A model generated the notes under the pieces. It worked only from the letters and a program-made list of their open reading frames with translations, did not search any database and was not told the origin of the DNA. The position numbers and the translations under genes were made by a program. A stretch of 53,180 nucleotides of DNA from Sulfurovum sp. (GTDB lineage: Bacteria; Campylobacterota; Campylobacteria; Campylobacterales; Sulfurovaceae), in assembly GCA_027065815.1 (NCBI GenBank), contig JAMONL010000018.1, positions 1 through 53,180 of the forward strand, read 5' to 3'. Of the stretch, positions 1 to 53,180 are shown piece after piece. The first letter of the stretch is position 1, and each line of letters starts with the position of its first letter.

Positions 1-770
1 TCGGCGCTATGGGATGTGCCAAATGGAAAGGAGTCCGTTTAAAAGATGTACTTCAAAAGGCAGGACTTAAAGAGGGTGCATCCTGGGTTGGGTTTAACGG
101 TGAGGAAAAAGCTGTCTACAATGAAACTGCTGACTTCATCCGCGAAGTGAAGATCGATGAGATCCATGACGACATTATCCTTGCCTATGAGATGAATGGA
201 GAAGAACTTCCTTACCTCAATGGATACCCGCTAAGGCTCATCATCCCCGGTGTCTACTCAGACTCATGGATCAAAATGCTTTCACACATTACAGTAACCA
301 AGGAGAGACAAAAACTACATTTCATGGATCATGCCTACCGCATACCGGACAATGACTGTGAGTGTGAAACGCCTGACAATCTGGCAGCAAAGACCAAACC
401 GATCGAAGAGATGAATGTAAACTCACTCATTGGGTACCCGCAGACAGGGACAAAAGTCAAACAAGGTGCTGAACTCATCGTCAGAGGTGTGGCGTTTGAT
501 GGCGGGCATGGCATTAAAACGGTGCAGATCTCTACAGATAATGGCACTACATGGAATGATGCAAAACTCGATGACGGAAGCCAGGGCAAGTACGCCTACC
601 GGGCTTTCTCCTATTCACTCAAACCATCAGAAAACGGTACACTGAGCATACTCTGTAAAGCAAGCAATGAAAAAGGGGAAGTACAGCCTTTTCCTCAAGA
701 TATCAAATGGAATCATGGCGGATACAAATATAACGGTATTGATGAAGTAAGCGTAGAGGTGGTAGCATAA
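1..770 (+). CDS. Sulfite dehydrogenase/oxidase-like molybdopterin protein, C-terminal part (5' end outside window)
   Basis: Open frame extends to the window start; GAMGCAKWKGVRLKDVL and the C-terminal Mo-co dimerisation-like domain (VKQGAELIVRGVAFDGGHGIKTVQISTDNGTTW) resemble SorA/YedY-type sulfite oxidases. Confidence 0.8.
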   Translation, partial: GAMGCAKWKGVRLKDVLQKAGLKEGASWVGFNGEEKAVYNETADFIREVKIDEIHDDIILAYEMNGEELPYLNGYPLRLIIPGVYSDSWIKMLSHITVTKERQKLHFMDHAYRIPDNDCECETPDNLAAKTKPIEEMNVNSLIGYPQTGTKVKQGAELIVRGVAFDGGHGIKTVQISTDNGTTWNDAKLDDGSQGKYAYRAFSYSLKPSENGTLSILCKASNEKGEVQPFPQDIKWNHGGYKYNGIDEVSVEVVA

Positions 771-1084
771 TGACAAGTCTTAAAAAAATACTTTTAACAA
801 TTCTCTTCCTGACAGTAAGCCTTTTAGCAGATACAGGTATCACTATGCCTTACGTAGACTTTCCGATGAAACCCGGAAAAGGCATGTACTCGACCAAAGG
901 CAAATGTAATATGTGCCACTCTTTTGGGTATATCATCAATCAGGGAAAACAATCCAAAAAATTCTGGCATGACAAAGTCATCAAGATGATCACTGTTTTC
1001 AAAGCCCCTATTAAAACACAAAAAGATATAGATGATGTCACAAACTATCTGTTTGAGAATTATGGAAATGGAGAGTTGGAATAA
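770..1084 (+). CDS. Small c-type cytochrome (SorB-like)
   Basis: Signal peptide, single CNMCH haem motif, start overlaps stop of the upstream gene. Confidence 0.8.
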   Translation: MTSLKKILLTILFLTVSLLADTGITMPYVDFPMKPGKGMYSTKGKCNMCHSFGYIINQGKQSKKFWHDKVIKMITVFKAPIKTQKDIDDVTNYLFENYGNGELE

Positions 1085-1092
1085 TAACGTAA

Positions 1093-1112
1093 TGGTCAGG
1101 CATGCCTGACCA
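1093..1112. terminator. Perfect 20-bp palindrome between convergent genes; possible bidirectional terminator or REP-like hairpin
   Basis: TGGTCAGGCATGCCTGACCA read directly. Confidence 0.5.
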
Positions 1113-1126
1113 CTACTGTAGTAAAT

Positions 1127-1480
1127 TTATGCGTCTAAAAGCTCTATAATATTTTCTATGGGTCTGCCAATGGCTGCTTTTCCGTCTTTAATCACGATCG
1201 GTCTTTCGATCAGCTTTGGATTTGCTGCCATAGCATCAATAAGTTTATCTTCATCCTCCACAGTTTTAAGCCCCAACTCTTTGTAAATATCTTCTTTCGT
1301 TCGCATCAACTCTCTGGCTGTAATACCCAGCATCTTTAACATTTCAACGATCTCATCTCTGCTTGGAGGGGTGTCAAGATATTTTACAACTTCAACATCT
1401 ACACCTTTTTCTTCCAGTAATGCTGCTGCATTTCTTGATTTTGAACATCTTGGGTTGTGCCACAGGGTGATCTTACTCAT
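1127..1480 (-). CDS. ArsC/Spx-family arsenate reductase-like protein
   Basis: SKITLWHNPRCSKSRNAAALLEEKGVDVEVVKYLDTPPSRDEI is typical of the family. Confidence 0.85.
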   Translation of the reverse strand: MSKITLWHNPRCSKSRNAAALLEEKGVDVEVVKYLDTPPSRDEIVEMLKMLGITARELMRTKEDIYKELGLKTVEDEDKLIDAMAANPKLIERPIVIKDGKAAIGRPIENIIELLDA

Positions 1481-1483
1481 ACA

Positions 1484-2026
1484 TTATCCTTTATCATGGT
1501 TTGATCTTTTTTCCATTTCAGAAGCAAATCTTGCTTCACTTTCCAGTTTCATTAAAAGACGTGCATTGTTGACATGAAGCTTGTTGTTGTCTTCCTGTAC
1601 TGCTTCGAACTTTTCATTCAGTGCTTTATGTTCTTCTGTCAGTTTTCCAAAAATATTGAGTGTATGGTCCAGTTCTGCACGTGTTTCACTTTGCAGTTTT
1701 TCAAGCGCATTGTGTGCTGTCTGCAAATGTTCCAGTTTGCTTTCCGTATCACCCAGTTTTTCTCTTGTTTCTGCAAACTGCTGCAGTTCCTGCTCATTTT
1801 GTGCATTTTTTATTTTTAGATTTTGCAATTCATTCTGGAGATCGGCGATAAGCGCTTCTTTCTCCTGATTATCTATTTCGGTATTGATGAATCTGTCTTT
1901 ATAACTTTTGATACGCATACTGGAAATGACCACCATCAGAACAACAAAAAGTAAGATAACGATAGCAATGGCGACCATCACCATATAGCCGGAGTCATTG
2001 CTTATTTTACAGACAATATCATTCAT
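1484..2026 (-). CDS. Hypothetical protein, N-terminal TM plus coiled coil
   Basis: Single hydrophobic helix followed by long E/K/L-rich heptad-like region. Confidence 0.7.
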   Translation of the reverse strand: MNDIVCKISNDSGYMVMVAIAIVILLFVVLMVVISSMRIKSYKDRFINTEIDNQEKEALIADLQNELQNLKIKNAQNEQELQQFAETREKLGDTESKLEHLQTAHNALEKLQSETRAELDHTLNIFGKLTEEHKALNEKFEAVQEDNNKLHVNNARLLMKLESEARFASEMEKRSNHDKG

Positions 2027-2027
2027 T

Positions 2028-2561
2028 TTATCCCTTTATGAAATCATATGCTTTTGGCTTGCGGCACTGCATTTTTTTAGAAGAGAGTTTTCCCTTACCA
2101 TACTTGATATGTCTAAACGCGATCTGTACTTTGTTGTCAAGATCATCAAAATAGGCGACTGCTTCCAATCTGTGTTTTTTATCGACCTGCAAGGTATACT
2201 GTTTACCTTCATACTCCGCTACATAAATATTTTTACTGTGCAATTTTGCCTTTTTAAGGATCTTTCCAAGATCAAATCCTTTAGAAATGTTGTATTGTGA
2301 GATCTGCTCAAGGTCATGGTCGACCACCAGGAGTTCAAACCCGTTAGTACACACCTCTTTTTTCGTCGGTTTGGTATATTCCCACTTCAGTTTTGAACCT
2401 TCCGAAAAATAGACTTTACCTGAATAATGTATGACTTTTTTCTTGGGATTTGTGATCATTTGTGTAAAATCGGCCTGAAAATTCTCCGGGGTATCAATCC
2501 CTTCTGCAAACACAGATATACTCAAGATCAAGATCAGTAACACTTGTCTAAGATTCAGCAT
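2028..2561 (-). CDS. lolA: Outer-membrane lipoprotein carrier protein LolA
   Basis: Signal peptide then TPENFQADFTQMITNPKKKVIHYSGKVYFSEGSKLKWEYTKP; start placed at internal Met giving a signal peptide. Confidence 0.8.
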   Translation of the reverse strand: MLNLRQVLLILILSISVFAEGIDTPENFQADFTQMITNPKKKVIHYSGKVYFSEGSKLKWEYTKPTKKEVCTNGFELLVVDHDLEQISQYNISKGFDLGKILKKAKLHSKNIYVAEYEGKQYTLQVDKKHRLEAVAYFDDLDNKVQIAFRHIKYGKGKLSSKKMQCRKPKAYDFIKG

Positions 2562-2817
2562 TTTCTGCCTCACTGTACTCTGTTTCACACAAATAATTTA
2601 GTAATTTGTTGCACTGCGTTTTAACGCTTGTAACACTTGTCATTTTTATCCTTTTAAGAGCGTTAATTATATATTAAACAACCCAAAATACCACTTTAGG
2701 CACATACATTGTCACAAAAAATAGTGAAACAACTGTGTCTCTGTCGTTCCTAACTGATTATTAATCACTTTTTAGATAAAATATTTGCCATATAATTAGT
2801 AAAGTAGGCAAATAAAA

Positions 2818-5457
2818 ATGATAAAAAGTGTTCTTAAAGTCTTTGGCACAAGAAATGACAAAATTGTTAAAGGGTATCTCAAAAGAGTCAAAAACATCAA
2901 TGTACTTGAATCAAACTATGAAAAGTTAAGTGATGAAGAGCTTAAGGCTGCATTCAATGCACTGAAAGAAGAAGTACAGAGCGGTAACAAAACACTTGAT
3001 GATGTACTTTATGAATCATTTGCCATTACCAGAGAAGTAAGTAAAAGAACACTTGGACTCAGACACTATGATGTACAAATGGTCGGAGGTATGGTACTCA
3101 ACGACGGTGACATCGCAGAGATGAAGACCGGTGAAGGTAAAACACTTGTCGCCACACTTGCTGTTGTACTCAATGCCATGACAGGCAAAGGGGTACATGT
3201 CGTTACCGTGAATGACTACCTGGCAAAAAGAGACAGCGAAGAGATGGGTGTACTTTACAACTTCCTGGGATACAGCGTGGGATGCATTACCACAGATATC
3301 CATGATGAAATGGAAAGAAAAGCCCAGTACGATGCCGACATTACTTACGGTACAAATAACGAATACGGTTTTGACTACCTGCGTGACAACATGAAGGTAC
3401 GTGCCGAAGAGAAAGTACAGCGTGACCACTACTATGCTATCGTCGATGAAGTGGACTCCATTCTGATCGATGAGGCAAGAACTCCGTTGATCATCTCCGG
3501 TCCTACACAGAGAGACCATAACCATTATGCACAGGCAGACAAGATAGCCAACCAGATGGAACGTGGAGAAAAAATAGAAACAAAACCGGGTGAGGATGAA
3601 CAGACCACCGGTGACTTCATTGTCGATGAGAAGAACAGAACCATCGTGATGACCGAACAGGGACTTCAAAAAGCACAGGATCTTTTTGAGGTAGAGAACC
3701 TCTATTCTCTTGAGAATGCAGCCCTTTCCCATCACCTCGACCAAGCACTCAAAGCCCATTACATTTTTGAAAAAGATGTAGACTATGTCGTACAGAACAA
3801 TGAGATCATCATTGTAGATGAGTTTACAGGAAGACTTTCAGAAGGTCGCAGATACTCTGAAGGACTGCACCAGGCACTGGAAGCCAAAGAGGGTGTGGAG
3901 ATACAGGAAGAGTCACAGACGCTTGCAGAGATCACATACCAGAACTACTTTAGAATGTATGAAAAACTGGCAGGTATGACCGGTACGGCACAAACCGAAG
4001 CCACAGAATTTGCACAGATCTATAACCTTGATGTTATCTCTATCCCTACCAATGTACCTATTGCCAGAGATGACAAAAATGACCTTATCTACAACACAGA
4101 ACGTGAAAAGCTTGATGCTGTGGTCAGAAGAGTCAAAGAGTTGAATTCAAAAGGTCAGCCTGTACTGATCGGTACGGCTTCCATTGAAAAATCAGAAATG
4201 ATCGATGAAAGACTCAGAAAAGAGAAGATCCCCCATAACATGCTCAATGCGAAGAACCATGAGCAGGAAGCGGAGATCATTAAAAATGCCGGTCATAAAG
4301 GTGCCGTAACTGTTGCAACCAATATGGCGGGACGTGGGGTTGACATTAAGATAGATGATGAAGTAAGAGCGCTTGGCGGATTGATGATCCTCGGTACGGA
4401 AAGACATGAAAGTAGACGTATAGACAACCAGTTAAGAGGTCGTTCAGGCCGTCAGGGTGATCCGGGAGAGAGTCAATTCTTCCTTAGCCTTGATGACAAC
4501 CTTCTGCGTATTTTCGGAGGAGAGAAGATCAGAAACATCATGAACAAACTGGGTGTAGAAGAGGGAGAATACATCGACTCCAAGATCGTAACACGTTCGG
4601 TTGAAAAAGCACAGAAAAAAGTGGAAAATCAGCACTACGAGTCAAGAAAGCATATTCTTGAGTATGATGATGTTGCCAACCACCAACGAAAAGCGATCTA
4701 TGCCTTCAGAAACCAGCTGCTTGATACGGAATTCGATATTGCTGCGAAGATCAAAGAGAACCGTTCTGAATATATTGACCATCTCTTAACAGAGTGTGAG
4801 ATCTTTGGAGGTATGCCTAAAGAAGATTTCAATGTTGAAAAGCTTGCTGAACTTATAAAAGAAGAGCTTCATACAGAAGTCGATCCTCAGCACTTTGCAG
4901 ACAAAGAACCTGAAGAGCTCAAAGAGATGATCACAGAAATGATGGAAAATATGTATGAAGAGAAGATGTCCCAGCTTGATCCTGAGCAGAGAACGGAGAT
5001 CGAACGTATCCTCTACCTTCAGGTATTGGATCCTCAGTGGAGAGACCACCTTTATGAGATGGATGTACTTAAAACCGGTATCGGACTCAGGGGGTATAAC
5101 CAAAAAGATCCGCTTACCGAATACAAGCAAGACAGTTACAAGCTCTTTACCGACCTAGTAGAACGTATTAAATATGAAGCGGTAAAAGTACTGCATCTTG
5201 TACAGTTTGACTTTACTTCTCCGGAAGAGGAAGAGGCAGCAGTTGAACAGATAAGAGAAGAATTGGAAAGTGAAGTAGCGGATGCGCAGCTCAATCAGTC
5301 TTACGAAGAAGGTGAGATCACTGAAGATTCTGCGAAACTCAAACCTATTGAAGGAACTAAAAAACCAAAAAGAAATGATCCCTGTCCTTGTGGATCAGGT
5401 AAAAAATACAAAAACTGCTGTGGACAAAGCGGACCGAAAAAAGGTCTTTTGGCCTAA
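2818..5457 (+). CDS. secA: Preprotein translocase subunit SecA
   Basis: [59 protein letters not shown]-terminal zinc motif [13 protein letters not shown]. Confidence 0.98.
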
Positions 5458-6677
5458 TGTCCAAAACACTCTCCAAGCCTAACAAAACTTTTGTTAGGCA
5501 CATCATTAAGCACTATCTCAAATACGACAAAGAAAATCCTTTTATTTTCATCTCTGCCATTTTGGCATTTCTGGGTATCGCTACGGGGGTGATGGTATTG
5601 ATGATCGCTATGGGGATCATGAACGGTACGCAAAAAGAGTTCTCTAAAAAACTTTTTGTGATGAACTACCCGCTTACCCTTTTGCCTGTGGAAGAAAATG
5701 CTATCAACGATGATCTGCTTAAAAAACTTAAAGAGAAATTTCCGCATTTTAAATTCTCTCCCTACTACACCACGCAGGTTATCACCAAAAATGAAGGGGC
5801 GGTACAGGGATCTTTGCTTTATGGTGTTGATTTTGACAAAGAAGCACAGATCAACCACATTTTTGCAGAGGCAGAGGGAAACTCCACAAACAAATTCCGA
5901 GTAGTCGTCGGTGATGCACTCTCTTATGAAATGAATGCTCCAAAAGGAGACAAGGTCACTCTCTACTTTTCAGAACAACAGGCTGTAGGTTTTGGAACCA
6001 TGCCCCTGCAGAAACGTTTTCTGATCGATGGTGTTTTTGATTCAGGACTGAAAGCATACGATAAAGCTATCATGTATACGTCACTTGAAGCTTTTGAAAA
6101 ACTGCTCAAACGTACAGACGGTATTTATGATGGTTTGCATATCTATACAGAAGATCCTATGAAAGAGATAGAGAAGATACGCAAGATCGTACCTGAAACA
6201 GTAATCGTCGAGGGTTGGTGGCAACAGAACGGTAACTTCTTTGCTGCCATGGAGATGGAAAAGAAAGCCCTTTTCCTTGTACTTCTGCTTATTATTCTGG
6301 TAGCCTCTTTAAATATCGTCTCTTCACTTCTCATGACGGTAATGAGCCGACGCTCAGAGATCGCTCTCATGCGTACACTGGGTGCCACAAAAGCTGAAAT
6401 AAAATCTATTTTCTTCAGACTGGGTCTTGTTATCGGTTCTGCAGGTATTGTAGCCGGTACTCTGCTCGGTGGCTTTGGTATCTGGATACTCACTACTTTT
6501 GACATTATCTCTATGCCGGCAGATGTCTATGGTACTTCCAAACTTCCGGTTGACTTGACCATGGGAGACTTCGGACTGATCATTCTGGGAACATCTGTCA
6601 TTATTCTGCTTTCTGCACTCTACCCTGCCAAGAAAGCTTCACAGACGGATCCCTTAACCGTGCTTAGGAATGAGTAG
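5457..6677 (+). CDS. LolC/LolE-type ABC transporter permease (FtsX/MacB core)
   Basis: Four-TM FtsX-like architecture, overlaps secA stop (TAATG), C-terminal YPAKKASQTDPLTVLRNE. Confidence 0.85.
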   Translation: MSKTLSKPNKTFVRHIIKHYLKYDKENPFIFISAILAFLGIATGVMVLMIAMGIMNGTQKEFSKKLFVMNYPLTLLPVEENAINDDLLKKLKEKFPHFKFSPYYTTQVITKNEGAVQGSLLYGVDFDKEAQINHIFAEAEGNSTNKFRVVVGDALSYEMNAPKGDKVTLYFSEQQAVGFGTMPLQKRFLIDGVFDSGLKAYDKAIMYTSLEAFEKLLKRTDGIYDGLHIYTEDPMKEIEKIRKIVPETVIVEGWWQQNGNFFAAMEMEKKALFLVLLLIILVASLNIVSSLLMTVMSRRSEIALMRTLGATKAEIKSIFFRLGLVIGSAGIVAGTLLGGFGIWILTTFDIISMPADVYGTSKLPVDLTMGDFGLIILGTSVIILLSALYPAKKASQTDPLTVLRNE

Positions 6678-6687
6678 CAATAAACTG

Positions 6688-9372
6688 TTATGGAGCAACT
6701 CTGTTAAAAAGATCCGGTTTTTTAATATTCAGCAGTGGCTTCTTCTTGGGTTTCGATGGCTGATTGGTGATATGTGCCGGTGACTGGAATGTTCTTTTAA
6801 TAAGATCCAGCGGCAGTTTAAGCAACTCTTTTGTCGCTGAAGTTTTAACCACAGGCTTGGACAAAGAACCTGTGATCTTCAAACCTACCGTCATACTTTT
6901 ATCTTCACCCATCAATATGTAGCCAAGCACAGGAATACTGCCTACTACTTTTCCCAACTCTCTGGCAGTTTGGATCGCCAGATTCATATTGATGGTTTTT
7001 TTCTTCAGATCAATTACACCTTTTCCCACAATACTGGCTGATGTTCCTTCAATATGTATGGTATCAAAGATGATCTTGTTCTTTATTTTACGATATTTTG
7101 CAATTCCATGTTTGATCATAAAACCTTTTTTTGAAAATCCGGGATTATTCAGTGTTGCCAAAGCAGGTAAAGTATTGATAAAGGCTAGTGTATTGTTATA
7201 GGCTTTGAAGTCACGCATCACCCCACCTTCTATAATGATCTCTCCATACATTGTTTTATTCGGGTTGCCATGACTTTTAAAGGAATATCGCCCATTATGC
7301 AACCCTCTGAAATTGATCAGAGGATGCAACAACCGGTCTTTGATACGCAGTGCTTCGATCGTAATATTTTTACCTCTTTTGACAAATTTGACCTTATCTT
7401 TTCCCAAATTCCCGACCGCAGTGATATCACCGTTTGGCGTAATCTTAATATTGTAATTGTCTGTGACAAGGGTATATTCTTTGTATCGAATTTTACTTTT
7501 TTTACCTATGATATGTATGGTCTTCCTTTTTCTTGAAGAAGTACTTGCACGCATATTCTTTTCTCTACTGTCAAAAAATTCTTTAAGGTCTATATTGAGA
7601 TTATTCACACGCATGATGGATTTGACAACATTAATATATAATCGATCATTGAATGCCTGAAAAATAAATTCATTTTTTGAAATTTTCCCTTTACATGGTA
7701 CCCGGGTATGGCAAATATCATTCCTGTCATAAAAGAAACAGGAATTGCGTTTGAGTGTACCAGTATAAGTGTATGTCTTAAAATCTTTCGTTACAATATC
7801 AAGTTTTCCTCCATCTATTTCTATATCCATCTTTTTTAAATAGGGTGTGATCGTCTTCAAATCCAACAGTTGTATCTTGAATTCTTTTTCACTGCGTACT
7901 ATTTTTATCTTTAATGTCGGTATTTCAAGAATGTGTTTTCCATAATCGATCTTTAATGCCAGATCTTTATTTTTCAGATCAAAATAGGTATCTTTTGAAT
8001 TACCCAAATGAAAATGCTTTACCTGAAGCTTCAAATCGGCCTTTTTTGGTTTAAGATATATTTTTCCATTCACAAATCCTTCATACCATTTTTCTTTGAC
8101 GTGAATGTTCTTCAATGCAATGATACCTTGATCATAGTGAACCTGTCCGCCCAATACAGGCAGTTTAAATATATTGTTGATAGACACATCACCCTCTGAG
8201 AGTTGAATATCGATTAAAGCTTTTACTTTATGCTTGGCCTTCTCTTCGAGACTTTTATATTTTTTCTTCAGTGGTATCGTTAAATTGATATCTGCCGATA
8301 CAGCTTTACCTTTCTCCGTAACAGGGATGTTCAAATGGTAGGCTCTTAAAATCTCATGTACCGCCTCGTCTATTTCACTTTTTACAAGAAGGTCAAGATG
8401 AAGCAATGCGATCTTCCCTTTTTTCATATTGCTGATGGAAACCTTGCTACCGTCCAGGTCTCTGTCTTTATATGTCGGTTTTTTAATATCAAAATAGAGT
8501 GCACGGTTCTTATAGAGAAGTTTGACCTCTTGTGCGATCACAGGATCAAGTTCGTCTTTATATCGGATCTTGACATGTCGTAAGGTTGCATCACCGAGCA
8601 ATGCATTAAAATCCATTTTCAATGCATTATTAACGATTTGGGCTTTTCCTACCAAAGAATTCAACTTGTATTCTTTTGCCGTGATCTTATCGGCGATCCA
8701 GCTTTTTACGATCTCTTTAATTGGCAGCTTGTCTGTTACTGTCTTCAAATCAGAGAAGGCATCACTTTTTATTGCAAATGAAACAGAATCACCCTCTTTG
8801 AATGCCGCAAAATTCCCTTTGATATGATACGCTTCAAACTCACCCTCAGTTTCAAGCCTGTCTTTATTGAGAAAATATTTCAATTTACCGACAATATTGA
8901 TCTTCTCCTTTTTAATATAAAGCAAAGAGATATCGGCAATCAGTTTTTTCCCTTGTCTTTCTATATTTCCTGCGATCTCATAATCATCAGATGTGATATA
9001 GAGGATATTATCCACAAAAAGAAATTTCAGTTTATTGTTCTTAAAATCAATCTCATCCAGTTCTATATAATCAAAATAGGTAAAAAGATATTTGATCTTA
9101 TCAAATGTTTTATCAATATTTTCAAAAGAAGGCTTTCTTTTTGTTTCCGGTAAAATGATCTTATCTGCACGGAGGGTAAGCTTTTTATCGAGTTTAATGT
9201 ATAATCCGTCAATTTCATACTGGCCTACTTGAAAATGATCTGTATGAATACCGTATTTGAGCCAGGCAAAAAGTGCAAGAAAAAGGACGATCAGAAAAAT
9301 GAGTGTATCACGCAAAACCACATGGAGAACATGGAGTGTATGGGCAGAGAACATCATACTGGTTTTTATCAT
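6688..9372 (-). CDS. AsmA-like/DUF3971-type large periplasmic protein
   Basis: N-terminal TM, long beta-rich region, C-terminal AsmA-like segment (KGVIDLKKKTINMNLAIQTARELGKVVGSIPVLGYILMGEDKSMTVGLKITGSLSKP). Confidence 0.8.
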   Translation of the reverse strand: MIKTSMMFSAHTLHVLHVVLRDTLIFLIVLFLALFAWLKYGIHTDHFQVGQYEIDGLYIKLDKKLTLRADKIILPETKRKPSFENIDKTFDKIKYLFTYFDYIELDEIDFKNNKLKFLFVDNILYITSDDYEIAGNIERQGKKLIADISLLYIKKEKINIVGKLKYFLNKDRLETEGEFEAYHIKGNFAAFKEGDSVSFAIKSDAFSDLKTVTDKLPIKEIVKSWIADKITAKEYKLNSLVGKAQIVNNALKMDFNALLGDATLRHVKIRYKDELDPVIAQEVKLLYKNRALYFDIKKPTYKDRDLDGSKVSISNMKKGKIALLHLDLLVKSEIDEAVHEILRAYHLNIPVTEKGKAVSADINLTIPLKKKYKSLEEKAKHKVKALIDIQLSEGDVSINNIFKLPVLGGQVHYDQGIIALKNIHVKEKWYEGFVNGKIYLKPKKADLKLQVKHFHLGNSKDTYFDLKNKDLALKIDYGKHILEIPTLKIKIVRSEKEFKIQLLDLKTITPYLKKMDIEIDGGKLDIVTKDFKTYTYTGTLKRNSCFFYDRNDICHTRVPCKGKISKNEFIFQAFNDRLYINVVKSIMRVNNLNIDLKEFFDSREKNMRASTSSRKRKTIHIIGKKSKIRYKEYTLVTDNYNIKITPNGDITAVGNLGKDKVKFVKRGKNITIEALRIKDRLLHPLINFRGLHNGRYSFKSHGNPNKTMYGEIIIEGGVMRDFKAYNNTLAFINTLPALATLNNPGFSKKGFMIKHGIAKYRKIKNKIIFDTIHIEGTSASIVGKGVIDLKKKTINMNLAIQTARELGKVVGSIPVLGYILMGEDKSMTVGLKITGSLSKPVVKTSATKELLKLPLDLIKRTFQSPAHITNQPSKPKKKPLLNIKKPDLFNRVAP

Positions 9373-10252
9373 CTCTTTTGCCTTTTACACAACCATCCCC
9401 GTTAAAACAACGCAGACACTCTTTATTCCCCAGGGATCTATTGGAAATATTATATCACAGCTGACTAAAAAAGGCTATGAACTTTCTTTTATTGACAGTT
9501 ATATTTTACGTTTTATGGGAAGTCCCCAAAGCGGATGGATACACATTGGGAAAAATGAACTGAACCGTATCGATTTTCTCTATAAACTTACAAATGCCCA
9601 AGCAGTGATCAACAAAGTGACACTTATACCGGGAGAAACTTCTGAACTCTTTTTTGAACTCCTTGCCAAAGAACTCAAACTGGATGCTGCTAAACTGAAC
9701 AAATACTATTTGAAATTCTCACCCTACCCGGAAGCCGGTATCTATGCAGATACCTATTATGTTCCTTACGGTATCAAAGAAAAACATCTTATGAGTTTTC
9801 TCGTACGTGAATCTGAAAAGAAGTATCAGCAGATCTCTGAAAAAATTTACGGGAATTACGATGAAAAGCAGTGGCTGAGAGTCCTGGTCATGGCTTCGAT
9901 CATCCAAAAAGAAGCAGCAAACAATAAAGAGATGCCTTTGGTCTCTTCTGTAATACACAACCGTTTAAAAAAAGGGATGAGACTTCAAATGGACGGAACA
10001 CTCAATTACGGAAAATATTCCCATATTAAGGTCACACCTGCACGTATCAGGGATGACAATTCCACTTTTAACACATATAAACACAAAGGTCTGCCATCCA
10101 CACCCATTGGTGCGGTCAGTATCTCTGCTATCAAAGCAGCTATCAAGCCTGCTAAAACAAAACATCTCTACTTTATGAAAAACAAAAAAGGTACCCATGA
10201 TTTTTCTGACAGTTTTAAAGCACACAGAAAGAATGTGAAGAGAGCCAGATAA
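9299..10252 (+). CDS. mltG: Endolytic transglycosylase MltG (YceG-like)
   Basis: VLVMASIIQKEAANNKEMPLVSSVIHNRLKKGMRLQMDGTLNYG; ATG at 9299 preferred over the TTG start at 9257 of the ORF track. Confidence 0.88.
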   Translation: MSVSRKTTWRTWSVWAENIILVFIISFAFYTTIPVKTTQTLFIPQGSIGNIISQLTKKGYELSFIDSYILRFMGSPQSGWIHIGKNELNRIDFLYKLTNAQAVINKVTLIPGETSELFFELLAKELKLDAAKLNKYYLKFSPYPEAGIYADTYYVPYGIKEKHLMSFLVRESEKKYQQISEKIYGNYDEKQWLRVLVMASIIQKEAANNKEMPLVSSVIHNRLKKGMRLQMDGTLNYGKYSHIKVTPARIRDDNSTFNTYKHKGLPSTPIGAVSISAIKAAIKPAKTKHLYFMKNKKGTHDFSDSFKAHRKNVKRAR

Positions 10253-10256
10253 AATA

Positions 10257-10757
10257 TTAACTCATTTTATTCTTCCAGTAACTCATCCAAACTTTTCGTA
10301 ATCTCTCATTACTGATGTATTTATATTTCTTAGGTAAATTTCTTCTTAACCTTTTATATGAAATTGCTGTCATATTTTCATTTGTTACAATACATTTAAA
10401 CCCGGTTGCTCCTTGCTGATGACAGCCATAAACAGTAAAAGCATTGACTTCCATGCCATTCTCTTTCAAACACTTCACATTGTCAGAGAGCAGAGCCATG
10501 AAAATCTTATCTTGATTTTTAGGTTGTTTCCATGTAGAGTGATTCATATTTAATTTTCGTGCATAGTGCTTTGCAGTTTTAGGCATGATCTGATATCTGC
10601 CATATGCACCTGATTTTTTATTGACAGTGGTATATTTTCCTTTTGGCGTTTCTACCTTGACTATTTTGTCTGCAATTTCAGTCATCGATGGATCACCACA
10701 ACCTTGCAAAAGAATGGAGATAAGTAGCATGGCTATTAAATACATAGTTTTTTTCAT
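10257..10757 (-). CDS. Lysozyme-like/lytic transglycosylase-like lipoprotein
   Basis: Lipobox LLQGC; IVKVETPKGKYTTVNKKSGAYGRYQIMPKTAKHYARKLN resembles SLT-type fold. Confidence 0.65.
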   Translation of the reverse strand: MKKTMYLIAMLLISILLQGCGDPSMTEIADKIVKVETPKGKYTTVNKKSGAYGRYQIMPKTAKHYARKLNMNHSTWKQPKNQDKIFMALLSDNVKCLKENGMEVNAFTVYGCHQQGATGFKCIVTNENMTAISYKRLRRNLPKKYKYISNERLRKVWMSYWKNKMS

Positions 10758-10903
10758 TTATTATTGTTCCCCCTATTAGATCTATTACTATTCACTGAAG
10801 CAGCAAAGAATCTATTTATTGTACTATTTTTCATATTAAAGTATATCAAAATATATTTTAGGAATTGTATGATTCACTATATAAATGTATAAGTTTTAAT
10901 GGA

Positions 10904-12532
10904 TCACAGCAATATTTGTATAATATTCAACACGAACATTACAATAAAGCCGACTTTATACACCATCTTCTCATTACGTTCAATAAAAGAGAGATTTTTG
11001 TCAAAATAGGGTTTGACCTTGCTTGGATTTTGTAATTCATAGAGCATTTCAGAGTAATTGTGGTAACGTTTGTCCGTGTCTGTCTCTATGGCTCTTAAAA
11101 TAATACTCTCCAACCAGTCGGGTATCTTAGCATTGAACTTTGTCGGATGTTTCGGTGTTTTATCGAAGGAGGGATTTTGGAAAGGTTCTATCTCTCCGAA
11201 AGGAAACTTGTGTGTCAAAGCTTCATAGAGTGTGACACCGATGGCGTAGACTTCTGTCTGTTCGGTGATCGGTGCGAGGTTAAAACGTTCCGGTGCCAGA
11301 TAAGATGGAGTACCTGCTCGTGTCACATCTGAATAGGCTTCGGTAATACTTCCAAAATCAACCATTTTGAATACAAATTTATCTTTTCGTTTGGTCACAA
11401 TGATATTTTCAGGTTTTACATCTCCATGGACAAGATCCAGCTTGGTCAGAAACTGGGACATTTTGAGCAGGAACTGTGCCAACTCTACACCCATGTCAAC
11501 TGTAAGCGGTTTTTTGACTATGAACTTCTTGAGAGAAATACCGTCGATATAAGACATAATGTAATAACGGTGGGTACGTTTTTTAGGGACGACCGCTTTA
11601 GGGAAAAAACCGGCTTTGAGACGTTTTGCCATCCAAACCTCTTTAACGAACATATCCAGGATCGTTTCATCTTCCAGTGCTTCTATAGGAGCAAATTTCA
11701 TGACATACTGTACCCCTTTGTTGACACAAAGCCAGGTACGATTATTCTGTATAAGTGGTTTAACAAGTTTGTATCCGTCAATGACATCTCCCACTTTGTA
11801 TTTTTCTTTTATGATCAAATTACTCTGTTTGAGTTTCAGTCTGGGATCAAGTTCCTTGATCTCTAAAATTACTGCAGTAGTGTCATCGGGCAATTTGTCA
11901 TTATATTTTCTACTGGCTTTTTTCACCAGAAATGATGCACCCATATGAAGTCCGTCTGCCAACTCTTCCTGCGAAAGTTCTGTATAGAGTCCATCAGAAC
12001 AGAGCAAGATCTTGTCTTTAGCCTGCAAATTATTTTCAAAATAATAAGGATCTACACTCTCTTCCAGTCCCATAGCAGCAGTGAGGACGGATTCCATCCC
12101 TTCTTCATCCATGGAGTGATCAGATGAAAGCTGTGCGAACTGTCCGTTACGACTCAGGTAAATACGGCTGTCACCCACATTGGCACCGAAAATCCTGTCT
12201 CCTTCAATGACCACAAGTGCCAGTGTCGTTACCAACTCTTCTCGCTCATAATCTTCCATCGATTCAAGATACAAAACCCTGTTGATGTTTTCAATGAAGT
12301 GCTTGATGGACTTTTCCATACTCCAGCTTTTTGGACGGTTCTTCAAAGAGTGTACTAAAAAATGAGACACACGTTTCGCAGCTTCTGCTCCCTGTAAAGC
12401 GGATCCTACACCATCACAGACCACTGCTACGGTAATGTTATCCATCACTTTGATCTCAAAAAAATCATCCCCTTTGAGCTGTGTACCTTTGGCAAGTGTA
12501 AAACCGGATGTTTCAATGTTCTGTTTTGACAT
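10904..12532 (-). CDS. PP2C phosphatase-Ser/Thr protein kinase fusion with C-terminal TM
   Basis: PP2C motifs (VVCDGVGSALQGAEAAKRVS, GANVGDSRIYL, LLCSDGLYTEL, DDTTAVILE); kinase motifs LVHGDVKPENIIV, MVDFGS, AGTPSYLAPERF; C-terminal hydrophobic helix; start at 12532 has a GAAGG RBS. Confidence 0.92.
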   Translation of the reverse strand: MSKQNIETSGFTLAKGTQLKGDDFFEIKVMDNITVAVVCDGVGSALQGAEAAKRVSHFLVHSLKNRPKSWSMEKSIKHFIENINRVLYLESMEDYEREELVTTLALVVIEGDRIFGANVGDSRIYLSRNGQFAQLSSDHSMDEEGMESVLTAAMGLEESVDPYYFENNLQAKDKILLCSDGLYTELSQEELADGLHMGASFLVKKASRKYNDKLPDDTTAVILEIKELDPRLKLKQSNLIIKEKYKVGDVIDGYKLVKPLIQNNRTWLCVNKGVQYVMKFAPIEALEDETILDMFVKEVWMAKRLKAGFFPKAVVPKKRTHRYYIMSYIDGISLKKFIVKKPLTVDMGVELAQFLLKMSQFLTKLDLVHGDVKPENIIVTKRKDKFVFKMVDFGSITEAYSDVTRAGTPSYLAPERFNLAPITEQTEVYAIGVTLYEALTHKFPFGEIEPFQNPSFDKTPKHPTKFNAKIPDWLESIILRAIETDTDKRYHNYSEMLYELQNPSKVKPYFDKNLSFIERNEKMVYKVGFIVMFVLNIIQILL

Positions 12533-12610
12533 GTAACGGACCTTCATTCTTATTCAGAGTGTTCTATAAATGATTATAGCATTTGCTTTATCAAATTAAA
12601 CGGAGGAGAT

Positions 12611-12627
12611 TGATTAAAAAATATACA
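12611..12627. promoter_or_regulatory. Degenerate member of TGATTA-N5-TAATCA palindrome, between divergent kinase and focA
   Basis: TGATTAAAAAATATACA; TATAAT at 12659-12664 (+) and 12578-12573 (-) give centre-to--10 spacings of 40 and 41 bp. Confidence 0.6.
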
Positions 12628-12696
12628 GTAAATTGACTATAAAATATATTTTTCTTACTATAATTGATATAAAATTTTTAAAAAGGAGACAGTTAA

Positions 12697-13488
12697 ATGA
12701 GTTATATTAAACCCGAAGTGGTTGTAGACAACATGATCGCTGCAGGAGAGTATAAAGCAGGATTAGGGGTAAAAGATATTCTTATTCGTGGAGGGCTTTC
12801 AGGTGCATTACTCGGTTTTGCAACAACACTGGCACTCGTCACAACAACACAGACACATACACCCATCGTAGGTGCATTGGTTTTTCCTGTAGGATTTGTT
12901 ATGATCATACTTTTAGGACTTGAATTGGTTACAGGAAGTTTTGCACTTCTGACCACGACATTCCTGGATAAAAAACTGGGTTTAAAAAAACTGGCGATCA
13001 ATTGGGGTCTTGTTTTTGTTGCCAACCTTTTGGGTAGTCTCTTTTATGCCTGGATGTACGTAATGGTCGCTACCAAATTCGGTCATGTCGACTCCACACC
13101 GGTCATCGAGCTGATCAAAAAGATCGCTGAGGGTAAAACCATTGGATATCAGCATCTTGGTATTGACGGGATCTATACCGTATTTTTCAAAGCGATCTTC
13201 TGTAACTGGATGGTGACACTCGGTGCAGTCATGGCTCTGACATCTACCTCTACAAGCGGAAAGATCCTTGCTATGTGGCTACCTATCCTGACTTTTTTCG
13301 GTCAAGGATTTGAACACGCTGTCGTCAATATGTTCGTTATCCCTGCAGGTATTATGTTGGGTGCAAATGTCACTGTAGCTGACTGGTGGTTATGGAACCA
13401 GATTCCTGTGACCCTGGGGAACATCGTTGGTGGTGCTGTCTTTACAGGTATGGCACTCTACTTTACACACAGAAGTACCCAAAAATAA
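12697..13488 (+). CDS. Formate/nitrite transporter family protein (FocA/NirC type)
   Basis: LLGLELVTGSFALLTTTFLDKKLG, CNWMVTLGAVMALTSTSTSGKILAMWLPI. Confidence 0.92.
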   Translation: MSYIKPEVVVDNMIAAGEYKAGLGVKDILIRGGLSGALLGFATTLALVTTTQTHTPIVGALVFPVGFVMIILLGLELVTGSFALLTTTFLDKKLGLKKLAINWGLVFVANLLGSLFYAWMYVMVATKFGHVDSTPVIELIKKIAEGKTIGYQHLGIDGIYTVFFKAIFCNWMVTLGAVMALTSTSTSGKILAMWLPILTFFGQGFEHAVVNMFVIPAGIMLGANVTVADWWLWNQIPVTLGNIVGGAVFTGMALYFTHRSTQK

Positions 13489-13560
13489 TTCGTTCCCTCT
13501 CATTTTCAGGCTTTCAATGCCTGAGAGTGACTTTTCCCCCTTCCCCTTTTCTTATTCTAT

Positions 13561-13756
13561 CCAAGATACATTATCCATTTCTCACATTTGTTTTATGCAA
13601 TATTTTTGGTGTTGTGAGGGCACAACACCCTACAGCAATTTGAATTTTCATACAATCCAGTATTTGTAGGGTGTTGTCCCCCGACAACACCAGCACCCCA
13701 AGCGGAAACCACAATCCAACATAGACACAAGAAATTTCATCCAGGATACATTATCC
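13561..13756. repeat. Direct repeat pair flanking the REPIN-like element
   Basis: CCAAGATACATTATCC at 13561-13576 and CCAGGATACATTATCC at 13741-13756, offset exactly 180 bp. Confidence 0.7.
13608..13691. repeat. REPIN-like pair of inverted hairpin units
   Basis: GGTGTTGTGAGGGCACAACACC-CTACA (13608-13634) and TGTAG-GGTGTTGTCCCCCGACAACACC (13665-13691) are near-perfect reverse complements and each folds into a 9-bp stem. Confidence 0.75.
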
Positions 13757-13858
13757 GTCGGCAGTTTGAATTTTGATTAAGAAGGAAGGAGATAGAACTG
13801 AAAAAAGTAAGAGGGAACTCACCCCGCGTGATCGCAGAGCAAGGTTTAAACCTAAAGT

Positions 13859-15139
13859 TTAGATGATACCGCCAGAGTTCACACCCCAGGTTGTTCTCCA
13901 TCTTGTCTTGACAAAGCTGAGTCCAAGGATTGCTACAAGTACCACTCCTGCAAAGATCATAAATCCGGCAGAGTAACCGTCAAAGGCACCTTTTGACCAC
14001 CCCAGTGTCTTAATGAGTGCTGTACCGCCAAGACCGCCTGCACATCCGACAATGCCAGTCATGATACCAATATCTTTTCCAAAACGCTGTGGTACCAGCT
14101 GGAAGACAGAACCATTTGCCATACCAAGGCTTGCCATGATCAAAAAGAGTACCACAATAGCAACAAAGAAAGGCAATTCAACCAAAGCAGTCAAAGCTAC
14201 CAATACTGCAACAGAACCATAAAAGAAATAGAGTGCTTTAACCCCGCCTATCCTGTCAGCAATAGTACCACCCACAGGTCTTAGCACTGCACCGGCAAAG
14301 ATAGTCAATGCACCAAAATATCCGGCAATGACTTTTACATTTGGTTCATTCAGAACATTGATACCGAACGCTGACATATCTGCCTGATAGGTGTTCATCA
14401 GATACACTTTCATATATCCTGCAAATCCTACGAATCCTCCAAATGAGATAGCATAGAAGAGGTTGAACCACCATGTATCTTTATCTCTTAGCAGTTTGAG
14501 ATAGTCAGCAACTTTTTTAGGTCTTGCTTTATAGACAGATTCCGGTGCATTCTTTGCTAAAAACAGATAAGCGATAAATACAGCGATAGCCATGACTGCC
14601 CCGACACCAAATACGGCTTCCCAGCCCCATTTTTCAGCGATCTTCGGAGCAAAGATAAAGTCCAGGACCACACCAATGTTACCTGCACCGGCAATTCCAA
14701 GTACCACTCCCTGGAGTTTAGGCGGGTACCATTGTCCAGCCTGCGGAAGCGCTACAGCGAATGACGCACCGGCAAATCCAAGCCCGAGTGCAACAATAAG
14801 CAGCTGATCATACGTTATGGATCCACCCTGCATATAGGCAAGAAGCAAAGAAGCGATCACAATAGCCTGAGCGATCAACGCTGTAAGTTTTGGCCCGATC
14901 TTATCGACACTGAAACCAAGTACGATACGTAAAATAGCCCCAGAAAGAATAGGAAGAGAAAGCAGTGTCGCTTTCTGACCCGCAGTAATGATCTCTCCGT
15001 GAAGTGCCAGTGCCTCTGCAATCTCTGTTGAGAGTGGACCGAGCATGGTCCATACCATAAAACTCATATCGAAATATAAAAAAGCCATAAACAGGGTTGG
15101 AAAATGCCCCTGTCCCTTTAATGCTTTAAATCCTGCCAT
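13859..15139 (-). CDS. NarK/NasA-type MFS nitrate/nitrite transporter
   Basis: 12-TM MFS, FGFVGFAGYMKVYLMNTYQ, LRPVGGTIADRIGG; start at MAGFKALKG with AGGAGA RBS rather than the ORF-track start. Confidence 0.9.
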   Translation of the reverse strand: MAGFKALKGQGHFPTLFMAFLYFDMSFMVWTMLGPLSTEIAEALALHGEIITAGQKATLLSLPILSGAILRIVLGFSVDKIGPKLTALIAQAIVIASLLLAYMQGGSITYDQLLIVALGLGFAGASFAVALPQAGQWYPPKLQGVVLGIAGAGNIGVVLDFIFAPKIAEKWGWEAVFGVGAVMAIAVFIAYLFLAKNAPESVYKARPKKVADYLKLLRDKDTWWFNLFYAISFGGFVGFAGYMKVYLMNTYQADMSAFGINVLNEPNVKVIAGYFGALTIFAGAVLRPVGGTIADRIGGVKALYFFYGSVAVLVALTALVELPFFVAIVVLFLIMASLGMANGSVFQLVPQRFGKDIGIMTGIVGCAGGLGGTALIKTLGWSKGAFDGYSAGFMIFAGVVLVAILGLSFVKTRWRTTWGVNSGGII

Positions 15140-15211
15140 TGTGTTCTCCTGTAAAAGTATAATGAATTGAAGAATTATACAGTAAATATATAGCAATCAT
15201 AACTTATCATA

Positions 15212-15228
15212 TGATTATTTTTTAATCA
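15212..15228. promoter_or_regulatory. TGATTA-N5-TAATCA palindrome, narK-proximal
   Basis: TGATTATTTTTTAATCA; minus-strand TATAAT at 15179-15174, 41 bp from centre. Confidence 0.75.
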
Positions 15229-15288
15229 GTTAAACTAAAGCATCTACAGTCACTATCTAGTTTAATGGGTAGAATAAAGCAATACCAT

Positions 15289-15305
15289 TGATTAAAAATT
15301 AATCA
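15289..15305. promoter_or_regulatory. TGATTA-N5-TAATCA palindrome, nirA-proximal
   Basis: TGATTAAAAATTAATCA; TATAAT at 15337-15342, 40 bp from centre. Confidence 0.75.
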
Positions 15306-15380
15306 ATTATTTTTCTCTAGTTTACATTTGCTTTGCTATAATAAAAACAATTATCTTATATCTGGAGAAACAGTTTTATA

Positions 15381-17300
15381 ATGGAAGCCTTACAAAAAGC
15401 ATTAGAAGCAAGAAGTAAAAAAGTCAATAAAATAGAAGAAACAAAAGCACTCAAAGCACCTATGGATGTGCATGCAAAATTGACAGAGATCGCAGCAGCC
15501 GGATATGATGGCTTGGCAAAAGAGGATTCTGCCTACTTTTTAAAGTGTTTTGGGCTCTTTGACAAAGGTGAGGACTTTATGCTCAGAGTACGTATTCCTG
15601 CCGGTCAGATCAGCAATGCACAAGCCGTTCGTATTGGTGAACTTGCAGAAAAATATGGAAATGACTACATCGATATTACCACCAGAATGCAAGTAGAGCT
15701 TCGCTATCTGCAAATTGAAAACATTGCCAAGGTACTTGAAGCGTTAAAAGAGGTAGGTCTTTCTACTTTCCAGACAGGGGTAGACAATCCTCGTAACATT
15801 GTGACTGACCCACTGGATTCTGTTGCTTATGACACGATCATAGAAACAAAACCTATTATTGACGAAATGCAGACTGTTTTTGCAGAAAACCCAGAATGGA
15901 TCTCTGTACTTCCACGTAAATTCAATACAGGTATACTGGGTTCTCTCTCCAACTCCTGTAACATCTTCGGACATGACTGCTGCTTTGTCCTTGCCAATAA
16001 AGAAGGAGAATTCGGCTTTAATATTTATCTGGGTGCCCGTGTGGGTATACAGGCAAGAGATGCCAACCTCTTTGTAGGTATTGATGAAGTCCCTCTCTTT
16101 TTCAAAGCCCTTCTCAGTGTTTTCAAGATCTATGGATACCGTGACAACAGAAACAAGAACAGACTGCATTTCCTCTTACAGGATGTAGGCATAAAAACGT
16201 TTGTAGATGCAGTAAAACAGGAAGCAGGCCTGGACTTTGCCCCTGCAGGTATGACAATGGTACAGTCCCAGAACATTGCACTTGGTGCCAACAAAGTACT
16301 ACAGAGAGACGGGAAATTTGCCCACAAGACCATTGTACCTTCAGGGATATTCTCAGGAACAGACCTCATTGCCCTTGCCAAAGAGGCGCAGAACTTTGCA
16401 TCAGGTGATCTCAGGTTTACCTACGATCAGAATATCTATGTGATCAATATACCTAAAGAGGATATTGCTGCATTTGAAGCCAGTAGCATCATAGAAAAAT
16501 ATGCGCAGTACAATAACCTGTATTTTAATGACATGATCGCCTGTGCAGGAACAGCAACCTGTACTTTCGCTGTTATACCGAACAAACCAGATGCCATAGA
16601 ACTGGCACACTTCCTCAACTCTGAAGTAGCCATTGAGAATGCAAATGTACGCATGAACTGGTCTGCCTGTCCAAAAGGCTGTGGTGTACATGGTATTGCC
16701 GATATCGGTTTTGAAGGGTGTAAAGCCAAAGATTCTGAGGGGAACCGTGTGGATGGTGTACATATTTTCGTTGGAGGAAAGATCACAAGAGAAGCCAAAG
16801 AAGCACATATACTACACAAGTCCCTTCCGCTTTCAGAGGCAAAGCATCATGTCAAGTACTTACTGAAAAGTTATGCCGACAATAAACACAGAGCAGAAAC
16901 ATACGAAGCATTTGATGATCGTTTTTTAAGTCAGAACTACTCCTTTCAGGCGCTCTCATTCTATACGAAGATCAACTATGTACTCAATGAGAAACTGGGA
17001 ATGGATATAACATTTGAACTTGAGAAAGAACCTCAGTCTTCAAAAAGAGAAGAGTACGAACTCTTTGCTTTCGGACTTAAACTCTTTAAGCTGCTTACAG
17101 GTGAAAAACGTTTTCAGGGTGTGGTAGGCTTGGTTCCGACACTGGTAAGACCAAGAAAGATAAAACGTAATGAAGTCACAAAAATTAACCCGAAAGTACC
17201 TGAAAAACTCTCTGAGGTCATCTACAATATGACCCATGAAAATAAAAATGAGAGAGCACAGGTCTTCTCTGAACTCCTTGTAGCACTTAAAGAAGTCTAA
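15381..17300 (+). CDS. nirA: Ferredoxin-type nitrite/sulfite reductase haemoprotein with extra C-terminal domain
   Basis: Sirohaem/4Fe-4S motifs NSCNIFGHDC, MIACAGTATC, SACPKGCGVHGIADIGFEGC; last ~81 aa not typical of the family. Confidence 0.88.
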   Translation: MEALQKALEARSKKVNKIEETKALKAPMDVHAKLTEIAAAGYDGLAKEDSAYFLKCFGLFDKGEDFMLRVRIPAGQISNAQAVRIGELAEKYGNDYIDITTRMQVELRYLQIENIAKVLEALKEVGLSTFQTGVDNPRNIVTDPLDSVAYDTIIETKPIIDEMQTVFAENPEWISVLPRKFNTGILGSLSNSCNIFGHDCCFVLANKEGEFGFNIYLGARVGIQARDANLFVGIDEVPLFFKALLSVFKIYGYRDNRNKNRLHFLLQDVGIKTFVDAVKQEAGLDFAPAGMTMVQSQNIALGANKVLQRDGKFAHKTIVPSGIFSGTDLIALAKEAQNFASGDLRFTYDQNIYVINIPKEDIAAFEASSIIEKYAQYNNLYFNDMIACAGTATCTFAVIPNKPDAIELAHFLNSEVAIENANVRMNWSACPKGCGVHGIADIGFEGCKAKDSEGNRVDGVHIFVGGKITREAKEAHILHKSLPLSEAKHHVKYLLKSYADNKHRAETYEAFDDRFLSQNYSFQALSFYTKINYVLNEKLGMDITFELEKEPQSSKREEYELFAFGLKLFKLLTGEKRFQGVVGLVPTLVRPRKIKRNEVTKINPKVPEKLSEVIYNMTHENKNERAQVFSELLVALKEV

Positions 17301-17302
17301 GC

Positions 17303-18910
17303 ATGGCCGTTGAACCTTTAACGAAACATACCCCTTTAGAGAGTTTCATCAACCATAAGAACAATACAGGTATGCAATGCGGGAACTACAGCATAGATAT
17401 CCCCGATCTAAAACCCGGAGAACAGTACCGTTTTCACTTCGATGCCACTGCCTGCGTAGGCTGTCACTGCTGTGAAGTAGCCTGTAACGAGCAGAATGCC
17501 AATCCCGATGACATCAAATGGCGCCGTGTCGGAGAAATGGAAATGGGTGAATTTCCGGACACACTGCAACTCTTCAACTCGATGAGCTGTAACCACTGTA
17601 TTGAACCGGAATGTCTCATCGGCTGTCCGACAGAGTCTTACATCAAACTTGACAACGGTATTGTCTGGCATGATGACCCAAGCTGTATCGGTTGCCAGTA
17701 CTGTACCTGGAACTGCCCTTATGAAGTCCCTGTTTTCAATCCTGACAGAGGCATTGTGACCAAGTGCCATATGTGTGTGGACAAACTGGAAGTAGGTCAG
17801 ACACCGGCATGTGTACAGGCTTGTCCCGGCGGTGCTATTGAAATTGAAACAGTCAATATTGAACAGTGGCTGGCTGAAGATATGGCAAAAGAAGGGGTCG
17901 CACCCCATCTTCCCAATATTGATATCACCAAACCGACCACACGATATACACTTCCCGAACTCAAAGAGGGAGAAGAGATCCGTCCGGCAGATGAACATTT
18001 ACTCAAGCCTGCCCATCCGGAACTGCCGCTTGTGTTTATGACCGTACTTACACAAGTCTCCCTTGGCGCATTTTTTGCACTCTTTTTAGGACAATTCCTC
18101 TTCAGTTTGGGCTTTCATCTGCCTGAGCCAAATCTGGCAATGGCGATCTTGGCATTTTTGCCTGCCGCCATTGGCCTGCCACTCTCAGCACTTCATCTGG
18201 GAAGACCCATTAAAGCCATGTCAGCGATGAAGAACTGGAGAACTTCCTGGCTCTCACGTGAAGCGATCGCCTTGGGAGCCTATACCGGTCTGGCGACGCT
18301 GGTAGCCGGATTGTACTTCCTTGCCATTAAAGGTTTTGCCCTGCTTTTTATTGAAGCACTCACGCTTGCTGTTGGTATTTTCGGTATTTATGCACAGTCC
18401 ATGATCTATCGGATCAAAGCCCGTCCGGCCTGGAACAGAAAATCTACCACTAAACGCTTTTTTGGTTCAGGCTACATCGGTTTCCTGCTCATTGCCACGG
18501 CTCTGCTCATAGCAAACGGAACACAGGGTGTCATGGTACTTTTAGCCATTACCCTGTTAGCAGGTATGGGTCAGGTTCTGGTTATATTTGAAGAGGTGAT
18601 GTTTTACCGGCATCTTGACAAAGAAGATCCCCTCTACTACCAATACAACAGAAGCCGTATACTGCTTCAGGAACATTTTGCCACTGTTAAAAAATTCAGG
18701 GTCTACTCTTTGATACTGTTTGCTTTACTCTTACCTCTTTTGGCTATTTTGTTCACGGCAAGCGGTTTGGTAGGATTGGCCATTGCCACACTCATACTGG
18801 CAACACTGGGTGCATTTGTCTCTGAATTAAGCGGACGTTATCTCTTTTACCGAACAGTCGTACCTTTGGGATTGGCAGGAAATTTCTTTGCGGGTAACCA
18901 AAGACATTAA
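17303..18910 (+). CDS. DmsB-like 4Fe-4S ferredoxin fused to DmsC-like membrane anchor
   Basis: CVGCHCCEVAC, CNHCIEPECLIGCP, CIGCQYCTWNCPYEVP, CHMCVDKLEVGQTPACVQACP followed by 8 or so TM helices (LSALHLGRPIKAMSAMKNWRTSWLSREAI). Confidence 0.9.
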   Translation: MAVEPLTKHTPLESFINHKNNTGMQCGNYSIDIPDLKPGEQYRFHFDATACVGCHCCEVACNEQNANPDDIKWRRVGEMEMGEFPDTLQLFNSMSCNHCIEPECLIGCPTESYIKLDNGIVWHDDPSCIGCQYCTWNCPYEVPVFNPDRGIVTKCHMCVDKLEVGQTPACVQACPGGAIEIETVNIEQWLAEDMAKEGVAPHLPNIDITKPTTRYTLPELKEGEEIRPADEHLLKPAHPELPLVFMTVLTQVSLGAFFALFLGQFLFSLGFHLPEPNLAMAILAFLPAAIGLPLSALHLGRPIKAMSAMKNWRTSWLSREAIALGAYTGLATLVAGLYFLAIKGFALLFIEALTLAVGIFGIYAQSMIYRIKARPAWNRKSTTKRFFGSGYIGFLLIATALLIANGTQGVMVLLAITLLAGMGQVLVIFEEVMFYRHLDKEDPLYYQYNRSRILLQEHFATVKKFRVYSLILFALLLPLLAILFTASGLVGLAIATLILATLGAFVSELSGRYLFYRTVVPLGLAGNFFAGNQRH

Positions 18911-18955
18911 AAAAACTTCTAATCTGTTCCTTATCCAATGATATGGAAACAGCTA

Positions 18956-19894
18956 TCATTGAGCATGGAATATAATAAATTCTCTCGAATAAGTTTCTCT
19001 GGTATGATTACTTTTTTTATCTTCTACAGGCGTATCCTGTTTTTTGATCGCTTCGGCAACTTCAACAAAAGAGACTATTTTTGCAATATCTGACAAAGCT
19101 TTTGCACGGGCAACTTCCATACTTGATTTAATGGTAGATATCTCTGCTCTTGCTTGGGCTTTGATCTCCTCCAAGGTCAGATCTTTGTATTTTTCTTTCA
19201 GTGACAATTCCACATTTTCATCAATGAGTGCTTTGGCTATTGTAACATTTGAAACTGCTTCAGTAATTTCAACGGCAGACACTGATTCTGCTATTTTGAC
19301 TGCAGATCTGTTTTTAGCTATTGTCAGTGCTGTTGCATTATCTACAGTATTCGGTTTCTCTTTCATTTTACTCATTTCAACATGCCTGCTTGCATCAATG
19401 ATGTTCTTTGCCGCCTTTGCCTTTGCAATTTCAACTGTAGAAACTGCGTTTGCTATCTTTTTCGCACTCAAAGCTTTTTCTTCTTCTATCTGCTCAGGAG
19501 TGGCTTGACTCGACTCCAACCCTTCTACTTTGACAAGGGCTTTAATGATCTTGTCTTTTGCCTGTATCTTGGCTATCTCTACTTTTGCTACAGATTGTGA
19601 TATATGTCCAATAGCATGTGATTCTGCAATTTTGGTTTCTGTACTCTTTTGGTTTTTTGTATTCTCCGGGGGTTTTATATTCTTTTGGATTTCCTCTTCA
19701 TTTTCTCTTTCGACACGTGCATTGTCAATCTCTTTAACCGTATCTCGAAGTTCATCTATCGTAGTTTGGCGTGCCTGAATCGCTTCATTAAACGACTGTA
19801 ATATCTCATTTCTTACCTGATCACGTGTATCTTCTGCCTGTATCTGAGAAAAAGTACATGCCATAAGAGGCAATATCAGTATCATTTTATTCAT
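18956..19894 (-). CDS. Hypothetical secreted Ala/Ile/Val/Glu-rich repeat protein
   Basis: Signal peptide; recurring (A)VSxVEIAKAxA units. Confidence 0.7.
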   Translation of the reverse strand: MNKMILILPLMACTFSQIQAEDTRDQVRNEILQSFNEAIQARQTTIDELRDTVKEIDNARVERENEEEIQKNIKPPENTKNQKSTETKIAESHAIGHISQSVAKVEIAKIQAKDKIIKALVKVEGLESSQATPEQIEEEKALSAKKIANAVSTVEIAKAKAAKNIIDASRHVEMSKMKEKPNTVDNATALTIAKNRSAVKIAESVSAVEITEAVSNVTIAKALIDENVELSLKEKYKDLTLEEIKAQARAEISTIKSSMEVARAKALSDIAKIVSFVEVAEAIKKQDTPVEDKKSNHTRETYSREFIIFHAQ

Positions 19895-20093
19895 AAATAT
19901 TCCTTTTTTTAAATCATTCTAAATTATTATATAATAACTTATCTGCCAGTTTAATGAAATGAAGCTTTTGTCATCAAGGAAAATAAGGTCAAGAGAAAAA
20001 AACAGGGATCAATAAATCATTTCATGATCCTCCATATGCCTATTGTATATTACGTATGATAAATCGTAACTAATATTTTTATCCATCCCATAT

Positions 20094-20110
20094 TGCCTAT
20101 AAAATGTACA
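20094..20110. promoter_or_regulatory. Degenerate palindrome at the regulon's expected position upstream of narB
   Basis: TGCCTATAAAATGTACA; 7/12 half-site positions match; TATAAT at 20142-20147 is 40 bp from centre. Confidence 0.4.
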
Positions 20111-20188
20111 GGAAAATGATACAAAAAGCTGAAAAATCCACTATAATATATGCAATTTATACAGGATATCTCTAATAATAGGAAAAAA

Positions 20189-22504
20189 ATGAGTTTGATA
20201 CAAAAAGCAAAAGATTTTCTCGGTATTGATATAAAAGAGGACAAATACGCCCTTGTGGACGACCCAATCTTCGGAAAAGTAGCCAAAGACAAAGCACCGG
20301 ATAAATGGGTACGTTCTACCTGTGGATACTGTGGTGTCGGATGCGGAATGTATATTGGTGTGAAGAACGGCAAAGCTGTCTACTCCAAAGGTGATCCTCT
20401 GCATTCCGTGAATTTCGGGACGCTCTGTCCAAAAGGACTGAGTGAACATAAAATGGTGTATGCCGATTCCCGTGTACAAGCACCGCTTATACGCAAAAAT
20501 GGAGAGCTGACCGCCAGTACCTGGGAAGAGACCTTCAAGCATACTTCAGACGAATTCAAACGTATTCAGGCCGAACACGGAAAAGGTGCTGTGGCGGTCA
20601 TCTCTACAGGTCAGCTGCTTACCGAAGATTTTTATGCTTTGGGGAAATTCGTTCAACTTGGACTTGAAACCAACAATTATGACGGTAACACCACACTCTG
20701 CATGGCTTCAGCCGTGATGGGTTACAAACAGACTTTTGGATCTGATGGTCCTACCGGCTGTTATGAAGACTTTGAAAAAGCAGATGTCATTATGCTTATC
20801 GGAGCGAATATTGCCGATAACCACCCTATTTTGAAACTGCATATTGCTAGAAATGAACAAGTGACCGGTAAAAAACCAACCATTATCGTCGTAGATCCGC
20901 GCAAGTCCAAAACCGCACAAATGGCAGATATTTTCGTACCTTTGAAACCACGTTCTGATCTTGCTTTGATCAACGGACTCTGTTACATCATTTTTGAGCA
21001 GGGTTGGGAGAATGAAAAGTTCATCCGTGAACGTACCAACGGATATAAAGAGTTCAAGAAGCACATTTTAGCCAACTACCCGCCTCAAGAAGTTTCTGTC
21101 ATCACGGGCATCGATGTTAAAGAGCTTTATAACCTTGCCAAGATCTACGCTACAGCAGATGCTGTGATGTCAGCCTGGACCATGGGCGTGAACCAGAGTT
21201 CCATCGGAACAGATACGGTCTCTGCCATCTGTAACCTTGCCCTCATTACCGGAAATGTCGGACGTGAAGGGGCATCACCGATGTCTATTACCGGACAGTG
21301 TAATGCTATGGGAACACGTGAATTCGGCTTTACCTCCTCCATTCCGGGATACAGAAACTATGCTTCGAACTCTGACAGACAGGCTTTTGCTGACATTGTA
21401 AATGTCCCTGTAGACCTGGTACCGACCAAACGCGGCTATGCCTACCCGCAGATCATCGATGCCATTAACAGAGGAGAGATCAAAGCACTGTGGGTCGTGG
21501 CGACCAACCCACTGGTGAGTTTTCCAGACCAAAACGCCCTGCGTGAAGCCCTGAAAAAGCTTGATATTCTTGTGGTACAGGATGCCTTTATGTCTGACAC
21601 TGCCCAGATCGCCGATGTGGTCTTTGCAGCTGCGACCTGGTCTGAAAAAGAAGGATGCTATACCAATTCAGAAAGACGCTGCAACTATGCGAAAAAAGCT
21701 GTTGAACCATTGGGAGACAGTAAAGCAGACCTTGACATCGTGAGAGAGTTCTCTAGCTATTTTGAAGATAAACATGCACTTCTTTTTAAAGATCTCAAAA
21801 CACCCAGAGATGTCTTTGAAGAGATCAAACGTGTCAGCAAAGGACAGCTTTGTGACTACTCGGAAATGTCTTACGAGAAGATAGAACAGCTCGGTGGTAT
21901 CCAGTGGCCATGTAATGAAAAAGCGCCCGAAGGCACCAAACGTCTTTATTCCGAAGATATGCCCTGTAAAACAGCTGACGGGAAAGCCAATCTTCTGCCT
22001 GTAGAGTGGATACCTCTCTCTGAAATGGCCTGTGCAGGTCTGCCGCTTATCCTTAACACCGGACGTACCGTTGAACAGTTCCATACCAGAACCAAAACCG
22101 GAACGATAGGTATTCTGGACGCTTTGGCACCGGAAGCCTGGGTAGATATCAACCCTAAAGATGCTTTGAAACTTCAAGTCAAAAGCGGGGACCGTATCTC
22201 ACTTTCAGGCACACGAGGGAAAGTGGATGATGTCATTGTCAAAGTAAGCCAGACCATCGGTGAAGGAAATATTTTTGTACCTTTCCACTTCAATGAACAG
22301 CTAATCAACAACATCACCATCCCGGAATTTGACCCGAAATCTTTTGAACCCAACTACAAGCAGTGTGCCGTTCAACTCCACTCTGAAGCAGTACCGGAAG
22401 GTATAGTCTATGAAGAAGTGGAGATCTCCGGTTATCTTGAGGGTGTCAAAGTCCACACAGAAGATGTACGTGTTGAAGAGAAAAGTGAGAGTACCGCAAA
22501 GTAG
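20189..22504 (+). CDS. Assimilatory-type molybdopterin nitrate reductase catalytic subunit (NarB/NasA-like)
   Basis: CGYCGVGCGMYIGVKNGKAVYSKGDPLHSVNFGTLCPKG; YDGNTTLCMASAVMGYKQTFGSDGPTGCYEDFEKAD; NSERRCNYAKKAVEPLG; start at MSLIQKAKDFLG with AGGA upstream. Confidence 0.9.
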   Translation: MSLIQKAKDFLGIDIKEDKYALVDDPIFGKVAKDKAPDKWVRSTCGYCGVGCGMYIGVKNGKAVYSKGDPLHSVNFGTLCPKGLSEHKMVYADSRVQAPLIRKNGELTASTWEETFKHTSDEFKRIQAEHGKGAVAVISTGQLLTEDFYALGKFVQLGLETNNYDGNTTLCMASAVMGYKQTFGSDGPTGCYEDFEKADVIMLIGANIADNHPILKLHIARNEQVTGKKPTIIVVDPRKSKTAQMADIFVPLKPRSDLALINGLCYIIFEQGWENEKFIRERTNGYKEFKKHILANYPPQEVSVITGIDVKELYNLAKIYATADAVMSAWTMGVNQSSIGTDTVSAICNLALITGNVGREGASPMSITGQCNAMGTREFGFTSSIPGYRNYASNSDRQAFADIVNVPVDLVPTKRGYAYPQIIDAINRGEIKALWVVATNPLVSFPDQNALREALKKLDILVVQDAFMSDTAQIADVVFAAATWSEKEGCYTNSERRCNYAKKAVEPLGDSKADLDIVREFSSYFEDKHALLFKDLKTPRDVFEEIKRVSKGQLCDYSEMSYEKIEQLGGIQWPCNEKAPEGTKRLYSEDMPCKTADGKANLLPVEWIPLSEMACAGLPLILNTGRTVEQFHTRTKTGTIGILDALAPEAWVDINPKDALKLQVKSGDRISLSGTRGKVDDVIVKVSQTIGEGNIFVPFHFNEQLINNITIPEFDPKSFEPNYKQCAVQLHSEAVPEGIVYEEVEISGYLEGVKVHTEDVRVEEKSESTAK

Positions 22505-22580
22505 AAAAGTAGCAAATATTTCTACATGTGATAAAGTTCTTTGGGTATAATTCCGATATTAACTATTAAGGCTAACTGTC

Positions 22581-24038
22581 GTGGAAACAACTTTAACTAA
22601 AACCCAAAAATTCATTCTCAAACTCTTCCCGGAGATCATGGTCAAAGGTTCTTCTGCCAAGAGGCAGATGGTCGGACAACTCTACAACAACCTTGTGAAA
22701 CTTTTAAAACGTATCGATTCAGAGATTCATGTTAAAAAATTCTCCGATAAAATTGAAGTGGTGACTCCTGTAGATGTTGTGATCGAAGTAAGACAGACAC
22801 TATTGAACACACCGGGAATAGAACAGGTACTTGAAGCTTTACAGTTTGACAATATGGACAGCCTGGACAAAATAAAAGTACAAGTTGCAGAAGTCATGAC
22901 CAAAGAGATCAATGACAAAACGTTTGTGGTCCGTGTCAAACGTTCGGGAAAACACCCTTATAACTCTACAAAGATAGAACAAACCGTAGGTGGCTACATG
23001 CTGGCACACTCTACGGCCAAAGGCGTTGACCTGCACAACCCTGAAGTGACCATCCGTCTGGAGCTCATTAACAATCAGCTCAATATCATTACACTCAAAC
23101 ACATAGGGCTTGCAGGCTTTCCTATAGGTACACAGGGTGACATACTCTCTTTAATGTCCGGGGGGTTTGACTCTACCATAGCCTCTTACCTCACAATGAA
23201 AAGAGGGATAAAAACCCATTTCATCTTCTTTAACCTTGGCGGTATTGCCCATGAGATCGGTGTAAAACAGGTTGCACTCTACCTTTGGTCCAAGTTTGGT
23301 GCCTCTCACAAAGTAAAATTCATCTCTATCCCTTTTGAACCTGTGGTAGAAGAGATCTTCCGTTCTACCCATGAAACCTATATGGGTGTCACCCTCAAAC
23401 GTCTCATGCTCATAGCAGCAGAGAAAGTAGCAAATGAAATGGAGATCGATGCGCTGCTTACAGGAGAAAGTGTTGCACAGGTTTCAAGCCAGACACTCCG
23501 TAACTTGGCACTGATCGACCAGGTAACCAACAAACTTGTACTGCGTCCGCTTGCAACGATGAATAAACCGGACATCATGCACATGGCTGACGAGATCGGT
23601 ACACGCCGTTTTGCAGAGAGTATGCCTGAGTATTGCGGCGTCATTTCCAAAAACCCTATTACCCACGGTTCTTTTAAACGTATGGAAAGAGAAGCCAAAC
23701 ATTTTAACTATGAAGTCTTGGACAAAGCAGTAGAAGATGCCAAAACGATCTATGTCGATGAGATCATCGATGATGTAACCAAAGCATCACCAATTGAAGT
23801 CATTTCTGAGTTAAATGATGATTTTGTGGTCATCGATATACGTGCAGAAGATGCTTGTATTGAAACGAGCTGTGAAAGCATCAAAATACCATTTCATAAA
23901 CTCAAAACAGAGTTTAAAAAATTGCCAAAAGGTAAAGAGTACCTGCTCTACTGTGAAAAAGGGATCATGAGCCAGTTACATGCGCAGTATCTGCGTGATG
24001 CTGAAGATGCAGAGAATGTGAGAGTGTATAGACCTTAG
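22581..24038 (+). CDS. thiI: tRNA 4-thiouridine synthase ThiI with C-terminal rhodanese domain
   Basis: THUMP region, SGGFDSTIASYLTMKRG PP-loop, rhodanese-like tail VVIDIRAEDACIET...LLYCEKGIMS; starts with GTG. Confidence 0.9.
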   Translation: METTLTKTQKFILKLFPEIMVKGSSAKRQMVGQLYNNLVKLLKRIDSEIHVKKFSDKIEVVTPVDVVIEVRQTLLNTPGIEQVLEALQFDNMDSLDKIKVQVAEVMTKEINDKTFVVRVKRSGKHPYNSTKIEQTVGGYMLAHSTAKGVDLHNPEVTIRLELINNQLNIITLKHIGLAGFPIGTQGDILSLMSGGFDSTIASYLTMKRGIKTHFIFFNLGGIAHEIGVKQVALYLWSKFGASHKVKFISIPFEPVVEEIFRSTHETYMGVTLKRLMLIAAEKVANEMEIDALLTGESVAQVSSQTLRNLALIDQVTNKLVLRPLATMNKPDIMHMADEIGTRRFAESMPEYCGVISKNPITHGSFKRMEREAKHFNYEVLDKAVEDAKTIYVDEIIDDVTKASPIEVISELNDDFVVIDIRAEDACIETSCESIKIPFHKLKTEFKKLPKGKEYLLYCEKGIMSQLHAQYLRDAEDAENVRVYRP

Positions 24039-24048
24039 TATCACTTAG

Positions 24049-25404
24049 CTATTGAGTCTTATTTTTGTACACTTTCCCATCTTTCATAATCATCACAAAA
24101 TTCTTGTCTGGATCTGCTACAAGATCAAGATCTTTTAGTGGATCTCCATCTACAAGAATCATATCTGCATAAGCACCTTCCTTCAAAACTCCCAACTCCC
24201 TCGGATAAGGATCTCTTGGTCCACACATTTTAAGCAGTTGCGCATTGTCATGGGTTGCCATTTTGAGTGCTTCATAGGGAGTAAACCAACGCTTCAATTT
24301 TGCAAGCATCTTCCCTTGTTTGGCCGCTGATGCAGGATCAAAAAGGGCATCGGTACCAAAAGCCATTTTTACCCCCATAGCTTTAGCCATCTTGTAGACC
24401 CTATCTGTTCCAGAAGTAGTTTCAATCCATTTTTGTGTACTCTGTGGATTATCAAAATGAAGACGATCTTCATCATCAAGTAGAGGTTGAATGGAGAGCC
24501 ATGCACCTTTTTCTTTCATCATTTCAAGTGTCTTTTCTTCTTTGATAAGCATTCCATGTTCAATCGACATAACCCCTGCTTTCAAGGCAGTTCGAATAGA
24601 TTTATCCGTAAAAACATGGGCAGCGACATATGTATTCCACGTTTTAGCTACTTCTACGATAGCCTTCATCTCTTCATAAGTATACTGCTGAACATCGAGT
24701 GGATCATAGGCGGATGATACACCGCCACCACATGAAATTTTGATCTGAGTGGCACCCATACGCAGAATCTCTCTTGTACGCTTAATGACATCTGGAACCC
24801 CGTCAGCAGTCAGGATCAGACCGTTACGCTCCCAGTAAGTAAGTGGGTCTGTACTGTTTGTAGGTACAGCATTCTTTCCACGGAAGTCGAAGTGGCCGGA
24901 AGTCTGGCTCATCGGAGGACCGGAAATATACATACGTGGTCCCGGATGCTCCCCTGAATCAGTAAACTTTTTGACAGCGAAAGGGTTACCTCCTACATCT
25001 CGTATAGAAGTAAACCCACGCATAAGTGTTTCTTCTGCACCCAAAAAACCAATGATGGCGACTTCACTCATATCACCAGTCACCAAAGTACTAGCTGGTG
25101 CATTTGCATAATAAGTATGCCAGTGTGCATCAATAAGTCCTGGAATAAGTGTTTTCCCCTTTGCATCGATTACCATTGCACCTTTAGGGGAAAGAATCGA
25201 TTTTGCTATTTTGGTAATTTTATTACCCTCAACGAGCAGGCTCATTCCACTTGCAACATTTTCATTCTGACCATCAAATATTTTGGCATTGATAATGAGT
25301 ACACTGCTTTTTGGCTTGTTTTCCTCTGCAACTGCTCCCGTTAACAACATGATGCCAGCTATAAATCCTGCAATAACGCTACTTTTCAATATTTTCACAT
25401 GCAA
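24049..25404 (-). CDS. Secreted amidohydrolase-family metal-dependent hydrolase
   Basis: Signal peptide; GLIDAHWHTYY, AAHVFTDKSIRTALKAGVMSIEHG, FGTDALFDPA, AYADMILVDGDPLKDL. Confidence 0.9.
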   Translation of the reverse strand: MHVKILKSSVIAGFIAGIMLLTGAVAEENKPKSSVLIINAKIFDGQNENVASGMSLLVEGNKITKIAKSILSPKGAMVIDAKGKTLIPGLIDAHWHTYYANAPASTLVTGDMSEVAIIGFLGAEETLMRGFTSIRDVGGNPFAVKKFTDSGEHPGPRMYISGPPMSQTSGHFDFRGKNAVPTNSTDPLTYWERNGLILTADGVPDVIKRTREILRMGATQIKISCGGGVSSAYDPLDVQQYTYEEMKAIVEVAKTWNTYVAAHVFTDKSIRTALKAGVMSIEHGMLIKEEKTLEMMKEKGAWLSIQPLLDDEDRLHFDNPQSTQKWIETTSGTDRVYKMAKAMGVKMAFGTDALFDPASAAKQGKMLAKLKRWFTPYEALKMATHDNAQLLKMCGPRDPYPRELGVLKEGAYADMILVDGDPLKDLDLVADPDKNFVMIMKDGKVYKNKTQ

Positions 25405-25485
25405 TCCTTTTTAAATTTATCTATAATTCATACTACTCAAATTGACTTAAATATGAAATGAGTATTGTTTTGAATGCAAAGTTTT

Positions 25486-25520
25486 AAAACCTCATAAAAT
25501 AGTTAACTTTATAAGGTTTT
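25486..25520. terminator. AAAACCT(T/C)ATAAA inverted repeat, family A
   Basis: AAAACCTCATAAA-N9-TTTATAAGGTTTT, 12/13 bp stem. Confidence 0.6.
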
Positions 25521-25582
25521 TATTTGTACAAAATATCCGATATCATGAAATGAACACACAAGACGCATCAAAACGCTATACT

Positions 25583-26485
25583 TTAGTCTAATAACATCTT
25601 CAGATCATTCAAATCAAAAAGAAGCAGATTTTTATCTTTTATAGAAAGCAGTTCATTGGAAAACCCACTTTTTGAGAAGAGTGCATAGATATCTACAGGT
25701 ATACCAGACTGAAGCGCTTTGTCTTTAAGCTTATTGAGCTCATTTTTACAAATCTTGCGGTCTTTATACTTACACTCTCCAAGTATGAGTTTTTTATCTC
25801 TTGTCACGGCAAGGATGTCAAACTCACTGTGTTGATCCCAGTATGATCCGCTGCTGAGCAGTGGCGACCTGGATTCATAATACTTTAGCAGGAGATCATC
25901 GCAAAGCTGTTCATAGACAAGGGTTCGTAAACGTTCGTAATGCTTTTCAAAATTCTCAAGGAAAGGCCTGCTCTCACCTCTTGACAATTCTTCTCTGTAA
26001 TGGGTGACAAACCCGAACCAAAAACGCATGAAAGGCTGAACAAATCGCAGTTTATCCTGTACGCGGTAGGAACGCAGTTCTTTTTTGAGTTTGTGTTTGG
26101 GGTGTATTTTGAGCGGGCGTTCCCTCGTCTGTTCAATATAAAGTATATTCAGGGAGATCAACTCCTGGATGATCTCTTCACCAAGGCCTTCACTCAATCG
26201 GGCTTTTTTCAGTACAGCATAAAACTTTCCATCCCCTCTTGCAACAGCCATCAGCACATCACGATAAGGCGTGTCCAAAAGATAGGAAGGGGAGACAAGA
26301 TGTTGGAACTTGCTGAAGTTCTGTACGAAGTTATTTTCAACCATAGAAAAAACATTATCAAAAAAATCCAATTCGATACTCTCTTCTATCCCGCCTAAAA
26401 TAGAAAAGTATTCAACAGATTGCTCCAGCGTCAAATGGGGGTTGTAGTTACAAAAATAATTAAATGCGTTTTTAATGGTACCCAT
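25583..26485 (-). CDS. DUF234/PD-(D/E)XK-type protein without AAA ATPase domain
   Basis: FRFWFGFV... core then nuclease-like SEFDILAVTRDKKLILGECKYK; no Walker motifs. Confidence 0.75.
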   Translation of the reverse strand: MGTIKNAFNYFCNYNPHLTLEQSVEYFSILGGIEESIELDFFDNVFSMVENNFVQNFSKFQHLVSPSYLLDTPYRDVLMAVARGDGKFYAVLKKARLSEGLGEEIIQELISLNILYIEQTRERPLKIHPKHKLKKELRSYRVQDKLRFVQPFMRFWFGFVTHYREELSRGESRPFLENFEKHYERLRTLVYEQLCDDLLLKYYESRSPLLSSGSYWDQHSEFDILAVTRDKKLILGECKYKDRKICKNELNKLKDKALQSGIPVDIYALFSKSGFSNELLSIKDKNLLLFDLNDLKMLLD

Positions 26486-26547
26486 ACCTCACTTTATTCA
26501 TGAATATAAGTTTAACATACATTTGATATAATGTCTTTATAGTAAAA

Positions 26548-26564
26548 TGATTATTTTTTAATCA
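26548..26564. promoter_or_regulatory. TGATTA-N5-TAATCA palindrome between -10 and start of the Fis-type regulator
   Basis: TGATTATTTTTTAATCA; upstream TATAAT at 26527-26532; start codon at 26590. Confidence 0.7.
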
Positions 26565-26589
26565 ACTAATTCATACTTAAAGTGCTGCA

Positions 26590-27324
26590 ATGGAACAATT
26601 TTTCACCAAATCTGAACATGTACAGAATATTATCAAGGGTTTCAACCTTACAAAAACACTCTTTGTGTCATCTATTATCATCGGGGAAGAGAATATTGGG
26701 AAAAAATTGTTGGTAAGACATCTCTTTCCAAATGCCCGTGTGGTCTCAGGTGATGACCAGGAAGCCGTTGTAGCAGCTTTGAGCGAATATGATGAGCTCA
26801 TCATCACGGATTTTGAGAAGTTAAGTAATCAGGAATCTCTGAACCTTGACAATAAACGTATTATCGCTACGGCCAATTATATAGGAAACAAACAGACCAT
26901 CGACAATCTTTTTGCTTTTATCTATACACTTCCCTCACTTAAAGAACGTCTTGAAGATACTGCCCATATCAAAGCGCTTTATATCAAAGAAGCCTGTGAT
27001 AATCTTATGATTGACATGGATGAGATGTCAACTCAGGATATACCGGTAAACCTGACACAGAACTCAAAAAGCCTTAAAAGCACTATATACAAATACCTGA
27101 TGACACATTCTATGAATAAAAAAGATATACAGGAAGCTGTTCATAGCTATATCCTGAAAGAGCTTCATGGGAATAACGGTTACAAAGAGCATTTGTCACT
27201 CTATGAAAAACCGCTTATAGAAGCCGGTCTGCAGAAGTTTGGATCTCAATTGCAACTTTCACAAATACTCGGGATAAACAGAAATACCTTACGAAAGAAG
27301 ATACATGAACACGGAATCGATTAA
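26590..27324 (+). CDS. Degenerate NtrC-like regulator: reduced AAA+ domain plus Fis-type HTH, no receiver domain
   Basis: Walker A-like IIGEENIGKKLLVRHLFP; DELIITDFEKL, KRIIATANYIGN, LPSLKERLEDTAHI match sigma54-activator blocks; C-terminal AGLQKFGSQLQLSQILGINRNTLRKKI. Confidence 0.82.
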   Translation: MEQFFTKSEHVQNIIKGFNLTKTLFVSSIIIGEENIGKKLLVRHLFPNARVVSGDDQEAVVAALSEYDELIITDFEKLSNQESLNLDNKRIIATANYIGNKQTIDNLFAFIYTLPSLKERLEDTAHIKALYIKEACDNLMIDMDEMSTQDIPVNLTQNSKSLKSTIYKYLMTHSMNKKDIQEAVHSYILKELHGNNGYKEHLSLYEKPLIEAGLQKFGSQLQLSQILGINRNTLRKKIHEHGID

Positions 27325-28006
27325 TTTTCAATCCTTTTTGGATTGGGACAATAGTCCTTTTATACTTTTCTCTTCTTTAGGGAAAATACTCTACCTGAAC
27401 AACTCTGCAGAGATCCTTTTTGGATATGTCTCAAAACAGGAACTTTATGACCTGGCACTTGCTTATGCTCCACAAAATTTTGGATACAAGACCACAACCC
27501 TTTCCCTAAACTACGACTCTTTTACCTTTTATGCCATCACCATCGGCTATGAGAACGAAGAGCAGATATCCATACGCTTTTACAATGCACCGAGAATACG
27601 TTCTACCACACCAATAGAAAAAGACAAACTGGTCACAACCGATATCAATCTGCTGCTTGAGGCGAACATTGCGCTGTTCAGGACAAAAAATCCCAATCAT
27701 CTTCAGCTTTTGACCGATCATGATATCCCTGCTTTCAAAATAGACCAGAACAATTTTTCCAAACTGCTCAGAAAAACACTGGATTCATTCAGGGCATCAG
27801 ACTCCATCAACATTACTCTTAAACTGCTCACCGGTGAACATGTGATCATTTCAGGAAAGAAGAAAGCGATCGTACAACTCTCCATTGAAGCCAACGGTAG
27901 ATATTCCGATGCTGATGAAGAGGTCAAAAGTATTGCAATGCAGTGCCATATTGCCCATCTTCTAAAAGAGAGAACCATAAAACTTGAAATTCCCCTTATC
28001 ACTTAA
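27305..28006 (+). CDS. PAS-domain NtrB-like protein with degenerate kinase region
   Basis: N-terminal PAS (SPFILFSSLGKILYLNNSAEILFGYVSKQEL); later DIPAFKIDQNNFSKLLRKTLDSF resembles a degenerate HATPase N-box; no H-box seen; overlaps upstream gene by 20 nt. Confidence 0.72.
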   Translation: MNTESINFQSFLDWDNSPFILFSSLGKILYLNNSAEILFGYVSKQELYDLALAYAPQNFGYKTTTLSLNYDSFTFYAITIGYENEEQISIRFYNAPRIRSTTPIEKDKLVTTDINLLLEANIALFRTKNPNHLQLLTDHDIPAFKIDQNNFSKLLRKTLDSFRASDSINITLKLLTGEHVIISGKKKAIVQLSIEANGRYSDADEEVKSIAMQCHIAHLLKERTIKLEIPLIT

Positions 28007-28062
28007 GTACATGATATAAGGTTACTTTATTAAACATATAATTTAAAATTAAAGCTTCATAT

Positions 28063-28079
28063 TGATTAAAAATTAATCA
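28063..28079. promoter_or_regulatory. TGATTA-N5-TAATCA palindrome upstream of amt1
   Basis: TGATTAAAAATTAATCA; TATGAT at 28111-28116, 40 bp from centre. Confidence 0.75.
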
Positions 28080-28150
28080 AACCTTCTCCGCTAAAAACAT
28101 CGATTCATGTTATGATTATTCCGTAAAAACACACATTAAAGGAATAAAGC

Positions 28151-29458
28151 ATGAAGTTAAAACTTTTCGCTCTACTGGCAGCACTCTTGCCAATTGCTGC
28201 ATTTGCAGAAGACAAACTCGATTCGGGTGATACAGCATGGATGATGATGTCCACTGCACTCGTTCTACTTATGACACCGGCAGGTCTTGCACTTTTCTAT
28301 GCAGGTATGTCAAGAACTAAAAATGCATTGAATACATATGCAATGGTCATGGGTGCATTCGTACTGGCATTTGTTGTATGGGTCATTGCAGGATATTCAC
28401 TTGCTTTCGGTACTTCTGAAACTGCAGGTATTCAGCAATTCATTGGTGGATTCGGTAATGTATTCCTGAACGGTGTTGACTGGAAAGACCTTAGTGGTAC
28501 TTACCCGACATTTGTATTTATTGCATTCCAAGGAACATTTGCTGCGATCACAGTAGCGATCGCTTCAGGTTCTGTGATCGGACGTATGAAGTTCTCAACA
28601 TGGATGGTTATCGTAGCCCTATGGGGTCTTGTTGTTTATGCTCCTATTACACACATGGTATGGGGTGGAGACGGTGCCCTTCTTTTTGATGCCGGTGCAC
28701 TTGACTTTGCCGGCGGTACAGTTGTACACATGAACGGTGGTTTGGCTGGTCTTGTACTTGCTATCCTTGTTGGTAAAAGAACGGGGTATCCAAAAATTGC
28801 TATGAAACCATTCTCAATTATCTTTACTGCTGCCGGTGCAGCACTACTATGGTTCGGTTGGTATGGATTTAATGCTGGTTCAGCATTTGGTGCAAATGCC
28901 ATTGCAGGTGTTGCACTGTTGACCACAACCATTGCTACGGCAGCTGCCGGACTTACCTGGTTGATCATCGAATGGGTTGTCTATAAGAAACCGACACTTC
29001 TTGGTATCGCATCAGGAATCGTTGCCGGTTTAGTTGCTATTACACCTGCTGCAGGTTTCGTATCTGTTGGTGGTGCATTTATCATAGGTATCGGTGGAGC
29101 GATCATCGGATTCTTCGGTGTTGTCAAATTGAAAAAAATGTTTGGATATGATGATTCTCTGGATGCATTCGGTATCCACTTCCTCGCTGGTCTTTGGGGA
29201 GCATTGATGACAGGTGTACTTGCATTGAACGACAAAGAACTTCTCTGGGACGGTCCGCTTAAAGAGAGTGGTGACAGAATGGGACAGTTCATGGTTCAAG
29301 TTCAATCCGTAGTAGTTGTAGGTCTTTGGACATTGATCGGTACTGTGGTTGTTTATTATGTAGCATCCGCATTGACAGGTGGTGCAAGAGTAGATGCTGA
29401 GACAGAAGAGATGGGTCTTGACGAATCAGTACACGGTGAAAGAGGTATGAACCTTTAA
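28151..29458 (+). CDS. amt: Ammonium transporter (Amt), signal-peptide-bearing type
   Basis: DTAWMMMSTALVLLMTPAGLALFYAGMSRTKN and typical Amt core. Confidence 0.96.
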   Translation: MKLKLFALLAALLPIAAFAEDKLDSGDTAWMMMSTALVLLMTPAGLALFYAGMSRTKNALNTYAMVMGAFVLAFVVWVIAGYSLAFGTSETAGIQQFIGGFGNVFLNGVDWKDLSGTYPTFVFIAFQGTFAAITVAIASGSVIGRMKFSTWMVIVALWGLVVYAPITHMVWGGDGALLFDAGALDFAGGTVVHMNGGLAGLVLAILVGKRTGYPKIAMKPFSIIFTAAGAALLWFGWYGFNAGSAFGANAIAGVALLTTTIATAAAGLTWLIIEWVVYKKPTLLGIASGIVAGLVAITPAAGFVSVGGAFIIGIGGAIIGFFGVVKLKKMFGYDDSLDAFGIHFLAGLWGALMTGVLALNDKELLWDGPLKESGDRMGQFMVQVQSVVVVGLWTLIGTVVVYYVASALTGGARVDAETEEMGLDESVHGERGMNL

Positions 29459-29478
29459 TGGTTCATACTTTCCACTAA

Positions 29479-29841
<363 letters not shown>

Positions 29842-29850
29842 TCTTCGTAA

Positions 29851-29873
29851 GGTCGGTTAAATCCGACCCTGCA
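29851..29873. repeat. REP-like hairpin unit downstream of glnK copy 1
   Basis: GGTCGGTTAAATCCGACC followed by CTGCA. Confidence 0.5.
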
Positions 29874-29905
29874 CTTTATACCTAAACATAGCATCCCTAT
29901 TACAT

Positions 29906-29922
29906 TGATTAAAAATTAATCA
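29906..29922. promoter_or_regulatory. TGATTA-N5-TAATCA palindrome upstream of amt2
   Basis: TGATTAAAAATTAATCA; no good -10 at the 40-bp position. Confidence 0.7.
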
Positions 29923-30040
29923 CTTTTTTCTTACTTTTTTACAGAATTCATCATTTTTTGACTATTTTTTGAACATACTTTCTTATTGATCCTTCTCTAT
30001 TACTGATACACTAATACTACAAATTTATTAGGAGATCTCT

Positions 30041-31213
30041 ATGGAAATGAATTATGTCATCGATACCTTCTTTGCCATCTTTGCCATGACCCTCATCATC
30101 TTTATGGTACCCGGGTTTGCAATGCTTGAAGCGGGATTGGTAAGAACAAAGAATGTCACTTCTGTTTTAACAGTCAATGTTATGATCTATGCGGTAGCTT
30201 CATTGGCCTTTATGCTCATAGGCTACACATACGCATTTGGATCCTGGGACCATCAGGATATCATGAGCAAATATGCTTTTTTCCTCTTTCAAATGGCTTT
30301 TGTAGGAAAAGTTGTCAATATTATGAGTGGCGGGGTCTCTGAACGCTCCCGTATCATTCCTCTGGTACTTTTCACCATTGCGGTAGGTGCATTCATCTAC
30401 CCTACCATCGTCAACATCACCTGGGGAGTGAATTTCCTTTCCGGTACGGCATTTGATATTTCTGCTATGCATGACCTCGCCGGTTCCACTGTCATCCATT
30501 CTACCGGTGGTTGGGCACTGCTGGCCGCCATTCTCATTATGGGATCCAGACGGGGAAGATTCAAAAAGAATGGCGCCATACAGGTTATCCCTGCTTCTAA
30601 CATTCCACTTGTTGTACTTGGTGCTTTTTTACTCTGGATCGGTTGGTTCGGCTTCAACGGTGGATCTGTCGGAGCCATTTCAAGCAAAGAGAATGCCGAT
30701 GCAGTAGCACTGACGATCATGAATACAAATACATCCGGTCTTGCCGGTGCGATCGTCGGATGGCTCTTTACCTATGTACGGTATAAAAAATTCGATGTTA
30801 CTATGATCCTCAACGGTGCATTGGGTGGGTTGGTCGCTATTACCGCGGGTCCTGACCTCTATGATATCTATACACCTATACTCATTGGTGCCATTGGTGG
30901 TGCACTCGTTGTGATCTTTGTACCAATATTTGATAGACTAAAAATGGATGATCCTGTGGGTGCTCTTTCCGTGCACCTGGTGAACGGTATCTGGGGTACC
31001 CTAGCGGTAGGGATCTTTGCAGATGTCTCTCTCTGGGCACAGTTCAAAGGTATTGCTTTGGTAGCTCTGATCGTATTCCCTCTCTCTTTTGTGACCATTT
31101 ACGTGATCAATAAGATCTTTAATTTACGTGCAGGAGATGACGAGCAGCTTGAAGGTATTGATGCCATTGAATGTGGTATAGAAGCCTATCCGGAATTTAA
31201 ACGCAGTATTTAA
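30041..31213 (+). CDS. amt: Ammonium transporter (Amt), second clade without signal peptide
   Basis: FMVPGFAMLEAGLVRTKNVTSVLTVNVMIYAVASLAFMLIGYTYAFG; TAGGAGATCTCT RBS. Confidence 0.96.
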   Translation: MEMNYVIDTFFAIFAMTLIIFMVPGFAMLEAGLVRTKNVTSVLTVNVMIYAVASLAFMLIGYTYAFGSWDHQDIMSKYAFFLFQMAFVGKVVNIMSGGVSERSRIIPLVLFTIAVGAFIYPTIVNITWGVNFLSGTAFDISAMHDLAGSTVIHSTGGWALLAAILIMGSRRGRFKKNGAIQVIPASNIPLVVLGAFLLWIGWFGFNGGSVGAISSKENADAVALTIMNTNTSGLAGAIVGWLFTYVRYKKFDVTMILNGALGGLVAITAGPDLYDIYTPILIGAIGGALVVIFVPIFDRLKMDDPVGALSVHLVNGIWGTLAVGIFADVSLWAQFKGIALVALIVFPLSFVTIYVINKIFNLRAGDDEQLEGIDAIECGIEAYPEFKRSI

Positions 31214-31236
31214 ACATTTATATATAAAGGAAATAA

Positions 31237-31581
<345 letters not shown>

Positions 31582-31632
31582 AAACTAGATGTTTTTGCAA
31601 TACTGACGAAAGACACTCTAGCCTCTACCATC

Positions 31633-31684
31633 TGTAGGGTCGGTTTACCAACCACCGATAAATGGTCGATAAATCGACCCTACA
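31633..31684. repeat. Second REPIN-like inverted hairpin pair
   Basis: TGTAG-GGTCGGTTTACCAACC and GGTCGATAAATCGACC-CTACA; outer arms pair over 15 positions with one wobble. Confidence 0.65.
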
Positions 31685-32231
31685 CATTCTTGAATATGTT
31701 TATTTTCTCTTCACTTCCCGTAATCTTCCAATCAACACCCTCTACACCAAACTCACGTTCATACTCAAAAATACCGATCTGCTTTAAAGTATGCAGCATC
31801 TTATCAATCTCTGTATAACTTGTAGAAAAATCATACGATATCTGTTTTTCATAGGTAAGCAATTCTGCCTTATTCAAAACATCTTTAACTGCTTCTGCAT
31901 AGGCTCTCGCCATGCCGCCGGTTCCCAGTTTTATTCCGCCAAAGTATCGTACGATCAATACAGCGCAGTTGATCAATTCTCCCCCTCGCAGGACATTGAG
32001 TGCCGGTGTACCTGCACACCCTTTTGGCTCTCCGTCATCCGAACTTTGCTCCACGATCTGATCGAAGTCGTTCATATAACGCAGCGCATAAACCACATGA
32101 TTTGCCTTTGGATTTTCTACCTTGAGCTTTGCCTGCAAACCTTCATATTGTGATATCGGAACCAGATATGTAAAGAATTTGGAACGCTTGACCTCTGTCA
32201 AAGATTCAAACGGTTTCTCAACTGTTTTCAC
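31680..32231 (-). CDS. YigZ/IMPACT family protein
   Basis: SKFFTYLVPISQYEGLQAKLK, EQSSDDGEPKGCAGTPALNVLRGGELINCAVLIVRYFGGIKLGTGGMARAY. Confidence 0.93.
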   Translation of the reverse strand: MKTVEKPFESLTEVKRSKFFTYLVPISQYEGLQAKLKVENPKANHVVYALRYMNDFDQIVEQSSDDGEPKGCAGTPALNVLRGGELINCAVLIVRYFGGIKLGTGGMARAYAEAVKDVLNKAELLTYEKQISYDFSTSYTEIDKMLHTLKQIGIFEYEREFGVEGVDWKITGSEEKINIFKNV

Positions 32232-32580
32232 AGATCTCCTCTAACTTTTTATATCCTGCATATACAAGAAGTCCAATGGCAATACCGATACCGTCTGCCA
32301 CAATATCCAGCCATTCAGAACAACGGTTAGGAGTAAAATATTGTGAGAATTCAATAAAATAGGCATAAAAGAGGAGAGATGCAATCCCTTTCCACAAAGA
32401 AATATAATAAGAGAGAAATAGCAGGAGTGTCAAAATAGCAAATGCAATAAAGTGCAGTGTTTTATCGGAAAGGTTCCCTATGGTCGGAGCCATCTCCTGT
32501 GGCAAGACTGCGGCAAGATAAGAACCGAACAGTGCTATCCAAAAAAGTATTTTATATGATTTACTATACTGTACAGGCAT
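32218..32580 (-). CDS. VanZ-like membrane protein
   Basis: DKTLHFIAFAILTLLLFLSY, EFSQYFTPNRCSEWLDIVADGIGI. Confidence 0.85.
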   Translation of the reverse strand: MPVQYSKSYKILFWIALFGSYLAAVLPQEMAPTIGNLSDKTLHFIAFAILTLLLFLSYYISLWKGIASLLFYAYFIEFSQYFTPNRCSEWLDIVADGIGIAIGLLVYAGYKKLEEICENS

Positions 32581-33505
32581 TTATTCTCTCTACGATCAGC
32601 TGAATAAATTTCTCACTTGTATTCATACACTCTGCTACAATATAATCATCATATTTAAGTTTTTCAGCAATTTCTCTATGTTCAATATCAAGTTCAAAAA
32701 CTGTCTCTGAATTATCCAAAGTAAATGCCAATGGGAATATGACTACTTTTCGATGGGTAGGATTACGCAGTACATCGGCAAGATTCGGTTCCAGCCAGGC
32801 CGAAGAACCCACTTTGGATTGATACACAAGTTTGATATCATGAAATTCAATCCCTTTCAAAGCCAAATACGTTTTGATGGCCGAAGCATTTCCTTCGACC
32901 TGATTTTGATAGGGATCACCTGCTTTGATAATACTCAAAGGCAAGCCATGTGCAGAAAGTAACAGGTCATACTCTTTTGTCTCTTTTCCATGCATAGCCT
33001 CCAGGATCTTTTCTACGCTGGCTTCAATATAGTCAAGATCATCATAATAAGGATCGATCACCCTGATCTTAGGGCTATATTCCATCTCTTCACACCTTTT
33101 TTCAATATCTTCTACTGAAGAGAGTGTTGTGGTGGTGGAATACTGTGGATACATAGGAAAGAGCAGCAAATTCTCCACTCCGTCTTTTTGACACTGGAAC
33201 AATGCTTTATCTGCAAAAGGAGGAACATATCGCATGGCAGGATATACAGGTATATTCACGTCATGTTTTAACTTTTCTATAAGCGCATTGGTAAGTTCAG
33301 GAAGAGGTGATCTGCCACCCAAAAGTCTATAGTTCTCTTTCACATCTTCCAAACGTTTTGAAATAATAATATACGCAATAAATTGTCTCAGGTAGGGATT
33401 CATTATCAATATATGTTCATCTGCGAACATATTGCGCAAAAAGAGTTCAACTTCTTCTATGTTGTTCGGTCCACCCATATTCAAAAGCAAAAGTGCTTGT
33501 TTCAT
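32564..33505 (-). CDS. hemH: Ferrochelatase
   Basis: LLLNMGGPNNIEEVELFLRNMFAD, YPQYSTTTTLSSVED, LLLSAHGLPLSIIKAGDPY, YQSKVGSSAWLEP. Confidence 0.95.
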   Translation of the reverse strand: MKQALLLLNMGGPNNIEEVELFLRNMFADEHILIMNPYLRQFIAYIIISKRLEDVKENYRLLGGRSPLPELTNALIEKLKHDVNIPVYPAMRYVPPFADKALFQCQKDGVENLLLFPMYPQYSTTTTLSSVEDIEKRCEEMEYSPKIRVIDPYYDDLDYIEASVEKILEAMHGKETKEYDLLLSAHGLPLSIIKAGDPYQNQVEGNASAIKTYLALKGIEFHDIKLVYQSKVGSSAWLEPNLADVLRNPTHRKVVIFPLAFTLDNSETVFELDIEHREIAEKLKYDDYIVAECMNTSEKFIQLIVERINACTV

Positions 33506-33583
33506 TTCATCCCTTTTTTATAGCTTGCTATTTTATCACATAAGGTGTAAAATTACAGCACTATATTTACAAAGGTATCAAGA

Positions 33584-34303
33584 ATGATCATCATCCCCGC
33601 ACGTATCGGTTCAAGTCGCTTCCCCAATAAAGTATTGGCAGATATCGGTGGAGTACCGATGGTTATTCGTACAGCAATGACAGTTCAGGATATTGATACT
33701 GTTGTGATCGCAACAGATTCACAAGATGTCATTGATATTGCCAATGAGCATGACATCAAAGCTGTCTTGACTTCCACAAAACATCAAAGCGGTACTGACC
33801 GCATTTATGAAGCAGCACAGATCCTGGATCTGAATGAAGATGAGATCATCATTAATGTACAGGGGGATGAACCTTTCATTGAAACCGAGGTCGTACAGGC
33901 GATCTATGATCTTACAAAACAGAATAGCAGCAATGGCAAGATCATGATGAATTCCTGTTATAAAACCATCAGCAACCCCGAGGCAGATGACCCTAATATT
34001 GTTAAAGTGGTTACTGATGATGATGGTATCGCACTTTATTTCTCACGGGCAAAGATCCCTTATCCGAGAGACCATCACTTTGATTCCTATAAAGGACATT
34101 TGGGTATTTACGGCTTCACCGTAGCATCATTGGAAAAATTCTGCAAGCTCTCTCCCTCGCCGCTAGAGAGCATAGAAAAACTTGAACAGCTTAGAGCACA
34201 GTATTATGGTTACGAAGTGGCAATGATAGAAGTAGAAACAGAAAGTTTTGGTATTGACACACCGGAAGACTTAGAGAAAGCCATAAGACACCATAGGCTT
34301 TAG
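33584..34303 (+). CDS. kdsB: 3-deoxy-manno-octulosonate cytidylyltransferase
   Basis: IIIPARIGSSRFPNKVLADIGGVPMVIRTA, NVQGDEPFI, YFSRAKIPYPRD. Confidence 0.96.
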   Translation: MIIIPARIGSSRFPNKVLADIGGVPMVIRTAMTVQDIDTVVIATDSQDVIDIANEHDIKAVLTSTKHQSGTDRIYEAAQILDLNEDEIIINVQGDEPFIETEVVQAIYDLTKQNSSNGKIMMNSCYKTISNPEADDPNIVKVVTDDDGIALYFSRAKIPYPRDHHFDSYKGHLGIYGFTVASLEKFCKLSPSPLESIEKLEQLRAQYYGYEVAMIEVETESFGIDTPEDLEKAIRHHRL

Positions 34304-34334
34304 AAATTACAAATTAGAATTAGCAGAGTTTTAG

Positions 34335-34365
34335 AAGCAGGTGTGGACTCACGTCCACTCTGCTT
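34335..34365. terminator. Long interrupted hairpin between convergent kdsB and gspF-like gene
   Basis: AAGCAG-GT-GTGGAC-TCAC-GTCCAC-T-CTGCTT. Confidence 0.6.
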
Positions 34366-35614
34366 AGCCTTTCACTGCTTTTCCGAGATCCCACATAGGC
34401 ATAAAGATACCAAGTGCCATAAGAAGTACCAGTCCCGCAATAAAGAACAAGAGGATCGGCTCGATATAGGCTGCAAGGTTATCGATCAGATCCTGGAACT
34501 GCATATCATAATATTGTGTTACCTTATCCAACATTGCATCAAGCTGTCCTCCGGCTTCCCCTGCTTTGATCATCTGTAGAAGCATATTTTCATATAAGCC
34601 GGTAATTTCAAAAGACTCTGCAAGACTCATACCACGTCCAATGTTGGCATTCACAGAGAGAAGCTGCTCTTTGATCGCAAGGTTATCGACCATTCCCACA
34701 GCAGTATCCAAAGCTTCAGAAATTGGAATACCGGACTTGACCAATTCACCGAAGACCAAATTGTATTTATGCATCGTAGAAAGGAATATCGCTTTGTTGA
34801 TCAAATAAAACTTGGGATGTATCAGTATCCTATCCATAGAAAGTTTAAAATCACGGTTATTTTTATAAAAATATTTGACGGCTATGACCATGCCGATCAA
34901 AGATGCCAAAATAAGAATCCCGTAATTGCTCAGTGCCCATTCCATTTTTAATAGTATTTGTGTTGGAATGGGAAGTTCAGTTTTAAATTTATCAAAAATA
35001 TCTTTAAATTTCGGGACAACAACCATGATCAAGATCGTAAAGGCGATCCCCATAGCGGCAAGTGTGATCAATGGTGTACGAATGGCTTTTTTAAATTTCG
35101 CCGTATTGTCTCTGATATTTTCCAAAATATCTGCCAATTTATGATAAGACTCAGAAATATTACCGGTTCTTTCACCCAGGTTGGTCATCGCCAGAGCGAC
35201 ATGTCCAAACTCTTCAGTATAAGGTTCCATCGCATGCGCCATACTGTTACCTGCATTGATATCACTGTTCATTTTGGTATAGATTTCTTTAAGCTGCTTA
35301 TTGTGTGTATTATCAGCAACATCTTCCAACGTATCATTAATGGCAATCCCTGCATCCGTCATAACAGCGATTTGCCGTATGGTTGAAATTTTATCATTGA
35401 TAGGTATTTTTGACTTAAAGCTTTTGCTTATTCCTGAGAACAATTCAGATATAGTCTCTTCCAGAGGAGCAGAAGTCTCTGCAGCTTTGATCACCATTAC
35501 AGATGTCGGCAATTTATATTTGGCCAGTTTAATAGCTGCAATTTTAGAATCTGCTTTAATTAATTCATTTCGTTTCTGTCCACGCTCCATCACTGTTACA
35601 TTAAAATATTTCAT
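34364..35614 (-). CDS. Type II secretion/MSHA inner-membrane platform protein (GspF/PilC/MshG-like)
   Basis: Two GspF domains; KAIRTPLITLAAMGIAFTILIMVVVPKFKDIFDKF, MIKAGEAGGQLDAML. Confidence 0.93.
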   Translation of the reverse strand: MKYFNVTVMERGQKRNELIKADSKIAAIKLAKYKLPTSVMVIKAAETSAPLEETISELFSGISKSFKSKIPINDKISTIRQIAVMTDAGIAINDTLEDVADNTHNKQLKEIYTKMNSDINAGNSMAHAMEPYTEEFGHVALAMTNLGERTGNISESYHKLADILENIRDNTAKFKKAIRTPLITLAAMGIAFTILIMVVVPKFKDIFDKFKTELPIPTQILLKMEWALSNYGILILASLIGMVIAVKYFYKNNRDFKLSMDRILIHPKFYLINKAIFLSTMHKYNLVFGELVKSGIPISEALDTAVGMVDNLAIKEQLLSVNANIGRGMSLAESFEITGLYENMLLQMIKAGEAGGQLDAMLDKVTQYYDMQFQDLIDNLAAYIEPILLFFIAGLVLLMALGIFMPMWDLGKAVKG

Positions 35615-37353
35615 TATAATCTCGCTACTCTGTAAATTTCTTCTATTGTTGTTTTCCCGGACAAGGCCTTACTTACACCATCTTCAAACATATTGATAAA
35701 CCCTTCTTCCATTGCCTGTTCTGTCATCTCCTCTTTAGATGCACTTCTTGCAATCATACGAGAAAGTGTTTCAGAGATACTCAGTACTTCAGAGATCATT
35801 TCACGCCCAGAATAACCGCTGTGCCCACATTCCTTGCACCCTTCACCCTCATAGAATATAGGATTTTCAGGTAAATACTGCTTGACATCTTTTAAGAGTG
35901 CTTCGGGCAATATTATTTCTTTTTTACAGTGTGTACATATTTTACGGACCAGTCTTTGAGCCTGTATCGCGACCAAAGCACCTGAAACAAGGTACTCTTC
36001 AATACCCATATCCAAAATTCTTGTGACCGCAGAGATTGCATCATTGGTATGCAGTGTGGAAAGCACTAGGTGTCCTGTAAGCGCAGCCTGTATAGCAATA
36101 CGCAAAGTCTCCTGATCCCTGATCTCCCCGATCATGATCTTATCGGGATCCTGTCTCAAGATTGATTTCAAGGCAGCAGCAAAACTCAATCCTACATTCG
36201 CACGTACCTGCACTTGCTGCAATCCGCTCATTTGGTATTCTACAGGATCTTCGACTGTAATAATCTTGTCTTTCACATCTTTAATCGCATTCAATGCACC
36301 ATATAGTGTCGTCGTTTTACCAGAACCGGTAGGTCCGGTTACAAGAACAATGCCATAGGGGACTTTAATAGCCTCAGAAAACCTGTCAAAACAGAATTTA
36401 CTCATACCTGCCTCTTCAAGTTTGATCATTGCTTTAGTCTTATCAAGTATTCTTAAAACAATGGACTCACCATAAATAGTAGGAAGTGTAGAAACCCTGA
36501 AGTCAAACTCTTTTTGTGATACAGTCGTCGAGAATCTACCATCCTGAGGTTTCCTTTTCTCTGCAATATCAAGGTTTGACAGTAATTTCATTCTTGATGC
36601 CAAAGGATTGAAGATATCTTTATCAAACGTAAAACTTTGACGTAACATACCGTCTACACGTTCTCTGATCACACAGCTTTTTTCTGTGGCTTCAATATGG
36701 ATATCACTTGCCCCGATATAAATCGCCGACTTCAATATGATCTCTATCAGTTTCAGTACGGCAGGGGATTCATCATTGCTTTCTTCATAGCTATCTTCCT
36801 GATTCAAGTCTCTACGAATATCTTCAACTAGGCCTTTAATACTTTCATTGATCTCCATACGCTGCAAATGTTGTTGGATCTGCTGCGGTTTTGAAATAGC
36901 GATCTTGATGGGCTTTTTCGGGAAAAGTCTCTGTATCGCATCTTGCGCTTCCATATCTAAAGGATCATCAAAGACAACCAGAATATTAAAATCATTTTCT
37001 TCAATAGGTATGACATTATATTTGATCAACTGCTTATAAGGGATTCTTGAAAAAAGTTTCATATCTATCTCAACATCATCAAGATCAATATACTCTACAT
37101 TCAGAGATTTTGCAACTTCCTCCATAATGGGAGCAATATCTATGCCTTCTATCTTTTCCAAATGCCGCAAAGAAATCACACCATGTCTTATCTTTTTAGC
37201 AAGGAATATTTCAACAGAGTGAATATCTGTCATCTTTTCAGCTATCAGATTAGCAAAGGATATCTTTTTGGGAGGCCTGCTTTTTACCAATGCAGAAATG
37301 GCATCTTTAGTAATAAGATTTTCATCAAGCATCATTTCAATAAGTTTCACCAT
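35614..37353 (-). CDS. GspE/PilB/MshE-like assembly ATPase
   Basis: GPTGSGKTTTLYGAL, IITVEDPVEYQMSGLQQVQVRANVGLSFAAALKSILRQDPDKIMIGEIRD, CTHCKKE...CKECGHSGYSGR. Confidence 0.95.
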   Translation of the reverse strand: MVKLIEMMLDENLITKDAISALVKSRPPKKISFANLIAEKMTDIHSVEIFLAKKIRHGVISLRHLEKIEGIDIAPIMEEVAKSLNVEYIDLDDVEIDMKLFSRIPYKQLIKYNVIPIEENDFNILVVFDDPLDMEAQDAIQRLFPKKPIKIAISKPQQIQQHLQRMEINESIKGLVEDIRRDLNQEDSYEESNDESPAVLKLIEIILKSAIYIGASDIHIEATEKSCVIRERVDGMLRQSFTFDKDIFNPLASRMKLLSNLDIAEKRKPQDGRFSTTVSQKEFDFRVSTLPTIYGESIVLRILDKTKAMIKLEEAGMSKFCFDRFSEAIKVPYGIVLVTGPTGSGKTTTLYGALNAIKDVKDKIITVEDPVEYQMSGLQQVQVRANVGLSFAAALKSILRQDPDKIMIGEIRDQETLRIAIQAALTGHLVLSTLHTNDAISAVTRILDMGIEEYLVSGALVAIQAQRLVRKICTHCKKEIILPEALLKDVKQYLPENPIFYEGEGCKECGHSGYSGREMISEVLSISETLSRMIARSASKEEMTEQAMEEGFINMFEDGVSKALSGKTTIEEIYRVARL

Positions 37354-37384
37354 ACATCTACTCCTTTTTTAATCTAAGCTAACA

Positions 37385-38116
37385 TTATTTTTTCAGTTTT
37401 TTCAATAACTTTTTTGCTTCAGCAGAATCTGACTTATTGGCATATTGTGTCAAGACCCGTATGGCTTCGTTTTTCTGTCCTGTTTTTGCTTTTGCTCTTG
37501 CAAATATAAGCCAACTCTCTTCCATGTCACCATTTAGCCTATTGGTTTCCAAAGCCCAACGGGCGGCTTTTCTGTAATTACCATTTTTATAATAGATCCG
37601 AGCCAAAAATAAGGCATCATCTGAATTTGGAGCAAAAGCAAAACGGCTTTCAATTTCTTTATAGGCAGAAGGAGTATTCGCATCGATCATTTCAAAATGG
37701 ATCTTTTTTCTGGTTCTTGGTTTTTCTGTTACGATCGCCCGCGTGGTACTTTTTACAGTTTTTGCCACGTTTTCATCCCTATCCACAAATACATCTTCCG
37801 GATCCATGGGATTATTGTCTGAGCTCTGATGACTTACGACTGATTTAATTTCATGCGCAGGAATTTCAATATCTGTTACTTTCTCTTTATGTACTTCAAG
37901 TTTACTTATCTTTTTATCTATCAGGACATCACTTGCCTTGATATTTACTTTACTACTGTTACTATCCGTACCCTTTGGCAAGAGATCACTGTACTTTAAT
38001 AATGTACCAATACCTATTGCCAACAGTGCAATAAACATAAAGATATATAGTGGTCTTTTTCTCTTTTTGTTGTATCTTTCCCACTCCTCTTCCAAAGGCT
38101 TAATATCATACATCAA
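37385..38116 (-). CDS. TM plus TPR-like protein (MshN-like position)
   Basis: N-terminal TM, C-terminal helical repeats; position in msh-like order. Confidence 0.65.
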   Translation of the reverse strand: MMYDIKPLEEEWERYNKKRKRPLYIFMFIALLAIGIGTLLKYSDLLPKGTDSNSSKVNIKASDVLIDKKISKLEVHKEKVTDIEIPAHEIKSVVSHQSSDNNPMDPEDVFVDRDENVAKTVKSTTRAIVTEKPRTRKKIHFEMIDANTPSAYKEIESRFAFAPNSDDALFLARIYYKNGNYRKAARWALETNRLNGDMEESWLIFARAKAKTGQKNEAIRVLTQYANKSDSAEAKKLLKKLKK

Positions 38117-38918
38117 TATATCCTAATTTCAATGCGGCCATTTCTACTATTTTTTTAGACAATGCTCCATAATTGATCTCTGCTGGTTCATTTTGATCAT
38201 AATATTCATAGATTTCAAATATAGTGAACATAAGCTTATTACACTCTCTGAAGTTACCTTTGGTAAATTGATGGATCAGCTTCATATCTTTGTCTTTAAT
38301 ACTGTTTGCTATTTCAAAAAGATTCTTTTTTAAAAGCTTTTTATGAATGTATGTTGTCTGATCTTCTTTTGTGGCATTTTTCAGTTCAATCACTTCCCAT
38401 ATTCTTGATTGGAAATGCTCCTTGGCTATCAAGTCTTCATCTTCTGTTTTATGTAAAGAAACAATAAATTTTACCGCACGCGTATCTGACAGAAGACGTA
38501 TCTTTTCCATCATTTCTGCTCCGTACATCTGCGCTTCATCAAGTAAAATAATAATTTCTCTTTTACCTCTTAAATTTTTACAGAAATCAACTAAAGTAGA
38601 AAAATTTACTTCCGTATTTTGGGGAAGATCTTTTTTTGTCAATACTTTAAATAACTTGTGAAAAAACTCTTTTTCATTAATAGAGGGGGTATCAAAATAA
38701 TAGATTTCTTTTTTATGTTTCAATTTTTCCTGGATTCTGTTGAGCAAAATACTTTTACCTGTACCAGGTTTACCGAAAAGAAGGATCATTTTCAAAGGTT
38801 TGTTAATACTGTGTTCAAGCTGTTTATATGCTGCGACCGAAGTATTCAATTCAATGTAGTCGTCGATATCTATTGAATCAACGAATACATTCTTGGCAGC
38901 ATCATATCTACTTTTCAT
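38106..38918 (-). CDS. AAA ATPase, ExeA/MshM-like
   Basis: LFGKPGTGKSILLNRI, REIIILLDEAQMY; position next to secretin. Confidence 0.8.
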   Translation of the reverse strand: MKSRYDAAKNVFVDSIDIDDYIELNTSVAAYKQLEHSINKPLKMILLFGKPGTGKSILLNRIQEKLKHKKEIYYFDTPSINEKEFFHKLFKVLTKKDLPQNTEVNFSTLVDFCKNLRGKREIIILLDEAQMYGAEMMEKIRLLSDTRAVKFIVSLHKTEDEDLIAKEHFQSRIWEVIELKNATKEDQTTYIHKKLLKKNLFEIANSIKDKDMKLIHQFTKGNFRECNKLMFTIFEIYEYYDQNEPAEINYGALSKKIVEMAALKLGYIDV

Positions 38919-40497
38919 TGGCTTTTGTATATCCCAAGTCTTTCAGTGATACTGATTTATCATTTTTAATGATATGTGGTGTAATAATGAAAACCAATTC
39001 CTCAACTGTATTGATCTTCTCTTCACGTTTAAATGCATATTCCAATAGTGGGAGATCCCCGAGTAAAGGTACTTTATTGAGTTTAATACCCGTTTTAGAA
39101 AGGATCAGACCACCAAGAATCGCATGTTGGCCATCTTTTACTTTGATCACTGAAGCAATCTGTCTTCTCACAAGATCCGGCGGGATATCTCTCGTTGTAC
39201 CATCGCTTGTCACATTATTTACAGTATCAGATACAGACGGGTTGATCTTTAAAGTGATCATTCCATTAGAATCAATTTCAGGCGTGATATCGAGTAGGAT
39301 ACCTGCAAATACAGAATCCACTACTTCACCCTCTGCTGCAACGGCACCACCACCACTACTTGCAGTACTGCTTGATTTGATTTTATAGAACAACTCTTTA
39401 CCTACAGAAATAAGTGCCGGCTGATTATTCATGGTCATCACTCTAGGACTTGAGATCGCTTTTACATCACCTTGGGTATTTAAGAACTTCACAACTTCAG
39501 ACACTTGTGCAGTCCCTGTAACATTTACCAGTTTTGCAGCTGTCGGCGTTGTTCCTGGAGCAAATTCAGCCTCTGTGATCCCTTTTACCGCATCAAAGGT
39601 ATAAGAAGCAATATTTTGCTGTGACATCGCCAATGAATTGATCGTAAAATTCTGCAGCGCATAAAGCTGTGACCAGTCAACACCGGTTGTGGTACTGTCA
39701 TCAAATGTTACAGAAAGGATTCGTACATCGATCAATACCTGCTGTTTGATCTGTTTAGTCACTGTATGTAAATAACGTGCAACTCTATTGATCTGTCTGG
39801 AGGTACCGGTGACGGTAATCATACCTGCTTCTGGATTTACAATAGGTGCCAGAGGATTGTATTCCCAAACCTGACCATCCGGTCCTGTCCAACCTTCACC
39901 GGTTTTTGCATAATGTGTACTTCCGTCTCCTGCACCAATTAAAATACGCTGTACTTCGGATTCAATTGTTTTCCAAAACCTGAACTCATCATTACTCTCA
40001 ATGGATATACCGGTTTTTGATCCACCCACACCACCACTTCCACCAGCACTACCACCACCGCTAGAGTTAGCCGAATTATTGGAGTTTGCTATTGTGACAT
40101 GCGCATTACTTTTACCTGTTCTCTGTCCAGAAATATAATGCACACGGAATGTTCTTGTAATCAAATATGAGATCTTGAGTACATTTCCGTTTAAACTGTA
40201 ATGTAAGTCATTCTCTTTAAGAATCACATTTAAAAAACCTTTTAATGTACTATTCTTCAACTTGACATAATAAAGTTTTTTATTCATTCTTTTTTTTGCA
40301 GCATCGTCTTTTACAAGTACGGTCAATCCGCAAGTATCTGCCAAATTATCAATCACATCACCAACCGTGAGTTTACTGTCAATGGTTACGCTGAATAATT
40401 TACTGGAACAACTGCCTGCAAACAGATTCGTTGTCAAACCTGAGAGCATCAGTAATGCTATTGCATATCCAATCCCCATTTTTTTTATTTTTCTCAT
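38908..40497 (-). CDS. Secretin (MshL/PilQ/GspD-like)
   Basis: LTVGDVIDNLADTCGLTVLVKDD; secretin core VKAISSPRVMTMNNQPALISVG... ILGGLILSKTGIKLNKVPLLGDLPLLEYAFKRE; Gly/Ser/Asn-rich linker. Confidence 0.93.
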   Translation of the reverse strand: MRKIKKMGIGYAIALLMLSGLTTNLFAGSCSSKLFSVTIDSKLTVGDVIDNLADTCGLTVLVKDDAAKKRMNKKLYYVKLKNSTLKGFLNVILKENDLHYSLNGNVLKISYLITRTFRVHYISGQRTGKSNAHVTIANSNNSANSSGGGSAGGSGGVGGSKTGISIESNDEFRFWKTIESEVQRILIGAGDGSTHYAKTGEGWTGPDGQVWEYNPLAPIVNPEAGMITVTGTSRQINRVARYLHTVTKQIKQQVLIDVRILSVTFDDSTTTGVDWSQLYALQNFTINSLAMSQQNIASYTFDAVKGITEAEFAPGTTPTAAKLVNVTGTAQVSEVVKFLNTQGDVKAISSPRVMTMNNQPALISVGKELFYKIKSSSTASSGGGAVAAEGEVVDSVFAGILLDITPEIDSNGMITLKINPSVSDTVNNVTSDGTTRDIPPDLVRRQIASVIKVKDGQHAILGGLILSKTGIKLNKVPLLGDLPLLEYAFKREEKINTVEELVFIITPHIIKNDKSVSLKDLGYTKANEK

Positions 40498-40501
40498 CCT
40501 C

Positions 40502-40927
40502 TTACCTTCCTTCTATCTTGATGAAACTATCTCTATCCTCGTGTAGAAATAATTTTTTAATATGATTGCCATTTCTGAGTACCACACCTCTTTTACCAAT
40601 ATACTTCAATGTGTATCCCATCACTGAATTGTTGATATCTTTCCATCCATCATTAATATAGGCTTTTCCTCCCATAATCGCATGTAGCGATATTTTAGCA
40701 TCTTCCTTAACTTCAGGTATGACAAATTTTGTAACATTGTTATCTTCTTCCATGACAACAAAAGGATTTTTCGTAGACTGCAATATCTTTAGATCAAAAC
40801 CTACTCTTTTTTCATGTATTTTATGAACCATTTTTTCTATCTGTTGCACAGATAGATTTGCATATAATGATACCGTTAAGAGTGAAACTATCAAGACTAT
40901 ATTTTTCATTAGTGATTTATCCCCCAT
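40502..40927 (-). CDS. Small secreted pilus-biogenesis protein (PilP/MshK-like position)
   Basis: Signal peptide; LHAIMGGKAYINDGWKDINNSVMGYTLKYIGKRGVVLRNGNHIKKLFL. Confidence 0.65.
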   Translation of the reverse strand: MGDKSLMKNIVLIVSLLTVSLYANLSVQQIEKMVHKIHEKRVGFDLKILQSTKNPFVVMEEDNNVTKFVIPEVKEDAKISLHAIMGGKAYINDGWKDINNSVMGYTLKYIGKRGVVLRNGNHIKKLFLHEDRDSFIKIEGR

Positions 40928-41562
40928 ACTGAAATATTTATATCTGCCATAACCCTTGTAGAGTTTGGATCAGATGTGAACGTAGTTCCATAAATATCGG
41001 TGACCAGAGTATTTTGTTCAAGCTCATTGATGAACTTTACAATATTCCCATATTCACCTCTACACCCGACACCGATTTCCAGGACATACCCGAAACTACC
41101 ATTACTGTCAACATATTTATTGGTAATATAGTCCAGATCAACATTTTGTATTTCGGCTGTATGAGTAATAGAATTCAGGAATTTAGACCAACTTTTCTGA
41201 TTGAATAGCATATCTGAAAGTTTTTCCAGATTTTGATTAATAAATTGAATATTACTATTGATCTTAACGATATTCTTCTTTTTATTCACAATATCCTGAT
41301 CGAATTTTTTGATGTAATACTCACGGTCTCCACCCACTGTAATAGAATTGAGATAGGTATTATTGTCCACAATACTTTTCTGAATACTTTTTTTCGTACT
41401 TTCACTCTTCTTATACATTGTTTCCGTATAAGGCAACAGATATGCATAAGCAACATAAGCAATAAGTCCTGCAACACCCAGGATCATCAACCATTTTTCA
41501 CTCTCTTTTTTTGGTGCAAAATATGCATCAAGTGCTTCTAGTTTATCTTCTAAGAACTTCAT
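40909..41562 (-). CDS. PilO/MshJ-like protein
   Basis: N-terminal TM, coiled coil, ferredoxin-like C-terminal region; operon position. Confidence 0.65.
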   Translation of the reverse strand: MKFLEDKLEALDAYFAPKKESEKWLMILGVAGLIAYVAYAYLLPYTETMYKKSESTKKSIQKSIVDNNTYLNSITVGGDREYYIKKFDQDIVNKKKNIVKINSNIQFINQNLEKLSDMLFNQKSWSKFLNSITHTAEIQNVDLDYITNKYVDSNGSFGYVLEIGVGCRGEYGNIVKFINELEQNTLVTDIYGTTFTSDPNSTRVMADINISVWGINH

Positions 41563-43091
41563 TTCAATTCCACCTTTAACAGACCTTTGTAGTAGGAACT
41601 CTCCGGATCTTTTTTAATTAGTTCAACATCAATCTGATTGATATCATCAAAGTGCGTATCAGAAATATATTTGATCACTTCCGTGAATTTTCTGTCATTC
41701 AAACTCACGATCGACATCCATACTGTATCGTCTTTAGTATATATATTATTGACATGGACATCAAACTTATTGAGGTCTTCAGCTATCGTATAGAGGGTCG
41801 CTGATTTCAAACGATAATTCACTTTTTTATCATAGATAGCAGTCAATGTCTTTGTTTTACCGCCATATATCTTCGCTACTCTGGCAATTTCTTTGTCAAG
41901 TGCCGAGATCTTCTGTTTTTTCTCACCCAATATCTTTTTATATTTTTGGGATTCGGCACTCAACTTATCATTCTGCAGTGTTAATGCATAGATTTTTGCG
42001 TCATCAATATATGAACCTATCAAATACACAAGCGGATAAGCCAACCCTATTGAAATTGCAGCAAAGGTCGCAATAATGAACTGCCCGCTCGCACGATTAA
42101 CAAATGCCGGTGGACGAGGATACATGGTAAGGTTTACAACAGAATTCTCATCTTCCAAAGCATCGAAAGCATTCAGTAACATCAGATATTGTAACTGATC
42201 CGTATACCACTCATCATTTTTAACATTATAGTTAAAATTGAGATCCGCAGACTGCAGCCCCAGATAATTTTGACTATATTCATCCAAACCGATGATTGGT
42301 CCCTGAACAGAACCAATGAACATATGATCGATCGTCTCTAACTGGAAGGCTCTTTTTGCATAGATGATAATATCATTGATTGTAATGAATACCTCAGAAA
42401 AGATCTTCATGAAGTTTTGCTGATACTCACTCTTGGCTGTTTTCAGACCTTCTGATTCAAGAATGGTGAAGAATTCTTTTTCATCTACTTTTTCACCCAC
42501 CATTTCACAATATTTATCATATATAAGCTCTAATGAAAAATCAATGGATTTCGAATAAAGGAATTCACCATTTCTATAAAATGTGACAAAGGCATCATGT
42601 TTGGTGAAATAGATGAAGCAGTGTGTCCCGTTATCCTGTAAGATCTCTTTTCTATATAAGGCTTTATATAAGAGCGGTGCAGGAAGAAGAAGATCAATAA
42701 ATTTTGTCTGCTGTTTTATAGGGAGAAATAATTCATCCAAGACTTCCGGTTCAGCAACAAAAATATGAAATTCTCTCTCTTCTCCGGAGTTTTCAACTTC
42801 AGTAGAAGAGATCACATAATTCGTAGCCTGATCAAGACCTAACTCTTCGTACGCTTTGATATCAAGTATGTCCGCTATATCTTCATTGGGAATACTTCGG
42901 CTTATACTGACAGTCGTAGTGATCAGATCTTTATTACCAATATAAGATGTAATAAAATTTGCAGTGCTATAACTGAGCTTATTCAGAGGTTGATAGGTAT
43001 CATCCTTATAGATATACTTCTTGTCCGTGTAAGCATTGAGAGTAACAATATTTTTTACGACCGATTTCGACGAACTTTTATTCAAAAACAT
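41559..43091 (-). CDS. PilM-PilN-like fusion (MshI-like)
   Basis: Actin-like N-terminal half, then FIIATFAAISIGLAYPLVYLIGSYI TM and coiled coil/periplasmic PilN-like half. Confidence 0.65.
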   Translation of the reverse strand: MFLNKSSSKSVVKNIVTLNAYTDKKYIYKDDTYQPLNKLSYSTANFITSYIGNKDLITTTVSISRSIPNEDIADILDIKAYEELGLDQATNYVISSTEVENSGEEREFHIFVAEPEVLDELFLPIKQQTKFIDLLLPAPLLYKALYRKEILQDNGTHCFIYFTKHDAFVTFYRNGEFLYSKSIDFSLELIYDKYCEMVGEKVDEKEFFTILESEGLKTAKSEYQQNFMKIFSEVFITINDIIIYAKRAFQLETIDHMFIGSVQGPIIGLDEYSQNYLGLQSADLNFNYNVKNDEWYTDQLQYLMLLNAFDALEDENSVVNLTMYPRPPAFVNRASGQFIIATFAAISIGLAYPLVYLIGSYIDDAKIYALTLQNDKLSAESQKYKKILGEKKQKISALDKEIARVAKIYGGKTKTLTAIYDKKVNYRLKSATLYTIAEDLNKFDVHVNNIYTKDDTVWMSIVSLNDRKFTEVIKYISDTHFDDINQIDVELIKKDPESSYYKGLLKVELK

Positions 43092-43245
43092 TCTAACTTC
43101 CTTCCTTGTTAAACAATTATATATGTTATAATATTAAAACTATCTTACAAAATTAATTTTTTCTTTAAAATATAACTTTTTTTAATTATTTATCATTTAG
43201 AAGAAGGTTGAACTCCTATTTTCAGGATGCCAGCGCTCTTTTGGA

Positions 43246-44148
43246 TCAGATAATGTAACCAAATTCTTCCAGGCTTTCTCTATTCTTGCTCCAGCCTTTT
43301 TTAACAGAAACATGCAGATCTAAAAATATCTTTTTCCCGGAGAAATACTCCATCTGTTCACGAGCCAGTTTTCCGACTCTTTTGATACCCGCACCTTTTT
43401 GTCCGACAATAATCCCTTTTTGTGTCTCTTTTTCCACGACAATGGTTGCATAGACCCTGTCTATTCCTTCATCTTCATCGATCTTTTCTATGGTCACATC
43501 ACTTTCGTACGGTATCTCATCACTCAAGTTCTCAAAAATGGACTCTCGAATGAGTTCTTTATAGATATCACGTATATTGTCGGTGGTAAGTATCTCTGTA
43601 TCATAAAGGAAAGGAGATTCAGGCAAATGTTTGGCTATTTCATCGAGTAACTGTTTCTTCCCAACTTTCTTGTTTACAGAGAAAGGAATGATCGCTTCAA
43701 ATTCACTTTGGTATTTTTGATACTCTCCCAGCTTGACAAGGATGTCAGCATTCTTCACATGGTCGATCTTGGTGAGGATTATGATATGTTTCACTCCTTT
43801 TGCCTGTGCAAGTTTCAAGAACTTTTCATACTCTGTAAGTTTATCTGTAACAGGTGCGAGAAACACGATCAGGTCAGAGTCTCCCATGGCTTTAAGTGCT
43901 TCATCCAGCATAAACTGATTTAGCAGTCTCTCTTTTTCATGAATACCGGGAGTATCCACAAAAATAATTTGGGCATTGTCATGCATGACGATAATATTCA
44001 TGCGTTTACGGGTTGCCTGTGCTTTTTTAGAAACCATCGCAAGTTTTTCACCTACGACATGATTCAACAGAGTACTTTTCCCGGCATTGGGTCTGCCGAC
44101 CACAGCTACAAATCCTGCCTTGGTATTGGTTCGATCATTATTAAACAT
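43246..44148 (-). CDS. era: GTPase Era
   Basis: VGRPNAGKSTLLN, DTPGIHE, C-terminal KH region VGQKGAGIKRVGKLAREQMEYFSGKKIFLDLHV. Confidence 0.97.
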   Translation of the reverse strand: MFNNDRTNTKAGFVAVVGRPNAGKSTLLNHVVGEKLAMVSKKAQATRKRMNIIVMHDNAQIIFVDTPGIHEKERLLNQFMLDEALKAMGDSDLIVFLAPVTDKLTEYEKFLKLAQAKGVKHIIILTKIDHVKNADILVKLGEYQKYQSEFEAIIPFSVNKKVGKKQLLDEIAKHLPESPFLYDTEILTTDNIRDIYKELIRESIFENLSDEIPYESDVTIEKIDEDEGIDRVYATIVVEKETQKGIIVGQKGAGIKRVGKLAREQMEYFSGKKIFLDLHVSVKKGWSKNRESLEEFGYII

Positions 44149-44166
44149 ATATTCTACTTTCTTTAT

Positions 44167-45495
44167 TTACAAGATGTATCTTGTAGTATCTTCATCTTCA
44201 ACCACAGCACCTATCTTTTCTTTGACCAGAGGTTTATCGATATTCACCGTTTCTCCTGCATGTTCATCTGCGGAAAAAGAGATCTCCTCGAGGATCTTCT
44301 CCATGACCGTATGCAAACGTCTTGCTCCGATATCTTCTGTCTTTTCATTGGCAAGCAGTGAATAGTGTGCAATGGCTTTCAATGCCTCGTCCTCAAATAC
44401 AAGATCGACATCTTCCACTTTCATCAATGCCTGATATTGTTTGATGAGTGAATTGTTCGGCTCAGTCAAAATTCGGTAAAGCGTCTCTTCATCCAAAGAA
44501 TCCAATTCTACACGCAAAGGAAAACGTCCCTGAAGTTCAGGCATAAGATCGCTTGGTTTACTCACATGAAAGGCACCTGCTGCAATGAACAGGATATGGT
44601 CTGTTTTCACCATGCCCAGTTTGGTATGTACGGTAGAGCCTTCCACAATGGGAAGCAGGTCTCTCTGTACACCTTCTTTGCTAGGATCCTGACGGCCTTG
44701 GGTATTGGAAGAGACAGCTACTTTGTCTATCTCATCAAGGAAGACGATGCCGCCCTTCTCAACTTTTTCAAGTGCAAGTTCTTTGAGTTGTTCTTCATCA
44801 AGTAACGCTTCACTCGCTTCCTGTGCCAAGATCTTTCTGGCATCTTTGACCGTAACCTCTTTCTCAGGTCCCTTTTTCCCCATACCGCCAAGTACTTTGA
44901 CGATCGACTCCTGCACCTGTATCATTTGAGGAGGAAGCCCCTCTTCAGGCATCGTAGGATTGTTTGGCATGGTCACCTTGATCTTCAGGTGATCCAGGTC
45001 ACCTTTGGCGAACTTCTCCTGCATTCTGACAAAGGAAGCATCATACTCAGCCTGTTTCTGATCTGTAGCTCCGACAGGAAGCGGGGGAAGCAGTTTTTCA
45101 ATGATCTTGTTCTCAATGTAGTTCGCGATCTTCTCCTGATTCTTCTCATTTTCAGATTCACGTACGATCGTTAGAGAAATGGCAGCAAGATCACGGATCA
45201 TAGATTCTACATCTCTACCGACAAATCCGACTTCTGTATATTTACTCGCTTCCACTTTGATGAAAGGCAGATTCATCATCTTTGCAAGACGTCTGGCAAT
45301 TTCCGTTTTACCTACACCTGTACTACCGATCATCAAAATATTCTTTGGTGTAACATCTTGCTGCATATCTTCACTCAGCTGCATACGTCTGTAACGGTTT
45401 CTCAATGCAACGGCAATGGTCTTCTTTGCATCATTCTGACCAATCACATACTGATCTAAATGCTTTACTATCTCTTTAGGGGTTAAATTATCCAA
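44167..45495 (-). CDS. hslU: ATP-dependent protease ATPase subunit HslU
   Basis: LTPKEIVKHLDQYVIGQNDAKKTIAVALRNRYRRMQL; GSTGVGKTEIARRLA; terminal RYIL. Confidence 0.98.
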   Translation of the reverse strand: MDNLTPKEIVKHLDQYVIGQNDAKKTIAVALRNRYRRMQLSEDMQQDVTPKNILMIGSTGVGKTEIARRLAKMMNLPFIKVEASKYTEVGFVGRDVESMIRDLAAISLTIVRESENEKNQEKIANYIENKIIEKLLPPLPVGATDQKQAEYDASFVRMQEKFAKGDLDHLKIKVTMPNNPTMPEEGLPPQMIQVQESIVKVLGGMGKKGPEKEVTVKDARKILAQEASEALLDEEQLKELALEKVEKGGIVFLDEIDKVAVSSNTQGRQDPSKEGVQRDLLPIVEGSTVHTKLGMVKTDHILFIAAGAFHVSKPSDLMPELQGRFPLRVELDSLDEETLYRILTEPNNSLIKQYQALMKVEDVDLVFEDEALKAIAHYSLLANEKTEDIGARRLHTVMEKILEEISFSADEHAGETVNIDKPLVKEKIGAVVEDEDTTRYIL

Positions 45496-45507
45496 TCGTC
45501 TTTCCTC

Positions 45508-46038
45508 TTATAACTCTAATATCTTAATATTCTTATTTGTATATATGCAAAGGTCACCGGCTACTTCAAGAGATTCTTGCACAAGTTCTCTGGGTTCAAG
45601 GTTCGCATGTTTATCCAAGGCTCTTGCAGCAGAGATGGCATAGTTCCCGCCTGAGCCGATCGCAGCGATCTTTCCATCCTGCGGTTCGACCACATCACCC
45701 GTTCCCGAAAGTATGAAGATATGCTCTTTATTCAGTACGATCATCATCGCTTCAAGCTGACGTAAATGTTTGTCTTTTCGCCACATTTTTGAAAACCCGA
45801 TGACCGACTTAAAAAGATCTCCTCTCTTTTCCGCCAGGATCTCTTCAAACATATCAAAAAGGTTAAAAGCATCTGCCGTTGAACCAGCAAAGCCTGCCAA
45901 CACTTTCCCCTCATGAAGGGTACGGATCTTGGTTGCATTGCTTTTAAGTACCGTATCGCCAAAGGTTACCTGACCATCACCGCCGATGACCGCTTTTCCA
46001 TCACCTTTATAGCCCAGTATCGTCGTTGCGTCAAACAT
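45508..46038 (-). CDS. hslV: ATP-dependent protease peptidase subunit HslV
   Basis: [35 protein letters not shown]. Confidence 0.98.
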
Positions 46039-46040
46039 AC

Positions 46041-46484
46041 CTATACGCCTACTACTTCTACTTTAAGTGCGGCATGGATCGCATGTCCAAGCTTTGCATC
46101 CACTTCGTGAATACCAGTCGATTTCAACGCTTTTTTCAAATTGATATGTTTTTTGTCGAGATCAATATTGAGCTGTTCTTTGATCGCTGCAGAAATATCT
46201 GCATTCCCTACGGAACCTTTGATCCCAACAGGCGCTGACTGTTTTTCTATTCTGATGGTCGCACCCTCAAGAATTTTTTTCTCAGATTCAAGACGTTCCA
46301 GCTCTTCTTTAAGTTCTTTTGCCCTTCTCTCTTGTTCTGCTTTCCAGTTTTCAACCACTTCAGGTGTTGCCAGTTGTGCTAAACCTTTATTGATGAGAAA
46401 ATTCTGACCATATCCGTCTTTTACCTCTTTGATCTCACCTGCTTTTCCAAGTGTTTTTACATCTTTTATCAATAATACTTTCAT
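46041..46484 (-). CDS. rplI: 50S ribosomal protein L9
   Basis: [36 protein letters not shown]. Confidence 0.98.
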
Positions 46485-46598
46485 TTTTTATCCTCGTATA
46501 GATTTATAATTCCTAATATTTTATCGAAACTTTGCTAATAGATGATATTTATTATTCTAGCTATGCTACAATCAGCAAAAATTTACTACGGATATATT

Positions 46599-48554
46599 AT
46601 GTTTCAAGAATTTAAGATCGATCATTTAGCACAGTTTCCCACAGATCTGGAAAAACTGTTAGACCAACAGAGAACTATTATCAAGCAGATTACAGAGAGT
46701 GAAGATACAGACTATGTCAAAGTGCTCAAACCAATGCAGGATCTTGATGAAGAACTGGGACTTTTCTTTACACCCCTCTCTCACCTCAATTCAGTCATGA
46801 ACTCGGATGAGACACAAAAAGCCTATGAAGCATCTCTACCCCTGCTCTCAAAGTTCTCTTCAGAGATCGCACAGAATGAAGCCCTCTTCAAAAAGATAGA
46901 GCAGATCAAAGCTGAAAATGCTGAAGCAAAGACCGTCGTCTCACATGAGATAAGAGACTTTGTCCTCTCCGGGGCAAAACTTCCTGAAGAGAAAAAGAAA
47001 AGAATGGAAGATATCTCTTTAAAACTCTCAGAACTCTCTAACAACTTTTCGCAAAACCTGCTCGATGCCACCAACGCTTTTGAACTTATTATGACAGATG
47101 AAAAAGATGTAGCGGGCATGCCACAATCTGACATTGATGCGGCAAAAGAGAAAATGGATGGAAAAACTGTTTACAAATTCACACTTCAGATCCCTTCTTA
47201 TCTTGCCTATATGACTTACGGGCCAAACCGTGAATACAGAAAAACCATTTCAAAAGCCTACAGTACCAGAGCACCAGAAAATGCCAATGTGATCGATCAG
47301 ATCCTTGCACTCAAACAGGAAAAAGCCAAGCTGCTTGGGTTTGACAATTATGCACAGTATGCTTTGGAGACCAGAGATGCCTCTACGCAGGAAGAGGTAC
47401 TTGGATTTCTAAATGACCTCGCTGATGCTGCTTTGCCACAGGCCAAAAAAGAGCTGAAAGAACTCAGAGAGTTTGCACAGCGAACAGATGGTATTGAAGA
47501 TCTGGCAGGTTATGATGTCGCTTACTATTCCGAAAAACTCAAAAAAGAGAAGTTTGATTTTGATGATACCATGACCAAACCCTATTTTGAACAGGAGAAA
47601 GTTCTTAAAGGCATGCTTGACATCGTTTCAGAACTCTTTTCTGTGACATTCAAAACTGCAACTGTGCCAACCTGGCATGACTGTGTCAAACCATTCGATA
47701 TTTTTGAAAATGGTACACTTTCCGGACGTATCTATTTTGACCTCGATGCACGTAAAGAGAAGCGTGGCGGTGCCTGGATGAACGACTGGGAGACACACTA
47801 TGTGGACAGTGAAGGAAAACTGCATTTGGCTTCTGCTTTTGTTGTCTGCAACTTCTCTCCTCCCACCGAAAATACACCTTCCCTTCTAAGACATGATGAT
47901 GTGGTGACACTGTTCCACGAAATGGGACATGCCATCCATCACCTCTTTGGGAAATGTCACGAACGCTCTGTTTCCGGTATTAACGGTGTAGCCTGGGATG
48001 TGGTGGAGTTCCCTTCACAGTTTTTAGAGAACTTTGCCTATGAAGCAGCTATCTTAAAACGTTTTGGTTTCCATTATGAAACAGATGAGCCTATCTCTGA
48101 GGAACTTATGTCAAAGATCAAAGAAACAAAGAACTTCCAGGCCGCACTGGGTATTTTACGCCAGGTAGAATTCTCACTCTTTGACTTCCAGCTTCATCAA
48201 AAACTTTATCAGGGTCAAGAGGTACAGACACTTCTTGATGCTATCAGAGAAAAAACATCTCTACTTAAACCACCGGCATACAACAAGTTCCAACACGGAT
48301 TTGCACACATCTTTGCCGGAGGGTACGCTGCGGGATACTACTCCTACAAATGGGCTGAAGTACTCTCTGCCGATGCCTTTTTCACCTGTCTCGATGAAGA
48401 GAACGGATTTGACAAAGAAAAAGCAAAAGGGTATAAAGAGTATATCCTTGCAAATGGCGGGGCCAAAGAGATGAGTGAGCTTTACAAAGAATGGCTGGGG
48501 CGGAAAGCCGATGTCAAAAGCTTGATCAAGCTTTATGAAATATCGGGTGCGTGA
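46599..48554 (+). CDS. M3-family oligopeptidase (PrlC/OpdA-like)
   Basis: LFHEMGHAIHH zinc motif; start at MFQEFKIDHLAQFP preferred over upstream Met. Confidence 0.95.
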   Translation: MFQEFKIDHLAQFPTDLEKLLDQQRTIIKQITESEDTDYVKVLKPMQDLDEELGLFFTPLSHLNSVMNSDETQKAYEASLPLLSKFSSEIAQNEALFKKIEQIKAENAEAKTVVSHEIRDFVLSGAKLPEEKKKRMEDISLKLSELSNNFSQNLLDATNAFELIMTDEKDVAGMPQSDIDAAKEKMDGKTVYKFTLQIPSYLAYMTYGPNREYRKTISKAYSTRAPENANVIDQILALKQEKAKLLGFDNYAQYALETRDASTQEEVLGFLNDLADAALPQAKKELKELREFAQRTDGIEDLAGYDVAYYSEKLKKEKFDFDDTMTKPYFEQEKVLKGMLDIVSELFSVTFKTATVPTWHDCVKPFDIFENGTLSGRIYFDLDARKEKRGGAWMNDWETHYVDSEGKLHLASAFVVCNFSPPTENTPSLLRHDDVVTLFHEMGHAIHHLFGKCHERSVSGINGVAWDVVEFPSQFLENFAYEAAILKRFGFHYETDEPISEELMSKIKETKNFQAALGILRQVEFSLFDFQLHQKLYQGQEVQTLLDAIREKTSLLKPPAYNKFQHGFAHIFAGGYAAGYYSYKWAEVLSADAFFTCLDEENGFDKEKAKGYKEYILANGGAKEMSELYKEWLGRKADVKSLIKLYEISGA

Positions 48555-48567
48555 TTACACACCCTAC
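48546..48567. repeat. REP-like hairpin unit overlapping the M3 peptidase stop codon
   Basis: GGTGCGTGATTACACACC-CTAC, 6/7 stem pairs. Confidence 0.4.
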
Positions 48568-48577
48568 GGAGAGATAA

Positions 48578-49096
48578 ATGAAAGAATACCGATCACTAGC
48601 ACTTACTGTTATTGCTATTTTCATCATTATACTTGTCGGAGCATACTTCAGCTCTACCTTTAACGAACAGAAAACCTTTCTGGAACTCTTTGTTCTCCTT
48701 GGGGCTTTGCTGTTCATCTTTTCTGCACTGGTCATCTTCGCAGCTATAGGTTTCAGTTCCTTTTCACTCTATCTGGCCATCTTTCTGGCAGCGGTCATGG
48801 GTATCTACGGCATAGAAGGTGCCTTTCTTTTTATAGGAATGACCTATCTGATATGGGGTTCCATTTTTGCAATGGAAGTACTGCTGTTTTACAATGGCTT
48901 AAAGAGTGCACAGGAGTGGTTCACAAAACGCTACACTTTTAAATCATTCAAAAATGAATATTATGCATTTTACCCCATGCTGATGGTTGCCTATTTGTTC
49001 CTGGAATTAATACCGAGTATATTTTACAGAGAGAGTTTTCTGAAGTTTTCACCATCTAAAGTTTTAGAAGTGATGGAAGAGGTCTTAGATGATTAA
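48578..49096 (+). CDS. Hypothetical membrane protein
   Basis: Four or so TM helices; RBS GGAGA upstream. Confidence 0.75.
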   Translation: MKEYRSLALTVIAIFIIILVGAYFSSTFNEQKTFLELFVLLGALLFIFSALVIFAAIGFSSFSLYLAIFLAAVMGIYGIEGAFLFIGMTYLIWGSIFAMEVLLFYNGLKSAQEWFTKRYTFKSFKNEYYAFYPMLMVAYLFLELIPSIFYRESFLKFSPSKVLEVMEEVLDD

Positions 49097-49109
49097 CGCT
49101 CATACTAAA

Positions 49110-49138
49110 ACCTTATAAAGTTATATATTTTATAAGGT
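49110..49138. terminator. ACCTTATAAA inverted repeat, family A
   Basis: ACCTTATAAA-N9-TTTATAAGGT perfect 10-bp stem, between convergent genes. Confidence 0.65.
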
Positions 49139-49263
49139 CTTACAAATAAAATATTTACTTTTTATCTTATTGCTACCTTTACCCAATAAAATTTTACTTT
49201 ACTGCTGGGCTTTGATAAGTAATTCTTCTATGATATTACAAGCTTTTAAGTTAAGTAACAATA

Positions 49264-49791
49264 CTAAACAATCTTACACTCCATCCTATTCAAAATCTCC
49301 AAGGTCTTAGTCACATCATAAATAGCACTATGATACTGTTCATCATCAAAATCTATATGGTAATATTTACAAGTCTCAATTAGCTTTGGGTTTTTGACAT
49401 TACCCCTAATATTGGTCGCTTTAACAATCTTCTTGTTTTCTTTCATCGTGCAAAAATGATTTTCAAATGAGAGTAACTCACCTATATGCCTTAACTCAAA
49501 CGATATGTTATGTGCTACCAATGTAGTGGTGTTTTTACAAAATGCTACAAAGTCCGCATCGTCCTCAAAGTACTCTTCATAGCTTACGCCTTTTCTGAGC
49601 CTTTCAAGTCTCTCTGGTGAGAGTTTATGTACAGCTAGAGCATGAGGGTTTACTTCATAGAGGGAGAAATAATAACGATGAAAAGTATCTAGTACTTTAT
49701 ATGCATCATTTACTAGAGCAACACGAAAGGCTGCTACTTCTATGACATCATGTATGTTTGTTGAGTTTGTTTCGAAGTCTAAGATTATCAT
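49264..49791 (-). CDS. DnaQ-like 3'-5' exonuclease (DEDDh)
   Basis: MIILDFETN, LVAHNISFELRHI, HSAIYDVTKT. Confidence 0.85.
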   Translation of the reverse strand: MIILDFETNSTNIHDVIEVAAFRVALVNDAYKVLDTFHRYYFSLYEVNPHALAVHKLSPERLERLRKGVSYEEYFEDDADFVAFCKNTTTLVAHNISFELRHIGELLSFENHFCTMKENKKIVKATNIRGNVKNPKLIETCKYYHIDFDDEQYHSAIYDVTKTLEILNRMECKIV

Positions 49792-49888
49792 TTGGTATCA
49801 TACCTAGATTGTATTTAACCCATAGATATCCCCTTAAGTATAAATGGTATAGACTGTATGACATACAAATCCAAACAAAGGAGATAAA

Positions 49889-49984
49889 ATGGCAAAAGGT
49901 CAAGATAAACAAAAAGCAGTTAAGAAAAAATCAGAAAAAACTTTAAAAGAAAAACGTGCAGAAAAAAAAGCAAAGAAATCTTAA
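49889..49984 (+). CDS. 31-aa highly basic microprotein
   Basis: ATG at 49889 after AAAGGAG RBS; MAKGQDKQKAVKKKSEKTLKEKRAEKKAKKS, stop at 49982-49984; not in the ORF track because of length. Confidence 0.7.
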   Translation: MAKGQDKQKAVKKKSEKTLKEKRAEKKAKKS

Positions 49985-50129
49985 TATCTATCTTATAAAA
50001 GGTAAGCATGTACAACCCTATATCATCGGAATTAGTACTAATTCTGAAGAAAAAAATGCTAAATAAGCTGAATGTTTAGTACATAACAGATGCTTACACA
50101 TACTACCAAATTTTTATTCTTAAAAACCA

Positions 50130-50162
50130 AAACCTTATAATCTAACATATTTTATAAGGTTT
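50130..50162. terminator. AAACCTTATAA inverted repeat, family A
   Basis: AAACCTTATAA-N11-TTATAAGGTTT perfect 11-bp stem. Confidence 0.6.
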
Positions 50163-50372
50163 ATCGTTGGAGCGACGCCTGTAGACCCATTTTTTGAAAC
50201 CTCCCATAGAAAAGCTTATAAAATGTGCTATATAAGAGATTTTATAATGAAAAGTATATCTGTGTATAAATATTTTAGATTAATTTTTATTTCATATATT
50301 TAATGATTATTAATATGAATACGAAAAAGATTGATGTAGTTAAATGTGGCTTTGATATTACAGAGAAGTCTA

Positions 50373-50397
50373 AGCTACCATGCGTGGGATGGTAGCT
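50373..50397. terminator. Hairpin just downstream of argG
   Basis: AGCTACCAT-GCGTGGG-ATGGTAGCT, perfect 9-bp stem, no clear T-tract. Confidence 0.5.
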
Positions 50398-50408
50398 AGA
50401 AGAGGTAA

Positions 50409-51752
50409 TTATTTCTTTTTCGTAGAAGTATTCCCAAACCCGAAGAAACGTTTGATACGCTCACAGATCGTCACTGATCCTGTCTCGATACGACAGACTT
50501 CTGTCTCATCAAAATCACCGATCAAGGTCTTAATACGCTCTGGCTGTTTTTTACCTTCGATCATAAATCTCAATGCATTGAGTCTAATAAATCCTTCTGC
50601 ATCTTTCTGGTCATACACATCATCCGCTTCAAAAGTTGAATGCTCTTCAGAGTAGAGTGTCAAGTCAGATTTTCTACCCACGACAGTCACAGAACCTTTG
50701 TAAAGCTTTAGTTTCACCAAACCTTCTACCTGCTCTTGTGTAGCATCAATGGCTGCCTGCAGCATTCTACGCTCAGGAGACCACCATAGCCCGTTGTAGA
50801 TCAGTTTGGCATACTTAGGCATTAACTCATCTTTCATGTGAGCCTCTTCTCTGTCCAGTGTGATGGATTCTATGGCTCTATGCGCTTTCAGCATAATTGT
50901 TCCGCCCGGAGTTTCATAACATCCTCGTGCTTTCATACCGACCATACGGTTCTCCACAATATCAATACGCCCAATACCGTGTTTGTTTCCATAGGCATTC
51001 AGTGTTTCAAGTATTTTTGCAGGACTCATCTCTTCACGGTTGATCGCAATAGGATCACCGTTCTTATAGGCAATCGTAATATACTCTGCTTCATCCGGCG
51101 CTTTTTCAGGGCTGACTGACCATAACCACATATCTTCTTCAGGCTCGGCATAAGGGTTTTCCAAATGCTCACCTTCATAAGAGATATGAAGCAGGTTCGC
51201 ATCCATTGAGTAGGGTTTCGCCTGCCCTTTCCCGTCGATGTCAATTCCATGCTCTTTTGCATAGGCAAGAAGCTTCGTACGTGAGTTTAGATCCCACTCT
51301 CTCCACGGTGCGATCACGGCAATATCCGGGTCAAGTGCAAGGTAACCCAGTTCAAAACGTACTTGGTCATTCCCTTTTCCTGTTGCACCGTGAGAAACAG
51401 CATCTGCACCTGTTTCATGTGCGATCTCGATCTGTTTTTTGGAGATAAGCGGACGTGCAATGGAGGTACCAAGAAGGTACTCACCCTCATAAATGGCATT
51501 GGCTCTGAACATTGGGAAAACGAAATCTTTTACAAACTCTTCCCTAAGATCCAAAATGAAAATATTTTCTTCTTTGATACCCATATCCAACGCTTTCTGA
51601 CGTGCCGGCTCTACCTCTTCACCCTGTCCAAGATCTGCTGTAAACGTTACGACTTCACACGCATACTCATCTTGAAGCCACTTTAAAATAATACTTGTGT
51701 CAAGCCCGCCTGAATACGCCAATACTGCTTTTTTAATTGTTCTTTTTGCCAT
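50409..51752 (-). CDS. argG: Argininosuccinate synthase
   Basis: [47 protein letters not shown]. Confidence 0.98.
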
Positions 51753-51828
51753 TTTATAAGCCTTTAAATAATATTGACGCGATTATATCGAAATGTTGGT
51801 TATGGTTGGTTTTACCATAACCTATGCG

Positions 51829-52167
51829 CTAGACAAATCCATATTTTTTTAAAATAATATCCAATACAGGTTTTTTATACGCACCTGTATGTCTGAATAC
51901 CTCATTGCCTTCAGCATCAAAAAAAAGCTGTGTCGGCATCTCTTTGAATTTATAAATATCACGACTTACCAGACGTTCTTTTTGCCCGTCTATGGAGTAT
52001 ATCTGGTACTCAGGATGTGCTTCCAATACTTCAGCAAAGACTTTTGACATTGCCAGACAAGAGTAGCAATGTGACATACCGAAAGCTAAAATAGTTGGTT
52101 TACCGTTACCGATATTGTGTTTAATATCTCTGTATTGGTTGACCGGAAGCGGTTTTTTTTCTGCCAT
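51829..52167 (-). CDS. Thioredoxin-like protein
   Basis: PTILAFGMSHCYSCLAMSKVFAEV, FKEMPTQLFFDAEGNEV. Confidence 0.88.
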   Translation of the reverse strand: MAEKKPLPVNQYRDIKHNIGNGKPTILAFGMSHCYSCLAMSKVFAEVLEAHPEYQIYSIDGQKERLVSRDIYKFKEMPTQLFFDAEGNEVFRHTGAYKKPVLDIILKKYGFV

Positions 52168-52263
52168 TTTGACTCCAAAGTTTCGTAGTTAAGTGATTAT
52201 ACAAATCCTATCTTAAAAACTTTTGCTATAATCAAAATAAGAATTTTTCATGGAGCGTAACAT

Positions 52264-53046
52264 ATGTTATTAGGCGTAAATATCGACCATATTGCTGTAC
52301 TAAGAGAAGCCAGGAAAGTGGCTGACCCAGACCCTTTGGATGCTCTAGGCATCTGCAAACGTGCAGGTGCAGACCAGATCACCATACATTTACGTGAGGA
52401 CAGACGGCATATGCATGACAGTGATGCCAAAAACATTATAGCGCTCTCTATGCTGCCGGTAAATCTTGAGTGTGCCATCTCTCCTGAGATGATAGATATT
52501 GCCTGTGAACTTAGACCGCACAGAGTGACTTTGGTACCTGAAAAACGTGAAGAGGTCACAACAGAGGGCGGACTTGCTGTAGAGGGTGAACAGCCCAAAC
52601 TCAAAGAAGCCATCAAAAGATTGCAAAAAGAGGAGATAGAAGTTTCTCTCTTTATTGACCCGACTCTCTCTGCTGTAACTGCGTCGCTGGATCTTGGTGT
52701 AGAGTGGATAGAGTTTCATACAGGAAAGTATGCCAATATTTATGCCATGCTGTATTCGAATCTGAGTAAAACGCACCATAGTATTCCTGAACTGGAACTT
52801 TCCCGTAAGATCCTTAAACAGATGCTCGATGATGAACTCAGAAACCTGCGTCTTTTAAGTTGTGATGCCATGGAAAGAGGCCTAAGAGTTGCAGCAGGTC
52901 ATGGGCTCAATATGCAAAATGTCAAAGATATTGTAGAGATCGAGACCATTGAAGAGTTGAATATTGGTCAAAGTATTATTGCACGTTCTGTCTATGTTGG
53001 TTTGGAACAGGCAATTTTGGATATGAAAGCGATGTTGATACGATAA
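52264..53046 (+). CDS. pdxJ: Pyridoxine 5'-phosphate synthase
   Basis: MLLGVNIDHIAVLREARKVADPDPLDA, HLREDRRHMHDSD. Confidence 0.98.
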   Translation: MLLGVNIDHIAVLREARKVADPDPLDALGICKRAGADQITIHLREDRRHMHDSDAKNIIALSMLPVNLECAISPEMIDIACELRPHRVTLVPEKREEVTTEGGLAVEGEQPKLKEAIKRLQKEEIEVSLFIDPTLSAVTASLDLGVEWIEFHTGKYANIYAMLYSNLSKTHHSIPELELSRKILKQMLDDELRNLRLLSCDAMERGLRVAAGHGLNMQNVKDIVEIETIEELNIGQSIIARSVYVGLEQAILDMKAMLIR

Positions 53047-53180
53047 TGTCTCACAAAAAAGTAGCCATATCTATTGGTGACCTTAACGGCATCGGTATCC
53101 AGCTTGCATTGGAAAACCATCAGATCCTCTCTGAAATGATTGATCCTGTCTATTGTATTGACTTCAATATGCTCAAGCAG
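53046..53180 (+). CDS. pdxA: 4-hydroxythreonine-4-phosphate dehydrogenase, 5' part only
   Basis: ATG overlaps pdxJ stop (TAATG); MSHKKVAISIGDLNGIGIQLALENHQIL; runs off window end. Confidence 0.88.
   Translation, partial: MSHKKVAISIGDLNGIGIQLALENHQILSEMIDPVYCIDFNMLKQ

Follow-up and report, generated by a model that had tools for sequence, protein, structure and literature searches.

A putative phosphotransfer-free descendant of NtrB/NtrC and its candidate nitrogen operator in Sulfurovum and other Campylobacteria

The A2-A1 locus and its neighbours

The window, the whole analysed stretch of 53,180 nt, contains two overlapping genes on the forward strand. A2 (26590..27324, 244 aa) was predicted from profiles as an NtrC relic composed of a reduced AAA+ domain and a Fis helix-turn-helix. 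A1 (27305..28006, 233 aa, ATG start), defined by its open reading frame, its relatives and profiles, is a PAS protein with a putative kinase-less remnant of NtrB, and its ATG is located 20 nt inside the 3' end of the A2 gene. An earlier note on this DNA had proposed the reading frame and its overlap with an NtrC-like gene, and both proved real. A scan with one genome per species yielded 28 relatives of A1, mostly from Sulfurovum genomes (66-88% identity). A2 is situated directly 5' of A1 in the 26 inspected loci (shortened as read in L017), and the 20-nt overlap is kept in most of them. The mean column identity is 80% for A1 (25 Sulfurovum-type sequences) and 75% for A2 (24 sequences), and this conservation across Sulfurovum relatives indicates that the pair is not decaying. 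A1 and A2 as functionless remnants of a lost NtrB/NtrC would agree with the disappearance of hallmark ancestral residues from both proteins, but the probability of this reading is negligible given the column identities, the strict co-retention of the pair in 166 genomes and the maintained operator (see below). A pseudogene status of the two genes was rejected on conservation.

Downstream of A1, the same strand encodes the ammonium transporter amt1 (28151..29458), the PII protein glnK1 (29500..29841), a second ammonium transporter, amt2 (30041..31213), and a second PII protein, glnK2 (31240..31581). The two glnK genes had been described as following A1 immediately, which is incorrect, since amt1 intervenes. 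The window also holds a nitrate-assimilation cluster with a narK-like nitrate transporter (13859..15139, reverse strand) and a nirA-like nitrite/sulfite reductase (15381..17300, forward strand). All six open reading frames were named from sequence, and amt1, amt2, narK and nirA are targets of the candidate operator. A DUF234 protein is encoded upstream of A2 and divergent from it (25583-26485); the A2 operator (26548) lies 63 bp before its start.

Relationship of A1 and A2 to NtrB and NtrC

The PAS domain of A1 comprises approximately residues 9-95 (27329..27589, forward strand). The single A1 protein had no match above cut-off in Pfam, NCBIfam or PDB, and its match to Pfam PAS was subthreshold (E=0.051). 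In an alignment of 82 diverse relatives (A3), in contrast, 33 members matched Pfam PAS, the best with 8e-7. The AlphaFold2 model of A1 is weak (pLDDT 60.6) with a poorly modelled C-terminal part, and the PAS domain alone was taken as usable. A fold search with this low-confidence model returned mostly PAS domains, among them the ones in TraJ and NtrB; the NifL-NifA complex ranked second without significance. The PAS domain that the earlier note had called clear thus stands on the family and the fold search, and is not clear from A1 alone.

Behind the PAS domain, the layout of a DHp end followed by an N-box had been noticed. The NR(II)/NtrB equivalog model was matched by 21 of the 82 family members (best 1.9e-6). 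The matches inspected individually were weak and located beyond the PAS domain in the linker/N-box region, at model positions 202-281 of 349. With the equivalog cut-off of NF008293 (240 bits) as the threshold for NtrB membership, the A1 family members stay below it with weak matches at most, although PAS followed by a DHp-CA linker, a feature of membership, is present in the family. The part of A1 behind the PAS domain was also compared by hhalign with a profile of 49 histidine kinases. The comparison scored 25.0 over 64 columns, against no more than 17.6 in 60 column shuffles and 13.1 for the profile in reverse; its hhalign probability of 14% is low in absolute terms. The match covers approximately residues 109-173, spanning the DHp-CA linker and the N-box; the remnant was placed at about residues 109-169 (27629..27811, forward strand), and no profile match to kinases was found past the N-box. 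Accordingly, the layout was recovered, and of the remote-homology and structural modelling that the earlier note had recommended, the former gave a kinase-linker match above shuffles and the latter a poor model usable for the PAS domain alone.

The PAS domain of A1 runs almost straight into the DHp-CA linker, and the H-box helix is absent. The lack of a phospho-acceptor His, read initially from the single sequence, holds for the family, as no conserved His column is found among the 82 members (maximum 26%). Four HDLN/HDIN matches, considered as an H-box, were discarded because they sit before the PAS core in the motif E[HY]D[LIY]NPF. G-boxes were likewise missing in all 82 members, as had been claimed for A1, and the C-terminal part at the place of the former ATP-binding region (27812..28003, forward strand) contains none. 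An intact H-box or ATP-binding site, the finding that the earlier note had set against its own reading, was searched for in the 82 A1 members and not found. Its statement that the N-box Asn is not seen holds in part: Asn is not conserved among the 82 members at the usual second N-box position, but 30 of them have Asn at position 156, which aligns with the N-box (LLNKI...). A weak match to eIF-5A at the C-terminus of A1 was judged to be due to chance.

The NtrB ancestry of A1 as far as the N-box is fairly well supported by these sequence comparisons, and the fold of the last 60 residues is unproven. Alternatively, A1 could be a PAS sensor unrelated to NtrB that still partners A2 and resembles the kinase linker by chance. 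The missing G-boxes and H-box, the low hhalign probability and the poor structural model of the C-terminal part would all fit such a protein. We nonetheless regard it as decidedly unlikely, given that 21 of 82 members match NR(II), the inspected ones in the same linker/N-box region, that the kinase score lies far above the shuffled controls, that Asn occupies the N-box-aligned position in 30 of 82 and that the partner A2 is an NtrC relic.

The affiliation of A2 was examined in an alignment of 60 diverse members. All 60 matched the NR(I) model TIGR01818 (best 4.6e-14), and the A2 profile matched NtrC-family structures with 1.8e-11. Walker A is kept in 57 and the LxxRxxD segment in 59 of the 60 members. 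The GAFTGA loop for sigma-54 was found in none of them. No receiver was matched in A2, whose 244 residues start at the AAA+ part; the partner had indeed been described as lacking this domain. The C-terminus is a Fis helix-turn-helix with HTH_8 above cut-off, the sole above-cut-off HTH_8 found in the Sulfurovum sp. genome. The AlphaFold2 model of A2 (pLDDT 80) matches AAA+ proteins, among them RuvB, NtrX, PspF and NtrC1. Matches to PF00158 in the genome reach at most 34.8 bits and presumably represent other AAA+ proteins; the ClpX of one relative also passes the PF00158 cut-off. A sigma-54 DNA-binding domain was not found in the Sulfurovum sp. genome or in seven other sampled genomes of the genus. 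Since the assembly is 86% complete, the absence from this one genome is provisional; the sampled genus shows it throughout, however, and A2 is therefore unlikely to be an ordinary sigma-54 activator in the Sulfurovum lineage.

Distribution of the pair and the candidate operator

Strong A1 matches and strong A2 matches occur in an identical set of 166 out of 398 Campylobacteria genomes without exception, counted per genome with kinship ignored. The two distributions disagree solely in three weak matches on each side, which were set aside (G092, G112 and G168 for A1; G174, G187 and G222 for A2). An NtrB above the family cut-off was found in none of the 398 genomes. In the genera g1, g4, g14 and g47 some genomes have both genes and others neither, and some losses of the pair look recent. 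In many families A1 and A2 are unlinked. Where A1 is not beside A2, it is located directly behind rpoD in most families. The unlinked A2 is found between an FKBP gene and fabD, beside amt, or overlapping or abutting glnD. Both genes lie together beside glnK-amt in the families f4 (L073, L188, L190, L193), f6 (L185), f8 (L187, L192) and f9 (L194). Because they are kept or lost together even when unlinked, A1 and A2 very probably work together, and the recurrence of amt, glnK and glnD as neighbours points to nitrogen control as their task.

Three further observations concern these loci. In Arcobacter-like genomes (L158, L167, L170, L172, L176 and L179), A2 overlaps or abuts a gene of about 845 codons; the copy in L172 was tested and is glnD, coding for PII uridylyltransferase. 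Two f5 genomes have two copies of A1 (L057/L069 in G117 and L058/L076 in G396), one of which adjoins A2 while the other overlaps the end of clpX. In several families a conserved protein of about 285 aa is encoded between amt and A2 (L172:4151-5014, L186:6506-7369, L188:6118-6951 and L262 from about 1247); it had no convincing Pfam match, has its own operator in L262 and may also belong to the nitrogen regulon.

The same 17-bp palindrome, TGATTA-W5-TAATCA, stands upstream of amt1, amt2 and A2. The candidate operator before A2-A1 (TGATTATTTTTTAATCA, 26548..26564) lies between a TATAAT and the ATG, 25 bp from the latter. The others lie before amt1-glnK1 (28063..28079), before amt2-glnK2 (29906..29922) and, in the nitrate-assimilation cluster, between narK and nirA, one nearer narK (15212..15228) and one nearer nirA (15289..15305). 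In the window, TGATTAWWWWWTAATCA occurs five times in perfect form and seven times with up to two mismatches, compared to a maximum of two in shuffled sequences. The 2.13-Mb genome has seven sites at up to one mismatch, all of them perfect, versus none for the reversed control. Five of the seven are situated at nitrogen-assimilation promoters or at A2-A1 itself. Other Sulfurovum loci carry the palindrome at corresponding positions, and most Sulfurovum relatives have one at the A2 promoter. At glnA, neither a perfect site nor one with a single mismatch was found in the Sulfurovum sp. genome (86% complete). Of the remaining two perfect sites, one (L233:3786, G000:C27:8285) lies 67 bp before a porin-like gene of 384 aa and the other (L234:3819, G000:C222:30818) 88 bp before a gene of 189 aa, which is followed by an oxidase-/nitric-oxide-reductase-like gene.

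Across the class, at least one perfect site was present in 111 of 166 genomes with the pair (285 sites) and in 13 of 232 without it (13 sites; Fisher p=4e-41, with the kinship of genomes ignored), and a control pattern gave 12 sites in all. The genes downstream in other families included amt, glnK, glnA, narK, nirA, nrtA-like and cobA-like ones (glnA, nrtA and cobA named from sequence). TGATTA-W5-TAATCA fits the Fis core site consensus GnTYAWWWWWTRAnC (PMC4278767) and shares its length and symmetry with the enterobacterial NtrC site, a 17-bp palindrome like TGCACCAnnnTGGTGCA (PMC8743547). It is likely the operator of the nitrogen regulon, and a nitrogen regulon of the pair is well supported. 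A2 is presumably the protein that binds it. Alternatively, the palindrome might serve a different regulator, with A1-A2 having some other task, as the Arcobacter-like genomes (f6) could suggest, in which the pair is present, mostly without a good site. This appears very unlikely, since the sites track the pair across the class, A2 has the sole above-cut-off Fis-type helix-turn-helix found in the genome, the site fits the Fis consensus and the A2 promoter itself bears one in most Sulfurovum relatives. In Arcobacter-like genomes (L238-L241), matches to the operator that fall within genes were attributed to chance. Palindromes identical or nearly identical to TGTATA-W5-TATACA were seen near amt or A2 in L167, L179, L186 and L187; they have the geometry of the operator, stand at loci where the TGATTA form is missing and may be diverged operators.

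The arrangement of the sites relative to putative promoters is constrained. In 22 of 31 target cases, the start of a TATAAT-like hexamer lies at a distance of 40-41 bp from the centre of the site (null mean 1.2, maximum 6). For amt1, the candidate -10 box TATGAT (28111..28116, forward strand) is placed 40 bp from the operator centre; amt2 has no -10 box at the expected spacing. With this spacing the site would lie at about -52 of a sigma-70 promoter, the position of an activator, and the nitrogen-gene targets look like sigma-70 promoters. At A2 promoters the site precedes the ATG by 14-36 bp and, wherever a -10 box is visible, follows that box. In the window the candidate -10 box of the A2-A1 operon, read from the sequence, is TATAAT (26527..26532, forward strand), and the same arrangement was observed in several relatives. 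A site past the -10 box is the position of a repressor, and A2 is hence read as a repressor of its own operon.

Proposed mechanism and comparison with known systems

We propose that a large part of the Campylobacteria controls nitrogen through A1-A2, a pair that would be shortened from NtrB/NtrC with loss of phosphotransfer. The Fis-type helix-turn-helix of A2 would bind TGATTA-W5-TAATCA. At about -52 of nitrogen-assimilation promoters, A2 would activate the sigma-70 polymerase, and past the -10 box of its own promoter it would repress itself. Since receiver and kinase are both missing, A1 plausibly reaches A2 through contact: A1 would bind A2 directly and set its activity in the style of NifL-NifA, holding it off or letting it work in response to PII (GlnK) and/or a signal at the PAS domain. 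The architecture of the proteins, the lost motifs, the strict co-occurrence, the operator with its targets and the fixed -10 spacing are computed observations. The contact and its sign are suggested by analogy, and PII as an input to A1 is a guess. Taken as a whole, a phosphotransfer-free pair with A2 as sigma-70 activator and self-repressor and A1 acting by contact is probable. The earlier idea that this Ntr pair has given up phosphotransfer is supported well past the window: the two genes strictly co-occur, they are repeatedly linked to amt, glnK and glnD, a candidate operator precedes nitrogen genes, and H-box, G-boxes, receiver and GAFTGA are all missing. New relative to that idea are the operator itself, the spread of the pair through the class, the position of A1 next to rpoD and an RpoN that seems to be lacking from the genome and the sampled genus.

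The position of A1 immediately after rpoD, seen in most families that do not have it next to A2, could also mean that A1 is a positive adapter that bridges A2 and RpoD rather than an inhibitor, so that A2 activates only with A1. The resemblance of the targets to sigma-70 promoters and the lack of any other evident part of A2 for contacting polymerase speak for such a role. It is nevertheless unlikely, as the proximity to rpoD may simply serve coupled expression and the family of the window has A1 with A2 and amt instead. We tentatively extend the preferred reading, a pair with A1 acting on A2 by contact, to the class: its nitrogen regulon may be run by a phosphotransfer-free NtrB/NtrC descendant, a kinase-less PAS protein, encoded behind rpoD in many families, together with a sigma-70 activator devoid of an input domain, with PII or metabolite status coupled by contact.

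No description of the A1-A2 pair was found in the open literature searched, which largely excludes subscription journals. A large regulon study left out the Epsilonproteobacteria as orthologues of the target regulators, NtrC among them, are absent (PMC5343134). The control of nitrogen assimilation in Campylobacterota appears to be an open gap, for which the pair and its operator offer a concrete, testable answer in many sulfur-oxidising and vent bacteria. The group carrying this putative stripped-down NtrB/NtrC switch is large and common at deep-sea vents. If the proposal is true, A1-A2 would be a natural two-component system in which partnership and regulon have outlived the receiver, the kinase and the need for sigma-54.

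NifL-NifA of Azotobacter and Klebsiella resembles A1-A2 in that a kinase-like PAS protein without phosphotransfer stands beside an NtrC-family activator; in the family of the window the two genes form an operon. NifA has retained a GAF domain and acts together with sigma-54, whereas A2 has neither an input domain nor GAFTGA and no sigma-54 was found in the genome or the genus sample. NifL binds NifA and thereby inhibits it, the C-terminal part of NifL mediates the action of GlnK, and the C-terminus of Klebsiella NifL has little GHKL homology (PMC9866876). In contrast to NifL, A1 has one PAS domain and no H domain, and the regulon of A1-A2 is nitrogen assimilation, not nitrogen fixation.

The NtrC proteins of Rhodobacter capsulatus and Caulobacter lack GAFTGA and regulate sigma-70 promoters of nitrogen genes (PMC10274813). 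Like A2, they miss the sigma-54 contact loop, and A2 would likewise serve sigma-70 nitrogen promoters. However, these proteins still have a receiver, the phosphorylation of which is important (PMC10274813), and a genuine NtrB kinase, and A2 and A1 have neither. Fis shares with A2 the C-terminal helix-turn-helix and a matching core site (PMC4278767), but A2 has an NtrC-type AAA+ remnant in front, and its predicted operator is a strict 17-bp palindrome with just seven occurrences in the genome. Enterobacterial NtrB-NtrC is linked to A1-A2 by ancestry according to sequence models, by the kind of presumed targets (glnA, amt and glnK) and by a 17-bp palindromic candidate site. Compared to this system, A1 lacks the H-box, a complete N-box and the G-boxes, A2 lacks receiver and GAFTGA, the half-site of the operator differs and the promoters are of the sigma-70 type. 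The pair would be Ntr by descent and NifL-NifA-like in its presumed logic.
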